Source of the DNA: Lineus longissimus
Taxonomy: Eukaryota; Nemertea; Pilidiophora; Heteronemertea; Lineidae
Reading direction: 5' to 3'
Assembly (NCBI RefSeq): GCF_910592395.1
Contig: NC_088309.1
Span: 13,582,599-13,646,598, forward strand
Length of the DNA: 64,000 bases
Of this stretch, positions 1 through 64,000 are shown one piece after another. The stretch's first letter is position 1. Every line of letters begins with the position of its first letter. Made by a program: the position numbers and the translations under genes. The notes under the pieces are model-generated. The model saw only the letters and a list, made by a program, of their open reading frames with translations. It did not search any database and was not told the DNA's origin.

Positions 1-603
1 CAATGATGTCGCTGCATCACAGATAATGACTTCGGGAATACCAAAATCACACAGAACACGCTGAATGAGAACTTCCGCTATTGTCGCTGCCTCTAAATTC
101 TTTAGGGGCACACAGACAATAAAACGAGTTGCTGCACAACTTACTACCATCAAGTGACGGTAACCTGATCTGGACGGAACCATTGTTTTGAAATCAAGTG
201 AGATTGTCTCAAATGGACAATATCTCGCAGGAATCCGCTCATGGTATGGTCTGTCCTTGTCGACTTTTCCTTTGAATTGCCGACAATTGCTACATGATTG
301 AATATATGATACAATCCTCTGGTACATTGACGGAAAGTAATATGACTTGCGCAGTGTCAGAAATGTGCGTACACAACCTTGGTGATTGGCGGTAACGGAG
401 TCATGATATCGGCTAATGAGTGGATCAATAAACTTTTCAGGGACAGCGAGTTGAAAACAGTAATTACCATCACTATTTGCTGGGAAGAATAACCGAAACA
501 AGATATTGTTGCATAACAAATACTGTTCAGACCTAAGCATGATGGACCTAGCGGATTTCTTGTCGGCTGGGAGAATGTTGTGAGCAAGATAGTTGAAGAT
601 AGG
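1..603 (-). pseudogene. Gypsy integrase, N-terminal zinc domain and start of catalytic core (partial)
   Basis: The minus frame below the stop at 604-606 is open to the window edge. It reads as an integrase, which inserts the cDNA into the host genome. The HHCC zinc domain is visible: two histidines near 404 and 380 and the CxxC pair near 285-295, with the usual YYFPSM-type stretch between. The first catalytic Asp lies in SLDFKT near 196. A second Asp lies in IICDAATS near 15. The Glu of the D,D-35-E triad and any C-terminal domain fall outside the window. The frame is the same as the linker upstream, separated only by one stop codon. Confidence 0.88.
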
Positions 604-1357
604 CTAGAAGAATGGTGACGTCTGTTGGGCAATGCGAAACTGCTGACCGTCAAATGGCAAATTGTAATCCCGAATGACCTTACGCTTGATGACTTTTAGC
701 ACTTTGTTCAGTTCAGCTTGATTAGGTATGTGGCTTGCAGTCATGTGATCAATCTGTGGTACTAATGGCTCAGGTGTTAGCAAAAATTCTGGTGGACACT
801 GTTTGATGTGTTCTTCCTGAACTTGATCATTCTTGTTTATCACTCTGTCAACCAATCTTGGCTCTGGTACTGTAATATCAGCTGGCTGGGCCTGTTGTTG
901 GACGGCTGGTGGTGGCATCCTTAGTCTCGGGGTCCTGGCAGGACTGGCTTGGCGTCTAGGTGGCCTGGGTGCAGGAACAGGTCTTGGTTGAGGGACGGGC
1001 CTGGGAGGCGGTGGCACAGTATTATCGATCCTTTGTTGTTGGACTTGGGGTGGCCTTACAGCTGGACGTCCGTCTTTGAACAATGGTGCAATGGGTAATG
1101 CATTTTGTCGCGCAAATGACCTGGTTACGGGTCTTGTAGGAGCACTTACAGTAGGATAGGCACAATCTAGGCAACCAAAATGACAACTGTCTGAACTACA
1201 GAATTCAAGATGCTGAGACCTGGGTACATGCCATTCTTGGGCTGGGAATGCAATGGGCATGATGCGATCAAATTGATCATCATCATCCAGTGGTGCTCTT
1301 GACAAGAAATCACTGACAACTAGATCTGTGCCTTTTTTATAGGCCAACTCAAATGAA
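604..1357 (-). pseudogene. Gypsy pol: end of RNase H plus long proline-rich linker to integrase
   Basis: The reading frame starts with the end of RNase H (KKGTDLVVSDFLSRAP, the usual motif after the last RNase H helix). It then runs about 180 residues before the integrase. The linker is rich in Pro, Arg and Gln (VPPPPRPVPQPRPVPAP region, roughly residues 105-150) and contains a Cys/His cluster (CSSDSCHFGCLDC) near residue 50. Such a long proline-rich spacer is unusual, although some Gypsy clades do carry a linker here. The frame closes with a stop at 604-606 and then continues into integrase. The 609-bp insertion at 1361 cuts the RNase H just upstream. Confidence 0.8.
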
Positions 1358-1360
1358 TAA

Positions 1361-1969
1361 CTAGAATTGTCAGTTGAGTCTTTGCAGACTCTGGAGTCTC
1401 CGCCTCATAAGCACACAGCCATGCATGTTTACAAAAACAAAACAAAAACATCGCACTTTCACTTCAGCGAAGCGATGGTTTATTTGCGAAATACGACTGA
1501 TCAAGGCAACATAAAGTGTCCAGAAGGGAAGAACACATTCTTGAAACTCAGCTGCTTTAATTCACTGCCGTTTTTTCATATTTCATAGCCCATAAACTCC
1601 AAATATTAGGTTTTATAGAAAAATGCTTCGATGGTGTAGACTAGTCCCTGGTCTTTATCCGTTACGTTCCTCCATATGTGCAGCCAATATGTAATACACA
1701 TAACGCGGGGCACCAGTCATCGTGCCGGTATGGCGAGGTTTATTGGTTAAAGATTTACATGTATTGCGCTATGCATGCCCATAGCACTTTCCCGGCTGTT
1801 ACCCAGATTGACTTCTTAGTTCATGGACACCCTCGTTTTATCGATGTTTTGCAATGCATTGCCATGTTCATGTACATATGAAGCTTTCACCTGGGGACGA
1901 GAGTTTGCTGGAATAATTTCTCGAGGAGAATAATACCCTAATACAAAAGTCTCAGCCGATGGCGGAGAC
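1361..1969. mobile_element. 609-bp non-autonomous element inserted in Gypsy RNase H, with TAA duplication
   Basis: The segment separates the two halves of RNase H. It is flanked by TAA at 1358-1360 and 1970-1972, consistent with a 3-bp target duplication (or TA with shifted ends). A second copy lies in the opposite orientation at 59314-59936. An inverted pair AGTCTCCGCC / GGCGGAGACT lies at 1394-1403 and 1961-1970, so the inner ends are partly symmetrical. The short open frames inside are shared by both copies but resemble no protein I know; I read it as non-coding. The superfamily is not clear. Confidence 0.82.
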
Positions 1970-2337
1970 TAATGAGACAATCTCTCAAGAAGCTTTTGTA
2001 AGCGTAGTGTGCATGGCTCACTCTTACTCTTCACGATTTGAACGAGACTACTGTGATCAACATATGCTAAGAAGGAATGTGACTGCAAAAGATAACGAAA
2101 AGCTGTAACATTGATGTACAGTCCAAATAACTCAAGTTCACTGACTGAATATGCTGCTGCAGCTGGAGGAAGACGCTTTGAATAGTAAGCAATGATACGT
2201 TCTTTGCCTTGAACCCTTTGTGCCAAATATGAGCCTGTGGCTATACGCGATGTGTCTGAATACAGAACAAACTGACCTTCCGGTGCTGGGGCACACAGAG
2301 GCTTCTTCGTGCTCAGCTTGCCAGCTGAAAGTGGCAT
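1970..2337 (-). pseudogene. Gypsy RNase H, first part
   Basis: This is the 5' part of the RNase H domain, which removes the RNA strand during reverse transcription. The catalytic Asp is in LYSDTSRIATGSYLAQ. It is followed by the RIIAYYSKRL strand and the SVSELELFGL helix that carries the catalytic Glu. Relative to the RT frame there is a one-base shift near 2300, so RT and RNase H are no longer fused in this copy. The domain ends abruptly at LERLSH, where the 609-bp element has inserted; its last residues resume at 1357. Confidence 0.87.
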
Positions 2338-3961
2338 TGCGTTTGGTTAACTCATGAAGGGGTTTAACCAATTCTTGGAGGCGTGGCAAATAGAGACTGA
2401 GAAATCCAACAGCTCCAATAAACCATTTGACCTGTTTTGGGGTCCGAGGCTGTGGCATGTTACGAATTGCTGAACATTTATCGTTCATAGCCTGCACCTG
2501 AACTACGCCTTCAGCATTGATGCTGATTATGTGGCCAAGAAATGTGACTCGTTGTCGAAACAGTTTACACTTTTGTGTAGACAATTTGAGTCCATGCTTT
2601 TTCAATGCCAAGAGTATGCTTTCTAAATGCCTTGCATGCTCTGCATTACTTTCACTGAACACCAAGAAATCATCATGAATGGGAATGACAAATGTGTCCG
2701 AATCAGGAATCTCAGCAAGGATTGAGTTGCATTTTTCAGCAAAGATACCACTTGATACAGTGAGACCCATTGGTAATCTACGATACATGTAATTGGGAGA
2801 GCCAGGATAAGGAAAAATGCCAGTGTAAGATTGAGATTTTTCCGAGAGGGGCAGACTGTGAAAAGCACTTTTGAGATCAATCACTGATAATACTTTACAG
2901 TTTGAACGCCCTAAACGAGCTAGAACACTTTGTAGGCTGACAAAATTTTGATTGACAGTTCTACAACGACTATTCAAATACCTGAAATCGCTGACTATCC
3001 CCTTGTCAGTTGTACCCTTTTTGCCAATCAGCATGACCGGGCTGCTGTAGGCAGAACAGCCTTTCTTCAAGATATCAAGATTTACCAGCTTATTGAACTC
3101 TTTGTCAATTTGCTTGCGATTTTCCTCTGGGATAGGATATGGGCGGACGAAAAATGGACTGTCATCCTTCAATTGGATGTCCACTTCAAAATTGGGGCAC
3201 GTGCCAATTTCCCCGTAGAGGCTGAATGCCTCTTTGTTCCGTAGAAGTAGCTCATACAAGTGCTGCTTCTCATCCGCACTAAGAGTGCTACCTTGCAGCG
3301 AGATTTGCTGCTCAATTATATCCTGGGGTGACAACTTGGAGATAGGATCATCGATATCCAGGTGAGGGTACCTGAGCAGATTTTTATAATGAAGGTCAGA
3401 TACGCACTGTTCACGTGTGACCCTATTATTCAAGGAGCCACTAGGGACTAAGTGGGTAGCATGAATATGATCTGACAAATCAGTGAACGCAACAGGACGA
3501 TTATCACTGAAAGTGACATTTTTCTTTGAATTGTTCGTAACCCGGAGAATGGCTGCACTTTTCCTGAGCTTTACCAACATGTATGATGGACAATATTTAC
3601 TGAATTGCTCAGTAGGCTGCAGCAAAACCTCAGTATGCTTGAGCAACTTAGGAACTTTGCCTTTGACTACAATACTCCTAGTCTGACCTGGTCTCAAAGT
3701 CACTATCTGTACAGGGGTGAACTGGATACGCCTGGGTCTGACAGTTAAGGTACTGGTTGAAAAGTCAAGTGTACTATTCAATTCCGACAGGGTCCGAGCA
3801 CCCAAAAGCAAATCTGGTCCGGTAAGGTTGTCTGCAACAACAGCATGAATGCGGAGCTTATGACCTTGGATAAGAAGCTCAGTATTTATAGCCTTTGTGG
3901 CATGCAAGAATTCACCGTTTCCTATGCGAAAATGTATTGGATCAATGTCCATCTTGGGCAA
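2300..3961 (-). pseudogene. Gypsy protease end and reverse transcriptase
   Basis: A long open frame of about 550 residues before the frameshift. Residues 1-60 hold the second half of the aspartic protease (LTGPDLLLGARTL, the flap/ILG-like region). The RT follows from about residue 240: fingers (SDFRYLNSRCRTVNQNF), catalytic Asp in VIDLKSAFHSLPLS, the RRLPMGLTVSSGIF primer-grip region, and the active-site box as IPIHDDFLVFS. The first position of the usual YxDD box is Ile here. The thumb follows (LKLSTQKCKLFRQRVTFLGHIIS) with connection sequence after it. RT is the best-preserved part of the element. The frame is lost near 2300 at the junction with RNase H. Confidence 0.92.
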
Positions 3962-4158
3962 TTTTGAAAGATAAGGAGACTTGTTGACAGATTAACCAGA
4001 AACTAAAGTGCGTGTTGCACCTGAGTCAACAACAATTACTAATCCCTGCTTATCTGGGAGGTAGCCTTTTACATAATTTTGTGTAGCGAGTTTTAGATCA
4101 ATTGGCTCTGGGCCCAAGTATTCAGATTCATGGGATGAAGAATGTACAGGATTATTAT
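3962..4158 (-). pseudogene. Gypsy aspartic protease, catalytic half
   Basis: The frame contains VVDSGATRTLVSG, the retropepsin catalytic motif (D-S/T-G-A). It is followed immediately by a TAA stop (about 3993), after which the same frame continues into the pol frame. The stop is therefore most simply a decay mutation, not a designed end. Upstream residues (NNNPVHSSSHESEYLGPEP) are the gag-protease spacer and are cut by the piggyBac-type insertion at 4159. Confidence 0.85.
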
Positions 4159-4876
4159 TTAACCCTTTCGCTGCGGATGTACGCATTTTTGCGACCAAAA
4201 AAAATTTCCGATCTGTGCGGATGTACGCAGAACTGCGACTTGGGAGAGACCTGAATCAGACGATGTTTTCAATAGCAAATTAGTACAGTAACTTGTCGCT
4301 AGGTGTCCAGCCATGTTGTTTACCGCTAGAACTTCCGATTTCTTGGTGAAAACTTCGGTGTTTTTATTCAAAGTTTAGGCGATATTTTGAGTCCAAAGTT
4401 TTGTAAACAAATTTAAATGCCTCAGTCACGTGTTCGACGAACTGCAGAATTAATAATTGATGAAATAGTGAATTCGAGGCGTTAGAAGACGAGTCTGATT
4501 AGTGATTATGATTCTGAACATAATGCCGATGTACACAGCGTGCATGGGGATGGAAAGTGTGCATGATTCAGGGTCCGAGGGGGATGATAGTGATAGCCTG
4601 GGTCAAGATGAAAAATGGTGTTTTTCTCCTCGTTGATTATTACTAATTAGCGTTATTTAGTTAATTAACATAATTTCAGGTGATTGACAAATGCATAATT
4701 TGAAAGTCAATGCTGTCCCCAACAACCTTTTCCAATAGTCCAAAGCTCTATCTCTTCTCCTTCAGGCTGTATATTGGCCTCAAAGTTACCTATGTTAAAA
4801 TTGGCTTTTACAGTATTTTGGGGGCAGCAAGGAATCAATATTGAAATAATTTTGAGCGGCGCAGCGAAAGGGTTAA
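4159..4876 (+). mobile_element. piggyBac-family deletion derivative, TTAA-flanked, 718 bp
   Basis: The ends are TTAACCCTTTCGCTGCG at 4159 and its reverse complement at 4860-4876, a 17-bp perfect inverted repeat that includes the TTAA. TTAA target duplication with a CCC(T) terminal sequence is the hallmark of piggyBac elements. On the plus strand around 4450-4620 there is a broken acidic Ser/Asp/Glu-rich frame (DYDSEHNADVHS, then GSEGDDSDSLGQD). It resembles the acidic N-terminus of piggyBac transposases, with stops. No catalytic core is present. It lies in the gag-protease region of the Gypsy element and is therefore younger than it. Confidence 0.88.
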
Positions 4877-5104
4877 AACATTATTACAACTAGGGGGCGA
4901 CACAATATGGCCTGTTGACCGTCCCCTATCTAAAAATGTGGCTGATAACTAGTATAGTTGGTCGTCTGTTGTTGTCCTTGATTGTTGTTAGCAGAAGGGT
5001 CCCAGTAGTTTTGCTGTTGATATGGCTGCTGCTCAGACGGGCTATATGTAGGCTGGTGCTGATAATTGTAGCGTGGTGGACGTGGTCGTTGAAACCTGGT
5101 ATTT
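4877..5104 (-). pseudogene. Gypsy gag C-terminal Gln/Pro-rich tail
   Basis: The minus frame runs TRFQRPRPPRYN and then a Q-, Y- and N-rich tract (YSPSEQQPYQQQNYW) to a stop near 4926. It lies between the 4.6-kb insertion and the piggyBac insertion. If the 4.6-kb unit and one copy of the flanking ATTT are removed, this frame is in phase with the gag frame that ends at 9716. It is therefore the continuation of the nucleocapsid region. Confidence 0.78.
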
Positions 5105-5548
5105 GGGACAACACCGGTGATTATTTGCAATGCATTTTCTATTAAACTTAACAATCTGCCAAAAATAGGAAACCGTATTTTTTTACAAACCGCCACAAGG
5201 GGTTAATATCCAAGGTCTGGGACATCCCTCACTGCAATGGCGTATAAGGTTCACCACGAAAATCTAGAGAAAATCCTATTTTTGTAAAACAGTTCTCAGA
5301 TTCTCACTTTCCAAGCTGCTTGTCTCCAGAAATGAAGCCCTTACTGGTGCTGCCCTCCTGAAAATACCCGGGGGACCATAGAACTGAAATCAATATTTTA
5401 TGAAAGATTGAATACTACTCTATAATTCAAATCAATATTTATCTTGATTACCTTGGTATTAACCCACGCCATCCCAGGGTCAACTTTTTGTTTTTATTCT
5501 TCAATAATTTGACGCCCATACCGATGTAGGTGTCACTGGTGTTGTGCC
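5105..5548 (+). repeat. 444-bp terminal repeat, left copy
   Basis: It starts GGGACAACACCGGTGA and ends TCACTGGTGTTGTGCC. These are imperfect inverted repeats of about 16 bp, so the repeat on its own looks like a small TIR element. It differs from the right copy at only three positions (near 5152, 5177 and 5247). The left flank is Gypsy gag (ATTT). The right flank is TAATAGG. Confidence 0.9.
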
Positions 5549-6263
5549 TAATAGGAAGGGGTTAATAGCGGATGGGTTAAAAGTGGGCATATTCTGAAAG
5601 GGTTAGACCTCCCATCCAACAGGCATAGGGAAGAAATTTGATCAAGGCCCTGCATGGCCTATGAGATCAAATTGTCTATTGTACTTACCATTGCAACTTC
5701 AAACGGAGTTCACAGGGCGGTCCCTTATATTCAACAGGTGCTGTCTTCAACAAACACAGGGTTAAAGCAATCAATCACTATCAGTCAATGACTCTGAGAG
5801 GCCCTCTTCTGAAATACAAGAATGAAATCATTACACATGCAGTTTGTCACATTAATTCATTGCATAACATGGCCACACCCATATATGGGCGGTAACCGCC
5901 TAATATTACGTAATCGTACGCAATAGCCGGGGACCCTTTTTCTGCAAATTTTAGTATTTTTGATTTCAAGGATCCTACCCTTCAAGATGCATCAAAAAGT
6001 TTAGTAGGCCATCTCAAGATGCAAAACATATCAAGCGTCAAAGATGTTGTCACCCCACAAGGAGTTCATCCAGCAACAGGCAGAAGGTTAAGAGGACAAT
6101 AGAAATCATTGTTTATTGATGCTTCATGACAGTTTGATGACAGAGAAATGAATTAATTATGTTAGATATTAGTTACAAACAGGTGTCCAGGTGTCAAGAT
6201 TAAATTTTTTTTAAATCCCCCATCTTTCTCACAGGTTATTGGCCGAAGTTAAGAAGAATCAGT
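5549..6263 (+). other. 5' region of the transposase gene inside the 4.6-kb unit
   Basis: No clear open frame. A polypyrimidine tract and CAG at about 6220-6234 look like a 3' splice site directly upstream of the transposase frame. An upstream exon or leader is therefore likely in 5900-6100, but I could not define one. GGGGTTAA and GGGTTA words at 5560-5610 resemble piggyBac-type ends but have no partner. Confidence 0.4.
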
Positions 6264-8597
6264 ATGTGTTGGGGCTACCAAGCCAGCAGGATGGTGCTCA
6301 CTAGGCGGCGTCGCTATGACTGTCAAAAACCAGGGATTACTAAACGAAGGGATACATTTTTCAAAAAGGGACACGTTCCGTACAAGTCCAAAGTGGATTT
6401 TCGAGCCTCGGACCCTGGGGAGTGGTTACGTCTTCCACTGGATCTTTACAATCAAGTGACTACAAAGGGACCGGGTGGTACAAGGATTGTTCCGGACATT
6501 CACAACAGGCCTTCAGGTAGGACCAGACTTTTGAGACCCATTAAGCCGCCATCAGATCAAGATGTACAAAATCATTTCGAACCCTCATCATATAACCCTT
6601 CATGTAGCATGACCGATGAGAACTATGTAATCTCTGTAGAAAAAATGATGGACTTAATGAACTCTGTAGCTGTGTCACACAATATGACAGGTTGTGTTCG
6701 TCCGGAGTTTCAATATGAAGATAAAGTAAAAAAGGGTCTTTGCGTGACCGTGAGGGTCAAATGCAAAAATTGCAAGTACATTTCTGACAAAAATAAGTTG
6801 TATTCAGAGTTGGCATCGGCTAAGGCAGGGGGTAAAAGTGCCATACCCAACATTTCCTTACAGTGCGCACTGTTGGATTCATCAATAGGAAACTTCAAGG
6901 GGAGCCAGATCCTGAACACAATAGGTTTGCCGACGCCCTGTCTGAGTAGCATGCAGGAACAAGCAAACCGGGTAGGGAAAAAGATTGTTGAACTCAATGT
7001 GGAAGACATGGCCAATATCAGAGGTTCCTTGAGAGAGGTTAATCGACTGAGGGGTCAGGAAGACGTGAATGCATTCACAGCTTCAATGGACGGTCGTTAC
7101 AACAGCCAACGAATCACCACAAGGGGCAAACTTGGCCAGGCTGCATCCCAGGTTGTAGAAATAGCCACAGAAAATTTAACCGATTCGAAGAAAGTTATTG
7201 ATGTTGCATTTTTCAATAAGCTATGCTGGAGGGGTGCATACTGCCGTGCACGTGGGTTACCTATTCATTGTGGGAGCGCTCCCTCAAAGTCAAATTCTAA
7301 GTCAAGTAAGGCGAGTAGGCCTACCACAAGGAGTTCTGCTAGGGAGTCAAATGAGGGAGCCGAACAGTTTCATAAGAATTGCACTGCAAATTTTCCAGAG
7401 GTACTCCCTTTTTCTGAATATGAGTTGGCCAGAACTATCACTGCAAACCTTGCCAAGGAGGGCATTCATCTTGAATATGTCTGCACAGATGGGGACAGTT
7501 CTGCTTATCGTGGTGTCAGGGATGCAACAGATATGATTTTTGGGACCCTGTTCAATGTAAAGCCTCAAACAGACTCTATTCATTTAGGCCAGGCAATGTT
7601 TCGTGCTGGTTTAAAGACTGATTTCAGTAAGAATTGTTTTCCTGGGAGAACAGCAGATGATCAAAAAACATTTCAAAAACTGTTTATGTTAGATGTAAAG
7701 TCACGCTCCAGCAGGGCATTGAAACTACTCAGGAATGATGTGGGTGGGGACGTGGTGAAAATGTCAAAGAAACTGGTACCCTTGGTGCAATGTTTGATCG
7801 ATTGCTACTCAGGTGATTGCTCCAAATGTAGAAATAACAAATACAACCTGTGCAGCGGTGGAATCACCAATTCTTGGAGGAAGAAATCAGAATACTTTAA
7901 GGCCTATGGTAAAAAGTCCCTTGACATTTCATTCAATGAAACTGACAGAAAGCTGCTCCAAATCCTGTTAGAAGTTCGCCTTGGGGAATCTGCATTGGAG
8001 TCTTTGAAAACAGGGGTTACAACTAACAAACCTGAAGCCACAAACCGTGGCATTTCAAGCAGCCTACCCAAGAATATTACTTTCTCCAGAAATGCATTGC
8101 CAAGGGTACACAGTGCAATCCATCGCGTGAACAATTCATTGGCAAAGAGTACAATGACCAAGCTTGATAAGGGTCTCAATGTACCGCTGAACCCCCAGTC
8201 TCATGCTATGAAGAACTTAGGACGGCTCCAGAATAGGAAGGCATACAATGTGGCTTACAAAGAGTCTCCGGAGTTCAAGAAGCAAAACAAACGGCAAAGA
8301 ATTAAACGCATGGGAGACTTCCTCACAGATAAAAGGGCCAGAAAGGAGGGGGACTACCAAAAGTTCAGCCAGCTACTGATTCCAATACCCGGAGTAGCAG
8401 CAGGGTCATCTAAATCACGGGGTCGCGGTATGCCTACACCAACCAACATCACCAAACCAAAAGGCAAGAAAGACAAAAAAATCCACAAGGAGCACCCATA
8501 CAGTCAGGCGCCATCTAACGAGTCACGGTCCATGTGCAGTCGGAGGGTATGTCGGAGGGGAGGACCGTCGCCGCAGGGACCACACATACTCCAGTGA
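6264..8597 (+). CDS. Mutator-like (PF20700-type) DDE transposase, intact 777-codon frame
   Basis: A long uninterrupted frame in a landscape of broken ones. The N-terminus is basic (start possibly at the second Met, MVLTRRRRYDC). A zinc-ribbon-like CKNC lies at about residues 168-171. Next is a segment (NISLQCALLDSSIGNFKGSQ then ILNTIGLP) matching the pattern I know from animal proteins annotated as Mutator-like transposase domain. ASMDGRYNSQ near 275 offers the first catalytic Asp and VCTDGDSSAYRG near 410 the second. A Cys cluster (CYSGDCSKCRNNKYNLC) lies near 515-532 and the C-terminus is Lys/Arg-rich. The family call is by remembered pattern, not a search. It sits inside the 4.6-kb unit and probably has an upstream intron. 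Confidence 0.75.
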   Translation: MCWGYQASRMVLTRRRRYDCQKPGITKRRDTFFKKGHVPYKSKVDFRASDPGEWLRLPLDLYNQVTTKGPGGTRIVPDIHNRPSGRTRLLRPIKPPSDQDVQNHFEPSSYNPSCSMTDENYVISVEKMMDLMNSVAVSHNMTGCVRPEFQYEDKVKKGLCVTVRVKCKNCKYISDKNKLYSELASAKAGGKSAIPNISLQCALLDSSIGNFKGSQILNTIGLPTPCLSSMQEQANRVGKKIVELNVEDMANIRGSLREVNRLRGQEDVNAFTASMDGRYNSQRITTRGKLGQAASQVVEIATENLTDSKKVIDVAFFNKLCWRGAYCRARGLPIHCGSAPSKSNSKSSKASRPTTRSSARESNEGAEQFHKNCTANFPEVLPFSEYELARTITANLAKEGIHLEYVCTDGDSSAYRGVRDATDMIFGTLFNVKPQTDSIHLGQAMFRAGLKTDFSKNCFPGRTADDQKTFQKLFMLDVKSRSSRALKLLRNDVGGDVVKMSKKLVPLVQCLIDCYSGDCSKCRNNKYNLCSGGITNSWRKKSEYFKAYGKKSLDISFNETDRKLLQILLEVRLGESALESLKTGVTTNKPEATNRGISSSLPKNITFSRNALPRVHSAIHRVNNSLAKSTMTKLDKGLNVPLNPQSHAMKNLGRLQNRKAYNVAYKESPEFKKQNKRQRIKRMGDFLTDKRARKEGDYQKFSQLLIPIPGVAAGSSKSRGRGMPTPTNITKPKGKKDKKIHKEHPYSQAPSNESRSMCSRRVCRRGGPSPQGPHILQ

Positions 8598-8716
8598 TCC
8601 AGTCCAATCAACGTCGTCACAGGGACCAACTGTCAGGAAAAAGGGACCAAAGAAATATCAAACAAAAAAGTAAGTTGGTTTAAAATGTATGCATCAGCCA
8701 GGAAGGGGTTAATTCG

Positions 8717-9236
8717 TTAAAAATTAGCATGGGGTGGGATTAGCTTAATAAGCCTGGGTCTTTTGAACATTTTGTAACACAACAGTAGCATGTGCCTACC
8801 TTGACTAGCCCCCATATGCAAATTAAGTATACATGCAGGGTATGATGTGTGCCCAATACACAGTCCTCTGGCCAGGCAACGCTGCCGACTCTTGTTTATG
8901 GCACTGGGCTCCAGGGTCAAATGTTCCAAATTCACACACAGCGAATTGTGACAAAGATGTGAGACATCACCCTGGGGGTCAGTGACCCCAGTATTCAAAA
9001 TGTACATCAACCTGTGTACACGAAACTTATTAGACTTCTTTGCATTTGGCAGTTTGGCACTCATTTCTCCATATATCATACACCCCAGCTTCCGTTTGGC
9101 CCCCCCAAGTCCATATCCGGCATTCACGATTCTTACCAACCTGGCTACGGGCCTTTATTCTTTCCTTGTACGTGTGTTTCCAAGCTTCATCGGCCATTTT
9201 AGCTACTGTTGTGTCACTGTGGGAGACAAAATTCAT
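8717..9236 (-). pseudogene. His-Me finger (HNH, I-PpoI-like) zinc-binding endonuclease, one frameshift
   Basis: Residues 61-88 of the 140-aa frame read HLCHNSLCVN...H...N...RQRC. This is the zinc-binding His-Me finger seen in I-PpoI-type homing endonucleases: His61 as likely general base, Asn82 as likely metal ligand, and C63/C68/H73 plus C88/C94/H97 as zinc ligands. The N-terminal part (KARSQVGKNRECRIWTW) is in another frame upstream. The two meet at a run of seven C (plus strand, about 9100-9106), so a single-base slip there accounts for the break. The likely start is Met at 9236 or 9197. It is convergent with the transposase and lies in the same unit. Confidence 0.72.
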
Positions 9237-9267
9237 GGGTGTACGGTCCAACTGAATGTACCTAATA

Positions 9268-9711
9268 GGGACAACACCGGTGATTATTTGCAATGCATTT
9301 TCTATTAAACTTAAAAATCTGCCAAAAATAGGAAACCGTGTTTTTTTACAAACCGCCACAAGGGGTTAATATCCAAGGTCTGGGACATCCCTCACTGCAA
9401 TGGCGTATAGGGTTCACCACGAAAATCTAGAGAAAATCCTATTTTTGTAAAACAGTTCTCAGATTCTCACTTTCCAAGCTGCTTGTCTCCAGAAATGAAG
9501 CCCTTACTGGTGCTGCCCTCCTGAAAATACCCGGGGGACCATAGAACTGAAATCAATATTTTATGAAAGATTGAATACTACTCTATAATTCAAATCAATA
9601 TTTATCTTGATTACCTTGGTATTAACCCACGCCATCCCAGGGTCAACTTTTTGTTTTTATTCTTCAATAATTTGACGCCCATACCGATGTAGGTGTCACT
9701 GGTGTTGTGCC
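9268..9711 (+). repeat. 444-bp terminal repeat, right copy
   Basis: Same sequence and orientation as 5105-5548. The left flank is ACCTAATA. The right flank is ATTT followed by Gypsy gag. The antisense frame of the endonuclease region runs open into it, probably by chance. Confidence 0.9.
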
Positions 9712-10632
9712 ATTTGCTGCTCGGGCTGCTGGTGGGACGAAGTCAGAGGGGAGCTCTCCTCGGGCGACTTGAGCCTGGAAGCGGTGGCAATAACGCCAGA
9801 AATGACCAGTGCGGCCGCAAAAATGGCAGGGGTGGCTTTCACGGGTTCGTGGACGGCTTGGGGATTGCGACCGTTTCCGCTGCTTGTGGGCGTAGTCGTC
9901 GCTTCGAGACGGGCGGCTGGATCGTGGGTATGGCGATGTGGGTCTTGGACTGCGTGGTGCGTCTATGTCCTGGCTTTGGAAAGCTGCATGGGCCTGCGGT
10001 GGCGAAGCTTTGTCCATCTTCAGGTCGTCCAACTTGGCTAGGATGGCATGGAGGACGTGGTCTGTGGCATTGGTGGCGTGAACTTGGTCCGCTGCTGTTG
10101 AGAAATGTACGCGCTGTGGCGTGATATCAAGGAACCGCTGTGCACATTCGGCGATGGCGTTTGAATCGTCGTCTGCATCCATTGCCATGATAACGGCTTT
10201 CTGACAATCAGGAGGCAAGGTTTGTAGCAGTTTGTTTTTGATCTGGTTATCATCATACCCAATGCGGAGTGCAGCCAGCCTAATTTTACTTAGGTGCTGT
10301 TGTGCAGTCTGGTTTGCGGTGTAAGTAATCGACTCAAACTGCTGTACATTGGCAAAGTGAGAGTGGGTCGGGGAAAACCTACTCAGAAAGAAATTGTGCC
10401 TTGAGGTCATGCAAGTCCTCAAATTCTTGGTCCTCGGCCCAAAGGCGAGCATGTTTAGACAGGCGACACTTGAGAAGGCGCACAACATTGTTCATAGCAT
10501 CGTCATCACCTGGTTCATGCAGGTTATGTGCCTGAAGATAGTCATGGAATGACAGCCACCAAGATGTGGAGAGTTCATGAATACTTCACCATCAAAGTAT
10601 GGAGGCAATAAATCAGTGGGGCGCAACGCCAT
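9712..10632 (-). pseudogene. Gypsy gag, capsid region and CCHC zinc knuckle
   Basis: On the minus strand a start codon at 10632 (MALRPTDLLPP) is followed within about 45 codons by a frameshift. The longest surviving frame gives a capsid-like helical region (RFSPTHSHFANVQQFESITY, then AQQHLSKIRLAALRIGYDD). A Ser/Arg/Pro-rich basic stretch follows, then a perfect knuckle CHFCGRTGHFWRYC (C-x2-C-x4-H-x4-C) near its C-terminus. The frame is cut by the 4.6-kb insertion at 9711 and resumes at 5104. At least one frameshift in the N-terminus marks it as non-functional. Confidence 0.85.
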
Positions 10633-11623
10633 TTTGGTTTATGTTGTCAATCTATTATATTATGGGAAAAAGATAATTCTCTATTGGAGGATGGGGTGGT
10701 GATACTGTTCAGTTGGCTGGAAGAAAATGCTGAAATGGCGGTGAAAACTTAGTTACATCAGGATGTTGCATGTACTGGAATGGGCGGAAAAGTTAGTTAC
10801 AATATATTTCAATGGCGAGGGGCGAAGGGGCTGTCTTGGTGAACTGAAACAGGGCAAGAAATTTTATCACAGCATGGTAATCATAAGGCAAATCAACAAT
10901 CACATGCAAGTCTATTAAGGAACAGTTGAACCATAGTCTCTGCTGGAATGTCACTTGGTGATGTCACAATCACTAACAGTCAGCAAAGTCTTGAATGAAG
11001 ATTATGATGAAACACAGTCTTGACTAACGGAGGAGACACAGTCTTGGAATCTGGATGAAGATTACGAGGAAACACAGTCTTGGATGATGATCATGAGGAA
11101 ACAGACGAAGTCTTGGAGAATACTTGGTACTGGCATATCATGGTACGTGTACACATCAGGGTCAGCTGATAGACAGATAGTGACGGCTGTCAAAACAATT
11201 TTTACAGTGTCTCGGAAACGGGGATCACAGAGTTGAATCCACGGCGATGAAACACGTTTGCGTATAAATTTGCATGGTAATTAGTTACGGTAGAGCCAAT
11301 CAGAGGCGGCGCTCACAATCACGTGGTGCTGTGACGTTTTAACAATCCATCGAGCAAGGCGCTCAATATGGCGTCAAGAAATCGGCACGACCAGTTTCTA
11401 AAATGATGAGTTCGGGACGGAATTGGTGATATACAACCTGGCGGCCTGTTGAAGTTGAAAATCGGTCCTACAGTAGAGAGTAGTCCGTTATAAGATGTTC
11501 CGCTTGAATATATTTGCCATTAGAGGGCATTTTGAAGGATGATGGAATATCCTAAAGTCGGAAGATAGCACATGAGCACGTGTGAGAGGATTCACGAAGT
11601 CCCGATCAGAGAAAATTTACGAT
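10633..11623 (-). other. Gypsy leader between PBS and gag, with short internal repeats
   Basis: There is no coding frame. At 10985-11120 a unit of about 30 bp (GATGAAGATTACGAGGAAAC followed by ACAGTCTTGG) is repeated three to four times imperfectly. The leader would hold packaging signals in an active element, but none can be named. Confidence 0.55.
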
Positions 11624-11641
11624 AAAGCCGGTTCTCCACCA
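11624..11641 (-). promoter_or_regulatory. Predicted primer-binding site
   Basis: Immediately inside the LTR the minus strand reads TGGTGGAGAACCGGC. It begins with TGG, as expected for pairing with a tRNA 3' CCA end. I did not identify the tRNA. Confidence 0.6.
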
Positions 11642-12025
11642 TGTCATGTTGGGATCGTCAACAGAATTCGAATGGACTAAGAATATCCTCTTATCATGTT
11701 ATAAGTTTATTCACTATAATGTCCTAGACAAGAAGCCACATCAGGGCAAGAGTCGGATGACCAGCAATAGACGTGACCTATAGAGACGGAGGTCCGCGCA
11801 CTTCTGATCGCTTGACCCAGTTTATACGTGGAGATCAGCCTCCTTCCACGTGGTCACATGACGGAGGGTCCTAACGCTGAGGCTCCTCATGGAAGGGTCT
11901 AAACTATATATAACATTAGTCAGTCGGGGACGACTTAGTAAGTCGGGGGGACGACTTATTAGAGAGGTTTGGCTGGGACGTTCCGAGATCGGGATCGGGA
12001 TATGAATTCAGGTCGTACCGTGACA
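11642..12025 (-). repeat. Gypsy 5' LTR, 384 bp
   Basis: On the minus strand it runs from TGTCACGG (12025) to CATGACA (11642), giving TG...CA ends with 5-bp inverted termini. A TATATA box lies near 11905-11915 and an AATAAA signal near 11705-11711, both on the minus strand and in the right order. The upstream part holds the hairpin words AAGTCGTCCCCCCGACTT (about 11925-11960), which recur in the flanking minisatellite at 13215. The boundary rests on the termini and the adjacent PBS, because the partner LTR is outside the window. Confidence 0.7.
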
Positions 12026-12309
12026 CATCTTTGTAATGTGACATGCGTTGTGATCACTATATAAATGGCCATTGTGACCAAGCTGTTGACCCTGTTGCAG
12101 ATTTCACATAAACAGTTTTTGGCATGACCAGAAAACGTAACCGACATGAATAGGTATGGTTAATTTCACTAGCCAAAGATGTGACGTCATAATTCCCTGC
12201 GACAATTCGGCTGTCCCGATCCCGTCTGCCGGTCCACATCATTGATATTCACCTGCTGTGAACCAACGTTATAGTTTTCTTTCTTGTTGATTGAAGTCCC
12301 GCGAGAGGG

Positions 12310-12452
12310 GGTGTCTATAAAACCAAGACCCAAGACCCAAGACCCAAGACCTACAAAACCAAGACCCCCATCTACAAAACCAAGACCTACAAAACCAAGA
12401 CCCCCATCTACAAAACCAAGACCTACAAAACCAAGACCCCATCTACATCTCT
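12310..12452 (+). repeat. Minisatellite of CCAAGACC / CTACAAAACC units
   Basis: Short units CAAGACC and CTACAAAACCAAGACC are repeated in varying order. The same words form the inverted array at 12766-12957. Confidence 0.9.
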
Positions 12453-12765
12453 CCTTTTTTCAGCAGGAAGTTGCAATTTATCAATAAAACAGAAGCTCCT
12501 ATATAAACAAGCTCTTTGATGCTTTGTACTCAGATTCTGTTCAGAACATTTAACACTGGTTAAGCTTTTCCAAGAAAATAAGGATCTCGGGGTAAGGATA
12601 TAATACAAAAGCTAAAATACCTTAAATAGTCCTCTCGAGGGTATTCGTGATAATACAGCCTAGCTTTCTAAAGGGTTAGGGTGAATGAAAAAAAAAAGAA
12701 CAATGTAATTACTTCTTGGGCAGGTACTATGGTACTAGGTACTAGTTTTTGGAGTAGGTTTGTTG

Positions 12766-12957
12766 ATGGATCTTGGTTTTGTAGATCTTGGTTTTGTAGG
12801 TTGGGGGTCTTGGTTTTGTAGGTCTTGGTTTTGTAGACACCCGTGTGGGTGTCTACAAAACCAAGACCCAAGACCCAAGACCTACAAAACCAAGACCCCC
12901 ACCTACAAAACCAAGACCCATCAACATCTTGGGTCTTGGGTCTTGGTTTTGTAGACA
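12766..12957. repeat. Inverted minisatellite, predicted long hairpin
   Basis: The left arm consists of GGTCTTGGTTTTGTAG units. The right arm holds their reverse complements, with a centre of symmetry at about 12832-12852 (GACACCCGTGTGGGTGTC). A further direct-sense block follows at 12930-12957. Either strand could fold into a stem of roughly 70 bp. Confidence 0.88.
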
Positions 12958-12964
12958 CCCACAC

Positions 12965-13209
12965 ATGGTGAGAGAGATGAGGAAGTCACAGCCAGGCCAA
13001 ATCAGTCCTGGCTGCTCCACCGTGTTGACAACATGATGAGAGTGATGAGACAGTCACAGCCTGGCCGCATCAGTCTTCGCCGCACTGCCTATAGTTATTG
13101 ATATGGCGAGAGAGATGAGACAGTCACAAGCCAGGCCAAATCAGTCTTGGCTGCTCTGCCAAGTTGTCTACATGGTGAGAGAGATGAGACAGTCACAGCC
13201 AGGCCTCGC
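12965..13209 (+). repeat. Tandem repeat, ~69-bp unit, about 3.6 copies
   Basis: Units begin ATGGTGAGAGAGATGAG at 12965, 13033, 13102 and 13171. Each contains CACAGCCAGGCCAAATCAGT or a close variant. The second copy is the most diverged. Confidence 0.9.
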
Positions 13210-13305
13210 CCTCGCTTTCATAAGTCGTCCCCCCGACTTAATAAGTCGTCCCCCCGACATAATAAGTCGTCCCCCCCCCCCCGAGATAATAAGTCGTCCC
13301 GCCGA
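13210..13305 (+). repeat. ~20-bp tandem repeat AATAAGTCGTCCCCCCGA
   Basis: Four to five units, each with AAGTCG...CGACTT dyad symmetry and C-runs of variable length, including C13 near 13271. Related words occur in the Gypsy LTR (11925-11960) and at 14040-14078. Confidence 0.88.
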
Positions 13306-13400
13306 GAATTTTTTTTTTCGATGTCCTTTCCCAGCCACCGTAAAATGACGGCAAAATGCAAGAAAAACAATTTCTTGAAATTTCTTTCTTCTTCTTTGTT

Positions 13401-14020
13401 TTTAGCTCACCTTTCAGGAGAGCTTATACGATACCGTGGCGTCCGTCGTCTGTCGTCGTCTTTTGACAAAAGAGCGGTAATCTTACCCACTCGACCTAGA
13501 AGGTTCATACTTGGTGTGTTGGTAAGACTTTCTTTCAAAATGAAAATAAGCGCAATTTGACTGCTTTGTCCGCCAGGTGGCGCTCTTTGAAAACCTGTTT
13601 TTGCATTTTGAAGCTAATGATTAAAGCTAGAGCGATGAAAATTTTATGGTGGATGTCACTAATAAGGCTACATCACACATCACACGGGTTTTTTATTCAA
13701 CCTACTTTTCAAGGTCACAGAGGTCAAGCTCTAAAATTGCACGTTTCTTCGCTACTGGTCATAGACACTTTAGATTTGATATGTAGACACCCATTAGGCA
13801 TCATTACATGATGACAACGATTTAGGTCAGTGTGACCTACTTTTCAGGTGTAAAGAGGTCATAACATTTTATGTGGTAAAAGCACTCATCATGTCCGAGT
13901 CCAATTTTGCCCACCATAACCATACCATATGCACAACTATTGCACGATTTGTCCCCTGACATTTTTCATGATTAGTTGTTCTTCAGGTTCTCCCTTCCAT
14001 GTCGACAGGTGAGCACTTGC
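13401..14020 (+). repeat. Dispersed AGCTCACC/GGTGAGC repeat, copy 1
   Basis: It starts TTTAGCTCACC with a short hairpin, then GATACCGTGGCGTCCGTCG. The middle holds the AAGGTCACAGAGGTCAA block (13711) and the end is GACAGGTGAGCAC. The 3' 60 bp match those at 51655-51775, so these two copies belong to one subfamily. Confidence 0.85.
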
Positions 14021-17000
14021 CGTTTTATTTGTTTGTTTATGTCGTCCCCGCCCCCGAGCTAATAAGTCGTCCCGCTGAGAAAAAAAATTATTTTTATGTC
14101 CTTTCCCAGCCATCGTAGTATCAATATCGACTCTCAGGAGAAATTTCGTCGTCATCACATCGAAACTGACGGAGGAGTTAGATTACAAACTATTACTCCT
14201 CTACGTCCATTATTGGGATGAGCCAAACCAAACGAGTGGTAAATAGCCTTTCCCAAAAATTTCAAAATGTTTAACAACTAATATTCCAATTTCAAGAATT
14301 TACAAACTTTGAGCAATATTATGCTTATTATAACTATTTTGTTTGCACTATTTGCGCAAGGCTCAATGATTCGCGGCAGGCGACAATAGTGAAGCGGCTA
14401 TATGAAACTACACGTTCGCTGTTCCGGCTGATCCCGGCTGATTTTCGACTCACATTTTAGAATAACCGGTCAAACGAACCACTCAGCGCGTAGCCTTGGA
14501 GGGTGGCGTAACTAATGACGTAACCATTAGTGACGTAGTCATTAGTGCATACATGTAGTTGGAGAAGTATAATTAGAGGCAATTAGTGCAATATATGAAC
14601 TTCCTATTCATTTCAAGGAGATATTTTACTAACACACACAGTAATTTTTAGGTTTCACTGAATCGATTTTGTTACAGACGAGAGGTATCCCTTTACCTGG
14701 AATAGTTTTTTACCGCGTGTGGAGGCAAAGTCAGTAATGTGCGCCGCTGACTTTGCATGGAAATTGAGGTTGGAGACGATCTACCACGCATGCGCTCATC
14801 AGGATTTCGAGGCGACTTTTCCCAACGAAAGCATACTACATTTAAATTTGGCAATTTTGCATGTTTTTCTTTGATATTTTTCTTAAAATGTCAGATGTTA
14901 ATGTGGAACAGTAAGCGGACAGACCTCTACAATATATTTCGAAGACAAAGACGATAGTGAACCGTTTCCTTTGCCACTGTGTTGAAATACAGTACGAAGT
15001 AACGATTGAAATTCTTGCCTGGATTTTTGCGCAAATTTTGGCTGACGTCTTCATTTTGTTTTTTTCTGAGCTGTGACTGTGTGGGGCTGGTGGTGGACTG
15101 AACTTGGAAGTGCATTGCACCTGAGAGTGCGGAGTTGACGCTGTTCAGTGCATTTCCCTTTCTTCATTGCACTCGCTACCTTACAGCGCTTATCAAATAA
15201 CTCTTAACTGGTAAATATATTTATGACAAAATATGAGGCAGATCAGTACTTCTGGAGTGGCCGTGAATGAAGATGGATTTGGCCATCATACTCAAAGGCC
15301 AGGGGCCATCCATACACTATGTACGCATCAAACTGGGGATTTGAGCCCCCCCCCCCCCTCCCCCTGTACGCACATTTTGGGCAAAAGGTGTAGCCTACCC
15401 ATTTTCTCCAAAATTCCTACTCCCCCATCTGTGCGTATATGTACTAAATCATGGGATAGCCCGCTACATAGATCGATAGATCATTCTAACAATCAACATT
15501 GATAATAATGATGCACAATATTGTGTCGTCATGAGAAGATTGTGCACAATATTGTGTCGTCATGAGAAGATTGTACACAATATTGTGTCGTCATAAGAAG
15601 ATTGTGCGTAATATCGCCACTTTTTTAAGGCAATTAACATTGTGATGTAAATGGCGATACAAATTTACAATGCAGAAGTGGCCACATAATAGACCATATG
15701 CGAAATAGATTTTGGCCATTTTCAAATGACCCTTTACACTGGCAGCGTAAGTTTACCATGACATAAAAGTCATGTTTCAAATCAAATCATCACCAAGAGC
15801 ATTCAAAATATCACGAACATTGAAAGGCATGAACAACTTTAAGTAAATTGCTTGAATAAGCTTATATATTTGTACTTTTCTGCCATGGTAAACAAACGTT
15901 GCCTGTGAAAAGGGTTGTTTCAAAATGGCCGAAATTTATTTTTGCAGGGTGTATATCGTGCAACATTAGGCCTATATTATAGGCCTACATACATGAGTTT
16001 CACGATGCAATCTCTGGGAATGTTGTCTAAGCTACTCTTGGCATGCGCACTCGAACTGGTTAGAAGAATGCGTTTTTTTAACTTATATATATTCGCTTCA
16101 AATCTGAGTTTTGCTACAGTTTGAACAAAACTACATTTGGGGATCACTTCTTACAGGTTTTAAGGCCACATGATACATTGACACACATGCAATGCATGCT
16201 ACATTGGGATTGACTAACTTTTAGTGTTTCAGTTCACTTCCCTACTAAATTCATGTTCACTACCATCAACTCCAACCATACATGTACTTTGACTGATGTG
16301 CTCAATTTATCTGCTCTGGTCTGTAGATGACTTGCATGACGTAATGGCGGGCGATGTCTGAAAACGTAGCAGATACGTCGCTTGTGACGTCTGGTGGAAT
16401 GCAGATGTCACAAGCGGCGCAGCTCTGTTACGTTTTCTGACAATGAGATCGGCCGCCATTCCACGGGATGGCACAAGCAACGTAGCCCTGTTACGTTTTC
16501 TGACGTCCATCGTTGCGTCATTCAAATCATATCATCAATATGTAAGTACATCAGCTTTTGCAGGCCAGTACCACATTCCCCTTTTTCAAGTATGATTCAT
16601 CACAGTCACTTCAACATCATTTCCATTGCCAGAGACAGAGATTCTTTCAGCCAATGTCATTGGCTGCAGCTGGGGCTTCCAACCTGAAAAGATAAAGATG
16701 AGCTGAGAAAATGTAATTTGGTTGAGGAAATCAGGTGAAAATAGTTGCAACTGTGTAAACTGCATTGAACCAGTAGGAAATTGGGAAATGCGTAATTTTG
16801 GAAACTCATCTGAAATGCATAGCATCCTCTTTAAACTTTGATGTCGAGGTGCATTGCTTCCTTTCAGCGAGTGTGTTATAATGAACACTAAGCTATGATT
16901 TAGTAGCTTCAGACCTGGACTTTGCAACAACTTGAAATGAGCTTTTGATTTTTGATTCGCTTTGTAAGTGTCGTAAGTTGTAAGTGTCGGAGGCGGGGAC

Positions 17001-17034
17001 AGAAATAGATTTTTTTTTCTTGGTTTTTTGGTAG
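14021..17034. other. Intergenic; small repeats, no gene supported
   Basis: 14040-14078 repeats the AAGTCGTCCC words. 14727-14758 forms a hairpin (GCAAAGTCAG with CTGACTTTGC). 15513-15605 is a perfect-length tandem repeat. 16340-16515 has repeated CTGTTACGTTTTCTGAC and TGACGTC words. On the minus strand a splice-like CAG before GTTGGAAGCCCC (about 16684) opens a 32-codon frame I cannot assign. The 5' untranslated exon and promoter of the 4E-T gene may lie here but were not located. Confidence 0.5.
15513..15605 (+). repeat. Tandem repeat, 31 bp x 3
   Basis: The unit is CACAATATTGTG followed by TCGTCATGAGAAGATTGT. Each unit contains the palindrome CACAATATTGTG. Three copies, nearly identical. 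Confidence 0.93.
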
Positions 17035-17436
17035 GGGGGTCTATACAACACCGCTGTGTCCGTCGTTGTCTGTATCCTGTATCCTGTTTCAAAAACAGTG
17101 GCACGTTTCTTAGCAGCTAGAGCTATGAACTTGAAACTTTGTACACAGAACCCCCTAGATCAGGTGATCTCTGACAGTGAATTTCGGTCCGATTCGATTC
17201 TGGACTTGGCCAATGGGGGCCAAAACTAAAAAAGGTAAAAAGTGTAAAATCTCGCTTATTAGTGACTTGTTTTCGATGATATTTTTATGGTAGGTTCTTC
17301 CAGCAAGGATACATCTTATTCATACCGATTTTGATTTGACCTATATACTATGCATATAGCATGTTTCTTAACCAGCATGAATTCCTAACCTCCAAATATC
17401 TATACGGTGAGCACAATGCCCCTGGCCTTTTCATTA
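17035..17436 (+). repeat. Dispersed repeat, CTATACAACACCG subfamily, copy 2
   Basis: It starts GGTCTATACAACACCGCTGT and ends GGTGAGCACAATGCCCCTGG. The internal text (CACGTTTCTTAGCAGCTAGAGC, CTCGCTTATTAGTGACTTG) is shared with the interrupted copy at 22434-25290 and the copy at 63580. Confidence 0.82.
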
Positions 17437-18300
17437 GCTCACCTCTGGGGAGCTTATAAATACGACACCGTGGCGTCCGTTAGCGGAGCACGTTTCGTCA
17501 CCGCTAGGGCTAGATGGCTAAAACTTGGTGTGATGGTAGCTTTGGGCAATATGCCCAGAAGTATTTTTCTTTTTCACGATATGACATACTTTCTGGCCTC
17601 CATGCGGCCATCTTGGAAATTGGTTTTTGCCTTTTTGAAACTATTGGTTGTACGTAGAGTGACAACATTTTTATGGTGGGTGTATGTAATAAGGTTAAAT
17701 GACATATCACCCAGGTTTTTGATTTGACCTACTTTTCAAGGTCACAGAGGTCAAAGTTAACTAAATCACCGATTGGTGGCACGTTTCGTGTCTATTTGAG
17801 CTAGAAGGTTCTAAACTTGTGAGGACATATCTCTAGGGACCCTCTCTATTCTACCCCAAAATGTGTCCCGCCGGCCATCTTGAAAATTAAACAAAGTCGG
17901 ATTCATTGAAACCAAATTTCATATGATTGTATATCTAGTACTCTTATCAATATCCCTAATTCTCAGTCAAATCCCATGATAAATATGGCCGCCAGGCCGC
18001 CATCTTGAAAATCCAACGAAGTCCTATTACTCCGAAACTAATGATCGGATGTCAACCAATTTGCATGTGACATGTACAGTCTTCAAAAACCCTGGAATTC
18101 AGTCAACTTTATAACCAAAATGCTATACTTAGATGGTACCAGTAATTTTCTTTTGTGCCATTGAGCCAAGAATAATAATATTATTCAGTGGAATCAAAAC
18201 TGTTGAAACTAGCCAGAAACTGTTCTCCCCATATCCACTGCAAATGACATGCATTACATTACCCGAGGTGAGCACATGGTCCCTGGACCAGTTCATTTTT
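17437..18300 (+). repeat. Dispersed AGCTCACC/GGTGAGC repeat, copy 3
   Basis: It starts TTAGCTCACCTCTGGGGAGC immediately after copy 2 and ends at GAGGTGAGCACATGGTCCC. It contains AGGTCA-n3-AGGTCA at 17739 and sub-repeats of the ATGGCCGCCAGG...CATCTTGAAAA type near 17990. Confidence 0.8.
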
Positions 18301-18854
18301 AAATTACCTTGCTGAATGGTACCTCTAATTAACATATCAAATATATCTGAGTATGTACGACACCCTGATTCATTTTGCCTGTTCTTCGAGGTTATAGGAG
18401 AACACCTTACTCAATGATTCCTTTTGGTTAAGTCCCCCTAAATATCTCACTCTAGTATTCTGTCAGACCTACTTGTTAAGTCCACCTAGATACATGTATT
18501 TAGGACACCCTGCTCGATCAGACCTCATTGTGAAGTCGAACTATGTATAAAAAAGTTCATGGAAGCAACTATAACAAAGCCATTGCTTGGAATTTGTACA
18601 GGATACCTTATCAAATATCATTATTAAACTATTTGTGACTCGACATCGTACAGCTGCACACCAAGTCCGGGCCTAGACATAGAATATGTTGAAAGCTGTA
18701 CACAACCCCACGCATTTAGTGTACAATTTGCAATAATTTTGCCAAAGAAATGGTGCGTTCTGTAAAAAATTGCAGGTGTACTTCTTGTTGACCATTGATT
18801 GATTGAACGTATTGAGCAGATTTAGTATATTTTGGTATTTTTTCTCAATGCAGA

Positions 18855-18974
18855 ATGATGGACAGAGGTGACCAAGATGATCCCAACTTGGAAGCTGAGA
18901 AGGAGAATATCCCTGTTGATGATGGGGGGGTAGAAAAGGCAGGTACACTTCTGCCCCAGCACTTTTATACTAAG
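18855..18974 (+). CDS. EIF4ENIF1: 4E-T (eIF4E transporter) homologue, first coding exon with eIF4E-binding motif
   Basis: A CAG acceptor at 18851-18853 precedes ATGATG, and AAG|GTGGGT closes the exon at 18974 in phase 0, giving 40 codons. The protein is acidic and ends FYTKDELFEM when joined to the next exon. This is the canonical eIF4E-binding motif Y-x4-L-phi, placed near the N-terminus as in known 4E-T proteins. 4E-T binds eIF4E, carries it into the nucleus and represses or stabilises mRNAs in P-bodies. The call rests on this exon plus those at 21764 and 48491, whose phases and text agree. The 5' untranslated exon was not found. Confidence 0.78.
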
Positions 18975-19006
18975 GTGGGTTGCTGAATATAGTATAGTAT
19001 ATTTGT

Positions 19007-19667
19007 TTAACAATTTCACTGCCTGTAGCTTCTAATTTTTAGCTACCTCACCTGCCGGTAGGTTTCTTTGTTTTAACATGATTTTGAGTATGGATATTTC
19101 TCCACCCTGTAGAAAGAAAGCCTCTGGAGATAGAGCAAAACAATGTATATAAAAGTTGTTCAGTGTTGCCTACTCTTCAAAATGGGACCATAATTTGCCC
19201 TAATTTGCATACCGCCATCTTGAATTTATAATGAGGACGAAAATTTTTTGGAAAAAACTATGTAATTGGCAAAACACAATATACACACTCTCATTATCGC
19301 TAATTTGTTCATCATTTACATCAAAGTCAGGATCTAAATCATCGTCATCGACGAACTCCTCACCAGAGTCCGAATCGTTCACTATATCCAGCTCATCAAG
19401 GACCTCAGACACAGTCAGTTTCTTGGTCATTTTGGCTTCAAATTACTCGACAAACTTCCAAACATCGAAATATAAAACCATCCGCCATGTTTTGCTGAAC
19501 CATCTATACTACCGCGCCATCTATCAAACTTTACGCTAACCACGCTCAATAACGAAATTTCAATGGTTTTATAGTGTATGGATAATTGTCGCAGAAGTGC
19601 GCCTCCGGCAGTATAGGGAATAATATTGATTGTCGCAGAAGTGCTCCTCCGGCAGTGAAAGGGTTAA
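19007..19667 (-). mobile_element. piggyBac-family deletion derivative, 661 bp
   Basis: TTAA lies at 19007-19010 and 19664-19667. The ends TTAACAATTTCACTGCC and (reverse complement of the right end) TTAACCCTTTCACTGCC match at 15 of 17 bases. On the minus strand from 19430 an acidic N-terminus is preserved (MTKKLTVSEVLDELD, then DSDSGEEFVDDDDLD), typical of piggyBac transposases. The rest of the gene is missing. It lies in the first intron of the 4E-T gene. Confidence 0.83.
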
Positions 19668-19681
19668 TAAAGTGTCATCTG

Positions 19682-19783
19682 TTACAAAATTGCAGCCAGC
19701 CTATGCTAGGCTTACAAGACACGCTCTGTTATTTACAAAATTGCAGCCAGCCTATGCTAGGCTTACAAGACACGCTCTGTTAT
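19682..19783 (+). repeat. 51-bp tandem duplication
   Basis: Two copies in tandem of a 51-bp unit containing GCCAGCCTATGCTAGGCTTA, identical by eye. Confidence 0.95.
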
Positions 19784-20757
19784 TTACATAAGTTTTGCAA
19801 ATGATCGGGCCGAAAGTTAACTTTATATATTAGCTATATATATAAACTTTCTTCTAGTTCTACCTACAATTTTTTAATGCAGGGATCAAAGTTCACTTTC
19901 TTTACCATGTCGCATTGTTTGACCTTTTGTCATCATCGTAGTCGCATTTTGCAAACCCAAGTCGCAAATATTTTCCCTCCATTTCGGTATTTTTGAGCGG
20001 TTTTTTTACGCCTTTTTCACTACGGAAAAGACAACCGATCATCATCAAACTCATCATGCACGGTCTATTTTACGCTCCTCGCGATATTGGAATAGTCTTC
20101 TATTGACCGATATCGGGGGAACAAGGTTTGAGTGGCGGAAATATCCAGACCAATGAAATGACCAGAAAATAGCAGTCAATGAATTTGCGTTGCATGCTGG
20201 ACTACTATGAAGGGTATGGGCGCATGAATTATCATTTATCAGCCGTGGCCGCGCTGTCATTTATCTGTCGAATAAAGTGAGATGATGTAAGACAGTGCAC
20301 TTTCCAAGAAAACCCATTAGGTTACTTCTTAAAGGCCATAACTCAAGGTATTTTGCCATTTCCTGCTGTAAGACGATTTCAAAAGTGCACCTAACAATTT
20401 ATATAATACAGAAAACCCCATGCAATTTGCTCTATCCATTTTGAAGATATAGCCTTTCAGGTGTTTGACAACTAGATCACCTAATCAGGCTAGCAACTGG
20501 CTTGTTAGAGCCAGGCGGCGGGTTCACCAAAGTTGTGATGTAGTTCAGGCTAATGCCCTACTTGGGAGGACACATATAATGCTCTTAAAATTGATATATG
20601 AAGTCTGTTTTTCATTGACATTTTCAATGTTCAAGTATGAAAGCATACTTTTGCCCATGTTTATTGTATTCCAAAAAATATTTTAATTAAATATTTTAAT
20701 TTTTTGGGAAAACCGGTTACATTTATTTTAGAAGTCAAATCTCACATCTAGAAAGTG

Positions 20758-21442
20758 TTATTTGAGCTTATTCATGAAGTGGGGAAACAGGATCAATGCC
20801 AAAAAAAACATAGACCCCACAAATATGTCATCATCAAAAAACAGTTCAAAGTACTGCACTGGATCATCCTTATCGGCAGCATTAGCCTTCAACCCTGGTA
20901 CAGCAGTAAACTGAAACCTGTCACGACGCTGTCCATTTTCTGCCCAAGGAGGTTGATTTTGAATTACCCGCGCTTGAACTTGGTTGCCACGGCGACCACC
21001 TAACACATGCCCGATATTACCATCACTGCCACTGTCAGAGCTTGCATTGTCAGGCATATCATCCCCACTCTGACTTGTTGCATCTAAAATCGGAAGCATT
21101 CTGGGCATAAGGTTCATCATCATAGTTAGAAGATACATAATCGGACAATTCATTGTCAGAATCGAGTATCTGTTCCAAAAGATTGTCATCCAGAACACGC
21201 CTCCCCATTTTTGGTGCTGCCATTTCCGAGAAATCGCCGACAGTGCTGCCACACCTCAATAAAACTTGAGACTAAACATCGACGAACTTCGGGGAATCCC
21301 CATTTACGATCATGGTATTGCATAGAACTGATATGACTACTAGAAAAGAAGGTATAACAGTATGACGAGATATCTCGTCGTACCCAGTAGCAGTGCACAC
21401 GTGCATGACGAGATATCTCGTCCTGCACAGTTAAGTGGTTAA
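20758..21442 (-). mobile_element. piggyBac transposase fragment with palindromic end repeats
   Basis: On the minus strand from 21222 the frame reads MAAPKMGRRVLDDNLLEQ, then a Ser/Asp/Asn-rich tract. After a frameshift comes QFTAVPGLKANAADKDDPVQ and YFELFFDDDIF. This matches the start of the DDE_Tnp_1_7 (piggyBac) domain, where a conserved PG..... P..YF..FF precedes the core. The frame stops at 20758, so the catalytic core is absent. The right end has TTAA at 21439-21442 and two copies of a 16-bp palindrome (21364-21379 and 21407-21422). The left end was not identified. Confidence 0.78.
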
Positions 21443-21602
21443 GAACACACCCAGGACTGACAAATTCTGTCCTTAATAGAAATGTGTCCTGATTAGAGAG
21501 GTCAAATTGAATGGAAACGCCCAATTTGGGGCCAAAACTAGTGTCCTTAATAGAGAGGGTGTCCTTCATTGAGAGGTGTCCGCTAAGGAAGGTTCTACTG
21601 TA
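21443..21602. mobile_element. Possible pogo/Tigger-like terminal fragment
   Basis: The text GTGTCCTTAATAGAGAGG, GTGTCCTTCATTGAGAGG and GTGTCCGCTAAGGAAGG, ending TTCTACTGTA, resembles the GAACC/GGACAC inverted termini of pogo/Tigger elements known from many invertebrates. The opposite end is missing. The assignment is from memory of the pattern only. Confidence 0.45.
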
Positions 21603-21763
21603 CTAGGTTTCAGCAAATTTGCATGCATTATAACTGCACTACTTTATTGTGTGTAAACTGTGCATTTGGATTTTCCTGACATGTTAGCAAATAGGAATGG
21701 TGTGGTGTCAGTGTTCCATTTATGGTGCTGAAATCTAAGATCTGTATTGTCCTACTCTTTTAG

Positions 21764-21837
21764 GATGAACTGTTTGAGATGGCGGAGAACCCTGCGTCAA
21801 AGAAGCGCCCCACAGCCCTGTTGAAAGACTTTGATAC
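21764..21837 (+). CDS. EIF4ENIF1: 4E-T homologue, second coding exon
   Basis: The acceptor CTCTTTTAG ends at 21763 and the donor GTGAGT starts at 21838. The 74-nt exon enters in phase 0 and leaves two bases over. It encodes DELFEMAENPASKKRP followed by TALLKDFDT. This corresponds to the 4E-T stretch after the eIF4E-binding motif, where a conserved RP precedes a Leu-rich turn. The following intron is 26.7 kb (21838-48490) and full of transposons. Confidence 0.8.
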
Positions 21838-22617
21838 GTGAGTATTTGTCTTATTGTAAATATCATGTGGATAATGAAAATTGTTTAAATTGAATTCTTG
21901 AGGAAGGCTAATATCATACATTGAATGTTTAGGTTACCAGAGAGGAAGAGTAACCCACAACATTTTATGTATTACGATGATGTAAAATGGGAGACCGAAT
22001 AGTGAGTAGGGCTTTCAATTTGTTTTTGAGTGGAGGGGAGGGGGAGGCGGGGGCTTTGGCTTTAGTAACAAGCACTAAGAGGCATATCAATTACATCGAC
22101 CCCCCCCTCAGACTGTGACTGTGGAGCTCGTCATAGCCCTGACGCAGCCAGCTTTTCAGTGGGGTGTATGGGGGCCCTCCCCCAGAAAAATTGAATTCGA
22201 GGTGCCCTAAGATGAGATTTCCTGGCAATTTAAGTATTTTTTGAAATTTCCGACATAAATAAACAAATATTTGTTCGAGGAAACTTACATGAGACTTTTC
22301 TGTTCTTCTTTTCTGTATTTCAAAGTAGCAAATGTCAATACGAGGCCAGTTCTCTTTTAAGAAAAGCATTCATATCAGCAACCTGTAAGAAAAAAATTCA
22401 TGTCGCAGCCCTTCCTGGCACCTCTTTGGATCACCGTAGGGGAGGCTATACAACACCGCTGTGTCCCTCGTCATTGTTTGTATCCTGTTTCAAAAACAGT
22501 GGCGCGTTTCTTAACAGCTAGAGCTATGAACTTGACACTTTGTGGACAGACCCCCCCCTACCCAGGTCAGGTGACCTCCGACAAAAAGGTAAAAAGTGCA
22601 AAATCTCGCTTATTAGA

Positions 22618-24821
22618 CCATATCCACAACTCCGTGGATATGGTCTATTGTTTTTACTGAGCCGATCGCCAGGACCCGAGGGATGTGGTTTTCGACACGT
22701 ATCTCCGAAACTGCCACACGGAACGACCTGAAATTTGGTTAGGTTACGTTTCATAACCTGCTAACGAACAACGTGTACTTTATTTTTGCAGCCGTTGCTT
22801 ACTTTCTTAGTTTTCGGGTGATTTTTGATGAAAATCGCCGGTTCTGAACCGTTCCGGTAATAGCACTGCCTCCCGCGTTTTTACCGATTAGGCAAGTTGC
22901 TCAACGTTGATCTGTCCCGACCTGAACAGGTGGGAGGATACCCGCTACATGGAAGAGCCAACAGACATTTCGTCTGCGCATTCCAGACTGGGTGAGTGTG
23001 ATTTTTTCGTGATTGTAATCGCCCTCAAATTTGTGTTGAAACACTGCATCAGACAAAATTAACTCATCAGAGGTCAAGAAAAGGATCTTAAGAATATATA
23101 TTCGCTGTTAGTTTGGGTGATTATAGGGAGCACGTCCATCTTTTGAGGCAAACTTGTCATCCGAAAGTTTCCAGATCCCCGCAATGGCGGATATACATTC
23201 ATCAAAAAAATTACGAATTCGGGCAAGTTTCATCAAACTGTGCGCCTTAAACACCTAAGAATGTCTCAAAATCACCCAGACTCTACACATGAGATATACC
23301 TTCACTGAAAATAATTGCTAAAACCTCGCTTAACGTGTCGCGAGTGCTGAAAGCAACAGTTTTGGAGATCGTTTTTCTGTACATCCTGCTCACTCCTGTA
23401 GAAATGTACAGTAAAGCACGTATACACGTGCAGTGTAAATGGACACACGAATGTACACACCTTCTGAAAATATTGTCAGCAAAGGTGATAAGTGTTTGTT
23501 CTGAATTATGACAATGAAATTCATAGACTATTAGCAGGTAGTCAGTGTGTGTTGGTCTGAATAATGAATGATAAAACTTCTGGTGAAGTTAAAATATTTC
23601 CTCGCTCTGTTTTACAGCCTGACGCAGTGACGGGGATGATCAGCATCTGTTCTGTTCTGCGACCGCATCAGTCACGGATATAGGAGCCTTGACCACGAGG
23701 AGCTGATGAGGCAAAGTCGTATAACCGTCTTAACCTTGACATCGGTGCAGTGCTGAATTTGCCGTCCGCAGACAAACCAGTATAATATTCCAGCCGTATT
23801 TCGTTCTTTTCACTGTAATACTTTTACTTCAAAAAGACTGAATAAATAAACCTACTGTGGCAGTTAGTTTAAAAAGATATTATTGCATTTTACGTTTTTA
23901 CTCTTAGTGCTGATCGGTCATACCCCTTGGGCCTGGCCGTAACCTTGCATACTGGTTGTCTCGATGCCGTATGCTATGACCATGTAAATATCTACTGGAC
24001 TGGTTTGTTGCACCATGTCGAAGGAATTTTATGTAGAGATCAAGACACTTCCCTCACATCACAATCTACACCTCAAAAGAATGGTTGTAAAAATCCTTGC
24101 CATGATTCCTATGTTGTGACCATGCATGCATCAATGGCCTGGGATGTTGCAACCTACACTTCAAAGGAATGCGAAGTCTAAATCACATTTATTTTTTGTC
24201 CCCAGGTTGTGACTTTCCTAACAGCAATTGCAGACCATATCCCTGGTGATAGTGTTTTGTCATCTTAAAAATGAGCACCAGGACAAAGCACCAAAAACCT
24301 GCCACTTACGATCAGATCAGAAGTTACCTACGTGGTGCCAGTACCCACAAGTACATGATTGACACCTAGATCATTTGAAGAAAAAATTGGCAGCAGAACC
24401 ATGTGTGCATGGAGGGAGGTATTATAATATAAATACTGTGGAGACGCAATGTATTATTGGTCGTCCCAACATTGGGAGCTTTCATCCCCACCAGCCATAT
24501 CAGATGGCCAACTGGTTTCCCTCACTCGACCAGAAAACTCATCAAAAGATACGAAAGATGTTGAGATTCAGATTACATTTGCTTGTTGTCTGCTGGATTC
24601 TGACCATCCATATGCCGAGTTGTTGCAGTCCCAGAACCATCGCTAATTCTAGTATTTATGATGCACCTACTGTCACAACCTAATTCAGCTGGTTATTCAG
24701 GGTTATTTGCCTCTGATTTATCTGGTTATATCCTGGTGCAAACCTAATTTCTCAACATGACAAAATACTTTCACCAGGGATATGGTCTGCAATTTGCTGT
24801 TAGGCGAATTGCCCAATACTA
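22618..24821. mobile_element. 2.2-kb unclassified insertion, hairpin at its left end
   Basis: It starts with a hairpin (GACCATATCCAC / GTGGATATGGTC, 22618-22645) and ends near CAATACTAG. Inside, a short splice-bounded segment lies at 22930-22991. A later acceptor at about 23619 is followed by an AATAAATAAA signal at 23841. This suggests a transcribed unit of its own, but no protein could be recognised. The 588-bp TIR element at 24217-24804 sits at its right end. Confidence 0.6.
24217..24804. mobile_element. 588-bp MITE with ~45-bp terminal inverted repeats
   Basis: The left end CCTAACAGCAATTGCAGACC at 24217 is mirrored by GCAATTTGCTGTTAGG ending at 24804. Similarity extends inward through ACCATATCCCTGGTGA and TTTTGTCAT. 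No clear target duplication is visible, so it may be one end structure of the larger 2.2-kb insertion. Non-coding. Confidence 0.75.
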
Positions 24822-25296
24822 GTTATTGAGTTGTTTTTGATGATATTTTTATGGTAGGTTCTCCCAGCAAGGATACATCACATATCCTACGGGTTTTTGA
24901 TTTGACCTAATTTTCAAGGTCACTGAGGTCAATTGGTGTAAATTGGCTGCTTGAGTGTATATGACGTTTCTTAACCGCTAAAGCTATGAACTTGATATTT
25001 GGTACACATGACTCCCTATCACATGTCACCTCTGCCACCAAATTTTGACCGATCTGATTCTCAACTTGGCAACCAGGAGGCCAAAACTAAAAAAGGTGAA
25101 AAGGGCAATATCTTGCTTATTAGTTTTCGATGATTTTTTTATGGTAGGTACTCCAAGCAAGGATAAATCACATGTTATATCGACTTTGGTTTGACCTATA
25201 TACTATGTACATGTAGCATGTTTCTCAACCAGGATGAATTCCTAAAAATCAAATATTTATACGTTGTGCACAATGTCCATTGGCCGTTTCATATCA

Positions 25297-25900
25297 GCTC
25301 ACATGGGTGAGCTTATGTCATCACTGCTTGTCCGTCGTCTGTTCGTCTGTCGGGCCGTCCGTTGTCCGTCATCAATAGGGTCTCGTTTGACCTACTTTTG
25401 AAGGTCACAGAGGTCAAACTCTAAAATTTCAGCGAAGGTAGCACGTTTTGTCATTAATTGTCCTAGACCCTTCAAATTTGAAATGTAGACACCTATTGGG
25501 CATCTGTACATATTTACAAAAACTCAGGTCAATGTAAGGTACTTTTCAGGTGTAAATAGGTCAGGTCATAACACTCAATGTCAGTTATATCAAGAAACCT
25601 TCACTTTGTGATCTTCAAAGGTGAATTATTGATTGATATGATCAAGATTGACATGGAGCTTTTAACATTTTAACCTTGACCTAGTTTCCAAGGTCAGAAA
25701 GGTCAAACTATATAATTCCACTTAAAGTTGATATATTCACTACTATTTCAGTATTTGTCTTGAGATCATTCAAATTTTATATGGATACACCTGATGGGAT
25801 CTATACAAGTTGACCCAATTTAGGTCAATTGTGACCTAGTTTATCAAGTTGAAGCAAGTCAAACTCTAAAAGTGTCATTGACGTGCCACATTTTTTAGCT
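25297..25900 (+). repeat. Dispersed AGCTCAC repeat, copy 5 (3' end missing)
   Basis: It starts CAGCTCACATGGGTGAGCTTATG and carries GTCCGTCGTCTG and AGGTCA-n3-AGGTCA (25402). It breaks off where an AGCTCAGCTGA-type end (25897) and an AT-rich tract begin. Confidence 0.78.
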
Positions 25901-25913
25901 CAGCTGACTAAGT

Positions 25914-26020
25914 CATAATATTAATATTATTATTTATATATTATTAATATTAATATATTTATATTATTATTAATATATATTATTATATATTAATATATTT
26001 ATATTAAGTCTAATATTAAG
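25914..26020. repeat. AT-only TATTAA-type simple sequence
   Basis: About 105 bp composed almost only of ATT/TAA words, self-complementary at many registers. Confidence 0.9.
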
Positions 26021-28802
26021 ATAAAATTCTTGAAAATCTATTTTATTGAGAAAAAGTTCAAAATTTTAACAGGAGAGGGCGCTACCTGCCTTTTAATTAT
26101 TTCTGCCGATTCAAATTCCCGCCCGATGACGTCAGCCATCAATGAAGTCTCCTATTTGCCAGTTCTCAAAACATGGCAGCACACAACAAAAGCAGTAGCT
26201 CCAGGAATAAATCACTGTTCACTTCAGCTTCGTAATCGATTGTACCCCCACTTTATTGTGTTTTGTGTGGTGTTCCTATTCAATCAACGATGTAAGGCCT
26301 TATTATGTTGGTTTTAATTGAGAAGGTGCATTATAAGCGGCGTACGAAATACCGAAGCGGAGACAAAATGGCGGCATGTTGTTTACGCCTGGAGCTCAAT
26401 GACACTCAAGTACCCAATTTTCTGCTTAAAAAGTAGTCTGGTAGGCGATATTATCACTAGTTCGTTTCAGTGGTAGTCATAAGGTCTTTAGGGACTACTA
26501 CTTTCAGAAATTAGTTCTTGAAAATTTGGCCACATTTCTGTGAAAACGATATCGGAAGTGCATGCTCTGTTCGCGATGACATCGCCGATGTATTTTGAAG
26601 TGGAGAATTCCCACAGTATGTGCAGTGAATCGGCATGATTCTGTTCGCCTATTAAGTTTTAGTTCTACGATTCTTTCATGAGTAAAAAGTAGACATTCTA
26701 AGCAATACAATAATGTCACTCCCATAAAAATTGATTGGAAATTGAGGGAGCTATGGCATTCTGTTCGGCAACTGGCAGCGCTGAAAAAATACATTGCATA
26801 CTTTACAATACCAAATGGCACATTTTAAAAAGCGCTCATTGGTAGGGAGTTCAGTGAAAAAAATCATTTTTCTAATTTAAGTTTTTAACTGCACTCACTG
26901 GAAAGAGCCTGCTCCAAAAAAGAAAATGCTGCAAACATTTTGAAAATCGGACTACCGGTTCACATTCTATGAAGATTTGCAGATACGGCTTTAGGCCTAA
27001 TAGACCATGAAGTCAATGGAATAATGAGTAGCCTTTTGTCTCAGGAATGGCACCACTTTTTATGTGAAAAAATGATTTTTTTTCACTGAAAATGCGTTAA
27101 CTTTTTTATCTAAGGACAGATCACCATAAATCTTGGCCTGGGTACTAAATAGAATATCGGGAACACAACTAAATTGACGGCACCCCAATATTTTGAATAT
27201 TAATGAGCTCATTTGCATAATAAAATCAACATATACTAATCATATGTATATTTTCTTCACTTTATTCTGCAATATTCACTAGGAAGGACCCAGATATTTG
27301 AAAACTTGACAACGGATCATGGAAATACCGCGACTACATTCGAAGATCCTTCAAAATGGCCGCCATCAATATTAAGATAGCCGCCATTAATCCAAGATGG
27401 CCACCATTAATTTAAGATGGCCGCCCACTAGTTACACCAAAGTGTGCCTTATTGTGGCTTCAAATTAAAGGGCTGTACCTGGAGACAATTAATTATGGTC
27501 CTAACATTCAATAAAAACAACTCCGGATGCAGTGGCGGCCATATTTGAGAATGGCGGCCATCTTGGAAAATCACAAAAACGTGACGACATTGCAGTTGCT
27601 GCACCAAAGTGTACCATGTTTGGTATCAAAATAAAGGGCAGTGCCGGTAGATCTTGAATATGGTCTGCACCCTGTTTGTACCCTGTAAGAAAAATGGAAC
27701 AGAATTAGGGGACACATCATACATACTTTTTGCTTAGAAATTGTTCACACAACGATAGGCCTATCAATTTTAACTTCAGAACATTTTGATTTAATTGATA
27801 AGGTAATTAAATTAGGTACCAATGCAACCAACTGGCTTCATCCATATTTCACTGCCAACTAGGAAGTGGTGTCATTGCCTGCACTAACATTGCAGAACAA
27901 AGACTCCATGCACCTTCAAAAAAGATCCATTCAAAACTATTATTTTTTCAAGTAAACAAATGCTTAGCACCAATCAGCTGATTCACCTTCAGCGGGAGCA
28001 CAACTGGTGAAGAGAACGGCTCTAACTGCTAGTGCGCATGCGCAGAAAGAAAACCTTACAGCGTAGAACGTTGTGCACTAATTGAGAGTGGCTTTACCGT
28101 TACATGCACGCACCCCCGGCTGATCAGAACACTCGCAGATTCTGTGCAGTATTACGGTCTCGGTGCCATTTATTTCATATTTAACATGTTCATGCATATG
28201 ATATTGATATGTATGACATCTTTAGCAACATTAACCGTCGGCAGCTCCGTCGGGACTGGCGTAATTTTCATGCTTTGGCAAGGAATTCGTCGAACCGTCA
28301 AACCGGCTTTTAAAAACGCCGCCATTTTGAAAACATTCTCGGAATCGGAGGGACATGCTCCAGCAAAATCAGATTCTACATCTGATTTCGATTTATTCAT
28401 TTAAAGTCATATATCTATTCGGAATCAGCGTATTTTTCTCTGTCTTACCGTATACGCGGATTTTCAGACGGAGCTTCCATTTGGGAGAAATCCACCAACT
28501 TCCCTGGGAAAAACAGTTTCTTCTTTGGCTGTCAGATATGTTAATTTTCCGTACCTATGACGTATATATATGGGAATCCCCCGATCTTTTGAGGATGTTT
28601 CCATTGCCGTAGCCAATCAAGATCAACTGTTAATATAGCTTTAGCGGTGGGGGATGCCCAAATGAAGATGTAAACAATGGCGCCGTCGAAGAGTTTGTTA
28701 ACGAAGCTCGCGCACTTTGGATGAAGTTTTTTGACAGAAAGTGGTGAGAATAGGCGTTTAATTCACTATAGAATAATAAAATGAAATATATTTATAACGT
28801 TT
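26021..28802. other. Intron 2 of 4E-T: no gene, ATGGCCGCC-type sub-repeats
   Basis: No coding frame is convincing. At 27355-27425 an 18-bp unit AAGATGGCCGCCATTAAT is repeated four times, and inverted versions follow at 27535-27570. The same word family is found inside several dispersed-repeat copies. The 86-codon frame at 28144 has no support beyond its length. Confidence 0.6.
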
Positions 28803-29933
28803 ATTAGCTCACCTCTTAGCAGAGGTGAGCTTATCCCATACCGTGGCGTCCGTCGTCCGTCGTCGTCGTCGTCGTCGTCGTCGTCCGTCGTCCGTCGTCC
28901 GTTAGCAGGGCACGTTTCGTAACTGTTAGAGCTATTGAGTTGAAACTTGGTACACATGTACCCTTATGTAATGACACCTTGGAGACCAAGTTTCTGTCCG
29001 ATTCGTTTCATGGTTTGGCCACCAGGGGGCCAAACGTTAAAAGTGAAAATATGCAATATCTCCCTTAATAGTAGTCAGGAAATTTTGAAAAAAATATGGT
29101 AGGTACTTCTAGCAAAGGTGCATCATATATCCTCCGGGTTTTTGATTTGACCTCCTTTTCAAGGTCACAGAGGTCAAATGGTGTAAATTGGCCATTGGGA
29201 TGTAACGATGGCACGTTTCTAAACTGCAATGACTATTGATACCAAATTTGGTACACATTTACCCCTTAGTCAGGTGATCTCAGGGACCGAAGTTTGGTCC
29301 AATATGATTCACCACTTGACCACCAGGTGGCAAAATCCAAAAACCTTAAAAATGTGATTATTCCTTAACTTCTTGCCCGATTGCCACCAATTTGATATCA
29401 TGGGTACATCTAACCACCATACAGTATATGTCACACAGGTTTTTAATTTGACCTTCTTGTCAAGGTCACAGAGGTCAAATGGCGTAAATTCGCCGTCAGG
29501 CCGTAACTATGGCACGTTTCTTAACTGCAATGACTATTGATCACAAATTAAGTACACATGTACCCCTTGGTCAGGTGATCGCAGGTACCGAAGTTTGGTG
29601 CGATCTGATTTGCCGTTTGGCCTCCAGGGAGGGGGCCAAATCCGAAATTCTTCAAAATGCCATTATTTCTAGTAATGACTTGCCCGATTGGCACCAATTT
29701 TATATCATAGGTACATCTAGTTCTAACAACCATTCAATGTGTCACCCGGGTCTTCTTTGATTTGACCTACTTTTCAAGGTCACATAGGTCGAATGTACTG
29801 TAAATTGGCCATTTTGGGGAAATTGTAATTGCTTGGACCTACATCAAACCTAATACTACATGACACAATACCATGCTCTTTATCCATCTTTCCTCCACAT
29901 GAGGTGAGCACAATGGCCCTGGCCATTTCATTG
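28803..29933 (+). repeat. Dispersed repeat copy 6, full length (~1.13 kb)
   Basis: The head hairpin AGCTCACCTCTTAGCAGAGG continues into TGAGCTT, followed by a GTC/GTCC microsatellite (28851-28905). Three internal units follow, each with GGCACGTTTCT, TTGGTACACAT and the AAGGTCACAGAGGTC block (29162, 29463, 29777). The tail is GAGGTGAGCACAATGGCCCT. Almost identical to 47037-48136. Confidence 0.9.
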
Positions 29934-30230
29934 ATATGACAACAATGTGATGAAGATTTTTTATTAGTTAGTGAGTCTTGAAAATTGACATTCCAGGCCA
30001 AAATTTTCGGTGTTCGCCGGCGATATTCGCTATCTGATGACGTCATCTGAACTCCCTATCATTGGACAACGTAGGGAATCACCAGAAATGACGTCATCGC
30101 TGGTCTAAATAGAAAACTACGGTGGCGCAGTAGAGCACAAGAAAAGGTTTAGCATTAACTTCGTCATGCAAGCTTCAGCAACAAAACGATTTCTCATGAA
30201 TGATTTATTTGATCATCATCAGCTTGTTTC

Positions 30231-30378
30231 CCCGGCTTGACTGCAGGATCCCTTACAAAACATTTTAATTCAGTGAAACCATCATGTCAAGGGTTAGGGT
30301 TAGGGTTAGGGTTATACTTTCTGTAAGGGATCCTGCAGTAGTGCCGGCTTGACTGCAGGATCCCTTACAAAACATTTT
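30231..30378. repeat. Short TIR cassette carrying four TTAGGG units
   Basis: CTGCAGGATCCCTTACA at 30241 is mirrored by TGTAAGGGATCCTGCAG at about 30322-30338. Between them lie CAGTGAAACCATCATGTCAA and four GGGTTA units (30291-30314). The 36-bp left end is repeated directly at 30344-30378. A second cassette without the left end lies at 33164-33242. Confidence 0.88.
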
Positions 30379-33165
30379 TAGCTCAGCTGACAAAGTCAGC
30401 GGAGCTAGTAGAATAGCTGTTCAAATGGTGTCCGTCCTGCAATCCATCCATCCATCCATCCATCCATCCATCTAGGGACCCATCTGTGGACAAAATTGGA
30501 CATTTCTGACCGGAAAGGCCGAGCCACTTCGTTGACGGTGCTAAATTAGGAGTTGCCCAAGGTGAACTCAGAAACGAAAAATCAGCGCGATCCGACCTGT
30601 ATTAAGAGAATGAGGTCATTTCGTGTTTAGATTTCTTTCCCTTTTTACCTCGGTCCACAGAGCAAATATTGTTTTCAAATGTGGCTGAATATTTTTAAAT
30701 ATTTTTTCATTTTTTACTTTTAATAGAATTAATATAGTTTTCACCGCCAGTTGGCGCTGCAGGCACATTGACTGAATTTTGGCGATTTCAAATTTGGCGG
30801 TGGCTCAACTTTTTGCAAGCAGTGCCGCTGATTGGCCGATCGACAGAAGAGATGCCACCATTTCAAAATGGCGGTAGTCGCTGCTTCAATGAAGGTGAGT
30901 GAAATTTCTCATGTTCAATCGGTTGATACTCTTTTATTCAACATGACCATATACCTGAAATTTGTTTAGGTACTGAAAAGAGTCTATATAATTCAGATTT
31001 ATCAATAGTTTTTTATAGTATTGCGGAAATTTTGTGCACAAATTAGCGAAAGTTGGTGCTCGTCTCATGTCATTTTAGAGCGAGAAATTTGTTTCCGTCG
31101 ATCTCTACCAGTGAAAAATCGCTTGCATAGCTTCGAATTTTTGTGAAAATAAGTATCTGAACTTGGTTTCAAATAGTCTAGAGAGTTACCTTTGTGGTGA
31201 TACATATGGTATGTGATAAATATTTGTGGAATTTGTGAAATTCGGGTTTTCAAACGTGCCGATGATGCAAGCGATCTCGCGTGTCGCCTAAATTCAATTC
31301 AAAGATCGAAAATAATATCTGAACTTAGTTTCAAATAGCCAACGCAATTATCATTTCGGTGATGTATAATGCATGCATGTAATAATTGATTAATCTGCCT
31401 AAAACGCGCAATTAAAACGGCGAAAGATCTTGATAAACACTCTGGTGGCGGTCACACTAAATAACGACCGGTAGGGCCCGGAGTCTGGCGGAGAAAAAAA
31501 GGTAGCGCCCGGAGGTTGAATCGGGATTTTTATGCACTTTTAACTGTATATATATGTTGTTAAGATGTATTTCTAACAGTTTTGTAACTTTGATGACCAA
31601 GCTTGCACCCAAAGTTGGTGGAATTGATGCTTGTTTATGGACTGCGCTAGCGACCGGAGAATTCGCCGTCGGTCATTTTGGCTACGGTCCCTGAGTAAAA
31701 AATAAATAGTCGCTGAGTTGTTGTGGTTGGCAATTTTGCAACAAATCTCGCCATTTACGTTTGTTTTCTCCCTGTCTGGTCATTGGCCGTGACAACAATT
31801 ATTCTGAAAGTCACATTTTGACATCGTTGAATTCACTGCAGTTTGGTTACGCAGCAATGCTCATGTTTTTAATTTGCAATCCTGTACTGTCTGTACACTG
31901 CGCTGTGCATGGCTGTGCTGTAGGCTGTAAAAAAGACAAAAACGATAGCCTAGCCCTATCTGCCTATAGGATAGGCTTAGAGTATAACTCAACAGGCCCT
32001 CATGATTCATTTGATGGACACCTTATTTGATAGTACCTCATCATTAAGTCCACTAGATCCTGTTCTGTCACATGTCGTAGACGATAGACAATTTTCAAAA
32101 TGTAGTACACCACTCGCTCATCTTTAAGCCCAGCTCTCGGCTCACATCATGTGGGCACGGTTGGCTGTTTAGTGTTATGGTTCAGTCTGTGAGACTAATT
32201 TAAAGTCACAATAAAGAGGTTACACTTTTATTTTGAATTGGAAAACAGCCCACAGGACTGACTTTTCACTGAGTAATAAGTGTGCCCTTCGAAGGTTAAG
32301 TCTCTTTTTGGATTTGCTTCCATAGATCATAGATGCCTTGTTCAGGATATCATCTGACAAATGCCTGATCAAGCACAGACTGCATCCGGTGGTGTACATT
32401 TCCCCGTCTATGTGATGTCACCCTTCTTTATTCAGTCCGTGTTAATTTCTCTTCTCTTTTTACAGATTAACTGTTGTTGGTTATTGCAAGAGGAGTCGTT
32501 GGCACATTTCAAGTCCAGGAAAGCACTTGCTGTTCCCACATTCAGAGTAAGGTGTGCTTACTCGTTTTACTGCTTTCCATTCCCGGAGAGCGTTATCAAA
32601 TATCTGCCGCAAGGCAACAAATATATGGCGCAAGGCGCTTCAAATATCTGCCGAAAGGCATCAAATATCTGCCGCACCAATAAAGTTCATTTTGTTAACC
32701 AACTCTTTATCTTCTTTTCTTCACATACAAAAAAGACCATCCCAGACATTTGGCTGCATCCACTTCATCAATGTCCTGACAACAGTCGGTTCATTTGACC
32801 ATTCACCTCACAAAATACACTGTAATAATTATGTACCTTGAGTCAATGTGCATGTTATTAGTTCCACCTACGCTGCATGAAGACAAGGACTCCACTCTTT
32901 GACGTCACCACACAACTCCTTGACGTCATCACACACCCCACTACTGCAACGGCAATAGAAATGACTTTACGTCATAATAGCAGGGTGACGTCAACTCAGT
33001 ACTTCAGCATGCACTGATATAGCAAGAAGGTCTTTCGCACCAGCACTTCTGCGTGCTAGACGTTACAGCTTCACGTTGCCTCATAATAACGGTACCAACA
33101 CACACTTGGCCCTTGCCTTCAGCTATCCATTTCAGCTGAGCGCCAGGCCCTTGGACCTCTTGTTA
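30378..33165 (+). repeat. Probable AGCTCAGCTGA-type element, 2.8 kb
   Basis: It starts TTTAGCTCAGCTGACAAAGT with a CATC microsatellite at 30442-30472. The end TTCAGCTGAGCGCCAGGCCC is reached at 33132, and a second copy of that end is at 33612-33643. The inner region holds a short ATGGCGG...ATGAAG|GTGAGT exon-like start at 30868-30894 and a 21-bp tandem repeat at 32595-32678, but no recognisable protein. Treating it as one element is an inference from the end sequences. Confidence 0.5.
32595..32678 (+). repeat. Tandem repeat, ~21-bp unit, four copies
   Basis: The unit is CAAATATCTGCCGCAAGGCA with point differences. The repetitive peptide frames over it are a by-product. Confidence 0.9.
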
Positions 33166-33242
33166 TTCAGTGAAACCATCATGTCAAGGGTTAGGGTTAG
33201 GGTTAGGGTTATACTTTTTGTAAGGGATCCTGCAGTAGTGCC
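33164..33242. repeat. Second TTAGGG cassette
   Basis: Matches 30267-30343 with one or two differences, including four GGGTTA units and the right end TGTAAGGGATCCTGCAG. It abuts the end of the AGCTCAGC-type element. Confidence 0.88.
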
Positions 33243-34461
33243 GTTTCCCCTGATAGATAAAAAAATGATTTACAATTTCCATCAAAGTTTTCTATTTTGT
33301 ATATAGTCACATGTTATTTAACTGGCAAGGAGCCAAGCAGTTTTGAATATTCGCGGGAAAATACTTCGTACTTGTAAACAAGGCTATGACAATGAGTATC
33401 CTCATTCATGGCATAAACTTCATGTTTCAGTAAATATTTTCATACGATGATTTCACCCGAATTATGGTCAGGATTGAGGAATGAACAGTGGCATAATTAT
33501 GTCAACCAAAAACATTGGTACCGTAGTGAACGCAAAAGGATATCAAATACCATGGAGCATGCCATTTTCATGCATAATGAACTGAACACCGGGAAGATAT
33601 TAATGATATTAACTCAGCTGAGCGCCAGGCCCTTGGACCTCTTGTTCATATCTAAAAGTCAATTTAACCTCCATATGTCATTTCATCTGCAATTTAATGA
33701 TTCCCAGGTGAGCACAATGTCCCCAGGACATTTAATTAACTCTTAAATTGAAGTAGCTTGATATAAAAGGTGCTAGTTACTTCATTTGTTCATCCCATTC
33801 TGTCCCCTGATGATGGAGGGGCGGACTTGACCCTCAATCTTCATCTCTGACTCTGGCCCTACACTACAGTACACCATCCTTGGTCCTCTCATCGATCATG
33901 ATGAGGACTGGTCATTCATGCTCAACTGTGTTGGAAATGCTAAGTCCAGTGTTGTCATGACCTGGCAAGGCCGGCCGAGTATGCATGTCAATTGTCGTGC
34001 ATTGATTGTGTGTAGGCGCAGCCTTATAGGCTAAATCATGAAATTGCATGAAACCCTACTGCACGTCCTTGATAACATGGTTATGGCGAATTAACTTGAC
34101 ACACCGACACCCTGGAAACCTTGTTGGCCTTGGCTACGTGTAAAAATATAGGCATACCATTCTCCCAAACGATCAGTGTCCAGTCGCCATCTCTGATCAT
34201 CCGCATCTTCGGCCATGTCCACTTCGACTGCGCCTTCATCGGCCTCAACTAGCGGCTCAAACATATATGGTCCAAAATGAATAGGTTCTGCTTGTTCTTC
34301 ACCATCTCCGACGTCACGGGGCTATTAATAGATTCGCAGCTTGGATCGAGTGCGTTTTGCGAGGTACTTACAAAAAAGGCCTAATAAATCATTGTGCGCA
34401 TTGTTTTTATGCATAAAACTGGTAAGGACGCATTCTAGTGGAACTTATATACAAAAGAAAG
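33243..34461. other. Intron 2 of 4E-T: repeat debris, no gene seen
   Basis: Contains a second AGCTCAGC-type end (33612-33643) and a lone GGTGAGCACAATGTCCCC tail of the dispersed repeat at about 33708, in the same orientation as all others. Nothing coding is supported. Confidence 0.55.
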
Positions 34462-35645
34462 TCAATTATAGCTATTTTGTTGGCAAACTGACAGTTCACC
34501 TTTAATTCTTCTCATTTGTCCACTTTTGCTTTGGATTATGACATCTAAATCACCCAGTTGTTGTCCTGGCATTAAAACAGCGAATTCACTGCCAGTCGGT
34601 AGGTTATATCGTCGTGCATGTTTGGCGGATGGTTTTTTGTCTGCATTCAAAATTAGCTGCACATCTGCATGTGCATTTGAGAAGTCGAGGGCTCCTTTCA
34701 GGGACTGCACATAAGGATTGCAAACATGAAGTGCGTCTTGGAGAATGGATAATGTAGTCCGTGTTAGGTGCGGGTTATATCTCAGTTTGTTATCTATCTC
34801 ATGTTCCGTGTCATGGAAATATATTTGTGCGAACTTTGGGTGGTCATCACCTGTTGGTAATAGGGAGCCAATAAGATGGAATACCTTGCCTTGAATTTTA
34901 AATGTTGGGTTGAAACCTGGTAGATAGTGTTCATTGCAGCCGATTGAAGTTAGTGCGAGGGAGTTGTTGTACGATCGTATGTTATTGAGAAAGTGTTCGT
35001 TTTCGTATAGTTTCTGAATTTGAGGGGGGGGGGGGGGCATTGGGTATTGGAGTTAAATGGACTTTTCCTTTCTCACAACAGAATCCTGGGCGTTCTTCCT
35101 GCCAACGATATGCGTAGCAGTGTGGACACACATTGTTTGCATTATATAATGATGGAAGCGTGTGGGATCTCAGTTGTTTTGGGATGTCATTTTCCTTGAA
35201 AAAATCTATATCATTTATTGTCCCTAACCGTCTTTTTAACTGAACAGCTTCTGCAGTGTGACGTTGGGAGTCCTGGACACTTTGTATGAGCGTACATGAT
35301 CGTGGCTCCTGATGTTGTTGTTTGTGGTACTGTTTCATTCGAACCGGACGGTTCCTGACTGGTCTGTTGATGTCTATTTTTGCTTATTTCTGGTGGTACG
35401 GGTTCATTTGAGACGGATGGTTCCTGACTCGTCTTGGCATATGAATGTTCAGTTGTTTGTGGTAAAATGGCTTCGTTGTGAGAGTCCTGGCTGGTCCGTT
35501 GCTCTCTGAAAGTGCGTTGGCGAATCCTTTGTGAAGCTCGACGTTCATTTGTTTCCTCAGGAGCCTCGTTTAACCTGCGTCTCTTGACCGACAGTGTCTT
35601 GGATGATCTCCTTGAGATGTTGCTCTTACGTTTTGTTCTGGTCAT
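34462..35645 (-). pseudogene. Helitron Rep/helicase polyprotein fragment (Helitron-like N domain)
   Basis: Three overlapping minus frames make one protein with two frameshifts, near 35300 and at a G14 run (35024-35037). The N-terminus is basic and low-complexity. Next comes CPHCYAYRWQEERPGFCCEKGKVHL, written in parts: a CPHC zinc motif near 35125 and GFCC near 35085. Then YNNSLALTSIG, FKIQGKVFHLIGSLLP, KFAQIYFHDTEHEIDNKL and CNPYVQ. This order is the conserved Helitron_like_N region that precedes the Rep HUH domain in animal Helitron proteins. The frame ends at 34462, before any HUH or helicase motif, so this is a truncated copy. Confidence 0.88.
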
Positions 35646-36443
35646 TGTCTTCTAATCAACAGTCCTGGAAAGAGTGCGAAGTTGTTTAAAGGTATCAGTA
35701 AAGTGTAGCCTATGGTTTTTTTCTTGAGGGGTGGGGGTTGCAACTGTTAACATCTAAGTAGACTATTTATCTCCGATTGCAACGGATGAAGTGAATGTTA
35801 GAATCTACTTGTCAGCTGTTCCTGGTAGTATGATGTAGAGGAACAAACTGCATTTTGACAATGGAGTCCTGTTTGGGGAAATTGACATGTGCTGGACCAT
35901 CCATTCAATCTGTGCATTCAATCTTCAATCTGCAGGCTTTTAATGTCAGTTATGTTGTTGACATGTAGATGGCAGCACTGTCTTGTATGAGAATTGAAAG
36001 CTGCAGGGTGGTGGTAAAACTGGCCCTTCCAATGTTCTCGAGTGTGTGAAAAGAGAACAATGGTAGCCAGGGCGAGTTTAACCACGGGGCAGGTTTACCA
36101 CACACTGCTGAACATTAGACGGGGCGTTTACTTGAATAGATTGAAAGTAACTCTCAGGATTTGGAATTATTTAATTTTATTTGGAAACGAATCGAATCTC
36201 ACTTTATACATTGGTAAAAATGACTACTTTGCAAAGTAGTGTCTGTTGAACATATGTCTTACAGGCCTATCTGACAAATCTGTTCTGTAGTAAAGCATTT
36301 CAGCAGCATTTTCTTATATGGATACATGTATTATGTTTTAGCCATGATTTATTTTCCTGAGTTTTGTCTTCATAAATATGAGCAGAAGAATGTAATGATG
36401 CTTGAAGTGAAAGAACTTTGATATGATGCATGAATTTCTAGTC

Positions 36444-37166
36444 TTAATTGTTTACAATAGCTAGAGCTTCCTCCTCCGTGATATCATCTTGATTTTCTGG
36501 TTGCAAGTTACTTGTGGGAGAGGGCAGCGGTTGATCAGAATTTGTGGCTTCCTCTCTTTCGGTCGTACTGTCACTTTTTTCAGCTGTCTCTTTCTCTGGT
36601 GTGGCATCCTGTTCTTCCTGAGCTGCAGGTGCCGCTGGTTCGGCCTTTGACCCTTCTTGAGGTGCAGTGGCAATATCATCAGCTGGGCCTTTCTTCGGGG
36701 TTGACGTCATTGAGACATCTAAGCTGCTGTCGAACGACGATTGGGCAAGTGCCTCATCATCCAAGTCTAAGTCTTGGAAGAAGTCAGTTGGTTTCATCTT
36801 CTTCTTCAGAGGTTCTTGAGAGAATGCCAATCGTGCTCGTGGGTTGGTGGTGTTGGATGACCTTTGGAAACTTGGGGTGGCAGAAGACGGGTACTTTGTA
36901 GCTGGAGACGTACTGGTCTTTTGAGCATTCATTTTTATGGCGTGGTCGAGGCAAAGCGCACTTTTGAGAGTTTCTGCCTTGCTGATGATTGTAGCAATAT
37001 TAGCATTTAAGCCATGACAGAAGTTTTTAATAGCAGCTTCAGTGAGGACCTGGCCATTGGAGACATTTACCTGGAGGCATGAAAGTTCTGTGGTGACATT
37101 TCTTTTGAGGTTGTTTAAGTCTTTCAGGAGACTTTGGGCTTGTCCGTGGGTTGGAATTTTCGACAT
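36444..37166 (-). CDS. Unknown acidic 240-residue protein
   Basis: An intact frame from an ATG placed exactly at a splice-like acceptor (CCCCTTTTAG|ATG, minus strand). It ends in TAA, with AATAAA about 90 bp downstream (near 36350). The first 80 residues look helical and folded (MSKIPTHGQAQSLLKDLNNL... with two Cys). From about residue 85 the sequence is low-complexity, rich in Ser, Pro, Thr and then Glu/Asp/Ala. I recognise no family. It lies upstream of, and on the same strand as, the Helitron fragment, so it may be an accessory gene of that element. Otherwise it is a small gene nested in the 4E-T intron. A GC-richer region with a donor (GTAATT, at about 37910) could be its 5' untranslated exon. 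Confidence 0.55.
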   Translation of the reverse strand: MSKIPTHGQAQSLLKDLNNLKRNVTTELSCLQVNVSNGQVLTEAAIKNFCHGLNANIATIISKAETLKSALCLDHAIKMNAQKTSTSPATKYPSSATPSFQRSSNTTNPRARLAFSQEPLKKKMKPTDFFQDLDLDDEALAQSSFDSSLDVSMTSTPKKGPADDIATAPQEGSKAEPAAPAAQEEQDATPEKETAEKSDSTTEREEATNSDQPLPSPTSNLQPENQDDITEEEALAIVNN

Positions 37167-37910
37167 CTAAAAGGGGAAAAGAGGATGATCAGTACCTGGA
37201 TTTTAATATAAATGTTAAATTTCTCATTTGTGTGTTGGTACATGGAGCTGTGTGAGTTGTTTTAATTTATGATACAGAAGTAGTTATAGAATGTGTACGA
37301 ATTTCTTTTTACTTCATTTTCTATTTATTGTTTGAAGTGGTTTTAATCATTCCTGATGACATCAGGTGATGGGAAATGATATTGATATGACATAACATTC
37401 TGAAGGTGGGTATATATAGTTACCTCTTGAGGTTGCTGGGATTTGATGATACTATGTTGTCCAACTATCACATGACACAACTGTTGTTTTGTATACTTCC
37501 TGTAATGCAAGTATCAATGCGTATCTTTCCCCCCCCCCCCCTCCTCAAGGGTTCGACACCTTTACGACAATATACCCAATGCACTTCACCTAAGCTACGG
37601 CAGGTGTTCATTAGACACTTATGGAAAATCGTCAGGTTATCACTTGCTATTATCCAATGATGTGGAAAGATTTCGACACCTAACCACCTTTTCCTAAGAT
37701 GTTCAACATGCTATCACCTTTTTAGGTCAGAAATCACCAAAGATGTTCGACCACCACAACTCGGCACTGCACTAGCAGCACAGCAGAGATAGGGTCGCAG
37801 GGGCTAAAAATCTAGGCCATTATATCGATAACCTCAGGGCTTCAGCGAGTCCTTGGTCTCCAAATCTTACGATGATATGATACAAAGAAAATGAAACACG
37901 AATTACCTGC

Positions 37911-38065
37911 AAAGTATGCCCGAAAGTATGCGAGAACACACGACACACGCGTTCACTACAACAGCATGAAAAGCCAATCTTGACACTAGAGGCGCTGATG
38001 TCGTTCCTAAACAACGGCTCTAGCACTGCTAAATTGCCACCATCTTGAAAAGCAGTACCGCGCAT
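37911..38065 (-). other. Possible 5' untranslated exon for the 240-residue gene
   Basis: On the minus strand a promoter-like stretch (CCACATGCGCGG, then CAAGATGGTGGC, a YY1-like word) leads to TTTGCAG|GTAATTCG at about 37910. Pairing it with the acceptor at 37167 is an inference. Confidence 0.35.
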
Positions 38066-38816
38066 GTGGAAATGTAAAGAATCTTTACAATTGCAAAGAG
38101 GCTATCGCATCACCACTACGCCCGAGAACACGATGACTGCACTACGCTGCATTGATAGTTTGCAATAAATTCACGTAAAAACACACCAGAACATCTCGGG
38201 TTTTATTTACAAAGATCATATTTTGTTATTTATTTATAAAACAAGCCATTTTATGAAAGAAGGTGGCACTTACTAGGCCTGGATAAGACTTTGGAGTTTG
38301 AAGTGGTGGTGACGCAGTGTTGAAAACACCTGAATCTCAGGATGCCGATATCCAAGATGGCGGAATTTTACCAATTCCAGTGTCTGAAATTGAATTTTAA
38401 TTTCGGCACTGTGCGAGTTTGCATGAAAAGCGTGACAGCGTCGAAAAATTGCGTACCACGCATGCGCAAGGGGGAATCCCCAATCCGCAAGATTACGACG
38501 ATGACCCCGCCGGGTCTTCGCCAAGATTACGGCAAACAAAACACGGCTGATCCAATCTTGTCGTTAAGCTTTCGGCGCAATATCACAACGACCTCGCACT
38601 TCATCGCCAAGAATACGACAATTCCAGGAAGAAAATACCTCAAGCTTCGGCAGAGAAACGGCGTCGAATCTTGTCGACCCTTGAGGAGGGGGGGGGGAAA
38701 AGATACGCATTGATACTTGCATAAGAGGAGAGGATGAAATGATATTAGATACGACAGAGATGAGAGTGAGCTTAACGATCAGGATTTCGCTAGAGTGTCA
38801 TCATAATCATTATCAC

Positions 38817-39600
38817 TGATGGTTGAGGCGGCTCCTGTCTGAGTTTACAGTAAAACACATGATGGCTGTTTATAATTTATACCGAGAAGTTGATGTTTAT
38901 GTCATCGAAACTTGGGATGGCTCTTGGCTGAGTATTATTTGTAGGCTAATAGGAAGTGTTGATCTCATCCTCATCATCCTCATCACTATCGTCGTCGTCG
39001 TCGTCGTTGTCGTCGTCCTTCCATGATTGATGATTGGTAAGATGGCGAAATGATTTCTAGGTGGATGTTTGTGTAATATTTTTACCTTGTGCCAACAGCT
39101 GGGACCTTTGAGTATTCTGGCTAGTATAGGAGCTGTGGTGGTGTTGTAGGTAATTTAATCTGGAAGGAAAAGGGAGGTGTTAAGTATGACGGGTAGGCCT
39201 ACACGCAGTGTGAAATATTGTTCATGGTATAATATCGTTCATGGTATAGCCCTGCATTTCATGGCAAAGTCCTGTATCTCCCATTCCTATTATTGATGGT
39301 TGAGACGTCTCCTGTCTGAGTTTACAGCACAACACACTGTGAAGTTGATTGAAAGTTGGGACGGCTCTTGGCTGGGTGTACAGTAATATTTGTAGGCTAA
39401 TAGGAAGTGTTGATCTCTTAGTTTAGTCACAGTCATTTGGGATTATTGGTCTCTATAGCCATGGTCATTGGTTTCTTTAGTCATGTTTATTGAGAATGCC
39501 AGCCTCGAAGGAATGCCGGGGCTGTCACATCTGTTGTAGGCCTACCGGAAGTTGATATTGTTGTTGGCTCCTGGCTGAAATGCCGATAAGTAGGCATTCA
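38817..39600 (+). repeat. Imperfect direct repeats of ~140 bp, plus a GTC microsatellite
   Basis: 38817-38965 and 39293-39418 share TGATGGTTGAG, TCCTGTCTGAGTTTACAG, GGCTCTTGGCTG and GCTAATAGGAAGTGTTGATC. A third weak copy lies near 39535-39590. A GTC run is at 38988-39018. Confidence 0.75.
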
Positions 39601-40747
39601 CTAACACAATCTGAAGCGGTTGTGCAGACGGTACAGCTACATCACGACACTATAGGCCTATACGCCTGTTGTACAACCAGGAATCGTTATGAGAGTTTAC
39701 AGCTCCTAAGAGTTTAGGCCTACAGCTCCTTGTAAGGATAGCTGCTGAGTTTACAGCACTACACTTTGTCTGTTGTACAACCGGGAAGCGTTTGCTGACC
39801 TTTCAGGTTAATTTAGGCTATTGCAGTTCAGGTCTGAAGTGTGTACATTTTCGGATCAGGCACTGTGCATATCAATATATCATTTGATGATGACCATTGA
39901 TGGATGCAGTAGTTCCAGTTGTTTTTCCAGTCGTTTTATGTAACTTTGTATTTTTAATGAGATAAACAACATCAGTGTAACATCAGTGTGGAAATTGAAT
40001 GATTGATGGGGCTTTTTCTGTTGTTCTAGTGCAAGATATTTACCTTTCTGTTGGATCTTGGCTGCAGTCTTGTTTGTAAACATGGATGATGGGGGTGTAT
40101 CTGCCTGGTGCTGTCTCCTGCTGACCTAGTGTACATTACATTTTCTTTGTCTGGGTATCGGGCTATTGCATCTTTAGGTTCAGGCCAGGTCAGTTATTTA
40201 TAGATGATGAAGCTATGCCGTGAAATTTCTGATTAAAGTGGAGAGTATTAAAATGAAATGTATAGCCGAGGTCACTGACTGGTAGGTAAAATTGCCGGTG
40301 GCGTGCTTTTAAAGGCTGTTCTCCATGCGAGAACGACGATACCTGGCAACAAACCAAAAGTAGCCTGACCTAGATAACCTCGATAAAACTAAACTTATAG
40401 TAGGATATTGTGTGCTATAGGCTTAATTACTCGACACTGTTAACAATGAAATTGAGTATGTTATATAGGCAACATTTACACTGCGGTCCCGATACACTAA
40501 GAGCTTAAAGAGCTTTGAATCCTTGAAATAAAATAGGCAACCTTATTCTGGTAGATGATTGATAACTTAATCCCTATCACGAACCCTTCAATGAATAAAT
40601 ATACTACATTTGTCGGAAAACGGCACTTTATACCGCTATCTAGCCGGCCTATCCGAAAACAAAAAAATCTTGTCCGAATTACTTAAGGATATGGTAATGA
40701 GGCTGTGACGTAGGCTCCGGAACAAAATCTTGACCCAGTTAAAAACA

Positions 40748-43076
40748 ATGGCGGACACATGCGAATTTGACAGCGATTCATCGTAAAATATCTCAGATTT
40801 TTCTTGGGATAGCAACTCAGGATCAGTCATTATCAAAGAAGAAGATTTCGGTGAAGATGAGGAAGGGATTGTTCCTGGGTTCGAAGGGATTGAGCCGTAT
40901 CGGTTCGAGCCAGAGGCCCCTGAAGATGAGGCGCAAGATCGGGCCGGCGATATCGACAACATGGCCATGGAGTCGGACGATGATGAAGAGATCGACATTG
41001 TCGACTGCAGCATTGTTGAAAATTGGTAAGTTATCTCACAGCAGGCATGGACGATGTCCATGAAGGTTTCGAGCTAAATGGGGCTGATTAAAAACCTATC
41101 CAAATAATCCGTGCACATTTTCTAGCTGGTCTCGGTCGCCGTGGCGTAGATCAGCTGATCTGCCATTCTGATCAGCTGATCGATGTAAACAGAGAGATGA
41201 GCCTGAGGGATGGCGAACAAACTTTCAACATGAATTCAATCATAGAGATTTAACTGGGACCCCATACCACAGAAAACCAGAGTTTTCGGAACAAGCTGGG
41301 TTTGGTTATTTGAGCTTATTTAGTAAGGAGCAGTGAGTTTGGCCATATGGAGGGTGTTCTCGACTTGTAGGGTTGTATTTGTGGGTTTGGGGTGGCAATG
41401 GTGGATGGTTTTTTCTCCTGTGGTGATCATAGGGCTTTAATGATGTGGAAGCTCTCACACGATACTGCACATGTAAAGTGATTTAAGGTTATATGAGTTG
41501 ATTAGGAGCTGTTTATACTGACATTCAGTTTTGTTGTAGAGTTTGTAAAAAGGGAAAGTTTTATTTGGACAGTTTGAGGTTTGGAGGTGAGAGGTGAGAG
41601 GATGCATTGCTTATGAAGGCAATGCGTCCTCTCACATTGTGCTGCAGATGTTAAATGGATGAAGCGGATACAAGTTGATTGGTTCTGTTTGTACTCACAT
41701 TCAGATAGAAATGTCGTGGAATATCGGACAGTTGTGGTTGACGAGAAGAAGGATGCATTGATGTGATTTTGTCCCTGCTGCATTTGGGCACTGGAATGTG
41801 CTGTATGCACTGACTTCATAATTGCAAGAAGTTTGGTGCATGTCATGTTGTGGAACTTTCTGGCATGAAACATTGCACTTGTGAATGTTTTTGGGTATGA
41901 TACGGCTGCTTGAAATCGTTGACCAAATCATGAAATGAGCAGAGTGAATGCCGGTCGGGCCTAGGCCCACACTAGTACTACTTACTTGACTTCAAGCTCG
42001 GTGTCATTAATTACTTCAAGCCGCCCAAAGAATACACACGCATTCCTAATGGCTTATGTCACTTGAAACATGGCTCTTTCCACAAACTTACCAGTTACAA
42101 GGCGCAAACACCGAAAGTACCGGCCGCTGTGGCTGTCATATTTTACCGCACGATGACATGAGCATACACGTGCATACACGAGGTGTACAACGTCATAAAA
42201 TCGTGTGTAGTGCAACGTCACAAAATTGTGCAATGTCTGCCTCGTCATCGGATCTTGCTAAAAATTATCAGTTCACAATTTCGGACGCGTCATCAGTTTT
42301 GATATTCACAGATAAAATCCTTTTTTTCTTCTAAGTCAAATTTCGTCCGCGCTCCTTTTCACCGTAAACTACCTTGAAAATTATTTTGCTAACTATTCCA
42401 TGCGGTTAAACCGATTGGAGCGGGTTCTATCATAGATAACTGGAGGTCGAAATCCACAACCAGGAATATGACTTATGAAACCATTTGAAGCGGTCCGCAA
42501 AAGCCTTCGTCGTGAGGTGGTGCCGCCTGTCGGCGGTTCCGGGACCATTGCGTCAAGGCAACAATATTTTGTTCGTATTGAGCATCCATATGTATTTGTA
42601 GGTAACATAGGGGCCTACTGCATGTACAGTATGTATACCCTTACTCATGTAGGCCACGTCTTTGCAGGTGCACATGTAACCACTGCCAAGTGATGCCCAA
42701 GAGGGAAAAATGCGTTTGCTGTCAGACGAAGGACCAGTATCTGGCCAAGTGGGAGGGGGAGGTGGCTGAACCGCGGTGCATTACCAAACACGAGGGTTTT
42801 GACCCTGTATGCATAAACAAGTTCGTTTTGGAGACAGCTTGGTATCAATATCGCCAACAGTACGGGGGGAAGGCATTCGACGGGCCAGAACATAAGAAAA
42901 TGCGCCACATTGCCTACAGACAATTGGTACGATGGATTTATGGATTCATTGGGAAGGATATTCGTGTAGTAATCCCATCTTGTGCTGTGTCAAAAATTAG
43001 GGCCTTTTACCCACCACCTGAACTCGAGGATGATGCTGAATTCGTTGGATATATGGATGTCGAAGCGACGGAATAA
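40748..43076 (+). CDS. P2RX7_C-domain protein gene, two exons, one in-frame stop
   Basis: Exon 1 is 40748-41025 (donor GTAAGT) and exon 2 is 42668-43076 (acceptor TTTGCAG). The split Trp codon joins them in phase for 228 codons. Exon 1 is very acidic and holds IEPYRFEPEAP. Exon 2 gives CTCNHCQVMPKREKCVCC, then CITKHEGFDPVCINKF, AYRQLVRWIYGF and VVIPSCAVSKIRAFYPP. These are the Cys-rich zinc-binding features and closing PSC..IR..(F/Y)P of the P2X7 receptor C-terminal ballast domain. That domain is widespread as a stand-alone protein in invertebrates, with unknown role. No receptor or membrane segment is present. The TAA at 40784-40786 (codon 13) breaks the frame, so either this copy is dead or translation starts otherwise. 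Confidence 0.82.
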
Positions 43077-43338
43077 AAGACTGGGGACTAATAAATTCAG
43101 ATAAAGGAAAGGACTGCAGTCAAGTGAAATTATCATGGAAATAATTTGTTTATTAAAATGTTTCATTTTTTGATGTACACAAGTCTTACTCTTATAACTT
43201 TTTCTTCACTTTCTACAATCACATTGAGCTAAGTTCAAGACTGGAGAAATGGTTCAAGACAAGATAACAACTTAATAATATCTGAACATACATATACCAG
43301 TACCTACAGTTTACTGTGCCCAGATGAACCCTCCAAAT

Positions 43339-43358
43339 CCCCCCCCCCCCCCCCCCCC
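43339..43358. repeat. C20 homopolymer
   Basis: Twenty consecutive C in the spacer between the two convergent genes. Confidence 0.9.
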
Positions 43359-43609
43359 AATCCAATTGTAAAGAAAACATGGGTAGCTTGCTCATGGGTT
43401 CAAGCGAACACCATCATTACACCATACAGTTGGCACTGGCATCTAAGAACCAAAAAACAGCTATATCCTCTGCATGACATAGTTGCATGCACAAGTTCAT
43501 TATCATGCTGCCAATAGGGTCCTCTGAAGATGTATGATTGTCAGGTAAGGTTTTAATGCAGTCCGTATCCTTGGTCCTCGATGTTCAATTTGACTTTCCT
43601 GAAGTCCTC

Positions 43610-46378
43610 TCACTTCTCACCTCTCACCGACTTGAATCGAGCATGGGCTTTGTGCTCCTCAACTGCTTTGGCCTTTGATTCAGGTTGCTCATACAGTGAA
43701 CACAGAAGTGGTGGTTGATAACTGGTTACCTCAAATGTCTCGCCAGTTGTCACGAGACGGACAACGTCCTTTCTCACCCTGCCAGCATAACCTGAAAGAA
43801 AAGTGGAAGTTATAGTAACAATCTTCACCCTTCATTCCCGAGTTCTCAAACATCACTGTCCGACGGACAGACAGTTCAAGCCAGTGATTTGTCAGGCACC
43901 AACCACAAGTTATTACAATAATAATTCATAACATGACAGACAGCTAACTCCAAGATGTCAGGCACCAAATGAACACTGCCGACACTTTGTCTAATACCAA
44001 TCAAAACAGGTTAAGGTTTGCAGTATCCCAATTAAAATTTTTGACTCACCATTGCCTTTTTCATCACAGGGACCACAATGTATTGTCCTTCACGGCTTTT
44101 TAGGTACCTTATGTTGAAGGCAAGACTTCCATCCCCACTTTTCCTCTGTGGTCTTTAGCTGTTTTCATTAAAATGGAGCGCAGCGAATTCCACCCTGCGA
44201 AATACAAAAACATCCAAAATTAATTAAATCATAAATATTGTTAGATTACTTAACCCTAAATTTTGACTCCATCATTTCATACAATATTTCATTTGCAAAC
44301 ATTTTTTGCAACACAATACTGCGGAAAATAAACTCCCTTTAGTACAAGTGGATCCCTACCTGCTCTGCATGCCTTGGTACCCGAAGTGATACATTTTAGG
44401 GGCGAACTGGTTGACGGTGCTATGGAAGCCTTCTAGCCCCGAAGTCTGGGCATCGGAACTGAGCTTGGCCACGTACTTGATGACGTCCCTGTTATTGATG
44501 ATGATCCGGCATACTATATCATATGCCACTGAAGCTGAAACAGAACAAAAGAGATCTTTAGCTATTCATTGAATGATGAATAATTACTGAGAAATGACTT
44601 TAAGCCATATCATTTCCAATGTTATGTCATCTTTGATCATAGAAAGTTTCAATTACCTGGGTCAAACCATAGTCTTTTGCCGATACATTGGCACATTGGC
44701 TTGTAGATTTACAAATTCGTGGCTCACCAATATGCACTGCGATTTCACTGACCGGTGTGGTGGCCTCTTTTCTTTGAAATTGACTTGGCATCCTGAATTC
44801 GTCACTTCAATTACACAGGGAGGTATATCGACAACTCCAACTGGAAAAGACACAAGCACGAATAATGATAACATGAAAAATAATTAAAACTCACCGTTAA
44901 AACAAAGCGTTGAACAGTAAGAGTCAGAGTCAAAAATCAGCCACAATAACTGCACAGAATTGGAATAAATCAACTTGCTTGCTTGAGATTTACAAAAGCG
45001 AAAGTGCGGTCCTTAAAAAAAAGAACACCTGAAGTACTAACCTATAGCTTGCACAAAATTTATAGATCTTCTAGTCCAACCATCACATTCCTGCGTCTCA
45101 GGAATGGCAAAGGAAGTCGATTGGATGGGGTCGTCGCTGTCACTCGTGCCAAGTGGTACAGAATCATCGACATCGTTTTGTTGATGCTCAACAATTGCCT
45201 CTTCAACAAGCTGAAAAATAAAATGAAACTGCCATTGGACACCATAGACTTTAAAATGTTTCAAGCCATAAAGTGACAAACTAAGTCTATAAATCAGCTT
45301 TATGCTACACGGTTGATTGAAGCAGACCTATGAAATAGAATATAATCGAGGATGGAACCAATTGAGCGTATTGATCCCACTCCAACCCACCCCCTGAACA
45401 ATCACAACGTTTTGCTAAGTCTCAATTTACATACTTACCCTCTTTCTCTCCCTTTTCCCCTCATAAACGGAATCCCCCCTTGCCCTTGGTTTTCTTTTCC
45501 GCGCTGTAGTTGCTTCTGATGCTGCTAGTATTGTTGTTGGTGGTGGTGGTGGCCCACACTCCTCCTTCGAACGTGTCGGGTCCAATATTGTTGGAACTGC
45601 ATTGTCCTTTTTCTGCCAAACTCTGCAACGCAAATATCATTATCAAGGTAGTATTGGCTTTACTAGGTCTGACCAATCCATTTATCACATCAGTGGACTT
45701 GTTTTGACCAGGCAACAACTAGGGCCTACTGCATGCATGTACTATAACTGTGACAACTGACAACTGTGCATGACAAGGGTAAAGTAAATATTCCTATTTT
45801 CGGACAAGTGATGCGGTGAGAAATCGCCAACATGGTCTATGTTTACATTTATTTAGACTTGAATCGATGATGACTATAATTATAATGGCTTTGTGATGAA
45901 AAAGCACTCCCCTTTCAGCATTTCAACAATGAATGACTATGACCAGCATCCTCCAGTCATTCCCGCCAGCCCTTGTGGAGAATGACAAAATCCGACAATA
46001 GGTAGGCCTGGTACTGCCGTCCGGCATCCAGAATAAATAGGCCTAATTATGTCACTCGTAGGCCGCATATTTAGCAAACAATCTTGTTTATCCAATGATT
46101 AGGGTATCAAAAACTAACCTTTCTTCACGATATCCACATTCCACGCTTTTATCGGTCACCAGACACGTTTTTTCTTCGTAACAATTTCTCACGAAATGAT
46201 GCGACCACAGCAATTTTGTTCTTGAGTGAGATGCCGCCGTGAAGTCTCTTCGCTTAAACTGCACAAATCGAATCCACTGGCCTCGAATACTTTAATCAGA
46301 CGGAAACCGATGGACCTTTATCCCTTTCTCTTTGTCAGCAACGTTACCACAACCACCAGCAACGCAACGATCAGGCAT
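43610..46378 (-). pseudogene. THAP-domain transposase-like gene, multi-exon, broken
   Basis: Exon 1 (46378-46119, donor GTTAGT) starts MPDRCVAGGCGN and continues KGIKVHRFPSD, a stop (46294-46292), QWIRFVQFKRRDF, LLWSHHFVRNCYEE. This is a THAP zinc finger. Exon 2 (45622-45439) carries NAVPTILD, the AVPTIF motif that ends THAP domains. The third zinc Cys, expected before xHHF, is Trp here. Exons at 45210-45042, 44840 to about 44660, 44534-44360, 44194-44050 and from 43791 follow with usable splice sites. They include GLEGFHSTVNQFAPKMYHFG and EFAALHFNENS, a conserved block I know from THAP-type proteins of fish and invertebrates. Stops and phase conflicts in the last exons indicate decay. Confidence 0.8.
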
Positions 46379-47036
46379 TTCAACTCAAAAAATATTCTCA
46401 ATCTATCTCATCTGCAGCACGCTTTTGTAATGTTTGTTGTATTGAAATCAATGGCGGATTCCGACCGCGTTCCTGAGGCTACGTCACAAACGAAGATTGC
46501 CGAAGGTTTCCGAAGATTACAGGAGGCATTGATTTTTTCTTGCAGACGCTAATTCTGGGATCTCAAAAACACTTATAACTGGCGATGAGGATCTTTATTC
46601 AAAAAAGGGTTACATGAAACGTTCTTAGTAAAGTACTAACTTTGCATATATGAAGCAATTTAGTCGAGTCTCATAGCCCTTTAAGAGTCAAAATAGACAG
46701 TAAAAAATTTTCTTTGAAAAAAATTCTTCACTCGCCTAAATATTCTGCCACGAATATGTCAATTGTGAGGCTTTCGCAAAATTTTATGCCGCAAATATTT
46801 TCTGTTCCACAGTAACAACTTAACGCGGCAAGAGAAGGTGGTCTGGATGCGCAAAACACTGCGACTTGCTCGAGGGGGGGGTTTGCTAACTGATCGGCAA
46901 AGCCGCGATCGACAAAAATGCCTTACTTTTCATAGCTCTAAAATCGTTATTCTTCGATCAATTTCAAAATTTAAAAGGACTATTTGTGATAGAGGTATAT
47001 TTTTTGGCCAATTGTTCTGTTCCCTACAGCGACGCT
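46379..47036. other. Shared upstream region of the THAP gene; no further gene seen
   Basis: Holds a CRE/ETS-like word (GTTCCTGAGGCTACGTCACA, 46470-46489) that is the near-inverse of one just upstream of the P2RX7_C gene. An ATGGCGG start-like site lies at 46452 with a short unassigned frame. Confidence 0.45.
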
Positions 47037-47061
47037 GCCCTTATACCGTGGCGTCCGTCGT

Positions 47062-47096
<35 letters not shown>

Positions 47097-48136
47097 CGTC
47101 GTCCGTTAGCAGGGCACGTTTCGTAACTGTTAGAGCTATTGAGTTGAAACTTGGTACACATGTACCCTTATGTAATGACACCTGGGAGACCAAGTTTCGG
47201 TCCGATTCGTGTCATGGTTTGGCCACCAGGGGGCCAAACGTTAAAAGTGAAAATATGCAATATCTCCCTTAATAGTAGTCGGGAAATTTTGAAAAAAATA
47301 TGGTAGGTACTTCTAGCAAAGGTGCATCATATATCCTCCAGGTTTTTGATTTGACCTCCTTTTCAAGGTCACAGAGGTCAAATGGTGTAAATTGGCCGTT
47401 AGGATGTAACGATGGCACGTTTCTAAACTGCAATGACTATTGATACCAAATTTGGTACACATTTACCCCTTAGTCAGGTGATCTCAGGGACCGAAGTTTG
47501 GTCCAATATGATTCACCACTTGACCACCAGGGGGCAAAATCCAAAAACCTTAAAAATGTGATTATTCCTTAACTTCTTGCCCGATTGCCACCAATTTGAT
47601 ATCATGGGTACATCTAACCACCATACAGTATATGTCACACAGGTTTTTAATTTGACCTTCTTGTCAAGGTCACAGAGGTCAGATGGCGTAAATTCGCCGT
47701 CGGGCCGTAAACTATGGCACGTTTCTTAACTGCAATGACTATTGATCACAAATTAAGTACACATGTACCCCTTGGTCAGGTGATCTCAGGTACCGAAGTT
47801 TGGTGCGATCTGATTTGCCGTTTGGCCTCCAGGGAGGGGGCCAAATCCTAAATTCTTCAAAATGCCATTATTCCTAGTAATGACTTGCCCGATTGGCACC
47901 AATTTTATATCATAGGTACATCTAATTCTAACAACCATTCAATGTGTCACCCGGGTCTTCTTTGATTTGACCTACTTTTCAAGGTCACAGAGGTCGAATG
48001 TACTGTAAATTGGCCATTTTGGGGAAATTGTAATTGCTTGGACCTACATCAAACCTAACACTACATGACACAAGACCATGCTCTTTATCCATCTTTCCTC
48101 CACATGAGGTGAGCACAATGGCCCTGGCCATTTCAT
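47037..48136 (+). repeat. Dispersed repeat copy 7 (1.1 kb), 5' hairpin missing
   Basis: It begins at TTATACCGTGGCGTCCGTCG without the AGCTCACC hairpin and is then collinear and almost identical with 28830-29933. It has the same three AAGGTCACAGAGGTC blocks (47366, 47667, 47982) and the GAGGTGAGCACAATGGCCCT tail. Confidence 0.9.
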
Positions 48137-48490
48137 TTATAGTGGGGAGGAAATATTCCCGAGATACAGAAAATGAACGGTTCATACCTAGGGTAATCAA
48201 GCCAATCCTGATAAAATGGACCCACCAAAACGGCTAAAAGGGGGGTCCTTACGGAAAAATCATCGAGGGCAGAGAAACGTAAGGGCTTTAATGAGTAACT
48301 AGGTTTGAATCAGTGCTCATACTTTGTTTCACAATGGCACAGCATCTTTGCCAGTTTTTGGAAATCAGGACTGGTTCAAGGAAGCGATACTAAATTTTGA
48401 TATCTTGGTGCTTCATCATCAGACAAAAAATTGTATAGAATTTGCTAAAAAAATTATTGTGATTGGGGAATATACTTTTGTTTGTTTCAG

Positions 48491-48630
48491 AGCTGAGGGG
48501 TACTGGGACCCAGAGAAATGGATCAAGTCTTTTGATAACTCCAGGAGTAATTCACCCATGTTTGGTGGCGAATTGAGAAAAAGGCGCTCTGACTTGGAAA
48601 GGGATGGGTGCTCGAAGAGATCATCATCAG
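48491..48630 (+). CDS. EIF4ENIF1: 4E-T homologue, third coding exon (WDPEKW)
   Basis: The acceptor TTTGTTTCAG ends at 48490 and the donor GTAATT begins at 48631. Completing the split codon from 21837, the frame reads AEGYWDPEKWIKSFDNSR and then a Ser/Arg/Asp-rich stretch (LRKRRSDLERDG). The WDPEKW sequence just downstream of the eIF4E-binding region is characteristic of 4E-T. The exon leaves phase 1. The next exon, expected to carry the conserved SPQRRSF-type region, was not found before 64000; the gene therefore continues far downstream or the exon escaped me. Confidence 0.8.
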
Positions 48631-48845
48631 GTAATTGTTTTTGGCTGAATTGTCTTGACCATTCCGTGCACTGATCTAAACAAAAACAGTGCCTTGTTGC
48701 TTTACTATTAACCACTAATGCCTTCGTTGCATCCTCGCTAACCTCACGATGTCGATGGTAGCGTCATGAAGACGTAATTTCCTTGATGTTCGGATCATTA
48801 GTGTTAGTTAAAGATTTACCAATAACGCCCACCTATACATTAGTC

Positions 48846-49471
48846 TTATAAGCTCACCTCTTAGCAGAGGTGAGCTTATCCCATACCGTGGCGTCCGTCC
48901 GTCCGTCGTCGTCGTCGTCGTCGTCGTCGACGTCCGTCGTCTGTTAGCAGGGCACGTTTCGTAACTGTTAGAGCTATTGAGTTGAAACTTGGTACACATG
49001 TACCCTTATGTAATGACACCTTGGAGACCAAGTTTCGGTCCGATTCGTTTCATGGTTACGCCACCAGGGGGCCAAACATTAAAAGTAAAAATATATGCAA
49101 TATCTCCCTTAATAGTAGTCGGGAAATTTTGAAAAAAATATGGTAGGTACTTCTAGCAAAGGTGCATCATATATCCTCCGGGTTTTTGATTTGACCTCCT
49201 TTTCAAGGTCACAGAGGTCAAAGTTTGCTGATTCACTGAACAGTAGCATGTTTCCTATGTATTTTAGCTAGAAGGTTTTAAACCAGTGTGGACATGTTTC
49301 TGGGGATTCTCTATTCCACCCCTAAAATTTCGGCCGTTCGGACATCAAATATGGCCGCCAGGCAGCCATCTTGAAAAATAAACACAGTACTATTACTCCG
49401 AAACTAATGATCGGATTGCAAACAAATTTAATCTGGATGTATATCTATGTACTCTCTACTAAATCCTTGAT
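48846..49471 (+). repeat. Dispersed repeat copy 8, cut by copy 9
   Basis: The head is identical to copy 6, including the AGCTCACCTCTTAGCAGAGG hairpin. After the first AAGGTCACAGAGGTCA block (49206) it switches to the ATGGCCGCCAGG...TCTTGAAAA sub-repeat type. It ends where copy 9 starts. Confidence 0.85.
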
Positions 49472-51775
49472 TTTAGCTCACCTGTCAGGTGAGCTAATAC
49501 GATACCGCGGCGTCTGACGTCCGTCGTCGTCGTCCGTCGTTAACTTTTGACAAAATCGTGGCACGTTTCTTAACCGCTTGAACCAGAAAGTTCATACTTG
49601 GTGTGTGGGTACCCCTAGGCAAGACCTTCCTTTAGAATGAAAATCAGCGCAATTTGACTGCTGGTCTGCCATATAGGGGGTGCTCTTTGAAAACCTATTT
49701 TTGTCATTTTGAAGCTTATGGTTAAAGCTAGAGCGATGAAAATTTTATGGTGGGTGTATCTAATAAAGGTACATCACATATCACACGGGTTTTTGATTTG
49801 ACCTTCATTTCAAGGTCACAGAGGTCGAACTCTAAAATTTCTTTGATCATGGCACGTTTTTTTGCTATTGGTCATAGACTCTCTAAATTTGATATGTAGA
49901 CACCTATTGGGCATCTGTACATGTTGACACAGATTTAGGTCAGTGTGACCTACTATTCAGGTATAAGTAGGTCAAGGTTAAAAAAGCCCATTTTCTTTAT
50001 TCCAGAAGATTGAAGTTTGAAATGAAGTTTTAGAGGTCGGCCTGATATAGAGGTTTCGATATTAAATAGATTAATTTCTTTTCATATCACTAGGTGGCGG
50101 TATTGTGCAAAAATGTCAGTTGGCACATTGCCAGCAGTTTTGAATTTCGCGGTTCGAGGCAATCCGTCGGGGTATCCCAGATGCGCAGTGTTGTACTGCG
50201 CCACTAGATCTGCATACTACAAGTATGGAAGACAGCCATTTTATGAATTTGAAGCGGAACGAAGAAGGAATTAAATCACCTTGAATCAATGCTAAAACTT
50301 AATCATCCGCTCTTCGGATGAGGTCATATGTGTTGATTACATTCTTGTGATTGGTTTGAGATGATTAGTTTGTCCTCATTGCCGGTTGTTTTAGAAAATT
50401 TTGACTGTGATTGGAAGGTAAAATGAGAAACTTGTCACACTGTTCTTCGGCTTGGAATGGGGATAGTCAATGCAGAGCCAGTTGGTACAAGCTGCCTTGC
50501 GAATCGGGGTGGCGCAATAATACTGTGAAAGAACAATAAAATGATGAATTGTAGCAGTGTGTGTGAGAAATTATGTGATTTCCATTGCATTTGACGATTC
50601 CAAAGTTTTGAGAGTATGGGAAAATGGCCGCTGCCGTCATTGGAGATTAGCGTCAAGCCGGAACCTTTCGTTACAATGTGGGCTTTTAAACACAAGTTAA
50701 TTGTTTATAATCACCCAGATGCTACTCATTAGGTAAACCTCTACTAAAAACACTTGCTTTAATTTTTGTAAAAATGTCACGAGTGCTTAAAAAGAACCAT
50801 TTTTGTGATCGTTTTTCGTCGCTGCAGAAATGTACACAGTCAGAGTCAGTCAGTGTGTCAACACAACAACGGTGTTAGTATACACATGAATCCATGATAC
50901 GTAAACATTTGCCTGTTGGGTTGGAAGGAGTTCACCGTTACCGATCACTGCCCCAAGAAAGGTCATCTGAGCTGGTTGACTAAAGTAGATGATGATAATG
51001 ATGAAAATGTAGCACAGCTGTCATCAGTGCTTTTATAGTTAGGCCTAAGTAGTATTGTCGGATTCATTAGTAAATGTCACTGACTGCCCTTTTAGGTCGC
51101 TGTGCAAAAACTATTGGGCCGATTTCTTCAAAGTTTGGTTTTTCTTGAATCTAATTTCGGGACCCAACACAATTTCCAGGTTAGAGATTTGCAAATTATA
51201 AAGAAAAAAATTGTCGACTTTGGAGCCCTTTGGCCATATTTGGGGAATCTAGTGGAGGGCCCGATTTTTTTTGATGGATAGTTCTAAATGAAACTTGGCA
51301 GCTTTAAAGATACACACGAAAAAAAATTAACCTGAACATTTTAGCAAAATGCATCCAGAAATAAGCAGTACAGAGGAGAAAATGTCAAAATCAATACACT
51401 ACGTCAATGTAGGCCTACACACGCAATTCCACAGGTACATCCCATTCATTTGAAATTTCGGCCAATGACAGCAGGTTTTACAAAATGTAAATGCGCTGTT
51501 TATTTTCAATAGTCACTGAATAGCTAAGACACATGTAAACCCGTCTTAATTGGCCAGAAAACATCTCTCAGCTTCTCCCACAAATAACGATTCACTTATT
51601 CCAACATCAGTAACATGTGCACGCGGAAAACAATACGACTAACTCCACTTTTTCAAGACAAACCACACCATCCCACAACTATTGCATGATTAACCCCTAA
51701 CAATGACAAGTTCTTCCTCATACTCTCCCTTTTTATATCGACAGGTGGGCACAATGGCCCTGGCCATTTCATTTT
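49472..51775 (+). repeat. Dispersed repeat copy 9 with ~1.65-kb insertion
   Basis: It starts TTTAGCTCACCTGTCAGGTG and follows copy 1 (13401-14020) to about 49990. The end of copy 1 (ACAACTATTGCA...GACAGGTG) reappears at 51675-51775. The 49990-51655 segment is therefore an insertion; it contains no gene that I can recognise. Confidence 0.75.
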
Positions 51776-52750
51776 TGATATATTTGAAGGCCTACCAATT
51801 TAGCATTACAGTATGCAACCATGGCCTTATTGGTGTTACTGGGACGCAGATAATTGTTTGAGTATACCAGTAGTATTACCACATCAACATTTAGAATACC
51901 CTAAATGTTGTTTGTTCCACTTTTTCATGAAAGAGTGAGGTGCAAAAGAGAAAAAAGTTTTCGAATTTTGAAAATCGGTCCACAACTTGTCGAGTAATAG
52001 GGGAAACAAGTTGGCCGCCGGCCCCTCTCTTATTTTCCTAGAGTGAAATAGTGAGGGCGCAACACGTCATTCAAATTGGCCTATTTAAGGCAAAACAGCT
52101 ATTTATTTCACTGTCAGACAACTTTGGCCTTGACTGACCAAAAATATTGCTGTTTACCTACCTAGCCTAAAATCTTTGGCCAAATCCAAATTTTTCATCG
52201 TCGAAGTCATTCGAGCGCTTTTGAAGCGGCCATCTTGGATTTTCAGACCATGGGAACAACTACACGCCAACTATGGTAAGTAACATCTTGAGGAGCAAAT
52301 AAGGAGTATCACATTAGTTATGTCCTAATTATGAATTCAGCAAGGTAGTTGAAGGACAAAACAAGGTCATTGGTGGCCATTTTGAATCCAAGATGGCTGA
52401 CAAAGGAATTTGCGACTACCACGCCATGGTATTTACAATAGGATTCCAAAGTATATGTTGTAAGTTATCAAAATAAAGGTCTTGAAGAGAACAATGCAGT
52501 AATGATCATTAATACAGGTTTATTCTTAACAGGAAAACAATATTGTCAAAAACATCATTTTAGAATAGAAGGATATGAAGTGAACAGTTGGACAGCACGG
52601 CATCTTTGGCACTATTTGTCTTCTTCTTTTTTGACACCCTTCGCATTACCAGTACCTGAAAATAGATGATGAAATAAATGTCACAGTGTTAAATACATTT
52701 ATTACTGTGTACTATCTCTAAGGCCTACAAGTAGAAATAACTGAATAACT
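51776..52750. other. No gene seen
   Basis: Contains CATCTTGGATT / CCAAGATGGCTG words around 52230 and 52390 and AT-rich spacer. It ends at the 3' side of the broken minus-strand gene. Confidence 0.5.
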
Positions 52751-52790
52751 TTACTAACCGTTCCTTGAAGATCTTGTACGCACTCTCGCA

Positions 52791-55700
52791 CTACATTGCC
52801 TGTGGCAGAGAATAGAGATGCCTGCCACTAGTTGGAACCGAAGGAAGCAGGGGTCCGCCAAAAACATAGATCTTCTGGACTTCTTCCTCGTCTTTGGAAC
52901 CAGCAGGATGATGGTATTGGCCTGGAAGACTGGTTGGATGCAGGAAATCTACCTTGACTAGGTCCTCACTGATAACTTGTGTCACCAGACCTGAAAGATA
53001 TGAAGATACAAATACATTACATATCGATTTCATAGGGCTCCTCTGCAAACAAGAGAAAGGGACACTGGTTGACTAGTCCAAATTTGTTTTAAAACTTCAT
53101 TTTAGCATTGTAAGTTTTAGAGGCTTATAATATAGTAGGAATGTCTTACCTGGGTACCAGTCATTATCAAATGCAACAGCAACCCAATTATCTTTGTCTA
53201 TAACAAGACCATCGGGAAGTGGAGGACCATCATCTTCCTCCTCGCTCTCATTATCAGTTATGTTAGCATCAACCTCTGAGATTTCCGTGACACCTTTGGC
53301 TCTATTGGTCTTCTGCTTCCTTTTTGACCCCTTCTTCTCGTCACGTTTACGTTTCTTGGCAAATTCATCCTGTGTGCTATTTTCTTTGCAGGTATTGGCT
53401 TCAAACTGACGTGCTGACTTACGAATGTTCTATTCTCCTTTGCGTGCCCTTCTGAAGAGATTTTGCCGTTCAGCAGGCAACTTTCCATCAATCTACTCCT
53501 TGAAACGACTACGATTTGACGTAAGGGGAAGCAGGCTGGTGTGGAAATGAAGCGCGGCATTACGTCTTCCAAAGTTTCTTTCGCTAGAAATGTTGTGACA
53601 TGGTGCTGCTGCCATCAGGCTTTTGGCGTGATCCTCTGCTGGCTTGCTTAGTGGTCCAGTGATGAAATCAGACAACTGCTTTTCACAACAATCTTTCATA
53701 CTCTCTAGGATCGCCTTGGCACATTTTGAAAAGTAGTCCATGTCTTCTGGTGGTGTCATTGCAGCCTTGAACATCTGGGAATCTCGTTTTCCAGGAAAGT
53801 CTGTGAAAATGGGGACATCATCTGGCATGAGGATTGAATCTGGTGCTTCAACCCAGGCACTGATGCGTCGGTACATTGGCTGCACTTACTGATGAAGATC
53901 GAGGTAATTGCAATGTCCAGTATGGGCCTGTCCCTTTGTGGTAAATGGCTGCTAGTACTGTGATGATTGCAATAATCCTGTTGTCTTGCAGATCCAAATA
54001 GGCAGATTTGACTTTCCTGTTGCTTGATTCGAGTTGAGTAAGGAAGTCGAGCAGATCTTGAAGATGTACCAGGACCTGGCCAGATGTTACAAATAAGCAG
54101 TTGAAACGGTTATCCTTGTAGCTGCAAATGACTGACTTTATTCGTTTTGTCCTACAGTATGCCAAGGAGGATACCGCGGTGACGTTATATCACGTGATCA
54201 CATCCCATATTACTGATCGCCATGGCCAATCAGATTCAGTCTACTGACAGCACCAGCACTGAACACATCTCCACGTCTCACTGTCTGGTGCGCTCCTGTA
54301 CACAAAAACACCAATAGACATGAAATATTGCAATACCTAGTATGGATTCTTTCTGTTAAAAATAAAATTTACAGAGCAGATTAACTTCCACGAATAAAAA
54401 AGACGTTTGGCGTGGCCAAAGTGCGGAAATAATGTCTCCGCTAAAATACACTACGAAATGCACTAGGCAATGCACTACGCGATACACGGTAGAGATGCAG
54501 TTGAGTTTGTTATTGTTTTGACTTAGAAGCCCGCCCATATCATGATATATTCATGTATTCATGAAGTATGAACTCCTTTCCCATACAACTCTAAGAACAG
54601 TCAATTTCTCCTTAAATCATCATCAAAACCGCGATATCCGCAGGAAGATTTCGTTCTAGTGTCTGAAAATGCATGATCTTACAGGGGCGCTAACTCGACA
54701 AATAGAGGGGATCTATGCGAGTTTTAGGTCCTACAGGTCTGAAACTTGTAAAATCTGTAAACATGCCTCCAAATCCCATTATGATAATGAAGAAATTGCC
54801 CCATATCTGGGAGACTGTTTTGAAACCATCGCTAATTTTGGAAGATCGGTGCCCGGCTACTCTGTTTTAAAAACCCTATTTTTCCCAATCAAAACAGCAC
54901 TTTTCATTATTCAAATGACAACTTATTGTCTGAAGACTTATTTCATAGCAGAAAAGTACTAATAACTCTGATTTGATGCGAAAAATCTAACTTTATTTGA
55001 TGACTTCATTTTCCCTTGGCCGTGGATCGAGTTTGTTTACAATATGCAGCGCCATCTTGGAAAAGCCGTGACGTCACCGCGGTATCCTCCTTGACAGTAT
55101 GCCAACCATCTGTCATGTTGACCACTTTTTTCATCTTGGACTGGACCAAGAAGACTAGCTATCCATTGAACTGTTCTTTTTCCTGCAACTTCACGACTGT
55201 ATGGGATCTTGCTCTCCCTCCTAACTTTGAACCGGTAGTCTCACATTCCTTCTGTAAAACATCAAGCTTCTTGACACCATAGGAGTGGAATCCAAGAACA
55301 ACATGGATCATGCAGTAAAAGGCCTGGACAGTGGTATGCTCCTCGGGGTTGTCAAAGTCTGCCATCAGCTCGTCTTTCCATGCACCGATTTGTTGATTTA
55401 AAAGTTTCTCGTTTGCTGCAAGGTCTGTCATCAAATAAGTCAATTTTCTTGACAATTTCAGTAACAACAGTGTGGCTGCATTCTGCTACCTGCATAAGCT
55501 CCGATTTAGCTGTGGATGTTATATTGGCAACTGTCTCTGTAGCAACTGGGCGGAACCCAAGCAGACAAATTATTGTTGGCAGAGTAAGAGAGTTGCCTAG
55601 GATAGACCGTTTCTGTCTCGACGTGCCATCCTTGTGCAAACCAAATGCTTCCTTTATGAAATCACCATACATCTGTTTCACTAGGTACTGCCCTTCATCT

Positions 55701-56712
55701 GTGATGTTTAGAACTGTCTGTCGCTGGGGAATTTCTCTCTTCTTTAAGCTATGGTGAAAGATGTGAGTAGAAATATTTGTTGATGACTGGGCCTACTTTG
55801 TCAGTTGCCACCTCAAAACGGACAAGTTCCATGATACACTGGCATGTGTCATCTGTAAAGGTACAATTTGACACAAGTGTTGGCACAGTCATGGTTTTCA
55901 CATCAGCACTATCATCCATCATGGCTGCCTTCTGATTCAACGACACAATCTCAGATTCTAAGTCCTTGATTTTCTGCTTGCGAGTAACATCTGATCAATC
56001 CTTAGCTTTCCCTTTCCAATAAGTGAACTTCGACCTTAACTTCAGAACAAGCATTTCAAGATCTTCTAGCCTGGTTTGCAGCAGATCAGACTTGGATTTA
56101 AGATCTCTGATTGCCTTGTTTTTTCTATTTTTACGCTCCCTCAAATTCCTAGGCTTGTAAAAACTTCCTCATTCAAGGGTTGTTTCCTGAATGATAGGTA
56201 TTTCAGCCGTAATTTCTTCAGCTGGCTTAATCTATCTTGAATATCCTGGTCTAAAGTCTCATTATCCCGTTTCCGAGTAGGGCTTGTCCGAGTAGATGTC
56301 AGACAATCATCCACGCTAAACACGGTAGCATCTAGTGTGTGCTTGTCATTATCCAAACGTTTCCTCCGGAGTTCATCCCCAGTAGAATGCAATGTATCAA
56401 TGACTCGAGAAATGTCATCATCACTAACGTCAGGATGAATGCCTACAACGCTACGATACCACTTCGAACAACTATACGGAAAAGGCCTATCATATCTCTG
56501 TTGCTTAAGAACTTTCCTGTGAATGTGTAGAATAAGCCCGTTAGTGGCAGCATTGACAAAGGGAACTTCATCGTTTTCCTGGTTGTCCAATGTGATCCCA
56601 GCGGCGCTTGCATATTCACCAAGATAGGAGGCCCCTCGTTTACCAGGTCGTTTTTTGCTCATCGTGGAGTGTGACTCTTGGGGTTGGACCATTTATCTCA
56701 TTGATCATCCTA
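52791..56712 (-). pseudogene. Large broken gene of unknown function, transposase-like C-terminus
   Basis: The first recognised exon follows an acceptor (TTTCTTCTAG) at 56713. MSKKRPGKRGASYLGEYA opens a 183-codon frame. A one-base shift near 56150 leads into a basic coiled-coil (ERKNRKNKAIRDL, then LLQTRLEDLEMLVLKL), followed by a stop and a long helical region (55749-55159). The gene is cut at 55093-54163 by a TIR element and resumes with KSVICSYKDNRFNCLFV and VEAPDSILMPDDVPIFTDFP. Then comes PCHNISSERNFGRRNAALHF, similar in layout to the C-terminus of transposase-like invertebrate proteins. The last exons hold NWVAVAFDNDWYPG|LVTQ and IYVFGGPLLPSVPTSGRHLY. Several stops and shifts. I cannot name the family. 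Confidence 0.65.
54163..55093. mobile_element. 931-bp TIR element with 9-bp target duplication (Mutator-type)
   Basis: It is flanked by ACAGTATGC at 54154-54162 and 55094-55102. The ends are perfect 23-bp inverted repeats beginning CAAGGAGGATACCGCGGTGA. A 9-bp duplication is typical of Mutator-group elements. It carries no transposase. It splits the coding sequence of the 52791-56712 gene, so it is younger than that gene. Confidence 0.9.
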
Positions 56713-57597
56713 GAAGAAATGTAGAAAACACTTTAACTCAATTGAGAGTTTAGATCTCATGCGTTGGCCATGTCATAACTGATAGTAATACAGCAGAAAA
56801 TTCAAGGTGGCATCACAACTTCACGCTTCAAAATGTTTATTTCACCACTAAACGAACTAGGTGTGCATGTTCTGTATGATTTCAAAAATGTACTTACTAT
56901 GTTTATTTTCCAACCGCAGGACGCATTTTGCAAAATTTGAACCATTATTTATGTCCGGACGATCGTAGCTCGGCATTCCCTGAAGCCATTTTCATTGCGC
57001 TTGTGGCGGCATCTTGCAGATTTTTTTTTCTCTAATCGGTTAAGAAGAGCCTATGACGTATCTCATGGAATTCCGTGGTTATTTTTAGTTCCAGTTGAGC
57101 AGGGGAGCCCCGAAGACATCGGATTTTTTGTGCGACAATGAAGAATGCCACAAACGCAACGTTGACGGCGCTTTTTGAAAATTGCGTCATTTGCACGGCT
57201 CTTTGAGGAGTATCGTCTTTTAATCATGGTTAAACTATGGATTATCGTACAATTTTCTATGACATGTCTTACATCACTGGAAAGGTCTCTTTCTCAGCTT
57301 AATAAACATGGAACTCCTTATTTTTTCCCGTGGACTTCAAGATAGTGCAGGTGATTTTAGTGATAGGCATAGATGAAAAGATCGTCACTATCCAATGCAT
57401 ACAGTGTTGGATTGGTGACGTCGCGATAAGACTGAATGCGGGCGCAATGTGGTAATGCTAATACCAGTGCCTCTATGGTTGCTGTGATCAGTTTTGCGGT
57501 ACATTGTGGACGGGATTGGGTCTATACCTTCGCTATATTTTACTCTACGCAACATTTTAAGATGGTATATTAGATAAAAAGTTTGAATTTTGGCTCA
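56713..57597. other. Upstream region of the 52791-56712 gene; nothing else supported
   Basis: May hold its first exon and promoter (a TGACGTA word lies near 57054) but I could not define them. Confidence 0.4.
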
Positions 57598-57870
57598 CGT
57601 TAGGGGTGTCTACATATATACTAGATACTAGTGCTGTGGTGTCGTCCGTCGTCTGTATCCTTTTTTAAACTGTGGCATGTTTCTTAACCGTTAAAGCTAT
57701 GAATTTAAAACTTTCCACACAGGACCCCGCTGCCTTTCAATTTCCGTCTGATCTGATCTCAACTTGGCCACTCGGGGCCAAAAGTGAAAACGAAAAAAGT
57801 GTGATATATATCTCGCTTTCGATAAAATCTTTATGGAAGGTATTCCTAGACATCACATTTCATACAGTTT
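57598..57870 (+). repeat. Dispersed repeat copy 10, fragment
   Basis: Starts GGGGTGTCTACATATATACT and contains GTCGTCCGTCGTCTGTATCC and the TTTCTTAACCGTTAAAGCTATG block; ends at the start of copy 11. Confidence 0.7.
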
Positions 57871-59055
57871 TTTAGGCTCACGAGGTGAGCCTATGCGATG
57901 ACGTGGCGTCCGTCGTTGGCGTATGTTGGCGTGGCATGTTTTGTTACTGCTTGAGGTCTGGACTTAAAATTTGGTACACATGTATCTTTGGGCCCTGGGG
58001 CGTTTAACACCAAATTTCGTTCCAAAATTATTCTTGGTTTGGCCACCAGGGAGCGTAATGCAAAAACACAAAACATGCAATAGGACCCTTGACTTTGGTC
58101 TGATTTTCATGAAATGTGTTTGGTAGATGCTCCTAGGAAGGATACATCCCATATCATACGGGTTTTCGATTCAACCTTCTTTTCAAGGTTACAGAGGTCA
58201 AAGTTCACTAAATCACCGCTTGGTGGCACCTTTCGTTTCTATTTGAGCTAGAAGGTTCTAAACTTGTGTGGACATGTATCTAGAGACTCTCTGTTATACC
58301 CCAAAAAAATGGCCCGCTTGGACATGAAATATGGCATCTTGACAATTTAACAAAGTCCTATCACTCTGAAACTTATGATTTGAATGCAACCATATTTTAT
58401 GTGATTGTATATCTATGTACTCTCTACAACATCCCAGATTACCAATATGGCCGCCAGGGGGCCATCTAGGAAAATAAACAAAATCCTATTATTAGTATTA
58501 CTCTGAAACTAATGATCAGATTGCAACCAAATTTCAGGGGATTATGTTTCTGTGTACTCTCTACAATATCCCAAGTTTTCAGTCAAATCCGTGTACCAAT
58601 TTGGTTGCCAGGCAGCCATCTTGAAAAATTAAACAAAGTCCTTTTACTCCGAAACTAATGATTGAATTGCAACCAAATTTTATGTGGTTATGTATCTATG
58701 TACTCTCAACAATATCTGTATCTGTATCTGTATCAGTCTAATCTAATGACAAATATGGCCGCTAGGCGGCCATACTTTAAACAAAGTCCTATTACTCCTT
58801 AACTGTTGGAACAGATGTCTACCAATTTCCATGTGACATGTACAGTCTATCATAACCCTTAATCTAATAAACAATATGGCCACCAGGTGGCCATCTTGAA
58901 AATTTGATTAAAATCTGATTATGCCTGAACTAATGATTGGATTTCACCCAATTTTCATGTGACAATATATCCATTTTACTCTCTACGATTATTCCTGAAA
59001 TTCTGTCAACTTTATAACCGAAATGCTATTCTTCGATGGTACCAGTGTCCGTCGT
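57871..59055 (+). repeat. Dispersed repeat copy 11 with tandem ATGGCCGCCAGG sub-repeats
   Basis: It starts TTAGGCTCACGAGGTGAGCC. From about 58320 to 58910 a module of roughly 130-150 bp recurs four or five times. The module contains ATATGGCCGCCAGG, CATCTTGAAAA, CCTATTACTCCGAAACTAAT and GTACTCTCTAC. The expected GGTGAGCAC tail is not visible. Confidence 0.8.
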
Positions 59056-59313
59056 CCGTCGTCTTTCCCAGGGTGATGTTTTGTATGGAAGTGCCAGGTG
59101 AAGAAATTAGCCAGCTCGTTTGTATAAGGACCTATTGGCACTAATGTAGCACCATCATTTGCATAATTTATGCTAATTAGCCACCCCAAGTATGGAAATA
59201 TTGCGGTGAAAATACCATATTTGAATTGTCTCAAAAAGTTTGTGCCGCATGCAAAATTTCATCCCCATAATAACCAAAAATAGAGTAACTACCACCTTAA
59301 ATGTGGATTATTA

Positions 59314-59936
59314 GTCTCCGCCATCGGCTGAGACTTTTGTATTAGGGTATTATTCTCCTCAAGAAATTATTCCAGCAAACTCTCGTCCCCAGGTGAAAGC
59401 TTCATATGTACATGAACACGGCAATGCATTGCAAAACAAAGATAAAACGAGGGTGTCCATGAACTAAGAAGTCAATCTGGGTAACAGCCGGGAAAGTGCT
59501 ATGGGCATGAATAGCGCAATACATGTAAATTTTTAACCAATAAACCTCGCCATACCGGCACGATGACTGGTGCCCCGCGTTATGTGTATTACATATTGGC
59601 TGCACATGGAGGAACGTAACGGATAAAGACCAGGGACTAGTCTACACCATCGAAGCATTTTTCTATAAAACCCAAGGTGTATAAAACCTAATATTTGGAG
59701 TTTATGGGCTATGAAATAAGAAAAAACGGCAGTGAATTAAAGCAGCTAAGTTTCAAGAATGTGTTCTTCCCTTCTGGACTCTTTATGTTGCCTTGATCAG
59801 TCGTATTTCGCACATAAACCATCGCTTCGCTGAAGTGAAAGTGCGATGTTTTTGTTTTGTTTTTGTCAACATGCATGGCTCTGTACATATGAGGCGGAGA
59901 CTCCAGAGTCTGCAAAGACTCAACTGACAATTCTAG
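59314..59936. mobile_element. Second copy of the 1361-1969 element, opposite orientation
   Basis: 623 bp, from GTCTCCGCCATCGGCTGAGA to GACAATTCTAG, the reverse of copy 1. It has a short extra stretch near 59665-59690. TTA precedes it and TTT follows, so a 3-bp duplication is only partly supported. Confidence 0.88.
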
Positions 59937-61365
59937 TTTTCTGTCAAAATTGCCAGATTTTGGTGCCATAGGCTTGGTCAGAGAGAATGCTAATTCCCTT
60001 TTGTTTACACCACGGCTTTTCTCCAAAACTGTCGTTTTAGTCCTTCTTTAAAAGTTTATGGAGAAGGAACCACTGGACCGATATTGATCAAATTTGTTTT
60101 ATTTTTCTCCTCATTACCTAGACTTTCAATATATTTTTCTTCTGATCTAATTTGTGCAATTAGCCACAACAAACCATACATATTTTTAAAGGGAATAATG
60201 TTTTCTCTTTGTTCATCGTGCATTAAAAAGCATGTTATTCACCTGCCTTGAGTAAAGTCCCTTTTTCTGGTTACCTATGTTAACGAATATTATGTAATAG
60301 TCCCTTTATGCAAAATCCCTGAAACACTTCCCCATCATTATCCAGTGTGTACACCCACTGGCAGTGTAACTACAACTAACTTTGTGGTTCACTGTTTGTA
60401 GCAACCAGGTCACACACAGTTAACCTTGGGGGTCGCCTGATTTGGGTTTTAACAACTTTCTCTCACATTCTCACGTGCCTCAGCTTGCTCTCGATCCTTA
60501 GTGTTGCTTCTGTCTCTAGCTGTTTCACTTTCATGTTTGCAATACTTATTGTGTGGCACGTTTTTGGGATGCCCCCTAAAAACCAAGCCTGAAGAAATCA
60601 ACATATGACCACAATACAAACGCTTTCTAAAGGAAAAGCAGTCAAGAACTTTCTTGCTTGGCACTCCATAGAATGCCGAAGCAGATCAGGATCACCGGCA
60701 CAGCCCGAACACGAAAAAACAGCCTTTAAAATGTTACCATATGAGACTACTACAACGATGTTATGTGTAGCAGTTGGGAAATCCCTAACCACTATCGGTC
60801 AACTATTGGTAACACACATTCCAATCATGACACTGTCAATCCTTTCATGATCAATCTAACTGATGTAAAACCAATACAATGATCATGGTCGCCATCGTCT
60901 TGCCGGCCACACAATCAACTCATCAAGTCGGGAGAAACCCTGAACTGCACAACGCAAAAAATAAATCACTTTTTATGGTTTCGAATGACCATTATGTATA
61001 AACGAAGAACTTCAATAGCTCCAAATTACAAAATTACAAACTTTTATATGCAATATGGGCAGCTTTATAAACTTTCACACAGCTCAAAAATGCCGAGGCC
61101 ATTTGCACCGTCGCTCTCTTCTTCGATTCTATCTGTCACCTCTAGACGGCGCTAAGAAAGCAAGTCACTGGATCATACAGTGTGTTCCTAAAAAACGATG
61201 CTTCACAAATTTGGGGGCTTGCCCTAACATCTACATGTACCAAATCATGCTGTTGCTTGACCATTGCCATCGTATGTTCCTGAAGGATTTCCAAATCCTC
61301 AGTGGTCGCAGTGCCAATTAGGCCTTTTGAAATTTGCCCAAGTCAGGGTAGCAGCGCTCTTTTGG
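59937..61365. other. No gene seen
   Basis: Low-complexity, AT-rich spacer with short frames only. Confidence 0.5.
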
Positions 61366-61698
61366 TCAGAAGCTGTAGGAGAATTTGAGATGTGTTGACT
61401 GATTTTCCGTGCCATTCACATACTTGAACAGTGACCTTTGAATACTTGCCAAATGCGCCCTCAAGGTTTGTTTGTGCGTACATTTCAGTAAATCGTTCAT
61501 ATTGATATAACCATTGCAAGTTGTTGATGTCACTGGGATATCATCCTGCTGAGGAATTGTCACCTGGAAGGTGTGATACCAGTGTTGTTGGGCGTTATTG
61601 ATCTGTCCTGCTTTTACAAAGACCAGACCATATTTACCCTCTTTATAACTTGCGGTTCTATTTGTCCAAGACAACCGGTTGGGCATAATGTAAACCAT
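61366..61698 (-). pseudogene. Envelope-like N-terminal fragment of a retroelement (tentative)
   Basis: A 110-codon minus-strand frame reads YGLVFVKAGQINNAQQHWYH followed by TFQVTIPQ. Its layout (YGxVF...G.I....xWxHTFxVxxP) resembles the N-terminus of envelope-like proteins found beside retroelements in marine invertebrates. One N-glycosylation-type site (NGTENQS region) is present. No signal peptide, furin site or transmembrane segment lies in the frame. No pol gene is nearby, so it is at best an orphan fragment. Confidence 0.4.
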
Positions 61699-62061
61699 AT
61701 CAGCATGACTGGTAATCGGACCGGACCTGAAATTGATAGGCGTGTCTTAATTTGGAGAAGATAAACATCAGTATTTGAGAAAAGTCGTAAAGCAATGAAC
61801 CTCTGACCAGAGTTATAAAGAATTCTCGTAAAATTCAGTTGGCTGTTGACTGCTGCCCTCTCCCAGATTCACTCACTCACCCACTCACACTCCCCACACA
61901 TTCCCTCGTGCACCCATTCATAAAACAATCGGCCAATTGATATCCACTCTGATACCTCAAACCTCATATGATACAAAACTCCAATATCAACCATGGACTG
62001 TTGTGGTTTAGTACAGATTTTTAACTAGGTTTTCGAAGAAATACCTGGTTATTGAATTACC

Positions 62062-62105
62062 GAAAGTGCCGGGCGGTCGGGCGGTTGGGCGGTCGGGCGG
62101 TCGCT
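62062..62105 (+). repeat. GGGCGGTC tandem repeat
   Basis: Four units of GGGCGGTC/GGGCGGTT at the head of a diverged stretch (to about 62400). That stretch shares GGTTTAGCCACCAGAGGGCG and TTTTTATGGTAGG words with the dispersed repeat. Confidence 0.8.
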
Positions 62106-62756
62106 GTTCTCTTGTGACACTGATTACTTTAAAATGACTGGAGATTTTCTGTTGAATCTTTTTTGTATACTGCTGGTAAGTAGACGTTGGTTCCTTTCGA
62201 AATCCAACTCGATTTGATTCATGGTTTAGCCACCAGAGGGCGCTTTGTGAAAAAACAAAATCTACCATAAGTCCCTTTGTAAGGGTGGGTTTCTCACCAG
62301 ATTTTTATGGTAGGCTTTACGGGTGATGGCACACGATATATCACACAATTTTTTTATTTCATCAATTTTTTAGTCTTATAGGTGGCGTGTTATGAAAAAC
62401 TCGTATTGATTCTCGTCACACTGATTACTTTGAAACGACTGGAGATTTTCTTTTGATTTTCCCTTTTAGCCATTGACACCCTTTAGAACTCCTGAACAGA
62501 CCAAGTGTGGGTTCCGCAGGATGAGCGGTTTGGCCACTAGGTGGCACAGAGCGAAATTTTCCAAAAACTGTTCCAGAAGCTGATTTCTCCCAATTCTTTA
62601 AGTTGGGGATCATGAAACAAATCTGATCATAGAGAGCAAAGCTTTCTCTTTCATTATCAATAAGCGTAGTTCATGAATTTTGCACCAGGTGGTGTTACTA
62701 GCGCAATTTAGTGAGCACCCCATCGGGGGTCATTTTAAATTTTGCGCGAGTTATCC

Positions 62757-62774
62757 CACGTGCAGTCCCACGTG
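62757..62774 (+). promoter_or_regulatory. Twin CACGTG E-boxes upstream of a possible first exon
   Basis: CCCACGTG occurs twice, 12 bp apart (62757-62762 and 62769-62774), followed by AACGTCACGTC. An ATG exon lies 67 bp downstream. Confidence 0.5.
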
Positions 62775-62840
62775 AAGCCAACGTCACGTCTCGGAGTCTG
62801 CGCAGTTCAGAAGCAAGGAGACAGTGCCGGAGAACGCTTC

Positions 62841-62870
62841 ATGTCTAGCTATTATACGCAGATACAAGAG
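62841..62870 (+). CDS. Possible first coding exon (10 codons) of an unknown gene
   Basis: ATG opens MSSYYTQIQE and is closed by a strong donor GAG|GTAAGT in phase 0. The upstream 100 bp is GC-richer, with E-box and CRE-like words and a CTGCGCAG stretch. No downstream exon lies within the remaining 1.1 kb. The evidence is splice-site and context only. Confidence 0.4.
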
Positions 62871-63579
62871 GTAAGTTCTCATCGAATTCACAACTTCATG
62901 GGCGATTTTGGCTGCCTGTGTTATTGCAGGTATTGATGAAACATTAGGGAAAGCTTGGATTGTTCAATTGATTGAGATTGATTTGAGAAATAGTTTGTCG
63001 ACGATCGTTGAAAGATGATCCAAAATGCAGCTTGGTCTAACGACGTACGGTAACTCAACTGCGTAGTTGCATTCCGGCTTTTTAGGTGGTCAAAACTTGG
63101 GTCCTGAGACTTGTGGAGATCTGCAATTTAAAATCTAGGGGATGGGGGGAGGTGGGGGCGAGATGGGTCTTAAGTTCATGTCTTCTCAGTTCCTAGAAGT
63201 GTCAGATTTCATAGAAATCGCGGCTTAAATTGACGCCGCCGATCCAGAGTTGTAGAACGCTTTTCACGGGTCTCGATGAATAATTTATGCGTCATACTTC
63301 TTTAAACCAATGAAATAAAAGCCCGCGTAAAAATGTTGTCAATGGGATTCCTTATTTGGTCACGCTACTCATTTATGTAGGAAGACAGTTGCCGGCTTGA
63401 ACCGAGATCGTATGGTAGGCCTACCCGTTCTTTGTTTTTACTGTTCCGTTAGCACCTATTTTCACGCGAATAAAAGTAAGATATGGATTAAATCTGGACA
63501 TCATATAAAGGCCATACCAATGACTTTTTTCAATGTTTCTTGTCACAGTCAGTTACAAGGCCATACCAATGATATTTTT

Positions 63580-64000
63580 GGCTCACCGTAGGGCAGTCTA
63601 TACGATACTGCAGTGTCCGTCGTCCGTCGTCGTCGTCGTCGTCCGTCGTATCCTAGTTCAAAAACATTGGCACGTTTTTTAACCGCTAGGCCTATGAACT
63701 TAAAACTTTGTACACATGACCCCCTAGGTCAGATGACCCGTGACACTAAATTTCTGTCCGATCTGATTCTCTACTTGGCCACCAGGGGGCCAAATGTGGA
63801 TATCTAAAAAGTGTGATATCTCGCTTATTAGTGACTTGTTTTCGATAAAACTTTTGTGGTAGGTACTCATAGCAAGGATACATCATATATCTTACGGGTT
63901 TTTAATTTGATCTACTTTTCAAGGTCGCAGAGGTCAAATGGCGTGAATTGGCCGTTTGAGTGTAACTATGGCACGTTTCTCAACCACCAAAGCTATGAGC
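63580..64000 (+). repeat. Dispersed repeat copy 12, runs off the window
   Basis: It starts GGCTCACCGTAGGGCAGTCT with ATACGATACTGCAGTGTCCG and a GTC run. The AAGGTCGCAGAGGTCAA block is at 63920. It continues beyond 64000. Confidence 0.85.

Follow-up and report, generated by a model that had tools for sequence, protein, structure and literature searches.

A probable KolobokP transposon monomer with near-identical direct repeats inside a retroelement of Lineus longissimus

We found that a 4607-bp unit in the genome of the nemertean Lineus longissimus is very probably a monomer of the DNA transposon lineage KolobokP, built as LTDR-INT-LTDR, with two direct repeats (LTDRs) around an internal region (INT) that carries a transposase and a nuclease. 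The unit lies in a 64-kb stretch of DNA (the window), in which its anatomy, both protein families and its duplications can be seen directly. It is best read as a real, well-formed and cleanly bounded element that is ordinary for KolobokP, and not as a one-off composite. The filing was made by comparing this anatomy and these protein families with the published description (Kojima & Bao 2022, PMC9587614); the sequence relatives that we used were seven unnamed proteins. According to that paper, KolobokP comprises 228 families of LTDR-INT-LTDR structure in seven animal phyla, and its genes are a forward DDE transposase and a His-Me nuclease on the other strand.

Repeats, duplications and borders

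The element is bounded by two 444-bp repeats in plus orientation, the left one at 5105-5548 and the right one at 9268-9711. They align without gaps and differ at 3 of 444 positions (repeat positions 48, 73 and 143; 99.3% identity), with the identity ending exactly at both repeat borders. Each LTDR has its own 16-bp imperfect TIRs, GGGACAACACCGGTGA and GGCACAACACCAGTGA, which agree at 14 of 16 positions with two mismatches (binomial probability of at least 14/16, 2.6e-7). When up to three mismatches were allowed, four TIR matches were observed in the 64-kb window compared with 0.31 expected, and none of 100 shuffles gave four or more. The LTDR termini are GG...CC. Comparison of the flanks revealed ATTT on both sides of the whole unit, at 5101-5104 and 9712-9715; this outer duplication can also be read as the 5-bp ATTTG if the G that opens the left repeat is given to the target. 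These features agree with KolobokP as described in PMC9587614, where the LTDRs, either about 450 or about 660 bp long, each have their own TIRs (11-18 bp, perfect or imperfect) and 5'-RR and YY-3' ends, and where target duplications are mainly 3-4 or 4-5 bp with no strong target preference. The window copy belongs with the ~450-bp LTDRs and, at 4 bp outside and 5 bp inside, with the published 4-5 bp class. In contrast, the target duplication of classic Kolobok is TTAA. Autonomous KolobokP families of oysters measure 4022-4748 bp (same source).

Between the LTDRs lies the 3719-bp INT (5549-9267, plus strand), with TAATA directly repeated at its left tip (5549-5553) and its right tip (9263-9267). 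The inner repeat can be read as TAATA, or as CCTAATAGG when the terminal CC and GG of the LTDRs are counted, and within the 64-kb window the longer form is confined to the two LTDR-INT joints, one occurrence at each, while its complement is absent. INT tips formed by the same short repeat are also found in one published family, KolobokP-1_MeMe, with TATA...TATA at the tips and a single TATA kept at INT-INT joints (PMC9587614, in the portion describing that family). No convincing TIR belonging to INT was detected when its two 400-bp ends were compared (best local match 9 bp). A 14-bp direct match inside INT, at 5553 and 8700, had an E of 0.14 within the inner segment and was judged to be chance.

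The structure of the joints bears on two other histories. A tandem pair of 444-bp elements could have shared one ATTT duplication and later received an independent 3.7-kb transposon in its spacer, with TAATA as the duplication. The direct TAATA repeat at both tips of the inner segment speaks for this, but the segment lacks a TIR, and an insertion exactly between the repeats would be an accident that must have recurred in the published families, which makes such a history extremely improbable. It is also highly improbable that one small TIR element inserted twice around an unrelated gene pair and that the whole was later moved together. Each repeat is a complete TIR-bounded unit, which speaks for that history; however, independent insertions are expected to leave different inner duplications and both are TAATA, the transposase would be left without other visible ends, since there is no TIR between the INT ends, and the same arrangement is reported for 228 families in PMC9587614. 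Because repeat-genes-repeat is the typical monomer of a 228-family lineage, the repeats are best read as the transposase's own element ends.

Several statements of a first-pass annotation of this DNA hold: two 444-bp repeats with only three differences, TIRs in each repeat, ATTT outside on both sides (the 5-bp reading being possible too) and TAATA at both ends of the inner 3.7 kb. Its proposal that two small TIR elements mobilised the gene pair, and that a gene cargo was thereby given new ends, was not supported, for the reasons above. It had also set its readings against a conventional element whose inner segment always occurs with both repeats as fixed ends and a constant target duplication. 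Among the families of PMC9587614, monomers with constant ends and target duplications are common, but solo repeats and multimers occur too. No further copy of the element was found within the 64-kb window, and its borders therefore rest on the repeats and duplications of this single copy.

The interrupted retroelement

The insertion splits a minus-strand, gag-like frame of an LTR-retrotransposon-like element (4930-10488). When the element and one ATTT were removed, the frame ran without a stop across the joint. The neighbouring minus-strand ORF 2138-3961 matches reverse transcriptase (Pfam RVT_1, E 3.6e-22), and a match to retroelement RNase H lies at 1969-2337 on the same strand (E 1e-19). 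Neither the gag-like piece 9664-10488 nor the piece 604-1347 matched any Pfam family; the label gag-like rests on a zinc-knuckle-like stretch recognised by eye and on the adjoining reverse transcriptase piece. The first-pass annotation had described a gag frame in phase across the insert, of which the open frame at the joint was confirmed, while the name gag lacks Pfam support. The retroelement resembles the Gypsy type.

The retroelement as a whole covers 604-10488 on the minus strand, with reverse transcriptase and RNase H pieces in several frames, and hosts the KolobokP insertion. Beside the interrupted frame, the stretch 4650-4880 ends in AAAGGGTTAA and by eye resembles a small TTAA-type element. 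Elsewhere in the window, 12309-12964 holds closely packed copies of a TACAAAACCAAGACC-like motif, both direct and inverted, and a perfect inverted repeat of 38 bp, and 19585-19783 consists of two adjoining tandem pairs, one of 41-bp units that are 85% alike and one of 51-bp units that are fully identical. Searches gave no Rfam match at gathering scores and no tRNA.

Transposase and nuclease

The plus-strand ORF 6264-8597 encodes a Kolobok-type DDE transposase, 777 aa as read, that matches the Pfam Mutator-like transposase family PF20700 (E 6.8e-53). Its motifs include D276, D409/D411 and E591, and a DxxH at 437-440 (D437, H440). A CCHC zinc finger (C321/C336/H370/C373) follows the first D and a second zinc finger (C514/C519/C522/C530) precedes E, so that the set described for KolobokP transposases is present: DDE, C/DxxH and both fingers. 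A protein search with the transposase returned seven relatives at E <=0.001 among 6779 candidates, the best of which was 60% identical over 91% of the query. In an alignment with these seven relatives, D276, C321/C336/H370/C373, D409, D411 and D437/H440 were identical in all eight sequences. The residues C514/C519/C522/C530 and E591 were identical in the seven sequences that reach them, relative P0007 being left out of this count because it ends before C514. The window transposase differs from the seven relatives in its CCHC finger, which is 23 to 30 residues longer. Furthermore, its last ~35 residues diverge by eye from the tail of the best relative, which suggests a frame break there. The transposase had no match in plasmids or viral contigs, and in contigs of prokaryote genomes 195 stretches matched a pattern and none was confirmed. 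A DNA search of phages found no match, nor did a search of viral contigs with a 24-base TIR pattern.

According to PMC9587614, C/DxxH is also present in the DDE transposases of Kol0, KolobokD, KolobokE and KolobokH, nearly all of the other lineages have a zinc finger ahead of the last E, and the CCHC finger is common to KolobokE, KolobokD and Kolobok5 too; the CCHC finger alone thus does not single out KolobokP. Kol0, KolobokD, KolobokE and KolobokH differ from KolobokP in their accessory proteins, and the LTDRs of KolobokP are described there as unlike anything in other DNA transposons.

At 42690-43076 on the plus strand we observed an ORF with a P2X7 intracellular (cytoplasmic ballast) domain (PF20478, E 2e-14). 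The fold of this domain is related to that of KolX, an accessory protein of the Kol0 lineage of Kolobok (PMC9587614). The ORF may be either a host gene or a Kolobok remnant; among the stop-to-stop ORFs of at least 90 aa at 40-46 kb, no transposase was recognised by eye.

The second protein of the unit is an I-PpoI-like His-Me nuclease (8717-9197, minus strand), convergent with the transposase and on the opposite strand to it, as in KolobokP. Two Pfam families are matched by its minus-strand ORF 8717-9139: zf-His_Me_endon (PF05551, E 8.7e-12) and, just under the curated cut-off, HNH_3 (E 1.9e-05). Compared with five I-PpoI sequences the nuclease gave a modest match (E 0.004 for the best, up to 0.25), and it has equivalents of I-PpoI S97, H98, C100, C105, H110, E114 and N119 at identical spacing. 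These seven motif residues are those of a His-Cys box homing endonuclease; unlike I-PpoI, which belongs to a group I intron, the window nuclease is carried by a transposon. A putative N-terminal part lies in another frame, in ORF 9030-9359, where one more Cys is encoded at 9122 and translation may start at 9197. This ORF alone matched no Pfam family and was assigned to the nuclease by eye. A plus-strand run of seven C (9100-9106) lies close to where the two frames join. The break, in which the window copy differs from KolobokP, is either a genuine mutation that disables the gene or a homopolymer error. When the larger nuclease piece served as query, one relative was found, 49% identical over 59%. 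The first-pass annotation was correct in naming a transposase and a homing-type endonuclease, as PF20700 and PF05551 indicate, though the nuclease is divided between two reading frames.

Proposed insertion and maintenance of the paired ends

The DDE transposase would recognise the outermost TIRs, at the left end of the left LTDR and the right end of the right LTDR, cut or copy the unit out, and insert it into the gag-like gene of the resident retroelement with a 4-bp ATTT duplication. We infer that the window copy was likely inserted as a whole in this way. Given that its TIRs are complete, each LTDR can probably also move alone. PMC9587614 reports solo LTDRs (common) and (LTDR-INT)n-LTDR multimers for the published KolobokP families, in which counts and footprints strongly suggest that LTDRs are excised.

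The TAATA tips would descend from the target duplication that the LTDR itself had in an ancestral circle or tandem of LTDR-INT, and the His-Me nuclease probably cuts in or beside the LTDRs, causing a recombination that would restore and homogenise the paired ends. The published model for the nuclease is induced unequal crossover (PMC9587614). Because the LTDRs are 99.3% identical and cut-and-paste has no copying step, recombination between the repeats probably homogenised them at some time, and homogenised LTDRs are what both the unequal crossover model and a circle model would give. None of the three LTDR differences lies beyond position 143 of 444 (chance 0.033, assessed post hoc), a clustering that is too weak to place the homogenisation at this locus.

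Alternatively, a solo LTDR may have inserted into the gag-like gene with ATTT, after which an LTDR-INT circle recombined into it; we regard this two-step history as possible but rather unlikely. It would account for the outer and the inner duplications each, for repeats that are nearly identical though cut-and-paste copies neither from the other, and for the clustering of the differences, and in the published families LTDRs often stand alone (PMC9587614). However, a monomer inserted directly would look no different, the homogenisation may date to the donor and not to this locus, and the clustering is a weak signal that was spotted in hindsight. The single copy in the window fits both direct transposition of the unit and capture of a circle by a solo LTDR, and the two cannot be told apart from it. 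A circle model had been put forward by the first-pass annotation; it is a possible route that had already been published, as one of several unproven ones (Fig. 5b1 of PMC9587614).

Bacterial composite transposons and the translocatable units of IS26 share with the window unit direct end repeats, every one of them complete and bounded by ends of its own, and the possible integration of a circle at a resident repeat (PMC9587614). Unlike in these bacterial systems, the transposase of the window unit sits in the internal region and not in the end repeats, and the host is eukaryotic.

The TAATA tips could also be more than a relic and serve as a docking site that is actively preserved, with the window copy arising from a circle that entered a resident solo LTDR, a reading to which we give little credence. 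The nine bases of both LTDR-INT joints, CCTAATAGG, would also be present in a circle in which INT is joined to INT. If this reading were true, a lost LTDR could be regained there by ordinary transposition or by nuclease-induced repair, and the composite shape would be actively rebuilt. As a candidate nuclease target, the palindrome at the joint was rejected: palindromes as good or better occur elsewhere in the element, and it is no better than chance (for half-length 8, the best in the element reaches 7/8, and the mean maximum in 60 Markov-simulated sequences was 7.2).

The window copy leaves the known picture of KolobokP unchanged. With its clear borders and an empty site that can be read, it enlarges a lineage in which the upkeep of paired ends is a standing question. 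Recurrent recombination between the repeats would fit both the co-occurrence of a 4-bp outer and a 5-bp inner duplication in one copy and the close identity of the LTDRs, in what is a DNA transposon.
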